A DNA stretch of 64,000 bases, from contig OX439042.1 of the NCBI GenBank assembly GCA_949317995.1, positions 12,131,174 through 12,195,173 of the forward strand, given 5' to 3'. The DNA is from Acholoe squamosa (taxonomy: Eukaryota > Annelida > Polychaeta > Phyllodocida > Polynoidae). Both the position numbers and the translations under genes were made by a program. The notes under the pieces were generated by a model, which was given only the letters and a program-made list of their open reading frames with translations, was not told where the DNA came from and ran no database searches. Below are positions 1-64,000 of this stretch, piece by piece (within the stretch, counting starts at the first letter, position 1; each line of letters opens with the position of its first letter).

Positions 1-711
1 ACCTAAACTCATGATATAATGTTTATATCCCTTTTGTATATGCACTAACCTATTAATATGAAGCTGTTGAATATCAGCTTTTGCACTTTTCCTTGCAAAA
101 CATTAAGATTCACTATTGGCTGACTTTATAGATTTCTGTAATTGAGGAAAAAGTTGTTTTTTTTTTGTTTTGTTTTTTTTATAAATCTATATCTTCTAGA
201 TTCTGCCAGTAACCTTCCAATTCTTTGCTCATAAAAAGTTCATAATGATTGTATCTTAATCCCGGCAAAGTCTGGTGAATGAACTCGCACAAGTTTTTTG
301 TTGGTAATGAGAAATGTAAGAAATTCCAACACTTTTCATTTCTGCTTTCTTTGCTTGAATTATTCATGGCTCTTTTGTTTGTCCAATGACTACCTATTTT
401 TATTGCTTGGTCATGGTACAAATGAAGTCTTCTAGAGATGTGAGAATTTTAGTTAAGATATTGCTGGTCAATCTTTCAGCGTTTGAGAAAATGATGAAAA
501 ATGGAGGTTTCTCCCATAAGCTGCCATAGTTAAGGATTCCCCATTTTCAGAAGTCAAAAGATCTGAAACTAGCACAATGAACCATGGTTTTTATTGCTTC
601 AACTATCTCATAATACATAAAACTAATATGATCCCAAGTGATTTGGAGAAACTGCTGGTAGTTTAGGATTTACCTAATATTTGGAAATCCCTTTAAAATA
701 ATGTTAGTCTT
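1..711. other. Gene-free stretch upstream of MATE copy 1 exons
   Basis: I see no exon, RNA gene or recognised repeat here apart from a T-rich tract near 151-180. Exons 1-7 of the first MATE paralogue are not recognisable; they are either further upstream, outside the window, or lost. A small 80-codon open frame on the minus strand has no recognisable domain and is treated as chance. Confidence 0.4.
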
Positions 712-2536
712 CCCAGCAATTTGTCGTTATCTGTCGCCATGATTGGTCATCAATGGTGACTCCTTTTTGAGTGATAACTCACTGCGTCATCTTTCGCCAC
801 TGTGTGTCAGTCTCACATGGCATGGCAATTTATCACAACCATCACCAACATGATCTCAGTCACTGTGTGAGTATGTGCCACCCCCTGTCATCCCTCACAA
901 AGCAAGGTGACTTATCACCACCATCGCCAACATGGATCTAACTCACCACGTGAGTATGTGCCACTGCCTGTCAACTCTCACTCAGAATGGCAGCTTATCA
1001 TAACCATCGCCAGCATGGATCTGACTCATTGTGTGATTATGTGCCACTCCCAGTCAGTTCTCACTCAGAATGGCGACTTATCACCAACATCGCTAATATG
1101 GTTTTCACTCCCTGCATGAGTATGCGCCACTCCCAGTCAACTCTCACTCAGAATGGCAGCTTATCACCACCATAGCCAATGTGGATCTCACTCACTCCGT
1201 CAATATGTGCCACTGTCTGTCAACTCTCACTCAGAATGATGACTTTTCACCTGCATTGCCACATGGCTCTCACTCACCGTGTGAGTTTGTGTCACTCCTA
1301 GTTAATCTTCTCTCAAAATGGCGACTTATCACCACCATCGCTGACATGGATGTCACTCGCTGTGTGAGTGTGTGCCACTGTCATCAACTGTCACACAAAA
1401 TGGCAACTTATCACCACCATTGCCAACATTGGTCTCACTCAATGTGTGAATTTGTGTCACTCCAAGTCAATGCTCTCTGAGGATTGCATCATCTGTCACT
1501 CACTCTCACTCAGAATGGCAACTTATCACCACCATTGCCAAAGTTGTTGAGACAGCACCACTGTTCAACATGTAGCCTATCTAGGAAGTGTGGGCATGAA
1601 GTATAAGTCCCATACGTATCAAATGTGCTTTGTTTCACACTGATTTCCATGTAATACTTCAGAGTTGAATCAAACAAGATTATATAGAGAAAATATCAAT
1701 TGAATTTAGATAGAGGTATCTCTAAAATGAAAGCAACTATCCATAAACACCTTTTCTCTGGTTACAGGAAAAATACATAGGGAAATATCTACATAAATAC
1801 CTTGTCTGTGGTTAGAGGGAACATACATATGGCAATACCTTCTCTGGCAAAACTTTGATCTGACAGATGTGAGGCTGCATGATTACCAATGTCGATGATC
1901 ATGAGCTTTTCATCTAACAAGGTGAGTGATCACCAGCGTCGCCATTACTGGTGAGTCTGAGTGATCACCACTCTCGCCATCCATGGTGAACCTGAGCTAT
2001 GATGTGGTGCCCGTTTCATCTAGCGAGGTAAGTGATCACACGTGTCTTCATCCCTGGTGAGTGTGGGTGATCAGGATCCTCACCATCTGTGGTGGACCTG
2101 TGCTATCACGAGGTATGCATTTCATCTAGCGAGGTGAGTGATCACCCCAGTGACCATCCCCGTGAGTGTGAGTGATCACGATCCTTGCCATCTGTGGTGA
2201 ACATGCGTTATGACGTGGTGTGTGTCTTATCTAGCGAAGTGAGTGATCACTCATGTCGCCATGCCTGGTGAGGATGAGTGATCACTCATGTTGCCATACC
2301 TGGTGAGGATGAGTGATCACTCATGTCGCCATCCCTGGTGAGGATGAGTGATCACTCATGTTGTCATCCCTGGTGAGGATGAGTGATCACCATCCTCGCC
2401 ATCTGAGGTGAGGCCATTGTGATCACCACCATTGCTATTTCTGGTGATCTTGTGCTATAGCAATGTCGTGTTCCATCTAGCGACATGTGTGAGCCACTTC
2501 ACACAGGTTGACAAGGAGTCACAACAATTTGCTGGG
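712..2536. mobile_element. Non-autonomous TIR DNA element with internal minisatellites, copy A
   Basis: The element starts CCCAGCAATTTGTCG and ends ACAACAATTTGCTGGG, giving terminal inverted repeats of about 13 bp. It is flanked by TT on both sides (710-711, 2537-2538). The left half (about 780-1550) is a degenerate tandem repeat of roughly 80 bp built on GACTTATCACCACCATCGCC and ACTCACTGTGTGAGT. The right half (about 1915-2480) is a second tandem repeat built on GAGTGATCACC and CGCCATCCCTGGTGA. No transposase is encoded. A second copy lies at 43687-45134. The paralogous intron of MATE copy 2 (around 40180) reads straight through the insertion point before TTGATTTAGCAT, supporting insertion after the gene duplication. 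Confidence 0.8.
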
Positions 2537-5500
2537 TTGATTTAGCATGGGGGATAAATTGCTAAAAATATTTTATATGCAACAGTTATATCTATATGGT
2601 ACAAATGACACTCTCACTGAGAAAGTATTGACAGTGCTTGCTTCTCTCTTACAGTCAGCTTTTCTGTATCTGATTCTGCAAAAATACTTTCAGTGTCAGG
2701 TTAGTAGGAGCAAATATTCTGATACTCTTGCAAGCTACCAAGGTATTATAACCCTTGTGTGATGTAACCCCACACAGAATTATGTTTGCTGTTAACAAAC
2801 TGATTGATATGAGATTGCCCTTGGCTCAGGTTTACATTGATAAACTAACAAATTTACAAAAGAAATTGTAAGCCTTCATCATTGTTATCTTACACAGAAC
2901 ATAGTGTACCCTGACATCTGGATGGGTGTTGTGGCCCATGCTATACATGCTGGACTGCAGTATGTGCTGCTCTATCAACTTAACATGGGAATTGAGTAAG
3001 TCTCTTTTTTATGAATATATCTGGCACAATGAAATAAAGTAATGAAATAACAGGTGTATAAAGTTTTTTTAGAAAGGATGTAGGGAGCTGGATGTACATA
3101 CATAAGTCTGCTTTGAATTACCCTTTTTCACTCACTGGTGGAATGAAATACAAATCTCATGACAATGGCAAATATCTTTAGTCCAGCCTCAGTTTGGGTT
3201 GCAAAGTTTCACTTTCAGATTCTTAACCTTGAATATAATTGTGTATCAACCTTTTGTTCTAGTGGATCTGCCATTGCACAAGCCTCTTATTATATCGTCA
3301 GCTTCTTGTTCCGTGTTGTGTATTTCTTCTACTCCAAAAAGGTTAAAGTGACTTGGGGTGGTGAGTCAGGCCATTATCGAATTCTGTATCATTGTTGGTT
3401 TTAAGGAATTCATCATCGAAGTTATTTCAAAATGTTGCTGTCATAATCATTTTAAAATGTATGTCTTCCTGGAATATTAAAATAGCCACAGCTCTGTTGT
3501 GTGCTGCTGCCACTATATGATTATGATTTCATGACCAGTTGTATGTCAAGTAGGCAATACTACAGGCAATATACCAACTACAGTGGGGCTCTCTGACCAG
3601 GCTGTTTTGTTTTCCATATTCAGCGTGGACATGGCAGTGTTTCACCAAGTGGGGCCCCCTGGCGAAACTTGCAGTGTATGGGTCGGTTCTACTTTGTGCT
3701 GAGTGGTGGGCATATGAGGTGTGCACTATACTAGCAGGTTAGTCAACCTCACCATATCAAGAGGGCATTGCCCAAGATGGTACAACTGCAAACATCCTCT
3801 ACTATTCAAAACCCTCAAAATTGGAGTGGATAATCATAGATAATGCACAATGACTGCTTGGTATGATCAGCACTTAGTGGAGTAATAACATAGGATTTGG
3901 CTGTGTTGTAGCAGCGTAATTATAATTGATCACTAGCAGGGTTATAATAGCGGTAGAGTGAGGGATCCAATTATAATTTGAAGGGGTCTAGTCACACCAT
4001 CCTGAGAAATGCCTTCAAGGGGGCTCTTTCAGTTCAGCCTAATATCATTCATTTTTTACTGCCATTGTTTAGATTGAAAAGTATATAAAAAGGAAAATGT
4101 ATTAAAAAAAAATATATATAAATTCTTAACAAAGTATGAAAACTTTCTAAAAATTTAGAAAGATTCCTTTAAAAAATAACAAAAAAATTCTTTTTGGCCC
4201 TGTTTTGCTAGGGTTGGTCGGGTAACTGGAAACAAACCTTTTTTTTATTTGTATTCATCTGCTGTTCAAAGATTACGTAAGATGTTTGACCACTCACTTT
4301 TTTAAATTTACAGGCATACTTGGTACAGCGGAGCTTGGTGCACAAACCGTTATCTTCAACATGAATGAGCTTGCCTGTGCAGTAAGAAAGCAAGCAACAT
4401 ATAACAATTACTTACCCCATATACTTATTTTATAAAAATGTGAAATAAGTATGTGTACATCCCCTTTTAAGATCCTGAAATGCACCCACTTGCAAAGTCT
4501 TTGTAGGTGAAAAAAGAAATCAGCATTGCAAGTGTGAGCTTATCAAAAATAAAATAGCATAAAAAATGATTCTCTACACATTCACTGAATATCACAACTC
4601 TATCATTAAGGTGAAAATCATGAAAAAAACAACCAAGAAATTCAAGTTCAAAGGTAGTCCTATCATGGGAATTTTTGGGGTCAGAAGTCCTCTGCTTTCT
4701 TTAATAGATCCCTGCTGGATTTTCTCAAGCAACAATCATCCAAATGGGGCAGTACCTAGGGGCTGGGAGACCCCAAGAAGCTGTGACATCATCCAGGGTG
4801 TCTTCTGTCTATGTTGGTAGGTATCTAAGACATCATGCAATGTGTTAGTGCATACTATTGAGTAACATGCCAGTCCTGCATTCTTGTGACATGCAAAGAC
4901 TTTGATATTCACTGATAAATCACTGGCAAGCAGAATGACTGGCACTTCATGCACCATGCCCTCCAATGAGCATAAAGGTACCCTTAGAGGATTGTATATC
5001 CTCATGCACAGAAAGGTCCTCTAAGTGAGCAACATAAAAATCTAATTGAGGTGCATGAAGACTTTTGATATCCCAGGCCGATGGGCCTACCTGATGGTCA
5101 TTTCAAAACAGCTTAACCGCCCATGTGCTTGTAGTGTTGGCCACTCTCCATCCACCATCCATCTAGGCTCTAATAAATACCCTAATCTTTTACGGTGGTG
5201 CCTTGCAACAAACACACACCTAATGCATGTTTTCATGTTTCAGTTATAATTGGCATAATTCTCCTCATTATCATGCTGGCATTCCCCAGTGTACTTGGCA
5301 AGATCTTTACCAATGACGAGTAAGTATCTATTATCATATAAAACTACTGTTATTTGTATCCTCATGCATAGCTTGGATGAATTGAAAAAGATTTAATACA
5401 TTAAAAGTTCTTAAACAAAGGCTGAATAGTTCTTCAACAAACCATGCTTACCTGTTTACACAAAATGCTCATTTTGAAGATGACAGCCATGCACTACCAT

Positions 5501-7670
5501 ACTTGACAGTTTAAGCACACCCGTTATGCGCTTGTAGACCTCTTTGATCCTGTGCTTATAAAGGACCAGAACTTACGGCATATTGATTACATTAGTGAGG
5601 TTTATCAACCACTACATAGGCAAAATAACGTAGACATTCAGCATACATATAGCATTGCTATATCTGCATGATATCAAGTATGGTTGACCTGTTGTGGCTG
5701 GTAAACCTCCCTAATGAGCGGATACACTGATGAAATATGCCGCATCACTCGATGCTAGGGGATGTACATGGTGTATCACTGAGACAAAGTAACACAAACA
5801 TACAGACTTCAAAGGATTAAACTGTCTCTTTTATCACATAGGGATGTGCTGGCTATCACCGTTTCTGTCATGCCCATCCTGGCTTTCTACATATTCATAT
5901 CCAGCATGACAGTAAGTGATAAGTTAGCTAAGAAGTCAGTGTGAAACACTTATACAAAAAGCATCAGAGGCATGTTCTACCTGACAGAATTATTATTTTA
6001 TATCAAATAGAGTTATTTTCAGATTTCTAAGTTGCAGAAACATTAAATATAAACAGAAACATCAAAGCACTTATGCCAAAAAAATTCAATTCTATGGTAA
6101 TGCTTTATCTATTTGGTTAAAAAATGATTTCCATGTTGAAAAGCATAACTTACAAAACCTTTTACACAGCTGGAAAAACTATTGAAAAACAACTTGAAAA
6201 AATAGAAATAAGTGGATTAACACAGTAAAAGGCATGCCCGCAATGGGGTGCACAGGTGTACCTTGAAATTATGGTTTATGGAGATGTTTTCTCTACCCAA
6301 ACCTTTTTTTTAAAACTTCCAAAATGTGGGATGTCATGGCACAATGTGAGGGATCTGATATATATATGCAATTTATACATATTTCAGATTTTAACCTGAT
6401 ATATATTTCGATCAGCAGCTAAGCAGAAGGAGGCGGCCATTGTTGTGTTTGCTACCTACTACCTGCTGGCAATGCCACTCGGTTTTAGCCTTGCGTTCCT
6501 TACACCACTCAACATATCTGGCAAGTATTTCTTTCAAATATCTACTTGCTTATTATAGTGCAGCACATTTGAAGACATTCATTCATATGAATTATGGCAT
6601 AAAAATGAGGTTTTACAGTGCCATGAATATTTTCCACCAGTACAAATGATTAAGACATTATCCACATTTTAAGCATTGGTTCCACTTCAATCGGTTGGGT
6701 GAATTTTTGCTAATCAAAAGTAAAGAAAAAAACGGTCAGATTAACAAAAATTCACCAAAACGACGCTAGTGGTACCAGTACTTTAGTCACATTCAAATGT
6801 CTGTTTTAACCAATTTTTTACATTCACCTTATGATTGAGACTGATACAATTTAGTAAGATGAGTGCCAGAAAAAATGGCTATAAGGTTGTTCTGACTATT
6901 TATAGGGATGTGGATTGGACTGTTGGTTTCTAGCAGTGTGTTGGCAGTTGTTATGACGACCAGATTCATGTGGTTCTTTGATTGGGAAGCTATATCTGCT
7001 GAAGTAAGGAGATTGTCCTGCTAACATAAGGTCCAAGAACTTAGATCTATCTATGGCCTATATCTAGGACATCTGATGCACAATTCTGTTAAGACCTGTA
7101 TATTCATCTCATTTCAATCATCCAATAATGGAAATGATAAACACAGAGGTATGTATCTACTTTTGGAAGGTTTCTCAGAGGTCCCAGGCTGTACCTTTAC
7201 TCAAAATAAGAAGCTCCGTCCCCTCCTCTACCATAGAAGGCGGCATGTCTCATCCTATTCCACCAAATCCTGATTCAAAGTCAGATGAACAATGGAATGA
7301 TAGTGATGAGGGATAAGGGGTTACCCGACATGATCAAAGCTGTGTAATTGATATCCCTATATCATCTTTAAATTCAGTTATATTTCATACCTTTGTTTTA
7401 GGCCCAGGTACGAGTTTGTGTGAGGAGGCAGAGCGTGGTGGCTGACTCTGATGTCAAACAATGTAAGTCACAGGTGTATGAGTAATGAAGAAGCAAGTTT
7501 CATGATATAATCATGTAAAATGCAAGCAATTTCAAGTCCTGGTGCTGATTATATGTTTCGTCATAAGTTTTGTGAGAAGATTCTTTTTTATGAGGGAAAA
7601 GGCTCATATCTTAAGTACATCAGGTGTACAATTGGTCTGAACAACCCTAATCCGATGATTTATAATATAT

Positions 7671-7901
7671 TGTAGGGGAACGTGACTATGTGAGTCCCCG
7701 TGCCCGGGTGGCCGACCCGCAGGGGCGGGTCACCGGGTAGTCACATGTCCCCTATCGGTATCACACTGATCCAGGCGTGGGTGGAAGGTAGAGAACGTTG
7801 TACTGGGAAGTATCTCAGTGGTAGAGCAATCGTCTGAAGGCTGAGAGGTCCCGGGTTCAACTCCCGGTTTCCCTAAAAAAACGTTTTCGCCGTCCCCTAC
7901 A
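7671..7901. mobile_element. Small TIR element (MITE) carrying a tRNA-like sequence
   Basis: About 231 bp. It begins TGTAGGGGAACG and ends CGTCCCCTACA, an inverted repeat with one indel, with ATAT on both sides (7667-7670, 7902-7905) as a likely target duplication. Inside is a GC-rich hairpin (about 7683-7748) and a near-complete tRNA-shaped sequence at 7805-7874. It sits in the intron between exons 18 and 19 of the MATE pseudogene. No protein is encoded. Confidence 0.65.
7805..7874 (+). tRNA. tRNA-like sequence (Phe-type GAA anticodon loop), probably a pseudo-tRNA
   Basis: The 7-bp acceptor stem pairs GGGAAGT with GTTTCCC. A D-arm-like segment (CTCAGTGGTAGAGC), an anticodon loop CTGAAGG (anticodon GAA), and a strong T-arm (CCGGGTTCAACTCCCGG) are present. 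The anticodon stem is poorly paired, and no CCA is encoded. Its location inside a TIR element argues for a captured tRNA or tRNA-like part of the element rather than a normal tRNA gene. Confidence 0.5.
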
Positions 7902-8754
7902 ATATCAAACCTATAGAAAAAATTCGGTCAGATTAGTGCTAATCCGACCAACTTATGCCTGTGGAACCAGCGCTTTATAAAGGCCTATTTGAACAAGCAG
8001 GCAATGACAGATTTCAGTTACACTCTATCCCCAGCTCTTTTACAGAACTGATGCTTATCTAAGATAAGGCTTATAGAGCAAAGTACACTTTGAATACTAC
8101 TTGGCTCCTAGTGCTTATTCAAGACCAGTGCTCATTCAATAACCCAGCAGTTAAACATTACAGTAGATAAAGTTTTGCTGTCATTTGTATTATTATCTAT
8201 GTTTCAGTATTGATAACAGAGGGTGAAGAGGACCAACATTATGGCTCCTTAAAGAAGCCCTGTATGAAGTGATCTCTGGAGCAGACTGGATCTCTCGATT
8301 TATCACAGCACACCTCATCTCATCATATGTCTCTAGATGTGTCCCACCATGTTCTGCCCATAGAATAGAAGGTAGAAGCAGTGACATGGCATCATGATCA
8401 AGGTTCTGGTCATCCTTCTGTTTGTGTTAATCCTCCTGGTCGGTGTAATTGTGAGGCTCGCTACAAATGGCATTATCATGAACAATAGGGCACCCAGTGG
8501 TAAAGTGACTATGAACCCCATACCTAATGGTAATTTAACAACATCATACCTCATGACTACTCATAGTTCAGCAGGCTGGAAATGGACTTCTCTTGTACAT
8601 TAAAACACCATGCTATATTATACCACAATTCTGGTAACTCCCTTACTGTTATGTCCTGATTTTACTGTGCGTTATGAGAGCATATAGGCACTAGTGTTTT
8701 TTTTTTAATTTTTGGATATACGTTTTTGAGGTCAAGTTAGAAATTTTTGGGAAA

Positions 8755-8885
8755 TGTGTGGCGGATATTCAAAGTCAACCTCGCCATATTTTCTATGTGA
8801 AAAACTGTTTGAATTGGTCGGAGAATTGAACCCTAGCCGCAGTGACAGTAGGCGAGCACCTAAGCCATTACACCACACTGAATGG
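8755..8885 (-). repeat. tRNA-derived SINE-like repeat, minus copy
   Basis: On the minus strand there is an A-box-like segment (GTGGTGTAATGGCTTAGGTG) and a B-box-like segment (GGGTTCAATTC), followed by a tail with GGTTGACTTTGAATATCCGCC-type sequence. The same tail (GTTGACTTTGTATAATTCGCC) follows a related tRNA-like head at 39236-39360 on the plus strand. This makes them two diverged copies of one SINE family. Confidence 0.55.
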
Positions 8886-9084
8886 TGATGGAATTTAATG
8901 TGAAAGTAAATAAGACCTGTACTCCTGTGTTTCCACCCATTTTTCATATTGAATCCAACTTTGTCATGTTATAATATCCTAAAACCAACAAATATACAAT
9001 CCATAGATGATGATAGCATGACTCTTTGGTCTATAACATTCGAAATATAGAAGGATTTTAAGAATATCAAGCCCAAGCAAGTCG

Positions 9085-9160
9085 CGATCCACCATTCGCT
9101 GTCCGCAATGTGCGGTCCGCCATGTGCGGTCTGCCATGTGCGGTCCACCATTTGCATTGC
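9085..9160. repeat. Short minisatellite (about 15 bp unit)
   Basis: Four to five degenerate tandem units related to GTGCGGTCCGCCAT. No gene is seen here. It lies just upstream of the candidate start of MATE copy 2. Confidence 0.6.
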
Positions 9161-9241
9161 CCTCCTTGTTTGGGTGCTTGACATATATCCGGGCATAAGC
9201 GTGTCACGTTACCACTTTTGACCTAGTTCCATAGTATCAAC

Positions 9242-9251
9242 ATGGCGGCAG
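9242..9251 (+). CDS. Candidate exon 1 (start codon) of MATE copy 2
   Basis: The sequence CAACATGGCGGCAG followed by GTGAAG gives a start codon in good context and a splice donor after 10 coding nt. Its phase (one base left over) fits exon 2, which begins with two bases completing a Gly codon. The joined start then reads M-A-A-G-D-T. The phase match has a one-in-three chance of being accidental, and intron 1 would be 5.9 kb with a retrotransposon inside, so this is a proposal. Confidence 0.45.
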
Positions 9252-12200
9252 GTGAAGCATACCTAGTCACTTGCACTTTGAAAATGTCTTCTACATTTAT
9301 TCTAGGGATATCAGGTAAGAAATTAATACAAAATGGAGGAAAAAGTGGTATTAACAACTTCGGCTCAGGCCGAGAACACCAAAGAATCTACCTTGTAAGA
9401 TACAGAAGTACCCCATATAAATGGCAAGGCTTATAGGTTGAATTTATACAATGCATTAATTAGAACAAAAGTTGTATTACTTTGAAAATCTTCTAGTATT
9501 TTCTCAAATTCAAGGTGTGTCTTACGTCTGAGGTTGCCTTATCCATGGAGTAGTATGGTAAGTAATAAACCACATGCTGTATGCATATGCGATGCAAAAT
9601 GCTACAATTGGGAGTTTTGGATAAGGATTGGCCACTACATAAAGTCTGTGATTCACCTGGGAGTTTAGACAATTTTGGTGTGTTGGTGAGTCTTCAGGTA
9701 GTGGAATAAAAATCCTTTACTCCCCCCCCCCACCCCACACACTGGAGGCGCAGAATATTTTTAAGGTTTTTCAGGGTAAGCTTTTACTGCCATCTTTTAC
9801 TTACATGTCTGGCGAAATATGACGTCTCATAGATCTATCATTACTGTCGGTGTTCTGGCAATAAAACAAGTTTGAGTTGAGTTTTAACAAGTTTATTGGC
9901 AGAAATCATACATGTACGTTTTTTCAGATCAGCCAAAACACGGCAACAGGAAAGAAATAGTGTAGCGCTCAATCAGGTTGTACAAAGTTACATCAGGCAG
10001 GCATCATTTTGGGTGTAGATCATTACGATATTACTAAAGACATAACTAAAGCCTCTTAGGGGCTGTATGTATCACCATGATTTGCACAAGTCGATTATCG
10101 GCAGGCAGCATGTATATTACATTTTTCAAAAATAATTGCGTAGTCTATCAAGTGACGGTTATACACCAAATACATTCAGATTTTGTTCATGAATTCTTTC
10201 TTACTGCCTATCTGCTGAGTATTTGCATCCAATTTGTCCCAAAGGACACACCCCCTGTACAGTGGTGACTTATCATACGTCAAACACCTGGATCTGGATA
10301 CCTTTAACTGTTTTTTAACATTGCTGCGCAAGTTCCTGGCAGGGAGTTTGACACAGTTTGGATCACAAGAAACATCATACATCATAGATAATAAGTTTTT
10401 ATCACGTCTAACCTTTAGCATTTTCATGTAAGTTCTAACATGGAGATCGTATATAGATATATCCCGAGTATTAAAGATTCGAAGACATAACCATAGGCAA
10501 TGATTCTGCATAAGTTGTAAGCGTCCAACACTGGATTTAGGACCACTTTCATGTAGAAAACTTGCATGTTCCAGCACAGGTAGAACCATTTGTTTGTATA
10601 AGGTCAGACACAGCTTATTATCAACAAATTTCCTTAACTGTCTTAATTGGTACATCTTGTGGTGGAAACTAGATATTATTTTTTCGTTGTTTCTCCGAAA
10701 ATTAAGACCACGATCAATGATAACACCAAGGTAATTGAATTCATCAACCACTTCAAGGCGCTTACCATCCAGTTCAGCACTCATTATACTCAAATTGTGT
10801 CTGGCATTAAGAAAATCACTTGCACACCATAACAACTTTGTTTTTTCATTATTGATAGTAAGCTTGAACAATTTACACCATTTACTGACTGTAATTTCCT
10901 TAGTACATGGTTGGGGTCGGTATCATTGACATAAATAGCGAGATCATCGGCCTACAAACAGAATTTGCAGGATTTTATAACCGATACTATACTATCAATA
11001 TATATTATAAATAATAACAGACCTAACACGGACCCTTGCGGGACGCCACACGTTACAGCCTCTTCAGCAGATACACGCCCATTGGCAGTAGCATATTGCT
11101 TTCTGTCCTTAAGATAAGAATTAAACCAGGATACACACTGTACAGATAAATGCAAATTCCTAAGCCTTCCTAGGAGGAGGGAGTGGTCGACAGTATCAAA
11201 AGCCTTTCTCAGATCTAGGAAGACTACAGCCGAGCACTCCCCCCTGTTAAATCCTTCAAATAGATCTTGAGTCAAAATATAAATAGCACCATTAGTAGAT
11301 CTACCTGGAACAAAGCCAAACTGTCTTTTAGATATAAAATCATTATCCAGTAAATACCTAATTAACTGGCGGTGGATTGATTTCTCAATTAGTTTCGAGA
11401 CAATATTGAGTTGACTCACTGGGCGCCAGTTTGAGATATTCAGCAAATCGCCTGACTTTGGCAACGGAATTACATTAGCTATTTTGAACATCTCCGGTAT
11501 GACACTATTAGTGATTGAACCATTAATTATTTGAAGTAGTATATGTGGGATATGTAACAACACGTTTTTCACCACATTTGCTCTGATGTGTTGAATACTC
11601 GATGATTTTACAGAGTTGTTACCGTTAATAATATTAGTGCAGGTTAATAAATCAATAGGCAACAATTCAAACAACTGGTCACATTCAGGGACATGGGAAA
11701 GTATAAAGTCAGTAATCCATCGATGGTCTGTACTGACAACTGGTATAAAGTCATATAAAGTCAATAAGTCATGTAAGCTATACAAGGAAAAGAAATATCT
11801 TCCAGGCCAATAAAGCAAGCGAAGCAAGGTGACCTCCAGAAGAAACGATGAATATAACATGAACATATGCACAAGCAGTCAGTACAAAGATGCACCAATA
11901 GGTGGCCCCACCTTGTCCATATCTAGAATATGCATTTGGTACTAGTAAACACCTCTAGGTGTCAGAGTAAAGCAGTGGATGAAATCCGTGTAGCAATACA
12001 CAAAACAATACATGTTTTGTTTCTACCCATATTTATAAACTATTTGACATAAAGGGAAAGCAGGCAGAGGCTTAGTCTTAGAGACTATCCATTAACGTGA
12101 GGATTACCGCCTGACGGGTATTGATTGTAAGGCATATGAAAGGTTTAAATGTCTGAAAGTTCTATATAAATAAAACCCTAATAAAACCTATTTGAAACCT

Positions 12201-15200
12201 ACTCAAACATACTAGTTGTTGTTTCCAAAGACTCTCAATAGTATATTTCTCTCTAATAGCAATACGTACACCTATCTATTCAGTTCCGTAGTTTAGTCAT
12301 GCGGTATCCAGTATACAACCCCTAGATATGGGTCTAGACCCCTAAATCCGACAGGGTGACATGGCCATTTCTTAAAATCGACATGTGACATGGAGCTTAG
12401 TGACAATGACATGGAAAGGAAAAAGTTAGTGACATGCGACAAGGCCTTTCCTTAAAATCGACATGTGACATGAAGCCTAGTGACAAGGACATGGGAAATT
12501 AGAAATTTAGTGACAAGTGACATGGCCTTTTCTTAAAATCGACATGTGACATGGGGACCCCCCATCTAGACCCCCCTAGGTGGTCCCACAGAGGGGTGTG
12601 CCCCCCTCCCAATTACAGAGGATGTGGGACCCGCATATGGTTGAGCCCCCCCTACCCCTTTCAAAAAAAAAAGAAATCCCCATGATCATCTAACCTGAAT
12701 TATCTGCGATCATGGCCTATATCATTATCACTCCAATCTCATCCTATTTATCTAGTTTAGACATATTTGTAGTTGTCTCACCTTTTTATTTTTTTTTACA
12801 AAGTTATAATTTCTCTTATTACCCCACACCTGAATTTGGGTTTTGTTAAGCACTTTTTTAATAGAAATATTCTTTTTATATGGTTATAGAATAAGGGGAA
12901 TGAGGAGATTACATATATATTAAAAAAAAAGAGAGGATCTTGTTAGAATGTTGATTTGCAGTCAAACGGTAGTAGCTACACTCTCAGCCCCAGTTGTAAA
13001 TGGGCAGTAAATACCGCCGTAGTACATACACTAGTCAGGTCAACACTCATTTCTATTGATTTGGTGATCTCGATCATGACCTTACTGAAGTTTACTGTAG
13101 ACTGTCTGTGAGGGGCCATCAATGACAATGAAACATAGGCATAATGAGTACCTTCTGAGAAGGGCAGTCAATAACCATAAATACATCCGAAGAAGCTGAT
13201 AATGAAACGACTCCAAGACAGGTGGGCACTAACAGACAAGCGGCTGTCTATAGATAGATGTGTCTGATATCTCTCTACTGCTACCAGGTAGCAAAACATG
13301 TGTAGCCCCAGTGTGGCTTACAGCGGGTGGGCCCAACAGGGCTTCCCATTGGGCATCCAATGCGTTTTGTCCTCAGCAACGTGTTTAGGCCACACTGGGC
13401 TAGCCAATGTGGGCACAGATCAGTGTCAAAATGGGCTAATGAATTTGGGATCAGATTGAGTTCAACATGGGTTTCTTATGTGACCGATTTTGCCATATTT
13501 TTAAATGAAAATTCAAGAAAATGTATTGAATTATTGAATTTTACTCCCCCCCCCCTTACCAAGTATACCAATACCCTGTTATACCCATCTATTTGATTGT
13601 GATGAAGATTGCATCAGTAGAGTACATACATCAATTTGGACTCAATAGACTAAGAAAATCTGTCCAGGCTTTTTTCCTACTCTCATCTGACATACTTAAC
13701 ATACATAAATGCAGTGGACCATTTAGGAACCCATTAAATCCTTCTCTGAGACAGTCCCTTATCTGAATACTGTTAATTTCAGTGCTTAAGTTTGGTTTCA
13801 ACACTCCTGTACCCAAGTTGCTTATTTGAGACCCTGGCACCTAAGCGAGCCTTTGTGGTACCATAAAGTGATAATTTATAGATCCACAAAGTGACAAAAG
13901 AGCCTCCTATGAAACAGGGAGTGCCTTGACTTGTCACTCACTAGGTACCGTAAAACATCATGCATAGGTCTCTCCTTGTAGTTGACAAAAAGACCCCTAT
14001 TGTACCTTGAGGGGTCAGCTGAAGTAGGGATGCACCTTATACTTGATAATTTTTATGAATGCACATGAAAAACAATGCTAAAACATGTACTAAAAATGCT
14101 TTTTGCTGTTTGATAGAACATATATTTTTAGGTTAAAAACGTCAAAGAAACTTGACTTGAAGATGTTTTATACAGATATTGAAAAAAACGAACATAAAGA
14201 ATGTTTTCATTACGTTTAAAATGATTTTTTCTTCTTATCAGAACCTTTAAAACCTGTTGTTTTTTTTCACAAAATGGGTTGCATCTTCAGGGTCTGCTTA
14301 TGAGTGGGTTTTTTAAATACAAAGATGATAGTAAGGGGTAGCAGCGTTTTTGGAACAAATGTACCTTTAGAAAAGACAGCAACCCAAGGTTAGGTTTATC
14401 TATTGGTTTTACAGTAATTGGAATAAAGGTAGGCTCCACATCCTCTTTCTCATCACTACAATATAAATTTTTACCATACAACAGGACATAAAGGGGATGG
14501 GATTCACCATGGATGAAAAGGAGCAAAACCAGGGACTGCTTGAAGAAACAGAACATAGGTGTAAGTCATAAAGGTTATTTATTCCATATTGAAATACCAA
14601 GGAACTTCTTTATTGCTATGGGAAAGTAAATCATTACACATTTGAATATGAAAAGAACAGAGGTTTATTGGTATTACAATTGACTCATGTTACTATGATA
14701 ATACATCCCTCAAAATATCACACTCTATTAAATAAGATCATTTTCTCCACGCCCCTCAGTGGAATGGGTCTTCCCACAAGTTTCATTGGAAGGCTTATTT
14801 AAAATTTCCCTTCCTTTCAACACAGAGAGGCTTTTGAATAATATGATCTTAGTCAATGGCTCCCATCCACAATGATATTCATTTGAGTTCATATTTTGGT
14901 GGAAATTACCAAGCATTGCATGGAATGAATATAATGGTTCGCTTCATTTGAGTCTATACACTTGCTGGACAGGCACTTTTTTCTCGGTCCTGCCTTGGGA
15001 GATTTGTCCTAGGCTCAGATGGAAAAGAAACAGTATGAATATCTTTGAAACTCCACCAAGGTATGTCCAAGCCACTTGTATCTCCTGATCGTGGGAAACT
15101 ATTAAACTGAAGTACTCATAGATGAAGTGTTCTCACATAAAATATATGATAGAAAGGAACATTACATATAGGTCATATTTATTTTCTGTATATTGCAGGT

Positions 15201-18200
15201 GACACAAATAGTATTGGATGTGCTAGAATCAAACAATGGCTCTTTCTATCTGGCTTTTGGTCAGAGTCTCGCAACCTGATGCGCCTCCTGCCACCACTTG
15301 TGAGTGTATGGGAGATGTATTCTTGTTTGGCTGATATGACTTTGCCTAACGGGTATAAACCATGAAATGTATTGATTATCACATTTTGACAACATCTTAT
15401 TTTTTAATCAGCAAGCTTAATACTGGTACGTTTCACTGACAAAAACAAGCTATGCTGCATGGAAAACGATTTCTGCAAATGAGGATCCTTTCAAACATCC
15501 ATTTGACCCCTAACAACCTACTATACATTGCATTTCAGATAATCGGAACAGAGGTTCTTGTGGTTTTGTCTCAGTGTTCCAGCGTTACTGTACATAATTT
15601 CCAAATACACTCTCTATATAGATGCAGCTCAGAGGCTCTTTCAGTTAATGGAAATTTTCCTATCTTAGAGACCTGTGAAAGTTCTGTATACCCTGAGAGA
15701 TCCTGCCTGGGAAGATGTAGTTTATGCAGGGTATTCTGACATATTTGCTTCAACTTTTGAATAGGTGATATCCAACATGTGCAAGGACTATGTACAACCG
15801 ATAGCCATGATATTCGCAGGACACCTCGGTAAAACTGAGCTGGATGCTGTTGGCTTATCATGCTCGGTAATTATTACTTCTTTTCCACTTTCATCTAGTT
15901 TTGCTTTAAGAAAGGTGGCCAGTCCATTTCACAATGTCAGTATCAACAATCTTCAAATACAACGTGCAGGAATAATCTTAGAATAATGTATATTCTATGT
16001 ACCATCCACTTTAAGCTGATGATTAGTATAAATTAATGTTGTATTGTCAATCACTGAAGTTCACTATAGTGTTTGATTAAATGTTGGTTAAATATTTGAA
16101 CTTCTAAAATCCTAATTAAATTTTTGATTGTGACAATATCATTATGCAGTAGTAAGGTTGGGGATAATCAAAGTTATCAATGGAGACTAAGGGCACTGGA
16201 AGGCATTTCTCAGCATAGTGCAGTAATAGGGTTTGATACCAGTGCAATAATTAGTGATCACTAGATGGAGGGCTCTAATGGCTTTAGAGTGAGGGATCAC
16301 ACTACGATTTGGAATGGTCTATCATGCGATCTTTAGAAATGTCGTCTAGATCAAAGGTACTATTCCATCTTGCAAAATTACTGTTTGTCTCACCTTATCT
16401 CTGCAATTTAAAGAATCCCCTACAAGTAGTATATACATGCAAACTGAGCGCAATGGATTAGCTACTAACTAGGTCATGACCTACTGGTAGACCGGAAGTG
16501 ACCTAGTTTTAACCAATCAGAGGGCTGGATTTGACAGGAAGTGACGTCATAAGGTTATGACCTAGTTTTTTCGACCAATCAGAGAGCTGGATTTCATTTG
16601 ACCTAGTGACCTGACCTAGATGCATAAATTAAAAGAATTGTGCAATACCTAGAGCTGACCTACTTACAAACCGGAAGTGACCTACTAACCTACTTGCAAA
16701 AACGTATGACCTACGTATGAGGGTGTATTGTGCAATCCTTGAAAGAAATTACACAATAACCATGACTCATTTTCTGATGCAATGTTCCTATGAATTTACG
16801 CAATACTTATGACTCATTATTTTGATATGAGATTAAATGCAACAAAGACACAACTCGGTTTTTTAATTCAATCTTTTTATTTTTTCTTCCTATCAGAGTA
16901 CATGCTAGGTATGAATCATTATAATCAGATATGCTTTGCAAGCAGAGTACATGGATATTATATGGAAAATGAATTCTTGTTGCAGTACCAACTGCACCCG
17001 GTCTTGGCTGGAGTAGGACTTTGACTACGGTCCTCTAAGGCCCGCATTCTCTCCATTAAATCCTTCAAGGCCTTTCTTCCTATGTCGTTCTCCTCCAGGG
17101 CTACCACTTTGTCCATTAACTCGGCCATGATCATGAGAATCTTGTCTATTACTTCCGCCGTGCTCTGAAGCCCGTCTATCACGTCCAGTTCACGTTTAAC
17201 TTTTCCTTTCACCAAAAGATTGCTCACGTCTGCTTTGACTGCTACTTCTTCTGGACTCATCTCGAAATTCATTGCCTCTTCTTCTCTCTTTTTCTCAGGA
17301 AGGGCCTGACTATTTTGTCCATTAAGTTGAAGGGGACCTGAGAAAACCTTTTCACAGTGTGGTGTGGATCCTTGGTCCGACATGTTTCTATGAGGAAGTT
17401 AATGCAGTGGGCTCCACACGTTTTAGCGTAAAAGTTTTGCACTTGTTTTCTGCTGAACGACCCGTGACCATCTGACGACTTTTGCATGAACCTCTGGTGA
17501 TATATAGTAAATGGAGGTAAGCCATAGGGATCAAAGTAGAATACATTCCCGTTATGAGAAACGTAAAATGCCACCCAGTGCTGACCAGGTTTAGAGCTTG
17601 GATCTGTGTTACTGACGAAACATGTAGAGGGAATTGGTTTTTTAGGACATTGATTACTGGCAAAAGTTTCCAGGTAGAAACGCCTTGTGTGTGGATGGTT
17701 TCCCAGTGCACCTGTTATGTCTGAAGTTCTCATTTTTTTTTCTCAGTTCATGTGGTAGTCTGTGACAGGAAGACAGTCAGCCGTTAGTTGGATGTTGTTG
17801 TCGTAGAAGGAACACAAGACGGCAGATATGGCATGAGTAGTCGGGGCGGCAAACCTAAGGGAAATGCCCAGCTTTCCTTGCTTGATGAGATTTATACGAC
17901 TGTCTTCAGGTGCTCTGTCTGGGGTGAGGTCGAAAACAAAGAAGGAATACCCATCTTTGAAATCTTCCAAAGTTATGCCACAGTCTTGCCCCAAAGCCGA
18001 CAGCCCACTGTCTATGAACATTTGACTGTAGGCTCTGATGCAGTTGCCTGTTTCGAAGTCGGTCTTCAACTCAAACTTTTGATCGTCATATCTCACGCAT
18101 ATTTCCTTCACGTTGAAATGCCTGCAGTTGAAAGGATTTTCTGTCTTAGTCCCAGCAGCTGCTGTTTCCTTTATCATACACAAGACTATCCTGGTGGGGA

Positions 18201-21200
18201 TCTGAGTAGTGTCAGGTTGAGTCCAACTGTAGTCTTGTGAGCCGCCGTCCAAAGTGTGTTTAGTTACTTTACACCTGGCTATGTGATAGTTGAAAGGGCC
18301 CCAATGTGGATTCCTGACACTGCTGACGTGAGTTTTCACCACCTCGTCGTCGACACATTTTTGGAGAAGTGTCATTTCAGCTTTGGTGATTTTGACCCAG
18401 TAGTTTTGATCGGCTGCTTGCAACATGTAGTAATTGGGCTGATTTTTTTCGAATATGAACTTGATTTCACAGTTCGGAGGCAGCACCTTGCACTGTTTAA
18501 TTAAATCCAGGTGCGGCTTCATTACTAAGGCATGTTTGTTGCGGGCACTGAACTCTGCTCTCCGTGCCGTCCATCCAGCATTTTCGCCCGCTCTGGCTTC
18601 CATGTGACCACAGGTGTCTTTCATGTACTTTTGACACCCTTTCAACCGAGTCTCTTTGTCTTCTTTGTTGCAACAAATTGTGTCCAAAATGTAGGCCTTG
18701 AGACCATAGTCTTCATTGTTGCCGGTGACTTTCTCCCCATTTATCAGCAACTGACAGGAAGCAAAGAGAGCGTGTGCCAAGTTGTTGACTGGAGCAGCTT
18801 CTATGCCTACGGCAAGGTGAGTTGTTCCGTCTGCCGCCACGGCTTCCAGTTCCATGTACAGCTCAGTTTCTGAGAGGTCTGTGTACAGGTTGCTTGGTTC
18901 GAAGGTGAAGTCAAATGATTCAGTGTGTGGAGTCAGGGCATTGTTGGTAGTTTTGGTTATTTTTTGACACTTTAATATGTCCTTTTGAGTGACAGGCAAG
19001 GCGTGTAGGTCTAGTTCACCTACTGCACATACCTGACCCTTGGGATGAAGGAGACTCATGACTAGAACAAGGTCCTTCCTCTAGCTTGTCCTCTACCTCT
19101 GCCGCGTTGCCCCTTACGTCCTCCGCGCTTGCCGGTTGCTCGTCGTTTGACTGGAGGAGGTTCAGATGTACCTTTTATGTATCCTTGAGCAGAAGAAGCA
19201 GCCCTTTTGAGTAAGTTCTTCCCTGTTGCTTTACTTCTCCTAACTACACTTTTCTTGAAGCCTTTTCCTGATACCACGTCGGACAAGACTCCAGCTCCTG
19301 TAGTAAGCAAGGCTTTGCCTGCAGATTTGGCAGCTGAGCGTCCTATTTTACTTAAGAGGGGAACAGCTCCTCTCAGTAAACCACCTATTAACGAACCAAG
19401 TCCGTGCCCTCTTTGTCTGCCCCTGCCACCGTACGCTGGTAAAGCACCGTTCCCAAACTGTGATTTTCTGTAGTATTCAGCGTACTGACCCCTAGGGGCC
19501 AGGTATGGAGGTGTTCCATAGTAGTGAAGCATGGTAATATACTCCTATCCTTGAAGAGGTCTGAAGGCAAGTACCACCGACACTGATCCGCTTTCAAATG
19601 GTATCGGTTCCCCAGTCTTGTCTCTTAAGTATATCCCTATCTGTCTGAAGGTGGTTTTAGTGACTGGCAGATATATCAAGTTCTGGAAACTTATGGTCTG
19701 CATGTCACCGTTGTAGCGATTTATGTTGATTTGCCTCAGAAGGGGTGCTTTAGAGTCACCCACAAGACTGTGCTTGACTATGTCAGAGTACACGAAAGCA
19801 CATCGACTTTTGTACTGAAGGTCTACCACGTAGGGGCTTTGTGTTTTTCCACTTAGGAAAACACTTCCGTCAAAACCTAATTGTTTCCCTAAGTTTTCTG
19901 GGAGTTGCATGACCACACCAGGAGGCAAGGAAACTACACTTTTCATTGTGTATTTGTTGTAGTGAAACACGGTGGCTTTGTTGTTTTTCCTGTAGTTTCT
20001 TAGTTTTCTCACCAACATGCTCTGTAGTTTATTTATGGTCCTGTTCAAGTATCCTATCAACTCTGAGTTGCTTTCCAGGTTCACACCTTCTAAGGCAAAC
20101 ATATTGTAGATACTACCTTCCTTGAAGTAATACTTAGACAGGTATCTGCTAATTTCCTTGAAGCGTGTACATATTTTCACAGCCTGTAACTGACTGGGAG
20201 AGAGAGGAGAAACATTGGCAGAGTCTGTGAAGACGGCCTTTTCTTCAAAAAAAGAAAGAGACCTTTTTTCCCTGTCATCCATAGACATCACTTCAGCCAC
20301 AGCCGACGATATTTCCCTTTTCTCTCTGCCTGCCGTGTCACGCTCCCCCTCAGCCTCCTCCTCTTCCTTTTCCTCCTTCTCTGGCGTGGGTTGGTTAGAA
20401 GTGAATCCTCCAGATGGCGTCTCAGTCGCAGCAGCAGGAGTTGGTGGACTTTCACTTTCAGGACCAGCAGGAGGAATGGTTTCAGTCGATCCCACAGGGT
20501 TGACATGACGTAGGTTTTTTGTTATTTTTACTCCTCTCTTCAAAGCAGATTGGGCTGATAAATTTGATGTAGAGCTTGAAGCTCTACTGAAGACACTATG
20601 GGCTCCTGGTTTTTCCAGAGGAAAAAATTCTCTTCTGCGTTTGTTCAATAAAGCTACTACAGAGCGGAGGTTGTTTGTCAGGTCGTTTTCTCCCTGTACC
20701 AAGAGAATGGGTTCTTCTTTGACGTTGTACCACGTGGTAGGACAGGTTATTTCTTGAAGAGCACACTCTAACTGAGTAGGAGAGTTAATGTATTCTGCCA
20801 AAATTGTATTGTAACTAGTTAAAGTGTTGTCAGGAAAAACGTTCATAGATGAGTTACTAGGTAAAGTTAAGGTAAACGCCATTTGTTTATGTTCTTGACA
20901 GGTTCCCAAGAGTTAAACTTGTCTCCATAACCCTTCCACTTGATCAAGGCTTCTCTTTTCTTGCCTTTTCCTCTGTATTTTACTATTTTTTCTATGTTGT
21001 AGCGTCTTCCGTGACGGACTTGCACCTTTTGAACTTCAGGTTCGTAGAAGCTTCCTTTTATCTCTTCTCCAAGGAGATCTTTCAGGTTGTACCCTTTGGG
21101 CGAAATGTTGTCGACTGTGTATATTTCCTCAGTCCAGTTAGGTTCGTACCCTCTGTTAAATGTTTTCTTTGTTTTCAACATTCGCACTTGATTTTTTCTC

Positions 21201-24200
21201 TTCAACTGAAGGACAGGAACTTTTTTCTTTTGAGGTTGATCGTACAACCTGTAGAACAAGACTTCAGAGTTGTCTTTATTTATGTCTGAAGGGGCAGCTC
21301 CTAAGGATTTGTGGTAAGTCAAATTGTAGGACTTAACCAAGTCGGGCAGCAAGTCAACCCATTTGTAGTTATTGAAATGAGAGAAACATCTCCACATTTT
21401 TCCTTGTAAAGTAGAGTTGAACCTTTCGGCTAAGGCACACTTCACGTCGTCGTTCTCTCCTGTGAAAAAATTGATTTTTTGATCTTCACAGTGTTTTTTG
21501 AAAATTTTGTTGACAAACTCTTTGCCCTTGTCAGTTTGAATTTGTTGAGGTTTTCTTTCTTTGCTCATTTTTTTGAAAGCCTCTGTCACGTCATCAGCTC
21601 TCTTACTTTTCACAGGTTGTCCAAAACCATACCTTGAAAAAATATCTATTCCCGCTAGAATGTACTGGTATCCTTTGTTTTCCTTTGAAAATTCTCGCAT
21701 GTCTATGAGGTCAAGTTGCCACTGTTTGTCTATCCCCCATGTTTGTGTTTTTCTTCTTGGAAATCTTCTCTTGTAAGGTTTGTGTCTGGTGTAAGCGTCT
21801 ACATCTTCCAAAGCTTGTTCTATGTTTTTTTTCTTTGTTTTCTTGAAGTGATGACGTTGAAGTTTAGATACACTGGTGAAACTTCCAGGTTGTTCAGGAT
21901 CTGTGTAAAACCTGAGGACATCTTTTTTCAAAGCCTTGTGCGCCATATAAACTTACGTCCAGTTCCTTTTTGACTTACTTTCCTCTTCTTTATAGGGGAA
22001 GCTCTTTTCAAGGGACTGGCAGCAAAGGAAGGACTGTGCCCTGCAAAAGCCGACTTGTTTTTGACAAATTTTAAGGTGGGGTTCAGCCTTTTAACTGCTC
22101 TCATGAAAACCTGGCTTCCTTTAGGTTGGTCCTTTTTCAAAGACTTTGGTCGGGCAGCAAAAGCTAACAAATCTGTTATGTCAGTTCCAGGCACACGTTC
22201 CCCGTTAACATATATTTCTCCATCTCTGTTCCAATTCAAAATTTCACTTCCGTGACGAGATAATTCTCTGTAGAGATTTTTAGCAGTCGTTCTGTAACTT
22301 GCGGGTATTCTTTCTTTTATGTCGGCGTCCATACCCTCTGTGTTGTCTCTTGCACGAGGTTTAAATCCTTCCTCCCCTTTGAATTCGTCTACACTCTCTC
22401 CGTCTGAATCGTCAGGAAGTGGTGGATCGTCTCTAGTCTCTGTGAAAGTGTCGTCATCGTCGTCGCCGTCGTCGGTGTCTTCTAAAGAATTGTTTACACC
22501 CCTAGCAGCTGCTGCTGCTCCTGCAGGGCCTTGTCCTACTGCTCGACCAGGATAGGGACCTTCCCTACGTTGTCCTAAGGCCTTGGCTTTTTTAGTTAAA
22601 ATTCCCGACTTTATCATAAGTTGATTGTACTGCCTTAACTTTTCCTTCAGTTTGAGGTTAGGAGAGTTAAGCACCTCATGTGCTTTACTTTGAAGGTGGT
22701 TCAGGACTTGAACCAGGCTGGAATCAGGAGTTAAACCTTCTCTTAAAAGTTGAGTGCTGTAGTACTGGTCTTGAACACTAGGTCCAGGCTGGGGAGGAGA
22801 GGAAGGACTAACAAAAGTAGGGCTTTTTTCTCGGGGAACAAGATCCGCCCTTACGAGGGCCATCCTTGAATAAGACATGATTTTTATCGACCGGCTCCTA
22901 TGAGACCTGTTATCAGGGGTAAGGCCAGACCCAAAATGGTTCCCAAAAATCCACCCTTTTGCTCAAAGGTTTTCCTCTTCTGCTTAACGGTAGCCTTGTG
23001 CCTTGTGACTGACTTGAGTTCTTTCTTGTAGGGTGATAAACGTTTGACTGCGTCGGACTCGTTACGCAACAGGTTTTTGTTCATTACGTTGACGCAAATT
23101 TGACTCATCAACCTAATGACCTCATCGCTGAGACCTTTGATAATGTGGGAACACTCTGCCGAGGAACACTTGGATATGTGTTTCAACAAGTGGTAATGTT
23201 TCCTTATTGTTTTAAATTTTCCTCCAGAAGGAGATCTTTTGGTCACCATTCTATCTTTTTCTTTTCGAAGCTGAAGCTTGAGGAATGAAAACCAAGGTGT
23301 TCCAAGGAGTTGTTATGCTGTTTCTTACCCTAAGCTCGTTAGGTGTGCTCTGCTTAAAGTCCAATAGGATGTATGAATGTTTCTCTTTGGTTTCTGAGTT
23401 ATATACCTCCGTCAAAAAGGATTTCTGTCCTGGAAAGGCCTGTTTGCTAATGTGCCCTATCTGACTCATGTCTCTAGGGTTTTTAAAAACAACTAGGTAG
23501 TGTGCATTTAAGCTCAAGGTTCTGAAGGCAGGATTGTTGAAAAACAAGTTTTGAGTAATAAAAATTACACTTAAACTGCGATGGTGAGAGCCCACAGTGA
23601 AAAGTTTCATTATGGTGGGAACGTACTCGGGATCCATGAGATCGTCTATTACGACCAGTCCATGTTTAGTCACGTCTCTTTCATCCTCGAACAAAAAGTC
23701 TTCTGAAAGAAGACCTTTGTTAAACTTAACCCCCAACTTCACCATTTCGTCGAATCCATCTTGCCATTGACTGTAGCAGTAGTATATGTCGTGTATTTTT
23801 GGAGTAACAAGCTCGTCTACACCTTTAATCAACTTGAAAACAAGTTGACTTTTTCCACAAGAAGTAGGTCCAGCTATGATCATTGTGAAGGGGCTTTGTA
23901 GACGTGGGTCAAAAATGATCTCCTTTTCCTTGTGATCCATGTTGGACGATATCTTAAACCAAAGTGACCAAAGGAGCAACCTCGTCCTCTTTTAAACCAG
24001 TTGAACCCTTGTTCAAACCTTCCACGTAAAGAGCTACATCAGAAAGTCCCATGTTGTATAGACTGGCTATAAGGCAGCTTGGATGAGATATTTCTCTATA
24101 TTTCCAAACCATCAGAACTTCGAAAACAGGATTTGTGACACCTTTTTTCCCTGGAACAGGGGTGGATATGAGGTTAAGTTCGTGGTCGCTCAATCCAAGT

Positions 24201-27200
24201 TGAGTTCCCAGTTTCCTCCAGTCAAGCATTTTGAACTTGTCTGCCAGGTTGACGAACAAAGTATCAACTTTCCACTGTTCTGGAGGAATTTCACAATGGT
24301 CCACTACGTTGTAATATCCCATGTACCATCTACAATAATCAGTTAGATCGTAACGACCTATGTCACTTAATGCATGTCTCAATACCATCCACTTGCAACG
24401 CACGTTCTTTCTGCTCCATGAAATAAGCATTTCTCTCCCCATAGAACGAAGAGACGGTATTTTTTCCATGTAATCCATTAAACTTAGTCTAAGTCCTAAG
24501 TAAACCCCTAATCGAGGGTAGTCTTTTTCCGATATTTTTTCACTGATCTTGAATAACAACTCGTCCGAAAGGTGAAACTCCATAGCAACCAAAAAAAAGG
24601 TGTTCAGCTAGTAAGGTAGGCAGGTAGGAAGGCAGGTAGGTTATGACAGGCTAGAAAGCATACAGTTAACTTATATAGGGTAGGGTAGGGTAGGGTAGGG
24701 TAGGGTAGGTGGGTAGGTAGTTTAGGTGGGTGGGTGGGTGGGTGGGTTAGGTGGGTTATTTGGGCGGCCAGCCCGGGCCAACAAGCCCCAAACCCCCCAT
24801 ACTTGAGGGGTGCCCCCACCCCCCCACCCCATAGTTTTTTAAACCCACCCCCACCCATTCCTACCCTACCCTACCCTACCCTACCCTATTCTATGTTATC
24901 CTACCCTATTCTATCCTATTCTATATAGCTCTTCCATTCCCTTCCCCCTGTTTAGGTAAGCCTGTTACATCGTTCTTCGTTCGTTTAAATTTGTTATGAC
25001 GTTGAGTGTAAAGCGAGCTGATTGTGGTGAAAACAGTGAGTAAGGGAGATAAGCTGGGTGCACCACATAGCCAGATAAAACCAAACTTTTTCTTTCTCCT
25101 CTACACTGAAACGATCCAGGGACGATGATGGGATGTGAAATATGGGGCAGGAGGAAAACAAAGTTTTGGTTTCTAAGCACTCAGCTAGAAGTTCCAAAAT
25201 AGACATGAAGAAATGAAGACGCTGGTTAAGTAGGCGGGGATTTTCTTTGGCGTGATGCTCTTCTGCCGCTTTCAATGCTTCCAAATGGAAGGGGTTTTTC
25301 AGTGGGCCCTTTCCCTTTCTTCCATGCTTCAGGGCATAACCCAAGGTTTCCACCGCTGAAAATTTCGACAAGTTATGACTCAAAACCATTTTCCTCAAGG
25401 TTTTTCTGTCTTTGGATGTAAAACTTGATTCCACTGAAGAAAAAACTAAGTATAATTTTTTCCGGTGAAGAACACATTCTTTCAAGTATTTGCACACGTA
25501 CCTGAAACAAATTGAAGAGCAACATATAATTTCATTTCTTTCCCTCACGTATGTCAGAACTTGAGTGTCGTCGGGGTGACGTTGTTCTAATACACGCTGC
25601 AGGGAGTAACGCGACATAGTAGGGCGAAGGTTGTTGTGTCAAATAACGATGGTTTAGTCCCCGTTTAACCTTTATAGGAAACCTGTCAGTCTTTCCTTAT
25701 CGCACTTTCCTGAAATGATTTATTGCTCAAGGACGAAACAAACGTCAGGGTCAGTGCCTGAGCGTTTTGAAAAGAGGGGAAAACATGTGGAAGGGTGGGT
25801 TTGGCCCAGGGGCCTTACCCGGAGGATCATCGTTTATTTTTGTTCAGTTTTATTAGGAGGACCAAAAATTAGATACGGGGTAGGCTGTTACCACCTTCAG
25901 CTGACCTTTTTCATGGGAGGTAGTTATTTCAGTTATAACTCTCACAACATGACAGCATCCATGGTAATTGTGTCCAATCTCTGTCCTGAATCCTCTTTCA
26001 TAGAAAATTTTTGAACCTAAAGAGTGTGTAATTTTGTCTGGGTGAAGTAAAGTGGCTTTAATTAAAGCCTTCACCATAGTAGAATCGATGAAAACTGAAT
26101 TACCAGGCCCTCCCCCCAAAGGTTGATCCCTTAGAAAAAAGGGTTTTTGTCTGTCTGAAATGAATTTCTTTGAACTTCCAGAGGAAATGGAATGTCTAGA
26201 CATCAAGTGTACCATGGCACCATGTCCCAAAAGAACACCTGAAAAAAAACTTTCCCCATTTTCTGAGATAAGTTTTTTCACAGAGGGTCCACTAGGAACC
26301 AATGCAGTGGTTTGGTTGTGCAAGAAGCATTGTTTGAAGTTACAGTTAGGAGGGATGTAAAGATCCCTGTTAAAATTTTCAGGACAGAATTTCCACACAG
26401 CCCACACCTTACCTTCTTCTACGCCCCTCCTGATGTCTGAAATAAACACCTCCTGACGCCTTTTGTGACCTACGGTCAAAGACAAAGGCAAAGGACAAAA
26501 GTTAGCCATGTCTGCTTGAGAGAAGCTAGTTCTAATAAATGACGAATGGTCTGCGTTAATCACAGAATGGCAACAACAAGATTCGTTTTACAAGCCTCAC
26601 CCTGAACGTTGACTGAGCGTTATCACGTTTTTTTATTTGAGTTAAGCTTTTTACTTTTTTCCAAAACAACACTGACTAAGTGTAAAACATACTATGAATG
26701 GAAAAGCACGGTTATCTACGACTCATGGACGTGGTTGTACGTTATCTGAACGACAAGGGAACGTCCCAGCATCGTATCAGGATAGTTACTATAAAGTAGG
26801 CTTGAGCTGCTCAATCTTCATCAAACCTTTTCTGACGTTTGTCTGCTGTTCGCCGTCCTGCTCCTGCACCTTCCAGCCCTGCCACCCTTTCATCTTCAAG
26901 GAGAACAATGCCTGGTCGCATGAAGACGGGACTTAGTGTCAGGAGAGGAGGAGCTAAAAAACTGGCTCCACTAACTTTTACTACTTCTAAACAGACAGTG
27001 GAAAAGGCGTCGGGCATCGCCCCTCCTCCTACCTCTCCAGCCTCACCTGATAAACCACCTGCAACTCCTGCTCGGCTTCCAACTGAAGTGCCTGATGCAG
27101 GAGAACAGGAAGCCGCTCTTGCAGCTCTTCATGGCGAAATCACTGATTTCCTGGATCGCGTCCGGGATCGCTCTCCTCAGGAAGCTGGCGACGGCGATTT

Positions 27201-30200
27201 TGACATCAGGGAATACATCAATCCCCCGGCACCTTTGAACTACCAACCCCCCACTGAAGCACCTACGTCCGCCTCTTACTCGCCCGTGACTCCGGAGGAA
27301 CCTTCTCCCCAGGTCAGTCCAATAAAGGTTATAGACCTTACAACCTCATCACCGGCAGTCAAACCCATAGAAGTGGTGGACTTAACACAAGGGACACCTT
27401 CACCTGCTCACCGCGGGGGGTATTCGCAGGTAGAGGTTATAGATTTGACCGGCCCTTCTCCTCTGTACTCTCTCCCGGTTCCGGTAGAGGAGCTGCTTCT
27501 TAAAAGCCCGCCGGAAAAAAGAAACTGTTCCAGTGAGAGAGAAGGGGAGCCTAAGAAAAAAGACAGAAGCGCGCCTACCACAAGAAAACCCCTGTCTCTA
27601 CCCCTGCTTCAGTTTCCTCAGCGACTTCATCCTATGGTGCCGAGCCAATTGGTTCTGTCCCAGGTGTTCCTTCTTCTAAAGACAAGTCACACAGGCAAAA
27701 GTTTGGGGAGGGCACTGCCCCCAGTTCTTCCAGCAAGCTTGTGGGCTTTAGGTCAGTGCCTTTGGTGGCAAAAAAGTGGCCTGCTCGATTTGGTTTCCAA
27801 GAAAAGTCACCTGCCCCCGACCAAGTTTTTTATCCGGAAGGGGATAACAACGCCTGCATAGAAATATACAGGGAACCTAGCATCAGGGGAGTATGCTTGA
27901 GGACCTACCTGGACAAACCTTACGAGCGGTGCTTAAACCTAGAGGCGCGTGAATTCAGGAACTTAGTGGACCAGATAGAGTGCATCCTAGGAAAGTACAA
28001 GGAGTTACACCGCCTAGCTGCCCTTGGAGAGAGGAAGGTGGATAATCTTTTGTTGTCCTTGAACCAAGACTGCACCGACCCCAGTGGAGGCCGGGCTATG
28101 ATCCTGGTAAACTTGTACAAGGGAACTCCTAAAGTTCACATAGGAACAACCAGCTACGTGGAGGAAATGAACGCCTCGGTGTCTTCCAGCTTCAGAATGC
28201 CCCCCTCAGCCACACACTGCGGACACACTGTGTCCCCCTTCATTCTGGAGGACATAAAATCACGAGTTGGTCCCTTCCTAGACGAAACGACCGATTTCTA
28301 CTCTGGGTAAGTGGTCAACTTTGTATAGTGTCTGGTCAACAGCTCCTTGTTCAGTGCTTTTACATTATCATGTATATCAGCTAATTTGTAGTTAGATTTA
28401 AATGTACTCCGTTTTTAGTCAACATAGCCCAGCGTAGGTTTAAGTTCCATATGTACTCCATGTATACTTAGGTTAGGTTTTAGTTATAAGTTTGTATATT
28501 GAACATAAAGTGAAACAAGAAAAAGAAACCTTAAAAAAATGCCGCCCAAAAAGGTAAAACAACTTTACACCGTCAACTGTCCAATGTGTAACACCCCTAG
28601 ACCTCCACGTTTGGTCACTGTAGAAAACAGTGGAAAAACTTTATGTAACTCAGATTCTTGTAGAAGAGAAACTTTTTCCGACAGCTTAGAACTTCCAAAA
28701 GAAATAGAAAAAAATTCTTTGCATAAAAGCAGTTACCGTGACAACTTCAAGTCCATAGCTTCAGGTTTGGCTGTGCTTGGTAAGCTTCAGTCCATTTTCA
28801 ACGTCAGAATGACAAGTTTCAACAAAGACTTGGGAGCCAAACAGGTAATAGAGGCGCTTACCTCTATTCATAGAAATCAAGTTATGGCTTACAAAGTGGC
28901 TGTCTCTTTTGGAAGGTTGTTGTCTTCCTCTAAGGAGGAAGAAGAAGAGAAAGTCATGTACTTTCATGCTTCTGCCAACAACTCGTCTTTGTTCTATGAC
29001 AGTGAAAGTCATAGAGACCCTTACATTTTTATAAGGGACGACAAAGACTTTGCAGAGTGTTTAGATTTAATAGAAAACAACATTAAAGAAGACACTCAAA
29101 GACCCTCTACTAAATGGAGTGTAATAGGCAACGTGAACGCCAACATCACACTCATAAGGGCTACGGGAGGAGAATATCTTTTAGGTAAAATGAAAACTGT
29201 TCCACCAGGTTTAAGACAAAGAGGAATGCAACACTTTCACAGAGACCCTAAAACCAAAAGGGCGTACAAGGACAATTTGTGTTTCTTTAGATGTCTGTCT
29301 TTCTTCCTGTATGAATCTTTAGAAAAAACTCAAGAGCTTTTCCTTGAAGCCTATCCAGGGGTGAACAAGGAGACTTTTGAGGGTGTTAACATAAGAGATT
29401 TAGACAGGTTAGAAAAAATGTTTGAAGTTAACATAAGAATTTTTTACCTTCCCTCTTTTGGTAAAAGAAAGGGGCGACCTAAAATTATAAGGTCAAACAT
29501 GTGTTCATCCAAAAAAATCATGAACTTGAACTTACACAGAAACCATGTAAGTTTAATAACTAACATGGGACTGTATGGTAAAATGTACCCCTGTGAAAAG
29601 TGTCATAAAGTTTTCACTCGTAGCTTCCTTTTGAAACAACACAATGGGGTGAAAAAAGATTGCACCAAAGTCAGCTTCAGGTACAAAGGTGGAGCATACA
29701 ATCCATCCAAAACAGTTTTTCAAGTTTTAGAGGAACTGGGAATAGTTTGTTCACCTGAGAAAAAAATATACCCCTATAAAATTGTTTTTGACTTTGAAAG
29801 CTATTTCGTCCAACCTGAAAATTCGTACCCAGAAAATGCTAACACTGTGATAGAAAAAACTCACATACCCCTTTCTGCCAGTGTAGCTTCTGATTTTCCT
29901 GGGCATACAGAACCAGTGTGTTTTGTCAGAAATTCCAACAGGGACGACGATCCTTTGGTTAAAAATGTGTTGGAACACATAAACAACTTGGGGCAGTTGA
30001 TAGGAGAACAGGTGAAAGAGAATTTTAGAGATGTTTTAGACGAACTAGACTCTCTAGAAGAAAAACAAAAGGAACTAGAACATAAAGCTAGCAAAGTTTT
30101 TCCAGCAAAGAACAAAAAAAATCCAAAAAAAAAAATCTCCCATGTTCTTGAAGTGAAGGAAAAACTTCTTACCTACATAGAAAGAGTCCCTGTTCTAGGT

Positions 30201-33200
30201 TTCAACTCTGGAAAGTATGACATTAATTTGATAAAAAAGGAATTTCATTCTTTTTTTATAGACACAGACAAGACAGAAATGAAAACCATAAAAAAATGCA
30301 ACAAGTACATAGCAGTGTACACAGACCATCTTCTTTTCCTTGACATGTTTAACTATTTGGCACCAGGTTATTCCTACGCAAACTACCTGAAAGCCTTTCT
30401 AAAAGGGAAAGCTGAAAAAGGTTTTTTTCCCTACGAGTGGATGGACAACATAAGAAAACTGAACAACAAAGCTCTTCCTCCACGCCACTGCTTCTACAGT
30501 TCTTTGTCGGGTGGTGGAATAAGCAAATAAGATTATCTTGAATGTAAAAAGGTCTGGACAGAAAACAAAATGAAAACTATGAAGGACTACTTGATATATT
30601 ACAACAACCTGGATGTTAAACCCTTTGTTTTAGCCATAAACGAGCACACAAAATTTTTTATAGATCGTGGGGTAGACATGTTCAAAGACGGTTTAACTTT
30701 GCCAGGTTTAACCTTAAAGTTTCTTTTCAACAACACTGCACCTAATGCCACTCCTTACATTCTTTTTGGTGAGAAAGAAAAGGATGTTCACTCCTTGCTC
30801 AGACGCAACTTAGTAGGGGGTCCCTCTATTATTTTTCACAGACATCACAAAAGTGGAGAAACAAGAATAAGACAAAAAAAAATACGGGTCACAAAGCAAA
30901 GTATGCAGACACATAGTAGGGGTAGATGCTAACAGCTTGTACCTCAAGTGCATGGGTGAAGAGCACTGCACAGGTTATTATGTGGTGCGCAGGAAAGAAA
31001 ACGATTTTCAAGCTGTCTGCAGTCAACCATTTAGCTACTCAGCCACAGAATGGTTGCGATACAAAACTGTGACAGACAAAGTGAAGATATTACACCAATA
31101 CAACTACGGGGAAGTAGTATTGGGTTCAAGGAAAATAAAAGTGGACGGCTATGATCCAGCTTCAAAAAAAGTATACCAGTTTCACGGGTGCTACTGGCAT
31201 GGTCACATATGTCACCTCACTAAATCAGTTTTGAGAGACCCCAATGGAAAGGCATGGTTAGAAGAAAAAAACCAAAATACCATTTTGACTACCCTATATC
31301 TTCAGTCGTTAGGTTACCAAGTAGAGGAAAAGTATGAGTGTATGTGGTTGAAAGAAAAAACTGAAAACTTGTGCAGAGAAACAAAAAGTGAATGGGAAAT
31401 TAAAAGACCGTTGTGCCAAGGCAGAAAAAGTCAGGATGAAATACTGAGAGGGGTTTCTAAAGGAACAACTTTTGGACTTATCCAGGTAGACATAGAAACA
31501 CCTGAATCCTTGAAAGAAAAATTCAGTGAAATGACACCTATTTTCAAAAACTGTTTAGTAGGAAAAAAAGACGTAGGTGAACATATGAAACGTTACCTGG
31601 AAGCAGCAGGTAAGCTAAAACAACCGCAACGCCAACTTATAGGCAGCTACCACGCAGAGGGAATTTTGTTGGGAACTCCTCTCTTGAAGTAGTACCTGGA
31701 GAAAGGTTTGGTAGTTACGACAGTACACCTTCTCGTAGAATACACACCAGAACAGACTTTTTTACCCTTCATGGACGAAGTGACCAAAGCTAGGAGGAAG
31801 GGAGACGAAAATATAGACTGTAAGATTCTGTCAGATCTGTACAAACTTTTGGGAAATGGTTCATACGGAAAAACCATATGCAACAAACAAAACTTTGTTC
31901 AAACAAAGTATCTTCACCCCTCTAAGGCAAGACGTTTGGCCATGCACTGGTCAATGCAAGATGTGCAAGACATAAGTGACAACACGGTAGAACTGTCCTG
32001 TTTGCCCACCTCCATCACCTACGACCTCCCAGTTCAAATAGGGTTCATGGTATACCAATATGCCAAACTTAAAATGTTGGCTTTCTATTACGACTTTCTC
32101 CTTGAATACATAGACGAGAAAGATTTTGAAATGTGTGAAATGGACACTGACAGTTTTTACTTTGCTTTAAGTGCAGAGAAAATAGAAGACGTAATTATTC
32201 CTGAAAAACGTGAAGCTTTCTTCAGAGAACGTCACAAATGGTTGCCCTCTGAATCATGTGACAACAGTCACCACAGAGAGACCTATGTTCAGACCAAAGT
32301 TTTGGGTGAGCTGTGGCTGCCTCAACCATGCTGTAAGAGCCGTCTGGCGTTTGACAAGAGAACCCCCGGGTTATTCAAAGTGGAGTGGGAAGGTGATGAA
32401 ATGACTGCCTTGAACTCCAAATGTTACATAGGCACAGGAGTAAATGTGCCCGTTAAAATGAGTTGCAAAGGTGTAATTCAAAAACAAAACCCCCTGACCA
32501 CTGACAAGTACAAAGAAGTACTGGACAGTGAAAATGTTGTCACGGTAGTCAACAAAGGATTTAAAGTAGTTAACCACAGCGTTACGACTTACTCTCAAAG
32601 GAAACAAGGTCTAACCTATCAGTACATAAAGAGACAAGTATGTGAAGACGGTGTAAGCACCCTACCCCTTTCTATATAAAAAATGGTTTCTTTTTCTAGT
32701 TTCACTTCCAGTTGTACATTTCGTTGAAAGAAAAAATTTTAAACAAATTGTTCAAATGACCAAATTTCCTTCATAGAAAACAGTGTTAAAATGGAAAATG
32801 TTCATTTGAAAAATTGTTCAAACGAACATTTGTTCAAATGAACATTTTTTCCCATAGAAAACAGTGTTAAAATGGAAAATGTTCATTTGAACAATTGTTC
32901 AAACGAACATTTGTTCAAATGAACATTTTTCCCCATAGAAAACAGTGTTAAAATGGAAAATGTTCATTTAAACAATTGCATATTAGATAGGGAAAACGTT
33001 AAGCCCAATTAGAGATGTATAGACTGATTTATCATCATGCTGCAACCAAAAGTGTGTTTGTGTAATTTTCTAGGAAATTTGTCTCACGCCCAAAGATGTG
33101 ACTCTAGGTCAAATATAAATGCATTACATGGACCAATGAAATATGGTGTGTTCCACCTATGTGCATAAAATAATTTTAGGCTGGGTCTCATATAGAGCTG

Positions 33201-36200
33201 CTGAGATGGATTAATGTGTGCTGGGGTAGTTTTCAGGGAGAATCGTCTCACGCCCTATTCACACATAAGTGTCAATAAAACTCTCTGGCTTTTAATATTT
33301 AACCATCTTTCTTATCATCCCTAAGTACCTAACTAGGTCAGATGAATAGATGCCTATCTATCTGACCTAGTTGTTGCTTATGCGGGCTAGTGGGGATGGA
33401 TGTTACTCAAATTTTGTTTCAAATTCCCAATTTTGACCTATAATCAGACCAGTATTGGCGATGCATATTGGCTTCAGAATGTACGGAGCTAAAGATAAAT
33501 TATCTATGTTATCATTCTTCCACTACAGCTAATCAGTAAGGAAACAATATAAAATACTGCATTTAAACATATGCAGCTACTGATTATGTACTGGTTGGTT
33601 ACATTAAAGCTGCTATACGGACTGATATACATAGCTGGTTTTGATGATACTAATTCTGGTCTATTACCACATTGCATAATGTATATGGACTTGGGAAACT
33701 ATTTAAGGTCGAATCCACCTACTGTGGTCATAGATCATTTCGCACTGTACATATTTTCGCGGATTTCAAGGAAGTGTAAAATCCGTGAATTTATGTCCAT
33801 AGTGAATATACCTATCATATAGAATAGCAATAGCTAATCTTGAAAATCTGCGAATTCAAAATTCACGTAAAATAGGGCCTTTTATCAATTCCGTGAAAAT
33901 TTATACCAGTGAAAATATCAGCGACCACAGTATTACATTACAATATTCACTGTTGGTAGGACTTTTTTACAAACATAGGTCCAGAATTAGCTGAGAAAAT
34001 CAATGATAGATGGTTCTACGCAGGAATAACTTATGACAACGATTTTTTGCTTAAAGAGGTCGCTGAGAAGGAAATCAAAGGGGATCAATATTAATAAGTT
34101 ATCAGCAATTAAAAATGTATCTTCAAGAGTATTGAAGGATGCTCTCCTTGCCCTACCCTATCATCTAACTTATATATTAAATCTGTCTATTAATACATTG
34201 GTATTCCCGGATTCTTGGAAAATAGCCACTATTATCCAACTTCCTGATGGCGACTCATTCGATGTTAGTAACTATAGACCAGTTTCACTACTACCCCTCC
34301 CTGGCCAATTATTTGAAAAATTAATCCATATGCAAGTTTCCCATTATTTAGAGGAGCACAAGATTTTAGATCCACAACAAGGTGGATTTAGGAAAAACTG
34401 CAATCACAGCATCAGAATTCTTAGATGATATTTATAACGCAATAGACAATAGGTTAGTCACTAAAGCAATATTTATCGACCTTAAAAAAGGATTTGACAC
34501 CATAGATCACAACATTTTATTAAACAAATTAGCTAAATTAGGATTTGTGCATAAGTCAATAATTTGGTTTAAAAATTATCTAACAAACAGACATCAAAGA
34601 ACTCAGGCAAACAACCAACTATCCACTCACCAACTTATTGAATGTGGAGTACCCCAGGGTAGTACCCTGGGTCCTCTTTTGTTCTTATTGTACATCAACG
34701 ATGTACCCACTTTACTTAGTATAGCCAAATATAAATTATATGCTGATGATACAGTAATTTACTACAATGCCAATACTATAGATGGGTGCAATCTCATTCT
34801 CTCAAGGGATATGTCAAATTATGCCAAGTGGTGTAGAGGAAATTAACTTACCTTGAATCAGAAAAAAACAAAAGAAATGATTTTTGCTTCTAGGCCGGTA
34901 CTAAAAAAGTGAAGAACTTATCAGTTAAATTTCATTGGGCCACACCCCCAATTATAAATACCTAGGTTTTATCCTATTAAATTTCAGTAAGCATATGTCT
35001 CAATTGAGACAAAATGTGCTACACAAATCTTACTTGTTAGCTAGGATGAGACCACTCCTATTGGTTGATGCTAGTATTAATATATTTAAAACAATGGTAG
35101 CCCCATATTTTGACTATGGTGACTGCATATATTCGCGGGCTAAGAATAATCTCCTTGAAAGGCTACAAGTTATACAAAACAGGAACCTAAGAGTGGCATT
35201 AAAGAGAGATAAGTTCTTTGATGTTGATGACCTCCATAAAGATACAGAAATCTTAAAGCTTTGCTTTAGAAGAAGGGTTAATTTGGCCAAGGTAGGGTTC
35301 AGAAGAGCAAAAATGCAAAGGTATGTAGATGATAGACCAATCCCCACCAGAGCCAGAGATGCTACAATCCTGAAGCCCAGAAAGCCCGAATGCTCCAAGT
35401 ATAAGAAAAGTATTGAGTACTCAGCAGCGAAATGCTGGAATGGGCTACACAGCAATATTAGAAATATTGATGAATATAAAAAGTTTGGTGAAGCAGTAAA
35501 ACAGTTGTATGTGTGAGCATCCCATGTTCACTATCCTCAGGTCAATCATAGAAAGTTGGGAGGGGGGATAAGCTCTAGAGATATATGAACTGTATTTTCT
35601 ACTTTCTGTTAAATGTTTTCTGTTTCTTCTCTCTTTTTATTGAATTTGTGAGATCCCTGCCACCTATCTGTAAAAAAACCCAGGTTATCTGACCAGATTA
35701 TGTGAGGGAAAGCGATCTAGGACTGCAATAGGCAGCACCAGAGGCTCCCTCCCACATAAGGATGATCTATTTGTTTACCCATTATGTGATTATAATTGTA
35801 AGGTTATTTGAAATCAATTCTCTATATGGTTTATGTAATACACTGTGTAATATGTATTTGTTCGAGCTGCTAAATTTAAAACGACAAAATATTTCATGCT
35901 GTTCTAGAGGAGCATTGAAAAAAAAAAAACACATAGGTAACTATGTAACAATGTTTCCCAGAAATAAACACCATCTTTGAACTCAACGTTTTCCTACTAT
36001 CACCCTGGCCACAGATATACACAGAATAATGAGAGGGAGAATCGTCTCACTCCCAGGAAATTCGTCTAACACCCTGTTAGGCAGGCATGCATAAATACCA
36101 GGCCTTTTATATTTAACTATTGTCTTTATGGCCCATAGGTACCTACATATGAATGGAATAATAACTGTGAATCGCATTACCCTGGTACCTCCCAGGCTGG

Positions 36201-37927
36201 AGATATCACTATCATATGGTGAGGAGAATCGTCTCACGCCCAGGAGATTCGTCTCATGCCCGGGAGATTCGTCTCATGCCCAGCAGTATAAGACTGAACT
36301 ACTCAATATGCCGCTTGGTCACCCTCCTATGTGAACCAATACCGAAAATACCTGTTTCCCTTTACTTTCACTAGATTTTCATGTTATTACTTGTATAAGA
36401 TCGGTGTATTCAATACCATTTTCACATAAGATCTTGCAGGGTTAAAGCCTCTTTGGGGTGGGGAGATTCGTCTCATGCCCTCTTTCAGCAGTTCTCAAAG
36501 CCATATGCGTGTAGGCAGCCCTGGTAACAATATACAAGGCTGAACCTATGGTCATACCTAACTTATTCATGGATAAATAGATAAGGTAACCCACATTTAT
36601 ATACATCTATCTTATTTGATAAGAAGGTATGTAGAAAACGGAGGGATTTCTCAGTGCTGCACAAAATCAAATCATTCTCTCTCAGTCTAGAAAATGAAGG
36701 AGATCAGACAAAAAGTAGGTGTTCTATGGTTCATATCATAGGGTAAAGTGTCTACTTTGATTACCATTTACTCTAATGAAGATAAATATGCAGGGGTAGG
36801 GCGTGAGACGAATCTCCCCCTCTTTTTCCAGATTATGACACCTTATCTTTGCCACTATGCTGTAGATTTAGTTTCATATTTAACCTACACCCCATATGTG
36901 GACTTTATGGCCCAATACCTGTAGTATACACCCATACAATCTTTTCCATGTGCTATCAAATTTATTTGGGGCTCCAGTCAGCCCTAATCACGACAGGTCG
37001 TGCCCATTGTCCATATAATCTTACATGGTTGGGAACACAAATTTGTCTTAATACATATAATAAATATAGAGGAAATAGTGAGTCCATAGGTATGACACAT
37101 CAACGTTATCTATGGAACCCAACATATTAATGTAATGTATCTAAAGTCACCTAATGCTTTTTACCACAGTTGATAAATGTGTTTGGATATTCAATTGCCA
37201 TTGGTATGACTGCAGCCTGTGATGCCTCATTTGCTCAGGTATACCTTCAACTGTGTTTATAGATATATACAGTATTATAAGATGACTTTTCGACTTATCA
37301 GACAACAGGGAAAAGAGATACATTTTACTGTTTTCTGAAATTTGACTAATAAGTATGGGAATTGCATCAATATATTTCAATCTACCGTAATACCCCGTGT
37401 AGAAGGGGCGCCTTATAGGTGAGGATGCCCCCTTGGTGCGCCTTATGGAAGCAGCAAACGTTGAAGGAGGGTTTTCTCTAATATCTCTACTATATTTCTC
37501 AACCCCCATACAGTTGTAAAAGGGTGTGGGGAAGGGTCCAAGATGGCCATATGTCTTCGAATTTTTAAAATCCATTGATTAGAACAAAGGTTATGTCACT
37601 TTTAATATTTTCTATTCTATCCCCAAAGTGTGGGTGCACCCTATACGCAGGGTGGGCCTTATGTGCGGGGTATTACGGTAGTGTATACAGTCTGGAATTA
37701 AAGTACTTTTTCGATAATCTCCTCTTATAGATCATTCGCAAATGTAAGTGTCGACCATATTCTTGAATGTGCATTATTTTTTTTAACCCAACACAAACTC
37801 AACTTTTTATAGGGAAAGGCACCGCAGGCCTTTGATACTAGAACTAAGCAGAACAAAACTACACTTGAAACACTCACTACTATTAAAATTGGTGGCATGA
37901 TGGATGATAGTAAAATAAGTTTGTCAC

Positions 37928-38007
<80 letters not shown>

Positions 38008-41000
38008 CTTCAGGGCAGTTCCGCTATATGTTTCATGTTTCAGACCTTTGGGGGAAACAACAAGAAGATGATGGGTGCCTATCTACAGAAATGTAAGAAT
38101 TACCATTGATGAAGAATACAAAGGACAATGCATATTACTCATTTGAAAACAAGTTTCTATTAGTTGTATCGAGGGGGTCTTTGCTAAAAGAGAAGTAGCA
38201 CACATGAATGAATTATTTTCAAGGGGGTGAATTAGATTGTTATGTAATGTCTTTTTTATATACTTATCTACAAGGAATATCCATATCACATGATCTTCAA
38301 GTTCTACCTTCTCCACAGGTCTGTTTATCATCATGCTGTCTGTGTTCCCATGTTATGCCATTCACCTTAACATTGAGGGGCTGCTGCAGCTTGTGGGACA
38401 GGACACTGAAGTAGCCAGGTAAGAGACAGCTACAGATACCTCGCATGAGTATACAAGGTGCTATCGTTATATCACTCAATGTGTAGTTTGAGCAGAATAT
38501 TAAGCGATTAATGTATTGATATTCTAGGACAAGGTGAGGTTTGCTTGAAATATTCACCCGACTGCGGAGCGGGAAGTTGAATATTTCAAGCTAACCTCAC
38601 CTCGTTTATAGCACTTATTCATCCATTATGTATGAATTTCTTACCTTATAACCCCAGAATTAATCCAGGAGAAGACATTTTGTAAGTTCACATGATCTGC
38701 ACGGTTTGCCAAGCCGTCGTGGCCATGTTTTCACTCTGCCCGACATACCTCCACCTTTACACACATTTTTCGGGTATAATCCAAGCATGTCAAGTCCTGT
38801 ACTTCTAGCACCGCCAAATATACGATCTCTAGTTGGTCTTCTCCTACATTTTGTCTCCATTTTCTTTGAAATAAATGAGAATCCAATGATTTTACATAGT
38901 GATCCAACGCACACGGCCCTGTACATGGCCATTGCGTCTTGTTTATGAAGCGGGGAGGTGCCCGGTTGTAAGAACTAGGTGAGATACGCATCGAACAAGG
39001 TATCGCCAGACGGGGCGGGTGCCGACCTGTATCGCTATGGAAAATCAATGGATTCTTATTAATTTCAAACAAAATGGAGAAATTAGGCATGGCATGTTCA
39101 TAAAGGATATCTAAGGATGTTTCTCTGTTAATAACTCCAGCTGGCACCATTGGATTCTATGCTAACAAGGTGTGTAAACTTCAGGTATGTCGGAACACTT
39201 TTTCAAATCCTCCATGTGCATTTGTTTCTAGCACCGGTCGGCTTGGTATAGTGGACAGCGAGCTCGTCTACTGCCACAGCAGCCGGGGAACGATTCCCCG
39301 TTGAACCCTGAACGGTTTTTACAGGAAATTAATGGAGTAGTTGACTTTGTATAATTCGCCAATTTATTAACTTGCTCAGGTTCTAACCAGGATCGTCTTA
39401 GAAAAAAAAAATGAAGTCTCAGAGTGTGGTTATACCCTGATAACGGAACGGGGTTATGACCAAAAAAGCACTGAATCGTGAGATAATAAGCTATTAATGG
39501 ATGAATAACCTACCACAAGTGGTGTTTGGTGGGTTTGAATTCACCAAAGACCAATTGTGGTAGAATATTTATCCATAAATAGATCATAAACTATGCAGGT
39601 TTAGCAAATTATATCAATTATTGACATAGAAAGTTGCAATTACTGTACATAAAAGTATGATTATGAGTCTCTATGACTACTGTAGTCACATTTATTTCGA
39701 ATGTAGTAATGATGACAATCCGAAGAAACCCTTATGACTAGGGGATAGAACCTGTTTCCGGTGCAGTGTAGACAACTGACTTGCTACATGTGATATCTGG
39801 TGTTTAGAAGTTAAGTCGTAGGTGAGATATGTTACTATTCAGAGTGATGTACAAACTCTCTAAGGAAAAAAAACTTATATTGAGCGAAGACACAATGACT
39901 GATTGACCAGATAATTTTGGTGCAATCTTAAAATGTTTTGAATGTAAGAGCATGCTGCACGGCTTTATTTTGCATACAAATATTTTTCTGTTTCAGGCTT
40001 GTTGGACGGTACCTCCTTATCCACACCCCTGGGACATTTGTAAGTACTCAATCAGAATGCCATGTCATAGGAGCAAGCTACATATTAATGTGATGAGGAT
40101 GATTATTTCAGTTACAGTCTCACAAGTAGGAGATCCTGGTTATTTATATAATGATTTAGGTCCTAAATCAAAGTCTGTGTTGATTTAGCATCAGGCGTAG
40201 TGCTTACTTGAAATATAAATTTATACATTTTCTTGTTACAGTCAGCATTCCTGTTTCTAATTCTGCAAAAATACTTTCAGTGCCAGGTGAGTATGATCAA
40301 ATATTTTAATATTTGGTGCTGATTACTTTCGCAACCTGCCAATGTCAAGAGTCCTTCACATGGGTATTCTAACCGAAGATTGAAAATTGTGTAAAAAAAA
40401 AAACAATTAGTTTAAGAATCAACAAAAGGGATTGATGAAGTAATACAGAAAAAAAAGAGAAAATTGAAAAAAAAAAGAAAAAAATCTACAGAAAATGATT
40501 TCTTGCCCCTATCATTGCTATCTTACACAGAACATAGTTTACCCAGATATCTGGATGGGTGTTGTGGCCCATGCTATTCATGCTGTCCTACAGTATGTGC
40601 TCCTCTACCAACTTAACATGGGAGTTGAGTAAGTCTATTCTTTCTTCTATTAAGTGATTATTTAATGTATGTATACATCTTTCTGTTAGAAATAAAATAT
40701 GTACATGAACATGTAAATAGATAAAACATACTCATGAAGGCATGACCATATGTACGACCATACTGCCACCTGGGGGAATACTCTCATCTTTTGAACCGTG
40801 AACACCATATCTTCCATGATTTAACTTTTTATTCTAGTGGATCTGCTATTGCACAAGCATCCTACTATATCATCAGTCTCTTGTTCCGGGTTTTATATTT
40901 CTTCTACTCCAACAAGGTTAAAGTGACTTGGGGCGGTAAGTCAGGCCACCATTGAATTCTGCACCATTGTTGGTTTTAATTGTTCATCTGGTTAGTCATG

Positions 41001-42394
41001 TAATTATATTCAAGCAAATGATTACATAAATTTGCACTTTGTTGGATATGCTCTGGCTACCTGTGGATTTATAATTTCAATTATGTTGGGCCAGTCCTGG
41101 ACCTGATTCTACAGTAATTTCTCCTCTAGAAGAAATTCCATTCACTTTATAAAAAGGACATCTATCAGATAATTATTGTCAAAATGTCATACATGGGCCC
41201 CCTGGGAGGCCCCGCCAAAACATATATAATTTCAATATTAAGTGCTGCTCATACAGAGCAGTCATAGTGCATTACCTATGACCTTCCATTGTAATTTTGA
41301 GGGTTTCGAATTTCAGTGTCTGTGCTCAGAAGTACCTTTAAAAGAATGCCTTCCTGAACCTGCTGTTTATTGCTTTCAGGGTGGACATGGCAGTGCTTCA
41401 CCAACTGGGGCCCGCTGGCTAAGCTCGCTGTGTATGGGTCTGTTCTATTTTGTGCTGAGTGGTGGGCGTATGAGGTATGCACAATACTAGCAGGTCAGTT
41501 ACACCTCACTGAATCAGAAGGGCATTTCAATTCAACGTAGTATAATTCTATTTCTTTTGCTGCTACAGTTTCAGATTAAGGAAATCTATGTTTCCATTTC
41601 ATGAAGCAATCAAAAAGGTCTACCAACGCCCCAATATTTCAGCTACGACAAGGTCACAGAGCATTCAGAGCAAGAACTGGTTACTGGACAGCAGCAGCTC
41701 ACAATTAATGTCATCATTCTTATCTTAAAGTTGGTGCAAAAACAGATTTAAAAATTTGTGAAAACATGTCTAAATCATCTCTAAATGCTAATCTCTTGTG
41801 CTATGCATACACTGTTCAAATCACTGTTTGCACGTAGGGCCTCGTAATGATGTGCCCAATCACGACACAGTACACTTCACTGGATAGCCCCTAGCATTCC
41901 TGCTTACCGTGGTACCACCTGTTGGCTAGTCTGACATATGTTTAGTGGTTGAAAATGAGGACAAATTAAAAGGATAGGAATAAATTTATACAGGACATAG
42001 GTATTCTATGTTTTGGAGCAGAAATATTTCATATAATCATTAGATATTTTAGCACATGGTGTAGATTATTGTCTACATTGTAATTAAAGAGAAACCCTAA
42101 ATTTCATACTGTGACAGCTCACTTTCTTTAATCATCAATCTGGTGCAGAAAATAAAACATGAGATAATTTATTTGCTTTGCCATAGGCCATAATAGACAG
42201 AGAATTCCCCAACCCTTACCTCTATTGGTGTATAGATCAATTCATCTGAAAATCATTCAGCTTTTTACTACCATCTGCCATTCAAAGAATAAATAAGATG
42301 TTCTAATTTACAGGCATACTTGGGACAGCGGAACTTGGTGCACAAACCGTTGCATTCAATATTAATGAATTTGCCTTTGCAGTAAGTAAACATA

Positions 42395-42459
<65 letters not shown>

Positions 42460-45400
42460 GCTCTATATACCATACTCATTGTAGAGAGCACACATGCTCA
42501 AATAAGCACAGATTCCTTTTTACATACCTAAGTGCACACCACTGCAAACACTTTAGGGATGCACATGTTTATTAGAATTAGCTTATTAGAATGTCTTTTT
42601 TAAGCATCAAGAATTGAATCTCCTCACATAAATTCCTGTTATAGTTTTTTTTTGTTAGAACCCCTCTGCTTCCTTTACTAGATCCCTGCTGGATTTGCTC
42701 AAGCAACAATCATCCAAATGGGGCAGTACCTAGGGGCTGGGAAGCCACAAGAAGCCAAGACAATATCCAACATATCCTCCGTCTATGTTGGTGGGTATCT
42801 AAGACATCATGCAATGCATTAATGCACCCTACCGCGTAATGCTTCAGAAGGGGGGCTGACTGGTGTTACATAATTAGGGAGGGTGGGGGTAGGTTATTTT
42901 GTTACAAAGTGTAACAAGGGGGATTCAAAAAATGACCAAGTTTATGTTACGTAATATTTGAGTGGCCTCCCTGCTTGGAATATTTCTCAAGTGAGCAAGA
43001 TAAAAAAGAAATTGGTTGAACCCCATCTAACATGTCACACCTGGTTCAGACTCTTTCAGTTGAAAACAGGGCCTACCTAAGGTATTGGCTCTAACCTTAT
43101 CAACATAAGCGAAAAGGTTGTCAATGAGAACAATCCGCACCTAGGGCTACAAGATAAATTTGACGAGTTACTTTCTGCTAATTTTCAAGACCCTATTTCT
43201 TTCAACACCTTGTGCTCATAATGCATTGTTTTCATGTTTCAGTTATAATTGGTGTAATTTTCCTCATTATCATATTGGCGTTCCCTGATGTGCTTGGCAG
43301 GATTTTTACCAATGACGAGTAAGTATTGAAAATTGAAGCACAATTGTTGTTTGTATCCTCATGCATAGCCCGGACAATGCTTTCTAATTTGCACAAACCA
43401 TGTATTGTGAAGAGAACATTCCTGCTATTGCTGTAGTTATGCACCTGTTTGACGATGCACTTGAATAGGAATTTGAGACAATTTAAAGAGAGCATCCAAG
43501 TTTCAGAGGATGCTAAGCCTGTGCTCAAATGAGATGTACACTTATTTGAGACCCTTGCGCGTAAAAGGGCAATTATGGTATGTTGATCACATTGAGTGGA
43601 TACACAGGTGAATCACTCCATACTAGTTGATGCACTTGGGGCATCACAAAGACAAAGTAGCATGAATAGAACAATGAGGGATCATACCCAGCAAATTGTC
43701 GTTATCTGTCGCCATGATTGGTCATCAATGGTGACTCCTTTCTGAGTGATAACTCACTGCGTCATCTTTCGCCACTGTGTGTCAGTCTCACATGGCATGG
43801 CAATTTATCACAACAGTCACCAACATGATCTCACTCACTGCGTGAGTATGTGCCACCCCTTGTCATCCCTCACAAAGCATGGTGACTTATCACCACCATC
43901 GCCAACATGGATCTAACTCACTGCGTGAGTATGTGCCACTGCCTGTCAACTCTCACTCAGAATGGCGGCTTATCACAAGCATCGCCAACATGGATCTGAC
44001 TCACTCTGTGATTATGTACCACTCCCGTGCCACTGGCATCAACTCTCACACATAATGGCGACTTATCACTACCATTGCCAACATTGGTCTCACTCAATGC
44101 GTGAACTTGTGTCACTCCATGTCAATGCTCTCTAAGGATTGCATCATCTGTCACTCACTCTCACTAAGAATGGCAACTTATCACCACCATTGCCAGCCTT
44201 TGTCTCACTCAATGCGTGAATTTGTGTCACTCCAAGTCAATGCTCTCTGAGGATTGCATCATCTGTCACTCACTCTCACTCACAGTGGCAACTTATCACC
44301 ACCGTTGCCAAAGGTGTTGAGACAGCACCACTGTTCCACATGTAGCCTATCTAGGAAGTGTGGGCATGAAGTATAAGTCCCATACGTATCAAATGTGCTT
44401 TGTTTCACACTGATTTCCATGTAATACTTCAGAGTTGAATCAAACAAGATTATATAGAGAGAATATCAATTGAATTTAGATAGAGGTATCTCTAAAATGA
44501 AAGCAACTATCCATAAACACCTTTTCTCTGGTTACAGGAAAAATACATAGGGAAATATCAACATGAACACCTTGTCTGTGGTTAGAGGGAAGATACATAT
44601 GGCAATACCTTCTCTGGCAAAACATACTTTGATCTGGCAGATGTGAGGCTGCATGATTACCAATGTCGATGATCATGAGCTTTTCATCTAACAAGGTGAG
44701 TGATCACAAGCGTCGCCATCACTGTTGAGTCTGAGTGATCACCACTCTCGCCATCCATGGTGAACCTGCGCTATGATGTGGTACGCGTTTCACCTAGCGA
44801 GGTGAGTGATCACTCATGTCGCCATCCCTGGTGAGGATGAGTGATCACTCATGTCGCCATCCCTGGTGAGGATGAGTGATCACGATCCTCGCCATCCCTG
44901 GTGAACATGTGCTATGACGAGGTGCGTGTTTCATCTAGCGAGGTGGGTGATCACCCGCGTCGCCATCCCTGGTGAGTCTGAGTGATCACCATCCTCGCCA
45001 TCTGAGGTGAGGCCATGTGATCACCACCATTGCTATTCCTGGTGATCTTGTGCTATAGCGACGTCGTGTTCCATCTAGCGACATGTGTGAGCCACTTCAC
45101 ACAGGTTGACGAGGAGTCACAACAATTTGCTGGGTACAGACTTTAGAGGATCAACCTTTTCCTTATATCACACAGGGATGTGCTGGCTATCATTGTTTCT
45201 GTTATGCCCATCCTGGCTTTCTACTTATTCATAACCGGCCTGACTGTAAGTATAAAATTAGCAAATAAGTCAGTGTGAAACACATAAAAGGCATATACAT
45301 ATGGGGCATCCATAAAATTAATGATGCTGTGTAGCAAAGAGAGTGGGGAGGTGGGGGGTCCAAGCCTGCTGAATATTTGGATATTAAAAGCATAACAAAG

Positions 45401-47972
45401 GGGGAGGGGTCAAAAAGGGTAAAACGAAATCATGAGGTCATTAATGGACAGCCCCTATGAAGCCTTGCCCGTGTTTCAAAACATAGCAAAGGATGTTGTA
45501 CACATATATGTATAGAGACCTTTCTTAAGTTGTGACCCAATTCACTGAGAAGGTCATGTTTATCGGTACAGTCTGCATCAAAATTCAGAGGTTTATCAAA
45601 GTTTACAGAAAGATTTTTAAGTTATACATACGTTAATGTTAAGCATAAACAGAAACATAAAAACAGTTACTCCAAAAAGATTTTTAACATCCAATGAAAA
45701 CATTTTATTTTATGCTAAGAAATATAATTTTGACTTTATGTTCCCAAACCTTTGCTCGGTATCATAATACAATATGAGAGATCTAATAATTGCGTTGTGT
45801 ATGTTTCAGATTTTAACCCGCTATGTATTCCGATCTGTGGCTAAGCAGAAGGAGGCAGCCATTTTTGTGTTTGCAACCTACTACCTGCTTGCCATGCCGC
45901 TTGGCTTTAGCCTCGCGTTCCTCACGCCACTCCACATATCTGGTAAGTATTGCTTCTAGACGTTAACTTCTCCATTTTCACAATTGAGATATTTTCATGG
46001 ATAGAGTTTCTCATCGAGATGATATGCAAATTTAGGGCAAGAGGAATTTCCCATTAAGGTTGAAGTGTAAAGTGCTATCTATGCATAGAAGGCTTCCCTC
46101 GCTTACAAGTAACAAGGGGATTTTAGTACATGCCCCTAATTATCACCTGTACCTGTGCCACTTCCTTATGATGACTGTCAGAAATAATGGCAATAAGGTT
46201 GTTCTGCCTATTTGTAGGAATGTGGATTGGACTGTTGGTTTCTAGCAGTGTGCTGGCAGTTGTCATGACAATCAGATACATGTGGTTCTTTGATTGGGAA
46301 GCAATTTCTGTTGAGGTAACACGATTTAGATAAAACCACAAACATATCCTAGGGACTAAATCTATGGTACAATATGGGTATGACCTGTCTATGCTTTTTC
46401 AATTGACCTATATCCAATGACAGATTTAGGCATGCACTGAAAACCTGGAAGATCTGAAACTAGTCAGCGGTGACCACTTTAGGTCCTCAAGTTGACGATA
46501 CCTAAAACTACAACTTTAGGTAGTCAAAATGAAGACTTTAGGTCATCATCCTGACAACCTGAGTCATCAGTATGACACCTCTGTACTGTCAGTATTGTCA
46601 TACTGACGACTCAGCTGTAGTTTTATGTATCGACAACTGGAGGACCTAAAGTCGTCACCGCTGACTAGTTTAGGATCTTCCAGGTTTTCAGTGTGCAATA
46701 CATAAACAAATATCCTTGACCATGGAATATTTTTGCATCGTATTCACCGAGGGGAGGCTGTCCACATCCAACGAAACCATTATATGGCTGAATGCGAGCT
46801 GTCCATATCCAATGATGCGGACAGGCCTTATTGGGGTGAATGTCATGGCTACACAGGTTTGAAAGTGATAGGAACATATATTTTACTCAGCATGTCACAC
46901 GATCACCAGGCATGAAATATGCACATATTGTATTCCACACCCTCCCCCCATCGAATATGGTGGTTCTAGTACTAATTTATGGTAACGGTCATATCTGCCA
47001 TGACATAAAGGAGCATGAGACTCTCCTCATCCTGCAAATCCTTATTTAAAGTCAGACGAGCAATAGACCTTATAGTATTGAGGGCCAAGGCACATATTGC
47101 ATGATCAAAGAGTCTGTGTAATGGTCACCTCCATGTCATCTTTTAGTGTAATCCAGTCATTTTCATCTAGGCACAGGTACGAGCATGTGTGAGGAGACGG
47201 AGCAAGGTGGCTGAATCCGATGTCCAACATTGTAAGTTGTAGTTGCATGAGTAATTAAAAAGCAAGCTCCATGAAATGGAAACTTCTAGGATCATTTATG
47301 TAGTAAAAGCAGTCCCAGGTGCCGATTATAGGTTCTTTTACAAAGTTAGGTAAGGAGATTTTTTTTTTGTGAGGTGGCAACACCCAGGTGATTATGGAAT
47401 CAATTATACCCTATCCCTGGCTCTTTTACAAGACCAGCACTTATTACAAGACAGTGATTATAGTGTGAATTTCAATTTGAATACCACTGTGTGCCCAGTG
47501 CTTATTCAAGACCCGTGTTTATTTCATGACCCAGCACTTAAACCAGTACAGTACATTTATAAGTTTTGATTGTCATTCATAACTTACAGATTGTTAGAGA
47601 CATCAGTACTATTGTGCACAATGCGTTTCAGGTTTGATAACAGAGAGTGTAAAAAAGCACCAATACGGCTCTCTACAGAAGCCTTGTAAGAAGCAATCCC
47701 TGGAGCAGACAACAGAGGCCCTCGATTTGTCACAGCACACCTCATCTCATCACATGTCTCTGGATGTATCAAAACATGTACTGCCAATTGAGAAGAAGGT
47801 AGAGGCAGTCACATGGCGTCAGGTTGTTACCAAGGGTCTGGTCATCCTGCTGTTTGTCTTCATCCTCCTGGTTGGTGTGATTGCGAGGCTCGCTACAAAC
47901 AGCATTATCATTAACAATAGGGCACCCAGTGGTGTATTAACAATATACCCCATAGCTAATGTTACATGTTGA
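9242..47972 (+). CDS. MATE/SLC47-like multidrug and toxin extrusion transporter (copy 2), 19-exon gene span
   Basis: This is a 12-13-helix plasma-membrane antiporter of the MATE (SLC47) family, exporting organic cations and drugs, probably against protons. Predicted coding exons are 9242-9251, 15199-15299, 15765-15866, 37170-37238, 38044-38092, 38319-38418, 39997-40039, 40242-40286, 40531-40628, 40838-40935, 41380-41493, 42314-42381, 42682-42790, 43243-43318, 45176-45245, 45810-45942, 46218-46315, 47171-47231 and 47632-47972. They sum to 1785 nt, a multiple of three: 594 residues plus stop, close to vertebrate family members (about 570). All junctions are GT-AG and phase-consistent. Landmarks are GHLGKTELDAV in exon 3, AEWWAYE with the family's functional Glu in exon 11, ELGAQ in exon 12, and a final hydrophobic helix in exon 19. 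The vertebrate RGSG-type motif is replaced by FRSVAKQK. The 10-nt exon 1 is the least certain part. Confidence 0.85.
9870..11872 (-). mobile_element. 5'-truncated non-LTR (LINE) retrotransposon, L2/CR1-like
   Basis: Two minus-strand frames (11872-10952 and 10871-10176) cover the reverse-transcriptase domain. Visible boxes are SNWRPVSQL, RQFGFVPGRST, AVVFLDLRKAFDTVDH and GVPQGSVLG, then the thumb/C-terminal region with FNYLGVIID. The catalytic box that should be Y/F-A-D-D has a stop in place of its first residue (TAG just upstream of GCCGATGAT, about 10950). The frame shifts again at about 10871-10950. No endonuclease domain is present, so it is 5' truncated. The 3' end has an AATAAA at about 9891-9897 (minus) followed by an AACTC-rich tail, with the end at about 9870. 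It is dead, and lies in proposed intron 1 of MATE copy 2. Confidence 0.85.
12357..12553. repeat. Tandem repeat, about 80-bp unit, three copies
   Basis: The core AAAATCGACATGTGACAT recurs at about 12374, 12454 and 12535, with flanking GTGACATGGCC-type sequence. The copies are diverged. No coding capacity is seen. Confidence 0.75.
12560..15198. other. Intronic stretch without supported gene
   Basis: This stretch contains poly-A/T tracts and a possible small inverted-repeat element around 13303-13402 (AGCCCCAGTGTGGC and GCCACACTGGGCT). Open frames of 60-90 codons at 13327-13596, 13631-13840 and 14287-14600 show no domain, no homology I recognise and no splice logic. I treat the region as intron 1 of MATE copy 2. 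Confidence 0.4.
15199..15299 (+). CDS. MATE copy 2, exon 2 (N-terminal cytosolic segment)
   Basis: Acceptor TATTGCAG and donor GTGAGT bound a 101-nt exon. It encodes a polar segment ending SESRNLMRLLPPL, the entry to the first membrane helix. Joined directly to exon 3 it gives a gapless fit to the first helix of SLC47 proteins (P followed by 24 residues to GHLGK). This supports this exon end and argues against an extra exon between them. Confidence 0.7.
15765..15866 (+). CDS. MATE copy 2, exon 3 (first membrane helix and GHLGK motif)
   Basis: The acceptor is AATAG and the donor GTAATT. The 34 codons include AMIFAGHLGKTELDAV, the most recognisable MATE signature in the window. The exon ends in phase 0, matching exon 4 at 37170, 21.3 kb downstream. 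The Polinton, a LINE and many short repeats lie in between. Confidence 0.85.
16466..16720. repeat. Cluster of AGGTCA/TGACCT half-sites
   Basis: TGACCT or AGGTCA occurs about a dozen times in 255 bp. One is a perfect inverted pair without spacer (AGGTCATGACCT), and two are followed by related ACCGGAAGTGACCTA units and CCAATCAGAG(G/A)GCTGGATTT units. The arrangement looks like a small degenerate repeat. AGGTCA is the known nuclear-receptor half-site, but function is not shown. Confidence 0.5.
16876..16881 (-). terminator. AATAAA polyadenylation signal for the leftward Polinton genes
   Basis: An AATAAA on the minus strand lies about 80 bp beyond the last leftward stop codon (16958). It is well placed to end the transcripts of the capsid/protease block. 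Confidence 0.5.
16958..17272 (-). CDS. Small coiled-coil protein overlapping the protease stop
   Basis: About 104 residues if started at the ATG at 17272-17270, which overlaps the protease TGA as ATGA. The frame can be read upstream to 17383, but that start lies inside the protease gene. The middle is a strongly heptad-like helix (IDKILMIMAELMDKVVALEE followed by more Leu/Met-rich charged sequence), and the tail is Ser/Pro-rich with two Cys. It is the last gene of the leftward block. I do not recognise a family; a small virion cement or scaffold role is only a guess. Codon use and position fit a real gene. Confidence 0.55.
   Translation of the reverse strand: MNFEMSPEEVAVKADVSNLLVKGKVKRELDVIDGLQSTAEVIDKILMIMAELMDKVVALEENDIGRKALKDLMERMRALEDRSQSPTPAKTGCSWYCNKNSFSI
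17269..17733 (-). CDS. Adenain-like cysteine protease (Polinton PRO)
   Basis: A 154-residue member of the adenovirus-type (C5/C48-related) cysteine endopeptidases that mature capsid precursors. The triad is visible: His52 in GQHWVAFY, Asp68 in FDPYG (Glu/Asp position) and nucleophile Cys106 in KTCGAHC, with Gln98 as the likely oxyanion residue. Length is slightly below the adenovirus enzyme (about 204). It lies 9 bp after the major capsid gene and overlaps the next gene by the ATGA junction. A plausible substrate site (LIGG before Leu) occurs in the core-like protein two genes upstream. No break is seen. Confidence 0.9.
   Translation of the reverse strand: MRTSDITGALGNHPHTRRFYLETFASNQCPKKPIPSTCFVSNTDPSSKPGQHWVAFYVSHNGNVFYFDPYGLPPFTIYHQRFMQKSSDGHGSFSRKQVQNFYAKTCGAHCINFLIETCRTKDPHHTVKRFSQVPFNLMDKIVRPFLRKREKKRQ
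17743..19059 (-). CDS. Polinton major capsid protein (double jelly-roll type)
   Basis: 438 residues, uninterrupted. The position next to protease and penton-like gene, the length and the pattern of short beta-strand-like segments fit the Polinton major capsid protein (called PY or MCP), known to be predicted as a double jelly roll. The N-terminal part has a FTFEPSNLYTDLSETELYME strand pair, and the C-terminal end has the LRFAAPTTHAISAVLCSFYD-type strand with a following D-N-N segment typical of this capsid family. It would form the trimeric capsomers of an icosahedral particle. It starts 2 bp after the upstream stop. I assign it by context and overall look, not by a motif, since this family has none. 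Confidence 0.8.
   Translation of the reverse strand: MSLLHPKGQVCAVGELDLHALPVTQKDILKCQKITKTTNNALTPHTESFDFTFEPSNLYTDLSETELYMELEAVAADGTTHLAVGIEAAPVNNLAHALFASCQLLINGEKVTGNNEDYGLKAYILDTICCNKEDKETRLKGCQKYMKDTCGHMEARAGENAGWTARRAEFSARNKHALVMKPHLDLIKQCKVLPPNCEIKFIFEKNQPNYYMLQAADQNYWVKITKAEMTLLQKCVDDEVVKTHVSSVRNPHWGPFNYHIARCKVTKHTLDGGSQDYSWTQPDTTQIPTRIVLCMIKETAAAGTKTENPFNCRHFNVKEICVRYDDQKFELKTDFETGNCIRAYSQMFIDSGLSALGQDCGITLEDFKDGYSFFVFDLTPDRAPEDSRINLIKQGKLGISLRFAAPTTHAISAVLCSFYDNNIQLTADCLPVTDYHMN
19062..19532 (-). CDS. Glycine-rich, basic core/membrane-active protein (adenovirus pVI/pX-like)
   Basis: 156 residues. The N-terminal 45 residues are Tyr/Gly-rich. A hydrophobic/amphipathic stretch (about 45-95, GLGSLIGGLLRGAVPLLSK onward) follows, and the C-terminal third is extremely basic, ending in repeated Arg-Gly. 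LIGG at 48-51 followed by Leu fits the adenain cleavage rule (M/I/L-X-G-G before X). The composition resembles adenovirus precursors pVI and pX, which bind DNA or disrupt membranes after protease processing. It sits between penton-like and major capsid genes. This is homology by composition and context only. Confidence 0.6.
   Translation of the reverse strand: MLHYYGTPPYLAPRGQYAEYYRKSQFGNGALPAYGGRGRQRGHGLGSLIGGLLRGAVPLLSKIGRSAAKSAGKALLTTGAGVLSDVVSGKGFKKSVVRRSKATGKNLLKRAASSAQGYIKGTSEPPPVKRRATGKRGGRKGQRGRGRGQARGRTLF
19545..20882 (-). CDS. Penton-like minor capsid protein (single jelly roll, Polinton PX type)
   Basis: 445 residues from the ATG at 20882 (MAFTLTLPSN). An upstream in-frame ATG at 20909 lies further inside the integrase gene. 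The N-terminal part (TLPSNSS, TSYNTILAEYINSP, ECALQEITCPTTWYNV) and the C-terminal strand ending SVVLAFRP match the penton-like minor capsid family of Polintons. It would form the pentameric vertices. Residues about 100-215 are a disordered Ser/Pro/Glu-rich insertion that contains two REKR tetrapeptides (186-189 and 204-207), matching the furin-type R-X-K-R consensus. It overlaps the integrase stop by about 16 bp. No break is seen. Confidence 0.8.
   Translation of the reverse strand: MAFTLTLPSNSSMNVFPDNTLTSYNTILAEYINSPTQLECALQEITCPTTWYNVKEEPILLVQGENDLTNNLRSVVALLNKRRREFFPLEKPGAHSVFSRASSSTSNLSAQSALKRGVKITKNLRHVNPVGSTETIPPAGPESESPPTPAAATETPSGGFTSNQPTPEKEEKEEEEAEGERDTAGREKREISSAVAEVMSMDDREKRSLSFFEEKAVFTDSANVSPLSPSQLQAVKICTRFKEISRYLSKYYFKEGSIYNMFALEGVNLESNSELIGYLNRTINKLQSMLVRKLRNYRKNNKATVFHYNKYTMKSVVSLPPGVVMQLPENLGKQLGFDGSVFLSGKTQSPYVVDLQYKSRCAFVYSDIVKHSLVGDSKAPLLRQININRYNGDMQTISFQNLIYLPVTKTTFRQIGIYLRDKTGEPIPFESGSVSVVLAFRPLQG
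20867..21946 (-). CDS. Retroviral-type integrase with chromodomain (Polinton INT)
   Basis: 359 residues. The rve catalytic core has Asp79 (QLDLIDM), Asp139 (QTDKGKEF) and Glu174 (AERFNSTL), giving the D,D-35-E spacing. A C-terminal chromodomain (about 312-355, YNIEKIVKYRG to FNSWEPVKNI) probably reads histone marks and steers integration. An N-terminal zinc-binding HHCC module is not clearly complete. It sits in the middle of the leftward block between the penton-like gene and a conserved unknown, overlapping both by about 16-19 bp. All catalytic residues are intact. Confidence 0.93.
   Translation of the reverse strand: MAHKALKKDVLRFYTDPEQPGSFTSVSKLQRHHFKKTKKKNIEQALEDVDAYTRHKPYKRRFPRRKTQTWGIDKQWQLDLIDMREFSKENKGYQYILAGIDIFSRYGFGQPVKSKRADDVTEAFKKMSKERKPQQIQTDKGKEFVNKIFKKHCEDQKINFFTGENDDVKCALAERFNSTLQGKMWRCFSHFNNYKWVDLLPDLVKSYNLTYHKSLGAAPSDINKDNSEVLFYRLYDQPQKKKVPVLQLKRKNQVRMLKTKKTFNRGYEPNWTEEIYTVDNISPKGYNLKDLLGEEIKGSFYEPEVQKVQVRHGRRYNIEKIVKYRGKGKKREALIKWKGYGDKFNSWEPVKNINKWRLP
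21928..22878 (-). CDS. Conserved Polinton protein of unknown function
   Basis: 316 residues. A Pro/Ser-rich N-terminus precedes a helical segment (about 60-95), then an Ala/Gly stretch and a run of Asp/Glu (about 130-150). The most structured part is about 185-235 (RIPASYRTTAKNLYRELSRH and LNWNRDGEIYVNGERVPGTD). It resembles a small fold seen in many Polinton-like proteins: a helix pair followed by a beta hairpin that reads W-x-x-x-G-E-I-x-x-N-G. The C-terminus is basic. I do not know its role. It begins 5 bp after the upstream stop and overlaps the integrase start by 19 bp. Confidence 0.65.
   Translation of the reverse strand: MSYSRMALVRADLVPREKSPTFVSPSSPPQPGPSVQDQYYSTQLLREGLTPDSSLVQVLNHLQSKAHEVLNSPNLKLKEKLRQYNQLMIKSGILTKKAKALGQRREGPYPGRAVGQGPAGAAAAARGVNNSLEDTDDGDDDDDTFTETRDDPPLPDDSDGESVDEFKGEEGFKPRARDNTEGMDADIKERIPASYRTTAKNLYRELSRHGSEILNWNRDGEIYVNGERVPGTDITDLLAFAARPKSLKKDQPKGSQVFMRAVKRLNPTLKFVKNKSAFAGHSPSFAASPLKRASPIKKRKVSQKGTGRKFIWRTRL
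22884..23249 (-). CDS. Small basic protein with hydrophobic C-terminus, conserved in Polintons
   Basis: 121 residues, very Lys/Arg/Ser-rich. It contains KLSPYKKELKSVTRHKATVKQ-type helices (from about residue 70) and ends in a hydrophobic Gly-rich tail (GGFLGTILGLALPLITGLIG). This layout (basic helices, then KGGF and an apolar tail) is common to a small protein found beside the ATPase in many Polintons. The function is unknown; a membrane- or DNA-associated virion protein is plausible. The ATG lies one base after the ATPase TAG. Confidence 0.65.
   Translation of the reverse strand: MVTKRSPSGGKFKTIRKHYHLLKHISKCSSAECSHIIKGLSDEVIRLMSQICVNVMNKNLLRNESDAVKRLSPYKKELKSVTRHKATVKQKRKTFEQKGGFLGTILGLALPLITGLIGAGR
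23251..23940 (-). CDS. A32-type DNA-packaging ATPase (FtsK/HerA superfamily)
   Basis: 229 residues from the ATG at 23940, just past the end of the upstream gene (an earlier in-frame ATG at 23979 overlaps it). Walker A is GPTSCGKS at 24-31, and Walker B is LVVIDD at 95-100, followed by the sensor region HHRSLSVIFITQN. The family pumps DNA into preformed capsids. The length is typical of the compact Polinton and poxvirus A32-like ATPases. The C-terminus is basic (SKRKR). No lesion is seen. Confidence 0.9.
   Translation of the reverse strand: MDHKEKEIIFDPRLQSPFTMIIAGPTSCGKSQLVFKLIKGVDELVTPKIHDIYYCYSQWQDGFDEMVKLGVKFNKGLLSEDFLFEDERDVTKHGLVVIDDLMDPEYVPTIMKLFTVGSHHRSLSVIFITQNLFFNNPAFRTLSLNAHYLVVFKNPRDMSQIGHISKQAFPGQKSFLTEVYNSETKEKHSYILLDFKQSTPNELRVRNSITTPWNTLVFIPQASASKRKR
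23954..24592 (-). CDS. Tandem death-domain protein (accessory gene)
   Basis: 212 residues with two death-fold units. Unit 1 (about 7-85) shows DYPRLGVYLGL, then REMLISWSRKN and LRHALSDIGRYDL. Unit 2 (about 113-195) shows LADKFKMLDWRKLGTQLGLS, FEVLMVWKYREISHPS and LIASLYNMGLSDVALYVE. Both carry the death-domain spacing of helix 2 Leu-Gly, the helix 5 Trp and a final A/S-L helix. Known death-domain adaptors carry apoptotic and Toll/IL-1 signals by homotypic binding; a transposon/virus copy could act as a decoy, but that is inference. It has its own TATATAA about 80 bp upstream, next to an inverted repeat. Start choice: ATG at 24592, or 24583. It is an intact frame. Confidence 0.75.
   Translation of the reverse strand: MVAMEFHLSDELLFKISEKISEKDYPRLGVYLGLRLSLMDYMEKIPSLRSMGREMLISWSRKNVRCKWMVLRHALSDIGRYDLTDYCRWYMGYYNVVDHCEIPPEQWKVDTLFVNLADKFKMLDWRKLGTQLGLSDHELNLISTPVPGKKGVTNPVFEVLMVWKYREISHPSCLIASLYNMGLSDVALYVEGLNKGSTGLKEDEVAPLVTLV
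24671..24677 (-). promoter_or_regulatory. TATA box of the death-domain gene
   Basis: TATATAA on the minus strand, 79-85 bp upstream of the death-domain ATG. It lies immediately beside the TAGGG arm of the inverted repeat. Confidence 0.5.
24671..24928. repeat. TAGGG/CCCTA pentamer inverted repeat, G/C-run rich
   Basis: The left arm (24676-24714) is a run of TAGGG, and the right arm (24861-24895 and more degenerate to 24926) is a run of CCCTA. Between them lie GGGT/GGTG and CCCCACC runs and a GGCGGCCAGCCCGGGCC centre. Both arms end in a TATATAG/CTATATAG sequence. The whole can fold back on itself, and both strands contain runs of four or more G tracts (quadruplex potential). It separates two genes of the Polinton. 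Confidence 0.8.
24994..25617 (-). CDS. Unknown helical protein (accessory gene)
   Basis: 207 residues, which I do not recognise. It is mainly helical and Cys/His/Leu-rich, with amphipathic stretches about 40-60 (CFRYVCKYLKECVLHRKK) and 130-155 (RLLNQRLHFFMSILELLAEC). There is no signal peptide or clear membrane helix. It lies between the inverted repeat and another unknown gene, on the same strand as the capsid block. A TATAAA sits about 54 bp upstream of the ATG, suggesting its own promoter. Its position next to the death-domain gene and its helical content would fit a second host-interaction gene, but nothing in the sequence proves that. Confidence 0.5.
   Translation of the reverse strand: MSRYSLQRVLEQRHPDDTQVLTYVRERNEIICCSSICFRYVCKYLKECVLHRKKLYLVFSSVESSFTSKDRKTLRKMVLSHNLSKFSAVETLGYALKHGRKGKGPLKNPFHLEALKAAEEHHAKENPRLLNQRLHFFMSILELLAECLETKTLFSSCPIFHIPSSSLDRFSVEEKEKVWFYLAMWCTQLISLTHCFHHNQLALHSTS
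25671..25676 (-). promoter_or_regulatory. TATA box upstream of the 207-residue unknown gene
   Basis: TATAAA on the minus strand (plus-strand TTTATA), 54-59 bp before the ATG at 25617, inside the gap between two collinear genes. Confidence 0.45.
25853..26563 (-). CDS. Unknown protein with RNase-toxin-like C-terminus (tentative)
   Basis: 236 residues, or 218 if started at the second ATG (26509, MANFCPLPL). I do not recognise the family. The last 50 residues (YHGCCHVVRVITEI and LKVVTAYPV) form an apparent beta hairpin ending in V-T-A-Y-P. That ending is common in BECR-fold ribonucleases and related domains, but the catalytic set is not clear to me. The middle has a Gly-rich loop (PLGGGPGNS). 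It is divergent from the plus-strand SUMO-motif gene, with a 345-bp spacer between the two starts. The frame is intact. It could equally be a lineage-specific accessory protein with no enzymatic role. Confidence 0.5.
   Translation of the reverse strand: MINADHSSFIRTSFSQADMANFCPLPLSLTVGHKRRQEVFISDIRRGVEEGKVWAVWKFCPENFNRDLYIPPNCNFKQCFLHNQTTALVPSGPSVKKLISENGESFFSGVLLGHGAMVHLMSRHSISSGSSKKFISDRQKPFFLRDQPLGGGPGNSVFIDSTMVKALIKATLLHPDKITHSLGSKIFYERGFRTEIGHNYHGCCHVVRVITEITTSHEKGQLKVVTAYPVSNFWSS
26564..26907. promoter_or_regulatory. Divergent promoter region between the leftward and rightward Polinton genes
   Basis: Spacer between the leftward unknown gene (ATG at 26563 or 26509) and the rightward SIM/PC4 gene (ATG at 26908). 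A rightward TATAAAG lies at 26790-26796, with a C/T-rich leader after it. A leftward TATA box is not obvious. Confidence 0.5.
26908..28310 (+). pseudogene. SUMO-interaction-motif protein with PC4-like C-terminus, frameshifted
   Basis: The start is the ATG at 26908 (AGAACAATGCC). The N-terminal 190 residues are Pro/Ser-rich and carry three SUMO-interaction motifs, VIDLT (141-145), VVDLT (156-160) and VIDLT (177-181), each followed within a few residues by a Ser/Thr-Pro. A basic, NLS-like stretch follows and then, in the -1 frame, a C-terminal region to 28310. Its ACIEIYREP to AREFRNLVDQIECIL part resembles the PC4/Sub1 single-stranded-DNA-binding fold. The frame changes at the A6 run at 27556-27561, so as read the gene is broken. 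Sequencing error, slippage (A-run followed by G) or true decay are all possible. The last codons overlap a GGGTAAGT splice-donor-like sequence. A role in replication or transcription with SUMO-linked nuclear bodies is inference. Confidence 0.6.
28311..28538 (+). promoter_or_regulatory. Spacer and leader upstream of the DNA polymerase gene
   Basis: 228 bp of AT-rich sequence with TGTATATTG about 45 bp before the polymerase ATG and an A-rich leader (AACCTTAAAAAAATGCC). No small gene is seen. Confidence 0.35.
28539..32679 (+). pseudogene. Protein-primed family B DNA polymerase (Polinton pPolB), broken by two stops and a frameshift
   Basis: About 4.1 kb, the expected length. In order: an N-terminal CxxC zinc-binding segment, a DNLCFFRCLSFFLY region typical of Polinton polymerases, a C2H2/C2HC-like finger (CEKCHKVF), ExoI FDFES (about residue 418), ExoII-like NSGKYD, ExoIII-like YNNLD, a YQFHGCYWHGHIC segment, motif A VDANSLY, motif B KLLGNGSYGKT and motif C DTDS. 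It would replicate the element from a terminal protein primer. Breaks are TAA at 30528-30530 and TAG at 31690-31692 (both in frame with what follows) and a frame change between about 30871 and 30932, most likely at the A9 run 30874-30882. So it is not functional as read. The core catalytic residues themselves are intact. Confidence 0.93.
32740..32985. repeat. 81-bp tandem repeat at the right end of the Polinton
   Basis: CATAGAAAACAGTGTTAAAA recurs at 32772, 32853 and 32934 (period 81), and each unit holds the palindromic TTCAAACGAAC and GTTCAAATGAAC segments. About 2.6 full units plus a degenerate one before. It lies just beyond the polymerase stop and probably marks or adjoins the terminal repeat of the element. 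I find no matching array at the left end. Confidence 0.8.
33328..33375. repeat. Palindrome AACTAGGTCAGAT / ATCTGACCTAGTT
   Basis: A perfect 13-bp inverted repeat with an 18-bp loop. It shares CTAACTAGGTCA with the cluster at 16466 on the other side of the Polinton. It may be the remnant of a small element. Confidence 0.55.
33720..33932. mobile_element. MITE with TACTGTGGTC terminal inverted repeats
   Basis: Begins TACTGTGGTC and ends GACCACAGTA. It is 213 bp and non-coding, with internal complementary segments such as AAAATCCGTGAATT and AATTCACGTAAAAT. It could be a TA-duplicating element. Confidence 0.55.
33955..35988 (+). mobile_element. 5'-truncated non-LTR (LINE) retrotransposon, second copy type
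   Basis: Reverse-transcriptase domain in three frames (34033-34428, 34382-34846, 34935-35516). Boxes are SNYRPVSLL, IFIDLKKGFDTIDHN, GVPQGSTLGPLLF and intact YADD, then the C-terminal region with YKYLGFIL. Breaks include a frameshift near 34383-34428 and a stop at 34844-34846. No endonuclease is present. The 3' end has AATAAA at 35963-35968 and a TTTGAACTCAA tail. It is dead, and distinct from the minus-strand element at 9870-11872 though of similar type. It lies in intron 3 of MATE copy 2. Confidence 0.88.
37170..40039 (+). CDS. MATE copy 2, exons 4-7
   Basis: Exons 37170-37238, 38044-38092, 38319-38418 and 39997-40039. They encode helix 2 (LINVFGYSIAIGMTAACDAS), the polar loop GNNKKMMGAYLQK, helix 3 and the region GLLQLVGQDTEVAR, then LVGRYLLIHTPGTF. 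Matching exons of copy 1 are not in the window. All splice sites are GT-AG. Confidence 0.85.
37383..37680. mobile_element. MITE with TACCGTAATACCCC terminal inverted repeats
   Basis: Begins TACCGTAATACCCCG and ends CGGGGTATTACGGTA; 298 bp. Sub-terminal segments (GGGGCGCCTTAT and TGGGCCTTATGTGC) are also related. Non-coding, in intron 4. Confidence 0.75.
37930..38005. repeat. (TA)n microsatellite
   Basis: About 38 uninterrupted AT dinucleotides in intron 4 of MATE copy 2. Confidence 0.95.
38528..38603. repeat. Hairpin element GGTGAGGTT...AACCTCACC
   Basis: Inverted arms GGTGAGGTTTGCTTGAAATA and TATTTCAAGCTAACCTCACC surround a GC-rich centre CCCGACTGCGGAGCGGG. It is about 70 bp and could form a long stem. 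It is probably a small fold-back repeat. Confidence 0.7.
39236..39360 (+). repeat. tRNA-derived SINE-like repeat, plus copy
   Basis: A-box-like GCTTGGTATAGTGGACAGCG, B-box-like GGGGAACGATTCCCC, and a tail GTTGACTTTGTATAATTCGCC shared with the minus copy at 8755-8885. In intron 6 of MATE copy 2. Confidence 0.5.
40242..43318 (+). CDS. MATE copy 2, exons 8-14
   Basis: Exons 40242-40286, 40531-40628, 40838-40935, 41380-41493, 42314-42381, 42682-42790 and 43243-43318. Each is the same length as its counterpart in copy 1 and 80-90 percent alike by eye. Exon 11 carries AEWWAYEV with the acidic residue that is functionally important in SLC47 proteins. Exon 13 begins IPAGFAQAT, the conserved start of the second transport bundle. 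Confidence 0.9.
42396..42456. repeat. (TA)n microsatellite
   Basis: About 28 AT dinucleotides just after exon 12 of MATE copy 2. Confidence 0.95.
42845..42985. repeat. G-run MITE-like repeat (family with 48340-48425)
   Basis: Contains CTGACTGGTGTTACATAATT, AGGGAGGGTGGGGG and TTACAAAGTGTAACAAGGGGG. The reverse complement at 48340-48425 shares the same order of segments. Non-coding, in intron 13. Confidence 0.55.
43687..45134. mobile_element. Non-autonomous TIR DNA element with internal minisatellites, copy B
   Basis: Begins CCCAGCAAATTGTCG and ends CAACAATTTGCTGGG, flanked by TA on both sides (43685-43686, 45135-45136). Same internal layout as copy A (712-2536) but with fewer tandem units, 1448 against 1825 bp. 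MATE copy 1 has the empty site: ACATACAGACTTCAAAGGA near 5800 corresponds to TA-element-TACAGACTTTAGAGGA here. In intron 14 of MATE copy 2. Confidence 0.85.
45176..47972 (+). CDS. MATE copy 2, exons 15-19
   Basis: Exons 45176-45245, 45810-45942, 46218-46315, 47171-47231 and 47632-47972. Exon 16 reads through with an Arg codon where copy 1 has TGA. Exon 19 encodes a polar cytosolic stretch and a final hydrophobic helix (LVILLFVFILLVGVIARL), then stops at TGA 47970-47972. The final helix matches the extra C-terminal helix of animal MATE proteins. Confidence 0.9.
45302..45459. mobile_element. MITE with GGGGC(A/TG)TCCAT termini
   Basis: Begins GGGGCATCCATAAAATTAAT and ends ATTAATGGACAGCCCC, an imperfect inverted repeat. 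The interior is G-rich and about 158 bp. In intron 15 of MATE copy 2. Confidence 0.5.
46435..46693. mobile_element. Fold-back MITE with 40-bp inverted termini
   Basis: Begins CACTGAAAACCTGGAAGATC and ends GATCTTCCAGGTTTTCAGTG. AAACTAGTCAGCGGTGAC and its complement lie just inside. Inner segments also pair, so the whole 259 bp can form one long hairpin. TG occurs on both flanks. In intron 17 of MATE copy 2. Confidence 0.85.
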
Positions 47973-48060
47973 TGTAATAGCAACATAACTCATGATACCT
48001 ACCTTTGAAGTGTCCCGGACCAGAAGGCAGTATATACTTTTAAGTTCAGTGGATACTGAG

Positions 48061-48066
48061 AATAAA
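48061..48066 (+). terminator. AATAAA polyadenylation signal for MATE copy 2
   Basis: First AATAAA after the stop codon, 89 bp downstream, within the left arm of the repeat that starts at 48014. Confidence 0.5.
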
Positions 48067-48339
48067 CTGATCAACCACTGCACATTTCAGTAGCCACTAA
48101 TAAAATTCTCCCAAAACAACTGACTTTACACTGCCTTTTTCAGTACAGATTCAGTAGTCTACTGACTCTCAACTGAATTTGCAGTGTGAATACAGTAGCC
48201 TACTGATCTTCTACTGGTATCACTCAGTCCATTCATGGGCTAGTGCTGATGAGTTAGACTCATCTCTGTGATATATTTGGGGATGTGTAAGCCTCTTCAC
48301 CAAATAGTATGAAACACAAATTTAACCACGTTTTGACCC

Positions 48340-48690
48340 CCCCCCCTACCCCCTTGTAAGACTTTGTAACATAATAACCAATTCCACTCCCTAATTACAT
48401 AACCAGTCAGACCACCCCCCACCCACACATTAGTAACTCTTTGCATTCTAATCGACAATATGCAGGCTTAATTGATAAATAGACCTTCTTTTAAATCAAT
48501 ATGACCCCTCTCCTTCTTAATTTGACAGGGAAAACATGAAGATGCTTTAAATGCTTATATATGTGATGCATTTACCATTTTTGTTATGTAACACTTGGGG
48601 ACACCCCCCCCCCTCCTCCTGTCACAAAGTGTAACAAACTGCATTGACCCCCCTCGCCCTATGGTGTTATAATAATATTTGAACAGCCCC
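48340..48690. repeat. G/C-run MITE-like repeats, inverted relatives of 42845-42985
   Basis: 48340-48425 holds CCCCCTTGTAAGACTTTGTAA and CCCTAATTACATAACCAGTC in inverse order to the intron 13 copy. 48590-48690 holds CACAAAGTGTAACA and TTATAATAATATTTGAAC, matching the rest of that copy. These are fragments of one family. Confidence 0.5.
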
Positions 48691-49917
48691 TTATGGTAGT
48701 TATTACAGAAAAAAAAACACAAATAGACTAAAGGGGTACACATATGAATGTGGGATTTTACTCAATTCTTTCTTTGTCACCATCATGACAATTTTCAAAT
48801 ATAATTTATAATCACTGATTCACTATTTTCCCACCTCAACATAAATGCTGCTGTTATACTACTATATCAAAGCTTTATCATTATTGGCTTATGTTCTACT
48901 ATGGAAGTGTTTACTCAGTACTACTGATTTGCTACTGCTCTAGTCGCAAAAGGGTCACTTCTTGCAGATAGATTTGACCTGGCCCTCTGTTTCCCACTCC
49001 TTCCTATAGGTTACATGGAACTAATTCCATTTCCTCTATGTTTCTATATAGCATAACACACAAAAACAGCCCCCCGTAATGTTCGTTGGTAATATTTTCG
49101 ACCGTAGCAAGATTAAACCATCTCTCACACACAATGTGTTAGAATATAGGATAGGCTTAACCCTGAAAATCTTAACTAAGGGAGCGATACGTACAGCAAG
49201 TGCCATTCTACCCTATTTTGGGCCTCAAAACCTCCATTGGCCAGATGAACATTTGCAGACCTGATAAAATCCCCAAACATTGGCATAATATAAAAACTCA
49301 TCTACTGATCCATTTAGGAACTATTTGGGGTCACTTGTGATTTTGTTCATAATTTTACCAATATTTCTTGCATATGATTTCTAAGCCAATCAGCACCCAG
49401 ATCACCTTCAGTGCAGGCCTGAATACCATATGACTCACGAGAGGGCAGCATTTACGTCCATGTAACCTCTAGATGTTGCCTTTAGTTCCTTCTTCATCCT
49501 CCAGGTGGCTCTTTCCACCCCTTCCGTGTCTCATCAAATAATTATGGTTCACCTCTCTCTTTCTTTCTGGCCAAACGGGGGTTCGGGGGCAGAGCCCCCG
49601 ATCAAGGATATATGCCAGATCTCATCTGAATTTGAATTACATTCAGATGAGATCATCTGAAACTTATGGAAACTTACATGGAAGATTATTATTCAGATGA
49701 GATCTCATCTGAAAGGGGGGGGGGTTATCCGGGGGATGTGGCCGGATGGGTCTCTCAGGGAATGAAATGTTTATGGGGCGGTATGATGTCAGTCCACTTC
49801 CGGCCAGGTAAAAGATTTGAGAAGACGACCAGATGCGCTCTAGTCCCCTCCTATATAGGTCACACACACCCTCCTATGTAGGTCACACACACTACTATGA
49901 AGCCACAAGTAGTTGAT

Positions 49918-49986
49918 GGGGATGTAGCTCAGGGGGCTAATGCGCCAGAGAGTAATCAGAAGGACCCAAGTTCAAGAACCCAAAGG
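49918..49986 (+). repeat. tRNA-like remnant
   Basis: GGGGATGTAGCTCAGGGGG is a D-arm/A-box-like start, and CCAAGTTCAAGAACCC resembles a T-arm/B-box. The acceptor and anticodon stems do not pair well. Either a tRNA pseudogene or a SINE head. Confidence 0.4.
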
Positions 49987-51390
49987 GACAGAAAAACTAG
50001 TAGGAGCAAGGAGGACAGTAGTGATACAGTGGACACTCTATTAGTACTGCTTTCTGCCTTCAGCAGTGGCTCGGAAGTGGTCTACTACACTGCATAGGGG
50101 GTTGTGGCAGTAGACCACTGATCAACTACTGCACCTCATTTGCATATTTCAGACATACTGATCTGCCGCTGCTTTAATACTGATATTGCACTGCTCTACT
50201 ACTGGACCACTACTGCTTTAATCTGTGGTGTATGGCAGGGGAATAGCAGTGGATACTGAAACACCACTGTTACCCATACTGATCTGGTACCGAAACACTA
50301 CTGCTGTGCTCCACTGTTCATGTACTGCTTCTGTACTGTTTTTTCCACTGCATTCTGGCCCGGGGTGGCAACACATTCCTGATTTGGTCAGACCATCAGA
50401 TATTATACCAATGATTATGTCTTGAAGTCAGGGCATGGTATTTAGCAGACAACAAATCCTATAGCAATTATATCCTTTAATACACCACACTACGTTTCAA
50501 CTTTACCAGTGCTGCCACCGTCTGCTTACACTATGTAGACAAAACAATCAGGTCTCACAGATGTAAAGTGGTAAAATAAGGTCTCAGTATATTATATAGT
50601 TGAGAAAACACAAAACAAAAATGTGTTCACGCTAACCCAATCTGTCCATAACTATTCATGACATGTTCATATCTATAGAATTATCCAAACATTCATTGAT
50701 TTATTGATTGATTTAAACCGTCCTACCTCCGCATCCTCTAGGAGAATGGCGTTTATTTGAGACCCAACATCTAAACCGGCAAAGACGGTATGCATATTGT
50801 CCTAAATAGAAATATAAAGATCACATTGGAGCTGTGTATATTGTGGTGAGAAAATATACAGCCCAATACAACCTTGCCAGATGAAGTATATAAGTTGTAA
50901 GAGCTGTCAAATTCTCTTATGTATAGATGAATGGAAATAGAGACGATAAAGGTATAATAACAATATAATGAGTCAAGTAAATTCATTAAGTCAGGTACTG
51001 TATATCGATATAGAAGATATAAAGTATAATACAAAGATACTTGCTAGTAGAGATATAAATGGTAATGGAACATAGAGTCCTAAGAGGGGTTTACAATATG
51101 TACATAATGATAATGACATGAGTATATAGTATGAGGTGGTCGGCACGTGTCATAAGTCTACAGCGATGTACTAGTGGTGAGGAGCACTTGAAAATAAACA
51201 TAGGGATAAAAAGTATAAGTAAGCACCTGGGAGGATTATAGGTAGGATGAGTGAGCTGGAGGTGAGCAGTGCATGGTGAGGAGGGCTTGGAGAAGCATGC
51301 ACTCATAGAGGAGGGTTGAGGATATGTACGTTTAGCCTGTAGCAATATACCCGGGGTCTTGGACTATTTCAAGCAAGATGCACACAGTGG

Positions 51391-51739
51391 AGGTCGAATC
51401 CCACTTGGTGAAAAATGACTCAAATATCTTTGCGATTTTGATTCTCTTGCGAATTTGGGACCTTCCCCAAATTTGCAAGGATATAACTGCAGTAGGGTGT
51501 ATAGAACACGAGGGCACTGTTGTGTTTATTCATGTACTCCTTGGGTTATTTTGCATTTGTTGATGTTTATATCTCTGTGGATTATGTATTTCCTGGCCTA
51601 AAATCGCAAAAAAAGTGCTTGTGTTCTATTCACCCTACTGTAGTTATATCCTTGCGAATTTGGGGAAGGTCCAAAATTCGCAAGAGATTCAAAATCGCAG
51701 AGACATTTGAGTCATTTTTCGCCAAGTGGGATTGGACCT
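51391..51739. mobile_element. Fold-back element with about 110-bp arms
   Basis: The left arm (51391-51505) and right arm (51630-51739) are near-complementary: ATCCCACTTGGTGAAAAATG pairs with CATTTTTCGCCAAGTGGGAT, and CCTTCCCCAAATTTGCAAGG with CCTTGCGAATTTGGGGAAGG. The loop is about 125 bp. Non-coding; the open frames inside are mirror images of each other. Confidence 0.8.
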
Positions 51740-52369
51740 TTAGTAATAGTAATGGTTTGAGGGTGAACATTGGACTATTGTAATTGTGATTATCCTCAAA
51801 TAAAACCAGTGATATGTAACAGCGTCTTGGTACTTGGATCATACAGTGGGCAATCCGGGGCCATATCACTTGAGCATGGCTTATCCAATATGAACAGGAA
51901 GAACGACACGACTTAATAATGCACTTAAAATAAACCTTTATTATACAGTACTACAGACGACATTTAGCCCAACATTTATATATGGGAGTAATGGTGGTGG
52001 TGGGTTTGAGGGGGGTGGGGCAAAAGCTTTTTCCACCTCTTGACTATGAAGGGGGCCCTGTGAGGGGGTGGGCAAAAATAATTATCTGTTATCCATTTTT
52101 GCGCTCCAACAGGTTAAAAGGGCCCATTCACGCATGGTTGTTGGCTCCTCAGGTTGGGGGGGGGGACGGTAAAACACCCAACCCCATGTTGTTGAAAAAA
52201 TGACCACTCCCAAATGGTTGAGCTTCAACTCAAGGTGCGTATTCTTTGTCATTGATCACTCTTAACTAAACGTACATAACTGAGTGTTCAGAAGGGGCCT
52301 AAGATCGGTCAGGTGATGGTGAAAGAAGAGGTTGTTAGCTACCATTATCTATAATTGTTGTATTAACCC

Positions 52370-52666
52370 TTTAGGGACCGCTGGTGCATTAATGCATCAT
52401 GCCCACACTCTATTTACAGTGCATTGCTTTTATTTTTAGAAAACAACAGGAGCTACTCTTAGTACAAATCCAATGACTCTACAGTAGGTTGCCCTGTACG
52501 CAGAACTCTGGCATTTACTGCCTATTTACAATTTCAGCTAAGAGTGTACTGGTCAGCATGATGCCCAAATGAAGTGTGTCAATCCTGTTAGGGTCGCGAG
52601 GGCAGCATTCATGCATCATGCCGACCAATGAGCATGATGCATGAATGCATTGAAAGGGTTAATAAC
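52370..52666. repeat. Inverted-repeat element with GCATTAATGCATCATG ends
   Basis: AACCCTTTAGGG and GCATTAATGCATCATGCC at the left are mirrored by CATGATGCATGAATGC and AAAGGGTTAAT at the right. Related sequences recur at about 52865-53100, 56195-56365, 56860-56990 and 59270-59480, so this is a local family. It could not be given sharp ends. Confidence 0.55.
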
Positions 52667-53819
52667 AGTAATGGTGGTTAACTACAATTACCTATAATTG
52701 TGGTGTTAAAGGTATCACAATTACACCGACAATGAAACCTACAGCTGTGATCATCCTGCCGTAATTACCACACAAAGTATACAAGCATCTGTGATATGAC
52801 GATATCAACACAACCATCGACCCTTTTAGTAGAGCATGGTGCTCAGAATTCTTCCTCACAATGGGACAATATTCAAAAACCGCCGTAAAGATGTCACCTA
52901 TACAGGGGGTTGTTAAAATATAACATACTTCTATATTGAGTGTATCGGCTCTGTAGGGTAGTCAGAATGCACACATGCAGCATTGGCGAGTTTCTCACTA
53001 GAACTGCATTCCTGCATGAAGATTATAAAAGGGTTAAAGTGCATCAAAGCGGTGTGATGTTTCAAGGGTTAACCATATGAATGCCGATAGTCAAGCAGTG
53101 CACCGTGCCCATCAATCTGCATGCCCTTTAATGAAGTCGACTGCATGGTCCTCTTTTGTTATCAACAGGGGTAGGGGTTGGTGAAATGTTGGAGTCCGAA
53201 AATTTGTTGTTAAAAAATGACTACTCCCTAAAGCATCACGCCAACCTTACAGGACAGATGCCATCCTACAGGATCGTTAGAATGCATTTGATACCAGACA
53301 TGTCTTATCTTTACCCTACATCACTGCTAATGTTGTGGATAATCAGCAGAGCCTGTAGACCAAGTATAAATATTTACTCCCTGTTAATTAGAATAATAGC
53401 TGTAGACACAATCTTTGTAGACACAAGTCCATCCAAGCAATCTTTCATTCTGTTTTTTACCAAAAGCGATGAAGTAAGATAGTGCCCAGCAGTACATAAG
53501 ACAGCACACTTTGCATGCCCTTCAGCAGCGGAGCATAGCGTCCCGAATCTTTAAATGAATCTTTGATGTATTCATGTGTGCTGATGTCCTTTGTTGATGT
53601 CCTGTGGTTCAAAGAAGGCAGCCAGTCTTCAAGTCGCCATCTCTGTCTGTGAATGGTATATCTCAATGGTGTGTGAGAACACAGTATTATTGTCTGTACT
53701 CCTAGTGGCGTCATGCTTGAGGTGCATAGTTGGTTTAACGTGGATATATATGCGGATACCCTCCTCCCCCTCCCCCGGCTTGAGGACACTTGAATGACAG
53801 GCCTTGAATTTAGTTGTCA

Positions 53820-54700
53820 TTATTAAGAGGTTGCAACATCTTGAATTTGTCAGCTTTTGCACCATTTACAGTATACTAGCTATGTACTCTGAAGGCACTT
53901 TTTTCTCTCTGTGTACAAACCCCTATCAGTTTGCCAAGGATTGCAAACCGAAATATATTTTCCCTTTTGCCTGGAAATTAAGGGAATTGTTTGTGATATA
54001 AACTTAGATTCGCCACTTAGGTATTCATTCACAATACATTGCTTTTCTCAGGGCGATTTCCCTGATGACTCTATGGTGCATGATGCTTTAACGTGGTCCA
54101 TAGCTCAACAGTAAAAAGAATGTCATCGAAATAATTCCTGGTCCCAAAGTTGCCAGAGAGCTGTCGTTATTTTCACAGAGATGTCGTTATATTCACAGAG
54201 ATTCCTTGTACCACCGTACTGCCATCTGGGCTTCTTACAAAAAACTACCCTGGATCCCTATTTGTATAATTACAGTGGTTCACTGTTCAGTTTTACAAGG
54301 ATCCCTGGTAGATTCAACAGTTATTTCTTACAGTGTCCTACCCCTACCTTGGGATCCTTGAATGACAGTCTGAAGTTATAGACTAGAATCAAAATGAGCT
54401 TTTAAACTTTCTAGGGGCATTTCAGAGTAAAATTTGAGAACATACTTATTATTATCTGCCAACATGAAGAGTCTTACTGACAAGTTGGATTTGACAGTTT
54501 CTGCCTCATTTACTGTATGCCGCTCATTCTGAATACCCTGTATTTTTTAGTGAACAGGTACCTAAGTCCTACCATCAATTTACAGATGACCGAAATCTAA
54601 ATTTCGTTATTTCCTTCAGGGTAATTTGACGGGATGTAATCTTAGATGGCCATTTGGGGTATTCACCCAATACAATATACTGCTTTCCTATATAGATGTA
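53820..54700. repeat. Diverged direct repeat pair
   Basis: The stretches 53825-54060 and 54465-54700 share order and partial sequence (TTGTCAGCTTTTGC/TTGACAGTTTCTGC, CATTTACAGTATAC/CATTTACTGTATGC, GGTATTCATTCACAATACAT/GGTATTCACCCAATACAATA). No coding potential was recognised. Confidence 0.45.
54143..54260 (-). repeat. Dispersed repeat, inverted copy of 63880-63998
   Basis: Read on the minus strand this holds GTAGTTTTTTGTAAGAAG, GATGGCAGTACGGTGGT and CAAGGAATCTCTGTGAA then CTCTGGCAACTTTG. The plus strand at 63880-63998 holds the same series. Two copies of one repeat in opposite orientation. Confidence 0.65.
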
Positions 54701-55254
54701 ATTTGCATATATGATGTATGGTGCCAGCATGATCTAAGTTGGTCGATATGGCACTTTGAACCCTGACGAGCACTAGTCTGGATATACCTCCCTTTTATGT
54801 TGGCTTTGCCATTCTTGCATCCCACCTTGTTTGGCAAGTCAAGCATTGGTAAAAAAATCCATATAGAATAGGGTTATATTTAACCAGGTGAATCCTTCAT
54901 TAAAGAAGAAGAAGCATTACGATTGAATTTCTAGTTTGATAGAAACCGGAGCTTATCCCATTAGGTGAGTGAGTAACAGATGTTTAACGCCATTTCGACA
55001 GCTAAGGTCATATTCATGGCGAGAACTACATTACACAATTTCACAGGGGAATGTGTCAGTGCCTGCGCATATGTGCACCACACACATCCCGAGGGGATAG
55101 GAAAGAGGAGAAATAGACCCTTTTAAGTGGGCTAGGGAGGCCCGATCGCATTAGGTGCCAAATGCATGAGAGGAGTTGGCATTGACAATTTGTGCCTGTA
55201 TTAACGGATGATCCTAATGGCTGCTTTCCCCAGGACCCCTCTAAATAATTCATA

Positions 55255-56159
55255 CACTGCAAAAATGGTGTTTAGATTTTAAACATGTTTAGGTCTAAAC
55301 ACGTTTAAAACCTAAACATATAGGTCAGTTAGGTGTCTCACCGACTACACATTTAGGAAATGAACACTTTTATTCTAACTACATAAACATTTACGTTAAA
55401 CATGTTTAGATGTTTAGAGTTGAGACAGTTGAATAATAGGTGTTTAGATTTAAACATCAATATGTTTAGATACTTGGATGTTGAATCCACACCAGGTAGC
55501 AGCACTACCTTTGACTGGACTATCTGCACACAGTTATAATCAATTGTTGTGACAAAAGTCCCCAAATCCCATGTTTATCATGGTTTCATTTGATAGAATG
55601 TCATGTGAATAGAAAGGGCAATAGAAAATTGACTAGATTCAGCTCATGCCACCATCATTACCATAAAATAATCAATAAACTCCATGACTGACACCTATTT
55701 GATGTTATTCTGGAATAGATAAGGCAATGTCCTTCCTGCCAAGCTGTTGTACTTTCTCAAGTCTCTCATTCTGATGCAGTGTGTAATATATGTACACGTA
55801 TATATATAGCTGTGGCTGACATCTTTGGAGACTTTGACAAGTAAATACCTGCTGATGCCCCCCCAGTAAATGAGAAAAAAACAACAAAATATATCTATGT
55901 TTTTTAATGCATACATGTCTGCAAACCTTAACTCTCCATCAAATCATTTAAACATCTAAACACAAAAATTCATAAACACCTAAACACAAAAATTCATATA
56001 TCTAAACACAAAAGTTTTAACCTAAACACCTACATTTCTAAACACTTGAGCTAAGCACATTGTTTGGCTAAACATGTTTAGGAAATTAATGTGTTCACAA
56101 AAACGTTGCAAGAAAATGTTTAGAATTGTGTTTAGGATCTAAACACCATTTTTGCAGTG
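55255..56159. mobile_element. TA-flanked TIR element with internal TTTAAACATG repeats
   Basis: Begins CACTGCAAAAATGGTGTTTA and ends TAAACACCATTTTTGCAGTG, with TA on both sides (55253-55254, 56160-56161). The interior repeats palindromic AAACATGTTTAG-type units near both ends. It is 905 bp with no transposase, fitting a Tc1/mariner-type non-autonomous element. Confidence 0.85.
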
Positions 56160-56515
56160 TAGAGCTGTATAACCATTATATTTCTGAATGTTGCACTAAT
56201 GGTGCCCTGGTTACATTAATGCATCATGCACGCTGACTCCATGCGGTGATACACCATTTAGGGTTTGGCATGATACATGAATGCAACTCTTGGAAAAGGA
56301 CATGCCAGGGATGCATCATGACAGTCATACTTTGTAACATTAGTAACCCATAAAGGGTTAACCACTCTCCCTAACACCACCATTGAGACAAATCCAAGAG
56401 CTCATCTTGGATAGTCTTGGTATTGTACACGAGTATTTTATAGATGTGTAATGAGATGTGAGTCACTACCTAAGGTGGCCACTTAGCTTCTACATCCACC
56501 ACAGACCTCAGGGAG

Positions 56516-56741
56516 TACCGTAAATTCTTTCATATAAGCCGCACCTAGTATCAGAACCCAAATCAAAGTGTGGCTTAACGTATGTGCCCAAAGCCAGGGT
56601 ACAGCTTATACAGGGGTATTTGACAGTATAGAATAGTATTAAACTGCCAATGTTCAAGCCTCCGGTGTGGGTTATAGCTCATTGCAAAGTCGAGGACGCG
56701 GCTTATATGAGGTTGCGGCTTACACAAGAAAATTGACGGTA
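56516..56741. mobile_element. MITE with TACCGT(A/C)AATT(C/T)T termini
   Basis: Begins TACCGTAAATTCTTTCATAT and ends AGAAAATTGACGGTA, each followed inwards by an AAGCCGC / GCGGCTT segment. It has several GGCTTA units inside. It is 226 bp and non-coding. Confidence 0.75.
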
Positions 56742-57370
56742 GTCTACCTGTAGGTGGGCGGACCCACACATTACAGCCAGCTGTAACATGGCATGAAACT
56801 TCACCCCTAGGCATTAAAGGTCCCCCAGGGGCACTCACAACTACTTCTTATACATGACTTAACCCTTAAAGCAGAGCATTATTTCTAAATACTCATGACC
56901 CCTTTGGTTACACAATACACTAATGCAATGCTGGCTGACCTATGTGCCAACACTGCACCATGCTGAATGCCCAAGGACTTATGGAGGGGAGGGGAAGGGG
57001 ATGTGAATGAGCCAGTCCCTTTTACCTCCCCCCCCCCGCTCTCCCTTCCAGCCTTCCCACCCCCTCATTTCACCCCACCCCACACCCCAACAACATTGGT
57101 GCCCTCCTTACTGTCTTCTGTCAACTTTGTGACCGACTTTGTTTATTTTTCATTTCTTGCTTCATATTTCAAAATCAGCCAAGCTTGACAGTCACAACAG
57201 GGAGTTGATACAGCTAATGGATAACAAGGAGAAAATAGGGAGCTTAGTTTATCTGTTCCCACCTGGTGGGAAACAGGAAATAAGGATATAGTAAAACAGA
57301 CAAAAAGAATAAGCATTCGAAAGTACATGTATTGAGAAACTATTAATTAATTAGCATTTAGACACTTACA

Positions 57371-57426
57371 TGGAGAGAGAGAGAGTGAGAGAGACAGAGA
57401 CAGACAGACGGACAGACAGACAGAAT
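57371..57426. repeat. (GA)n and (CAGA)n simple repeat
   Basis: Imperfect GAGA followed by CAGA/GACA units. Confidence 0.85.
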
Positions 57427-57599
57427 CAAGGCAGATAGAGGAGAGGGCACCGGTAGTTGCCCAAGTGGGAGAAGGAATTGCCCGATAGTCAGGCAAAGGG
57501 AAAGCGACTGATTGAAACAAAATGGAATAGAAATGCAGAAAGAAGTAAGACAGGAATAGAGAATAGAAAGAGTACTCTAGAATGCCAAGTTATGTTCTT

Positions 57600-58120
57600 A
57601 CTTGGTTTAAAGTAACTGTGAGAAGAGTGCAGCCATGCGTGACCTCCTGGGGGGCAGTCAGTGCTCAGGTACAGGAGGTATATACAAGCACCCAGAGGCC
57701 GTGCCACATCCAGGTGTGCTACTATTCACCTGTACATGTCACACCCTGGAGGACCACCAGACCCTAATGCTGACTGACCAGTTTGTCTCCAGGGTTGTAT
57801 GAAGGAGTCCAAGTCTGAAATTACCATTGTTCAAGCTTGTCACACCTCTTGGTGGTTTGGATTTTAAACAGATGTGACAGCTGAGGACTGAGTACTTTGT
57901 TCTAACTGGGACAGGAGGAGGAGAACAGTGGAGTAGGGGAGGAGGATCTCCCAGGGTGTGTGAGTGAGCCTTAAGTGGACGCCTACCTGGCAGGCTTGTA
58001 CCTGTAGAGGAAGCTGTGATGTAGAAGGGGTAGGAGGTAGGAAGGCTGACTGGGAGCCAGGACATACCTACCCGACAACATAGAGGGATACACCCGGACT
58101 CTGCTCACACCTAACCAGGT
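57600..58120 (+). other. Possible upstream exon of an unseen gene
   Basis: A less repetitive, slightly GC-richer stretch that ends CTAACCAG followed by GTAGGT (58118-58124), a good splice donor. There is no coding frame with a known domain. It could be a 5' untranslated exon of a gene beyond the window. Weak. Confidence 0.15.
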
Positions 58121-58129
58121 AGGTCTCTC

Positions 58130-61100
58130 TACTGTATTTGTGTGCATGTTTACAGATGTTTAACCTGTTTGACATGTATTTGAGGACAGGTATGTGCCCC
58201 TCTCACTCACATACTCCCCTCACCCTCTCAATAGAAGATGACAAGGAAGCAACAGGAACCTTCAGAACAACCATACAGAACGTTATGCAAGTCATATCTC
58301 TAGCTACGTAAGGATGCTGAGAAAAGAATAAATGTCATACATCAGCAGAAAAAAAAATAATAACTGAGCAACAAAAGCAAGTGTTCAAAAGTGGATGATA
58401 CTAGAAGTGGCAATGGTGGGAGATCTGCCATACCAAACTCAATCTAAACCTTTCTGTTCTGGTGAATGTAGGGTGTATCTTGTGTAGCGGATGTCCTGTC
58501 TTGTCTCCTGTAGTCCAACACCTGTGGGAGTTTGCAGCAGACTAACCACCCACAACTAATACTGATAGAGATCCCCTTATATACATGCACATGGACATTT
58601 GCCTCGATCATTACTTGGGGAATACCACAGTATAACCACACCTCCCCTATATCTGTCAAAAAAGAGGTGGGGAGGTGGGTTTTTTTACATTCCTGAGCTG
58701 ACTCGTATGAGGCTAAAAGTACCTGAGATCAATCTTAGCCCTTTAAATTAAGGACGTTAGAACTTCAGTGTGGTATGCCCATTGGTTAGTATGGCAAGCG
58801 AAACCTCATGGGCACACCACACAGACTCTTGGTGCCGTAAAAGCTTTTTACCCCTCTTAGGGGGAGGCGTGAAAAGAGTAGCCTCTTTTTAGCAAAACGG
58901 CAGCGGGAGCAACAAAATGTTTGACCAACGTTGAGTGGGGCTTGAAAAAGATATGATGGATCTTTGATCAGAAACAAGGCTGGGGTGAAGCGCAAAATGA
59001 GGTATTGCCCCTCCTCTTATTTCTTGGTAATTGGTTTAGATCCAGAATAAGTAAATAAGTTTATTTTCCACTATGGATAAACAGGATAGATTGCGCACAG
59101 CTTTTAGTTTATTCTACTGTTGGGCATGTACAGTACAGGCACTATACACAAGTGCAACATTCTCAGCTGAAAGTGTCAACCTACATTCTGTGGTCATTTC
59201 AGTGACTAATGTTACACTTACATCATCCACCCACACGTTGGTGCCTGACACAAAAGGTGAAATGGTTACCCTGAGTTAACCATTTAAAGGTCGCTGATGC
59301 AAGCCCATTGGCATGATGCACTAATGAAGTGCTGGTGAGACTGCTCACTAGCACTTCATTAGAGCATCATGTCGACCCTCCGGGACTGTATCAACCCTAC
59401 AGTTTTGGCATGATACATGAACATAGGTAGTCCTAGCAGGTTACTCACCAGGGCTGCATTCATGCATCATGACGGCCATTGTTACATCCTGGTGAGGGGA
59501 TCTCCCCCATATGGCTCTGGGATTACTTTTGGTTAACCAGAGAGTGGGATTCTATGAGATTATCCCTGCTGCCATCACAGCACTGCATACCTCACCGGCG
59601 CCTGTGAATCCATTTACTAACCCTTTAAAACGCCTCATATAAATCTACAGCAGTGGTGGGTTTGAATGTGACCTCCCCCCCCCTTCCGTTTTCCCTGCTG
59701 TTAATTTGCCCTATAAAGTCTGGGGTTTAATCTTCTAGGTTGGCCAAAAGCAAGTGGGACATGCCCCTCCCCTCACCCCCTGTTTCTCACGCCCATGGGA
59801 TCGTGCATCCTGATGAAATGCATTTCTATGCATTTTTATGTTGCCTATATGGGATTAAAACAGGCATTTACATCAGTGGGTACTTTACTGTTTCTTCTTA
59901 GGCCACCATGTAATAACATACCAGAATTCCTCCATGATACTAATTTCATGCTTCACCTTTCACCCCTATACATCCTTACATAGTTATCATTACTTTCCCT
60001 CCCACATATCATATTATGTTCCCAACAGAATATCGCGAAGGCACTTTCATACAGGAAGTCGTTTTGTATAACTGTTTGACTGAATTGCAACATAGATGAA
60101 ATTCACTGTGGTGATTCAGATAAGAAGGCATTTTATATTCCTGAGTGTACAATGTTTAATTCAGCTCTTTATGAATTCATATATATAAAATGTGTTAATT
60201 TGGCCAAGTAGTCTAAAAGATCAGCATGGCGAGAGGTATGAAAAAAGAGAGAGAAAAAACTTAAAAAACTTGAAATAAAAGCACATGACATGTAGAGTGT
60301 AGGCCTAGTTATATAGCTATGCATCTATAACTGAGGTTGGGCCAACAGATGCAATTAGCCACAATCTTTGAATACTAGCATGTCAAAGAATGATCCCTTA
60401 GTGACCTCTGATGAAGTCCATAAGCAAATACCCATTATAAGCTTTTATCATATTGGTAATGATTATATCATGCTGAAGAAACACAACCCACATATTGAGA
60501 AATTCAATATCTATAGGTGCAAGTAGAAATCATATAGCTCATGTCATGAATGTAGAACTTTTTCTCCCCGTCTGACAAAGTGTTATATCGCCTTATTAGC
60601 CACTTTGGTATAACCACCCTTGGTTTGGTGTTATCCATTGATATTACAGGTCCAGACTTGAGACATAATTATGAGATATCGATAGCCTTGAACAGTCAGC
60701 TCCAAACAAAATATTGGGGTAGAGGGAGAAATACAAGTTAAAGGCTAAATTCGACTTGAGCCGAAGCATATTAAGAAAATGTCGCCTAATTCATACCAAA
60801 ATGTTACACAGAAAATGTGGAATTCATAATATATGTATATAATTAATATTTCAGCTAATTATTATTTCTTATCTCTGACTTATTGGATGGGGAATCAGCA
60901 GAGAAGCACTCCTGGTTTTCACGGTTTTATTTAACCTTCTAACATAAGATAAGACAATTTTCCACTCTTCTTTTTTTCAAAGTTTGTATCATGGGCTCCA
61001 GCCACCTACAAAATAACCATTCCATCCAGAACGAAACTGATAGCTTCTATAATATTTCCCAGAGTGATCCATTACACGCTCAGTTGAACTTGAAGAAAAA

Positions 61101-63879
61101 TTACAATCTGAATGACATGAAATCACTAACAGAATAAATCTAAATTCCTTCCTTTCCATGACACATAAAAACTGCCATTGTTTGGTCAGTGTACCATTCT
61201 CTATATATGGTGCTACATTTCAGCTGTCAGGGATACCTTCAGTAGGCACACATTACATGCCCCCGCACAAAATATGACACCATCCGCGTTAAGAAAGGAA
61301 AATCACCGAAATAGGGGGTACTATTTGACATTGAGAAATTCTTTTGATATTAGAAGAAAAGTGGGTATTTTCAAGGAAATGATCCTCAAAAAAAAAAGAA
61401 GAAGAGAACAATGGGTATTTTCTAAACTAGATTGAAGAAGTCAAAGTAGTCTAGTAAATCAGGGGTCATTTAAGTTCTCCAATTTACCGTTTTAAAGAAA
61501 TAGGGGCATTTCAGAAGAGATTGTCAGTGGGTTATTTTAAAGATTTAAGAATCCATGTCTTGTAGTAAAAGGGGGTCACTTTCTTCGGTAAAAATCTGTG
61601 GAAAGGGGTATTTTTGATATCTATTAACTAGGATGGTGTCAACCTGCCTGCTGAGTGCGGGGACTGGGTGCATACCACAAGTATAGCCATTCAGAGATCA
61701 GGTACCATGCCCTAACCCCACCATCCACCTACAGAGGTATAACATGTATCTATTCATGTATCAGGTACCCACTTCTAAGTAACGGGTAACACCCTCTCTG
61801 CCCCAAACTGGCACAGGCCTGCACTATATAGAGAGTCACCATTTTAGCAAGGGGGGAAGGGGGTGGTGAATTAAGGGGGAAAGCAAAATATTCCAGATCC
61901 ATTTAGAGGTACAGGCGTAGGTAGCGATTTGTTTTCGGGAGGCCTAGGGGTCTCGGTTGAGGGGGGGGTCATACTTTGCATAGGCTTATATATGGGAAAC
62001 CTTCCCTTTATTGAGGAAGGGTAGGGGGCTAGACCCCCCTGGTCCACCCTTTTCCTACAGCCAGATTCTTCGAGGGGGTCAACAAGTATTTTAGTGTGTG
62101 CGGAAATTCAGATCAGCCCCCCTCCCCCATTGTGTTGAAAATAAATGACTGCTCCCTAAAGGGGGTGAGAAGTCACACTAGACCAGCATGTCTATACATG
62201 AACACAGACCAGGGTCTGTACATGGTCCTTTGTTGAGATCCATAGTACCAACATACATGTACAGGTATAGTGAAGAAGGGGGTATGTATAGGGGGTAGAA
62301 GGTGTAGCGGTACATATAGGGGCTACAACATTAGCCTCTAGTTTTGGTTCACTTGGGTGGAAGTACATGTATAGGGGGCGGGGTTGTACGTAGGTGTGGG
62401 TATTGTTTCTCAGCACATACTACAATAACAGAAAAAAAAGTCCAAGTCCTTTCATTTTAAAGGAAATACCATCGTTGAGAAGTTGTAAGGTATGGTCTAC
62501 AATTGAGTGAATTCCCCAAGGCAGCTTTGGAACAAAGCATATTTCGAATATTAAAGATAGGAGGGCTTAACGAGTATTATTGTTAATGTTTTTTGTTCCG
62601 CTATAACCAGTTATTCAATGTCATAATTCGCGTGGAATACTCGTTGAAAGAAGACACCATTCGAAATGGATTGTTGCGTCAAAGATAGAAGCAGATATAC
62701 ATCCATTTCATGTTCGAATTTAAGGGTGGAGCATCCACTAACTGTAATAGATAATATAACAAGGGAAAGCTCAATTTCAAACATAAACCTTTCCTGAGAT
62801 GCTCCTTTCACCATAGCTGTTCTCCATAGTATACAGAGGTGGATATATACAACAGATACAGCTCCACATATAGAGTATACATACTAAGTCACCATCACAG
62901 TTGAGCTACTTAACTGTACTTGTAAATCATGTCAGCTGTGCATTAGTAGACTACAGGGTTCAGCCAACCATGTTGACACTGGCGTGTGGAGGGTAGGACC
63001 TCTGACAGTAAACATGTCACTCTAACATGTAAAGTGTGCTGGTATGTTAGCTTTACTGTTATACAGATGCCACAACTGTAGTCTGTATCCTGGGCTTATT
63101 TTATTATATCTTGGGATCACAAATTCCAATAACGATTCGGTCGTCATACTGAAGACTTCCGAGTTTTGTCTGGTCTGGCGAGAATGGCTCTGGCAATAAA
63201 AAAAATAAAAGTGCACCTATTATTTTTTGGTATTCGTTTTTTTTTTTTTTTGGCAAGACCCTCCAGACTGCATATGCATGATGTATGAAACACTACCCTC
63301 TTGGGCTTGGTGAAGAACCCAGTCTTTGTGGTGTGATTTTTTAATTGAGCTCAGTTGGTCATTCATCTTTTATCAATCCATATTGAGCTCAATCTATTTC
63401 CCCTGAAGTCTGAAGATGTACAGGTATTTCATCTACTTATTCATATGTATATCACCCATCAAAAGCCATTGTGTCAGATACAAAGTAAAGCCCCTAGGGA
63501 ATGCTGCAGAAGACCCTATTTAAAACCAGTGAAAGGAGTTAATTTATGTCTGTCCCTTGAGCTAAATATACACGTTCCTATACAAAGGCCCTTTTTATGT
63601 ATGTATACCATATTGAATTGGGGCATTTACCTTGCCTTTCTGTACTTCATTTTTTGAGTACTTGCTCTGCTTAGAGAACATTTTAAAAGTATTTACCAGA
63701 GTGTTTGACAGCAAATATTTGAGGCCTTGCTCCTGGTACAGAATAAAGTAAACAGATATGGACTATTACAGCACTCAGTAGGACTTATACAGTCTTATGG
63801 ACTCCTGTATAGCTACCATGTGAAAAATAAGTATTTTTAAAATCTAACAGGGATCCTCGTCAAACTGAGCAGTGGATCG
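58130..63879. other. No gene recognised
   Basis: AT-rich sequence with C-run and G-run stretches and scattered repeat fragments, including a GCATCATG-type copy at about 59270-59480. All open frames are below 90 codons and show no domain. Confidence 0.4.
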
Positions 63880-63998
63880 CCATGATTTTATGGCAAGGAA
63901 CCAGTGTAGTTTTTGCAAGAAGACGCAGGTGGCAGTATGGTGGTCCAAGGAATATCTGTGAAAATAAGGACGGATCTCTGGCAACTTTTGGCCAAGGA
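63880..63998 (+). repeat. Dispersed repeat, partner of 54143-54260
   Basis: GTAGTTTTTGCAAGAAGACG, GGTGGCAGTATGGTGGTCC, CAAGGAATATCTGTGAAAAT and CTCTGGCAACTTTTGG match the other copy in inverse orientation. It runs into the window edge. Confidence 0.6.
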
Positions 63999-64000
63999 AT

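Follow-up and report, generated by a model that had tools for sequence, protein, structure and literature searches.

The window, by which we mean the whole stretch of 64,000 nt that was analysed, stems from Acholoe squamosa (GCA_949317995.1, OX439042.1:12,131,174-12,195,173, forward strand); all coordinates are positions in it. It contains a Polinton, and one gene of this element encodes a small protein with two death domains (DD1, approximately residues 12-82, and DD2, approximately residues 112-184 of 209). The original prediction had placed here an ORF of 212 residues at 23954..24592. The ORF is real and lies on the minus strand, but counted from its first ATG it spans 24583..23954 and has 209 residues; the start chosen by the earlier reader is three codons upstream. 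The initial observation, a tandem death-domain ORF within a Polinton, is confirmed. The features are as follows; the names of the capsid genes (major, minor, pW-like) were deduced from gene order.

16425..16818, no strand: left terminal region starting with AGTAGT; counterpart of the sister copies' terminal repeat, its inner border placed approximately
17269..17733, minus: adenovirus-type protease (Peptidase_C5, E 7e-4, slightly under the cut-off)
17743..19059, minus: major capsid candidate (tblastn to L002, L006, L007 and to family B and D elements)
19062..19532, minus: small capsid-block ORF, putatively pW-like (tblastn to L002, L005)
19545..20882, minus: minor capsid (penton) candidate (tblastn to L001, L002, L004, L005, L006)
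20867..21946, minus: integrase with chromodomain (PF00665 and PF00385, over cut-off)
21928..22878, minus: conserved Polinton ORF X (tblastn to Polinton loci L001, L002, L003)
22884..23249, minus: small conserved Polinton ORF Y (tblastn to Polinton locus L003, E 2e-11)
23251..23940, minus: Polinton packaging ATPase (199 homologs at E <= 0.001, the best 98% identical)
23954..24583, minus: tandem death-domain gene, 209 aa (Pfam Death, two stretches)
24994..25617, minus: DUF5662-like gene U1 (PF18907, E 5e-4, below cut-off; alignment)
25853..26509, minus: accessory ORF U2 (no Pfam family at E <= 1)
28539..32679, plus: DNA polymerase PolB, four ORFs in the window copy (all four pieces match L002 by tblastn)
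32772..32978, no strand: 81-bp tandem repeats (end of homology to sister copies)

Rfam additionally reported one tRNA match in the window and ARAGORN none, which has no bearing on the death-domain gene.

The carrier element

The carrier of the tandem death-domain gene is a real Polinton. As had been proposed, the setting is that of a virus-like transposon: PolB, an rve integrase, a packaging ATPase, a protease and capsid genes are all present. The homolog of ORF Y in L003 occupies the same place, after the ATPase; those of ORF X in L001-L003 are found between the ATPase and integrase genes or behind Y; and the protease has relatives in other Polinton loci and in family B and D elements (tblastn). 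For the ATPase, both Pox_A32 and Adeno_IVa2 stayed below the Pfam cut-off. With Polintons/Mavericks and adintoviruses the window family shares its gene set, terminal repeats and target duplications; AGTAGT ends as in the window element are reported for vertebrate Mavericks (PMC8097293). One difference concerns the polymerase: it and the ATPase are encoded on opposite strands, which is not the case in the six Polinton loci showing both.

The window copy keeps its left end only. Homology to sister copies stops at 16422-16425 on the left in all six copies; since it ends at 32978 on the other side, the right end of the window copy is missing, and a search inside the window found no terminal repeats. 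In the sister copies, inverted terminal repeats of 370-399 bp (6/6) and target duplications of 6 bp were found, the latter in five of six cases; the border of the sixth was guessed.

Evidence for two death domains

Pfam Death (PF00531) matched the whole protein in two stretches (E 1.1e-13, 51.6 bits). A profile check of this kind had been suggested together with the claim of two death-fold units, the second being a death domain. When run, it gave matches above the curated cut-off of 22.6 bits for both halves alone, barely for residues 1-96 (22.9 bits) and with 32.2 bits for residues 97-209. No Death match came from the six controls, five shuffled sequences and one reversed sequence (from ten made), and the score of a local alignment of the DD1 half with the DD2 half was reached by only one in 1000 shuffles. 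Against the PDB, a profile of both halves found 19 sequences at E <= 1, namely 18 death-domain proteins and one other protein (NCKAP1). With the four-family profile (for the families, see below), all 27 rows at E <= 0.1 were death-domain-containing proteins, with FADD on top (E 8.4e-7); the death domain of FADD is the best PDB match of DD2, and likewise for the profiles. The first half, searched as a single sequence, found no death domain in the PDB at E <= 10; its only matches were two glutathione-transferase-type chains at E 1.4.

The fold was modelled for the whole protein and for the second half; these predictions are weak. AlphaFold2, run without relatives, reached a pLDDT of 38 for the whole protein, and the second half gave 60.5. 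The model of the second half contains six helices in death-domain order and a short helix ahead of them. Foldseek lists death domains in the 15 best rows for this model, with no row at E <= 0.001 and query-length TM-scores of only 0.29-0.44.

The tandem stands alone, as claimed: Pfam matches to a caspase, kinase or TIR domain are each absent from the 209-aa protein, and no domain other than Death was found at E <= 1. Nor did either half match a death effector domain at E <= 10; both match Death. This distinguishes the protein from FADD, which it resembles in its best PDB match (DD2 and family profile) and in its similar length, but whose first half is a death effector domain. Viral FLIPs (MC159, MC160, gammaherpesvirus vFLIPs) are likewise small tandems of two death-fold domains, MC159 having 241 aa (PMC5580472). 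However, the viral FLIP domains are death effector domains and their carriers are poxviruses and herpesviruses, whereas here death domains are carried by a Polinton.

Copies, families and constraint

All 150 own-genome matches that were scored are full length, open and 98-100% identical to the death-domain gene; as these copies were chosen by similarity to the query, the intact frames constitute a biased sample. In each of the 30 copies fetched, matches to the ATPase and to the DUF5662-like gene lie on either side. The pair of death-domain and DUF5662-like genes also occurs in three or more other repeat families (B, C, D), which came to light only through an own-genome Pfam search; with the window element as family A, the death-domain gene is thus present in at least four repeat families. 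The DUF5662-like gene of the window copy scored 20.0 bits against PF18907 (cut-off 27), and its homologs in families B and D scored 72.7 and 81 bits. Judged by these sequence matches, it is a conserved partner of the tandem death-domain gene.

Death was matched at E <= 0.001 by none of 112 ORFs from eight more distant Polinton loci; protein searches yielded no relative at E <= 1 for the whole ORF and none at E <= 10 for the second half; and viral contigs scanned with the gene, the ATPase, an ATPase profile, a capsid gene and the four-family profile contained no relative. Three matches in a phage search (E 2-4) were taken as chance.

The death-domain gene adjoins the packaging ATPase, as predicted: the ATPase starts 13 nt past the death-domain stop codon, and this spacing is identical in 28 of 28 measurable copies (of 30). 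Its place ahead of the ATPase, within the capsid block, would allow for a function in the particle. The death fold might have been reused as a packaging scaffold, making the product a virion or assembly protein; the strand shared with the capsid block, the constant spacing and the location behind the MCP and protease genes in family B and D copies would all fit. However, one fixed place for the gene was not found: it precedes the ATPase in the window element, and in the B and D copies read the pair follows capsid and protease genes that belong to a divergent Polinton. Moreover, the copies read from families B, C and D have dUTPase neighbours (in C identified by eye), which suggests an accessory region, and the lack of Death among the 112 ORFs likewise speaks against a particle protein. 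We regard this explanation as rather improbable.

The polymerase gene of the window copy is broken, and the copy is therefore decaying, as one might expect if the death-domain gene were a functionless passenger picked up from the host by accident. Between families, however, dN/dS of the gene is 0.10 (B-D), 0.19 (B-C) and 0.22 (C-D), with dS near saturation; for the MCP the B-D value is 0.10 as well. These ratios indicate purifying selection on the gene across families. The constraint largely refutes the passenger explanation, which is also at odds with the presence of the gene in at least four families with a conserved partner; we rejected it as highly improbable. A count of variable codons in the 30 closest copies (19 synonymous versus 1 nonsynonymous) was set aside, as sampling was biased.

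Host counterpart and possible function

The genome of the host contains a gene with two death domains (L059; G000:C17, at approximately 20.73 Mb). In a comparison with nine host death domains, DD1 matched best the first and DD2 the second domain of this gene in all four families. This grouping recurs in two trees, where its support is weak to moderate: bootstrap values were 64-80 in the first; in the second, support was 0.73-0.77 on the DD1 side and only 0.22 for the node placing DD2 of family A. The order of the two death domains is shared by the host gene and the Polinton gene; in the host gene, however, they are located in separate open stretches, read as exons, and are followed by a long low-complexity frame having no Pfam match at E <= 0.01.

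That the product follows the host gene so closely suggests interference with host cell-death or immune signalling. The best reading, to which we give an even chance, is a captured host adaptor with two death domains that acts as a competitor. The adaptor would have been captured from the host as an intron-free copy, and the Polintons of A. squamosa would keep this copy as an accessory gene. Its product would bind host death-domain proteins via the usual homotypic contacts and take places in the host oligomer. As nothing but the two domains is present, it would occupy the oligomer and not relay the signal. The effect would be to dampen the cell death or immune signalling triggered by replication and packaging of the element.

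The role as decoy or inhibitor, which the original prediction had favoured, is inferred; the role of an activator or of a particle protein also fits. NF-kB activation is likewise within the repertoire of viral death-fold proteins, and viral death-fold tandems are known to act both ways. An activator would nucleate host death-domain assemblies and elicit survival or transcription signalling from which the element benefits. The same domain evidence (Pfam Death, four-family PDB profile) agrees with it, but Pfam detected no recruiting or enzymatic part, and we consider it unlikely, if worth keeping in mind. Death-domain oligomers can also start caspase activation, as is established for FADD, and the product might accordingly trigger death of the host cell and aid particle release. 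Here Pfam revealed neither a death effector domain nor a caspase-recruiting part, and this explanation appears doubtful at best.

Returning to the captured competitor, a wider and speculative version, which we hold to be unlikely as a whole, is a two-gene counter-defence cassette of the Polintons of A. squamosa: the death-domain protein would mimic an adaptor, the DUF5662 protein would remove or modify an upstream signal, and the cassette would have moved between deep Polinton clades. Mobile elements would then be the main carriers of death-domain genes in this genome, if most of approximately 2000 first-look candidates are real. With a host counterpart, a conserved partner and many copies at hand, a contest between Polintons and host cell-death or immune signalling is directly testable; if Polintons do fight host signalling, this would support the notion that they are active viruses in animals.

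Besides death effector domains, pyrin and CARD are further types of viral death-fold mimics. A full-text literature search found no Polinton with a stand-alone double death domain, and the word "death" is absent from the main text of PMC11071296 and PMC8097293. Most mammal-associated adintoviruses are reported to have homologs of anti-apoptotic genes or of candidate oncogenes (PMC11071296).

Sequence and predicted fold of the tandem protein

The tandem protein is encoded by the following feature:

24583..23954, minus strand, tandem death-domain gene, ORF from the first ATG, 209 residues

The sole Pfam family matched by the whole protein at E ≤ 1 was the death domain (E 1.1e-13, two stretches); none of six scrambled controls (five shuffled versions and one reversed) matched the death domain. 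At sequence level, the two death-fold units of the original prediction were borne out, as both halves separately passed the curated Pfam cut-off of 22.6 bits: residues 97-209 alone scored 32.2 bits and residues 1-96 alone 22.9 bits, the latter barely above it. The halves share 22% identity in a global alignment, and their local alignment score was equalled by 1 of 1000 shuffles. In the PDB, the top match of the second half was the FADD death domain (E 0.007); the first half, as a single sequence, matched no death domain there, its only hits being two glutathione-transferase-type chains (E 1.4). When a profile was built from both halves, the matches at E ≤ 1 comprised 19 PDB sequences, 18 from death-domain proteins and one from another protein. 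The alignment profile of four families (the window's Polinton family A and the further repeat families B, C and D) reached FADD at E 8.4e-7, and all 23 sequences at E ≤ 0.001 are from proteins with death domains. Its matches include FADD, ankyrins, THOC1, PIDD/LRDD and RIPK1, all established death-domain proteins.

AlphaFold2 on the single sequence was uninformative for the whole protein (pLDDT 38). For the second half (pLDDT 60.5, pTM 0.45), it predicted a short helix followed by six helices. The Foldseek search with this model gave 50 rows at E ≤ 10 and none at E ≤ 0.001. Death domains of FADD, TNFR1 and DR3 fill the first 15 (best E 0.052; TM-scores, normalised by query length, 0.29-0.44); later rows include other death-fold proteins as well as unrelated ones. 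Because Foldseek uses sequence too, this result is weak support for the fold.

The element of the window and its copies

The gene was also predicted to lie in a Polinton beside its packaging ATPase, and this setting was confirmed: the ATPase is next on the same strand, followed by the conserved ORFs Y and X, an integrase with chromodomain, a minor capsid candidate and, further on, a small capsid ORF, a major capsid candidate and a protease. For the ATPase, 199 relatives were found at E ≤ 0.001, the best 98% identical. The polymerase, on the strand opposite to the death-domain gene, is broken into four ORFs. Upstream of it, an ORF at 26908-27861 (plus strand) contains, by eye, repeated VIDLT/VVDLT motifs reminiscent of SUMO-interacting motifs. 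Between the death-domain gene and its partner, a DUF5662-like gene, CCCTA/TAGGG pentanucleotide runs at 24654-24915 make up an inverted repeat.

Compared with six sister copies, i.e. same-family elements elsewhere in the genome, homology ends on the left at 16422-16425, at the start of AGTAGT, and on the right at 32978; the right end of the window copy is lost. The sister copies have inverted terminal repeats of 370-399 bp (about 92%, ends AGTAGT...ACTACT; 6/6 comparisons), and the six bases flanking both ends are identical in five of the six sister copies, the border of the sixth having been guessed. One sister copy on contig C8 is about 18.4 kb long, as calculated from these borders. Fragments of non-LTR-type reverse-transcriptase-like ORFs, noted by eye, flank the window element at 10176-11866 (minus strand) and 34033-35516 (plus strand).

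Searching the own genome (1.48 Gb, 63 contigs) with the tandem protein gave 2033 first-look candidates. The best 150 were scored, and all were full length, open and 98-100% identical; this sample is skewed to intact copies, because it holds the best matches. ATPase and DUF5662-like matches, some of them partial, flank the gene in all 30 fetched loci, where full-length one-piece open frames numbered 30 for the death-domain gene, 27 for the ATPase, 29 for Y and 26 for the DUF5662-like gene. The steady place of the DUF5662 gene beside the death-domain gene suggests a joint role of the two proteins.

Further families, host relative and proposed role

A Pfam Death search of the own genome gave 1880 candidates; the 150 scored were all above the cut-off, three with an internal stop. 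By hand count, three scores recur: 45.9 bits in 39 rows, 42.1 in 44 and 40.9 in 20; we take these groups to be families B, C and D. The loci read at sequence level were 21 of B (18 from the tied rows, three with slightly higher scores), one each of C and D, and a broken C-like locus (L066). The B loci contain the tandem gene (21/21), the DUF5662 gene (20/21) and a dUTPase (21/21). The proteins of B, C and D are two-death-domain tandems of 200-221 residues, 25-28% identical to the window protein. Scored on one member per family, their Pfam Death E-values are 1.7e-15, 1.4e-16 and 7.9e-16. In B and D the partner gene is clearly related to DUF5662 (E 3e-20 and 1e-22), and C's partial copy aligns with both. 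In families B, C and D, one or two dUTPase genes lie behind the tandem gene (B and D by Pfam, C by eye); the 3.5 kb downstream of a B copy hold no ORF of at least 90 residues. As divergent capsid (about 21-22% identity with that of the window) and protease (27-31%) genes lie upstream of one B locus and one D locus, these two are Polintons of another clade. A bacterial death-like domain, bDLD3, was a further match of the B, C and D proteins, above its cut-off for C and D and below it for B.

Values of dN/dS (Nei-Gojobori) for the death-domain gene were 0.10 (B-D), 0.19 (B-C) and 0.22 (C-D) at a dS of 1.4-1.7, close to saturation; pairs involving family A are saturated (A-D 0.40 at dS 2.5; A-B and A-C without value). 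Other genes gave 0.10 (B-D MCP), 0.28 (protease), 0.26 (DUF5662 gene) and, in two comparisons, 0.48 and 0.53 (dUTPase). That the death-domain gene is a mere passenger seems to us very improbable.

Nine host death domains from eight fetched loci were compared. The first and second domains of all four families match best the first and second domain, respectively, of one host gene (L059, G000:C17, about 20.73 Mb); since the comparison was limited to host domains in the fetched loci, a closer host gene may exist. Trees gave the same grouping; its support is weak to moderate, in one tree 0.73-0.77 for the first domains and 0.22 at the node placing family A's second domain, in the second bootstrap 64-80. 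The host domains are split between two open stretches with about 270 bases between them, taken here as two exons; a low-complexity frame without Pfam match at E ≤ 0.01 follows. We read this as a Polinton's putative capture of a spliced host message; in the opposite direction, the host may have domesticated the gene from a Polinton.

Death domains work through homotypic assembly. By analogy with FLIP proteins, a two-domain protein without effector could enter such an assembly and not relay the signal; FLIP proteins carry two death effector domains (accessible text of PMC5580472), whereas the Polinton protein has two death domains. We give an even chance to the tandem protein being a competitor in host death-domain signalling. 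It is unlikely to be an activator of that signalling, a role in the particle is less probable still, and slightly below this we place a trigger of cell death. None of the papers searched in full text mentions Polinton together with death domain, tandem death domain together with invertebrate and virus, or Polinton together with death, dUTPase and immune. Most mammal-associated adintoviruses are reported to carry relatives of anti-apoptotic genes or of candidate oncogenes (PMC11071296). Most elements have core genes flanked by accessory regions (accessible text of PMC8097293); the word 'death' is absent from the main text of PMC8097293 and PMC11071296.

Distant Polinton loci

Related Polintons were found in eight loci (L001-L008) whose records are titled bacterial bins, which we read as contamination. 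The best of them, L002 (its record names an endosymbiont of the tubeworm Escarpia laminata), keeps the gene order: polymerase, ATPase, X, integrase, penton, small ORF, capsid, protease. In six of the eight loci (L002, L003, L005-L008), ORFs matching the polymerase stand ahead of the ATPase and share its strand; in L008 the match is the second ORF before it. L001 and L004 show too little. The place before the ATPase is held by the polymerase in these six loci, but by the death-domain gene in the window. The proposed check for the gene in other Polintons had a negative result here: of the 117 ORFs listed for the eight loci, the 112 scanned, all but five polymerase-sized ones, gave no Death match at E ≤ 0.001. 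One Limnohabitans-bin contig with Polinton genes also encodes a TATA-binding-protein homolog (L006:11568-12122, minus strand; PF00352, E 1.3e-36).
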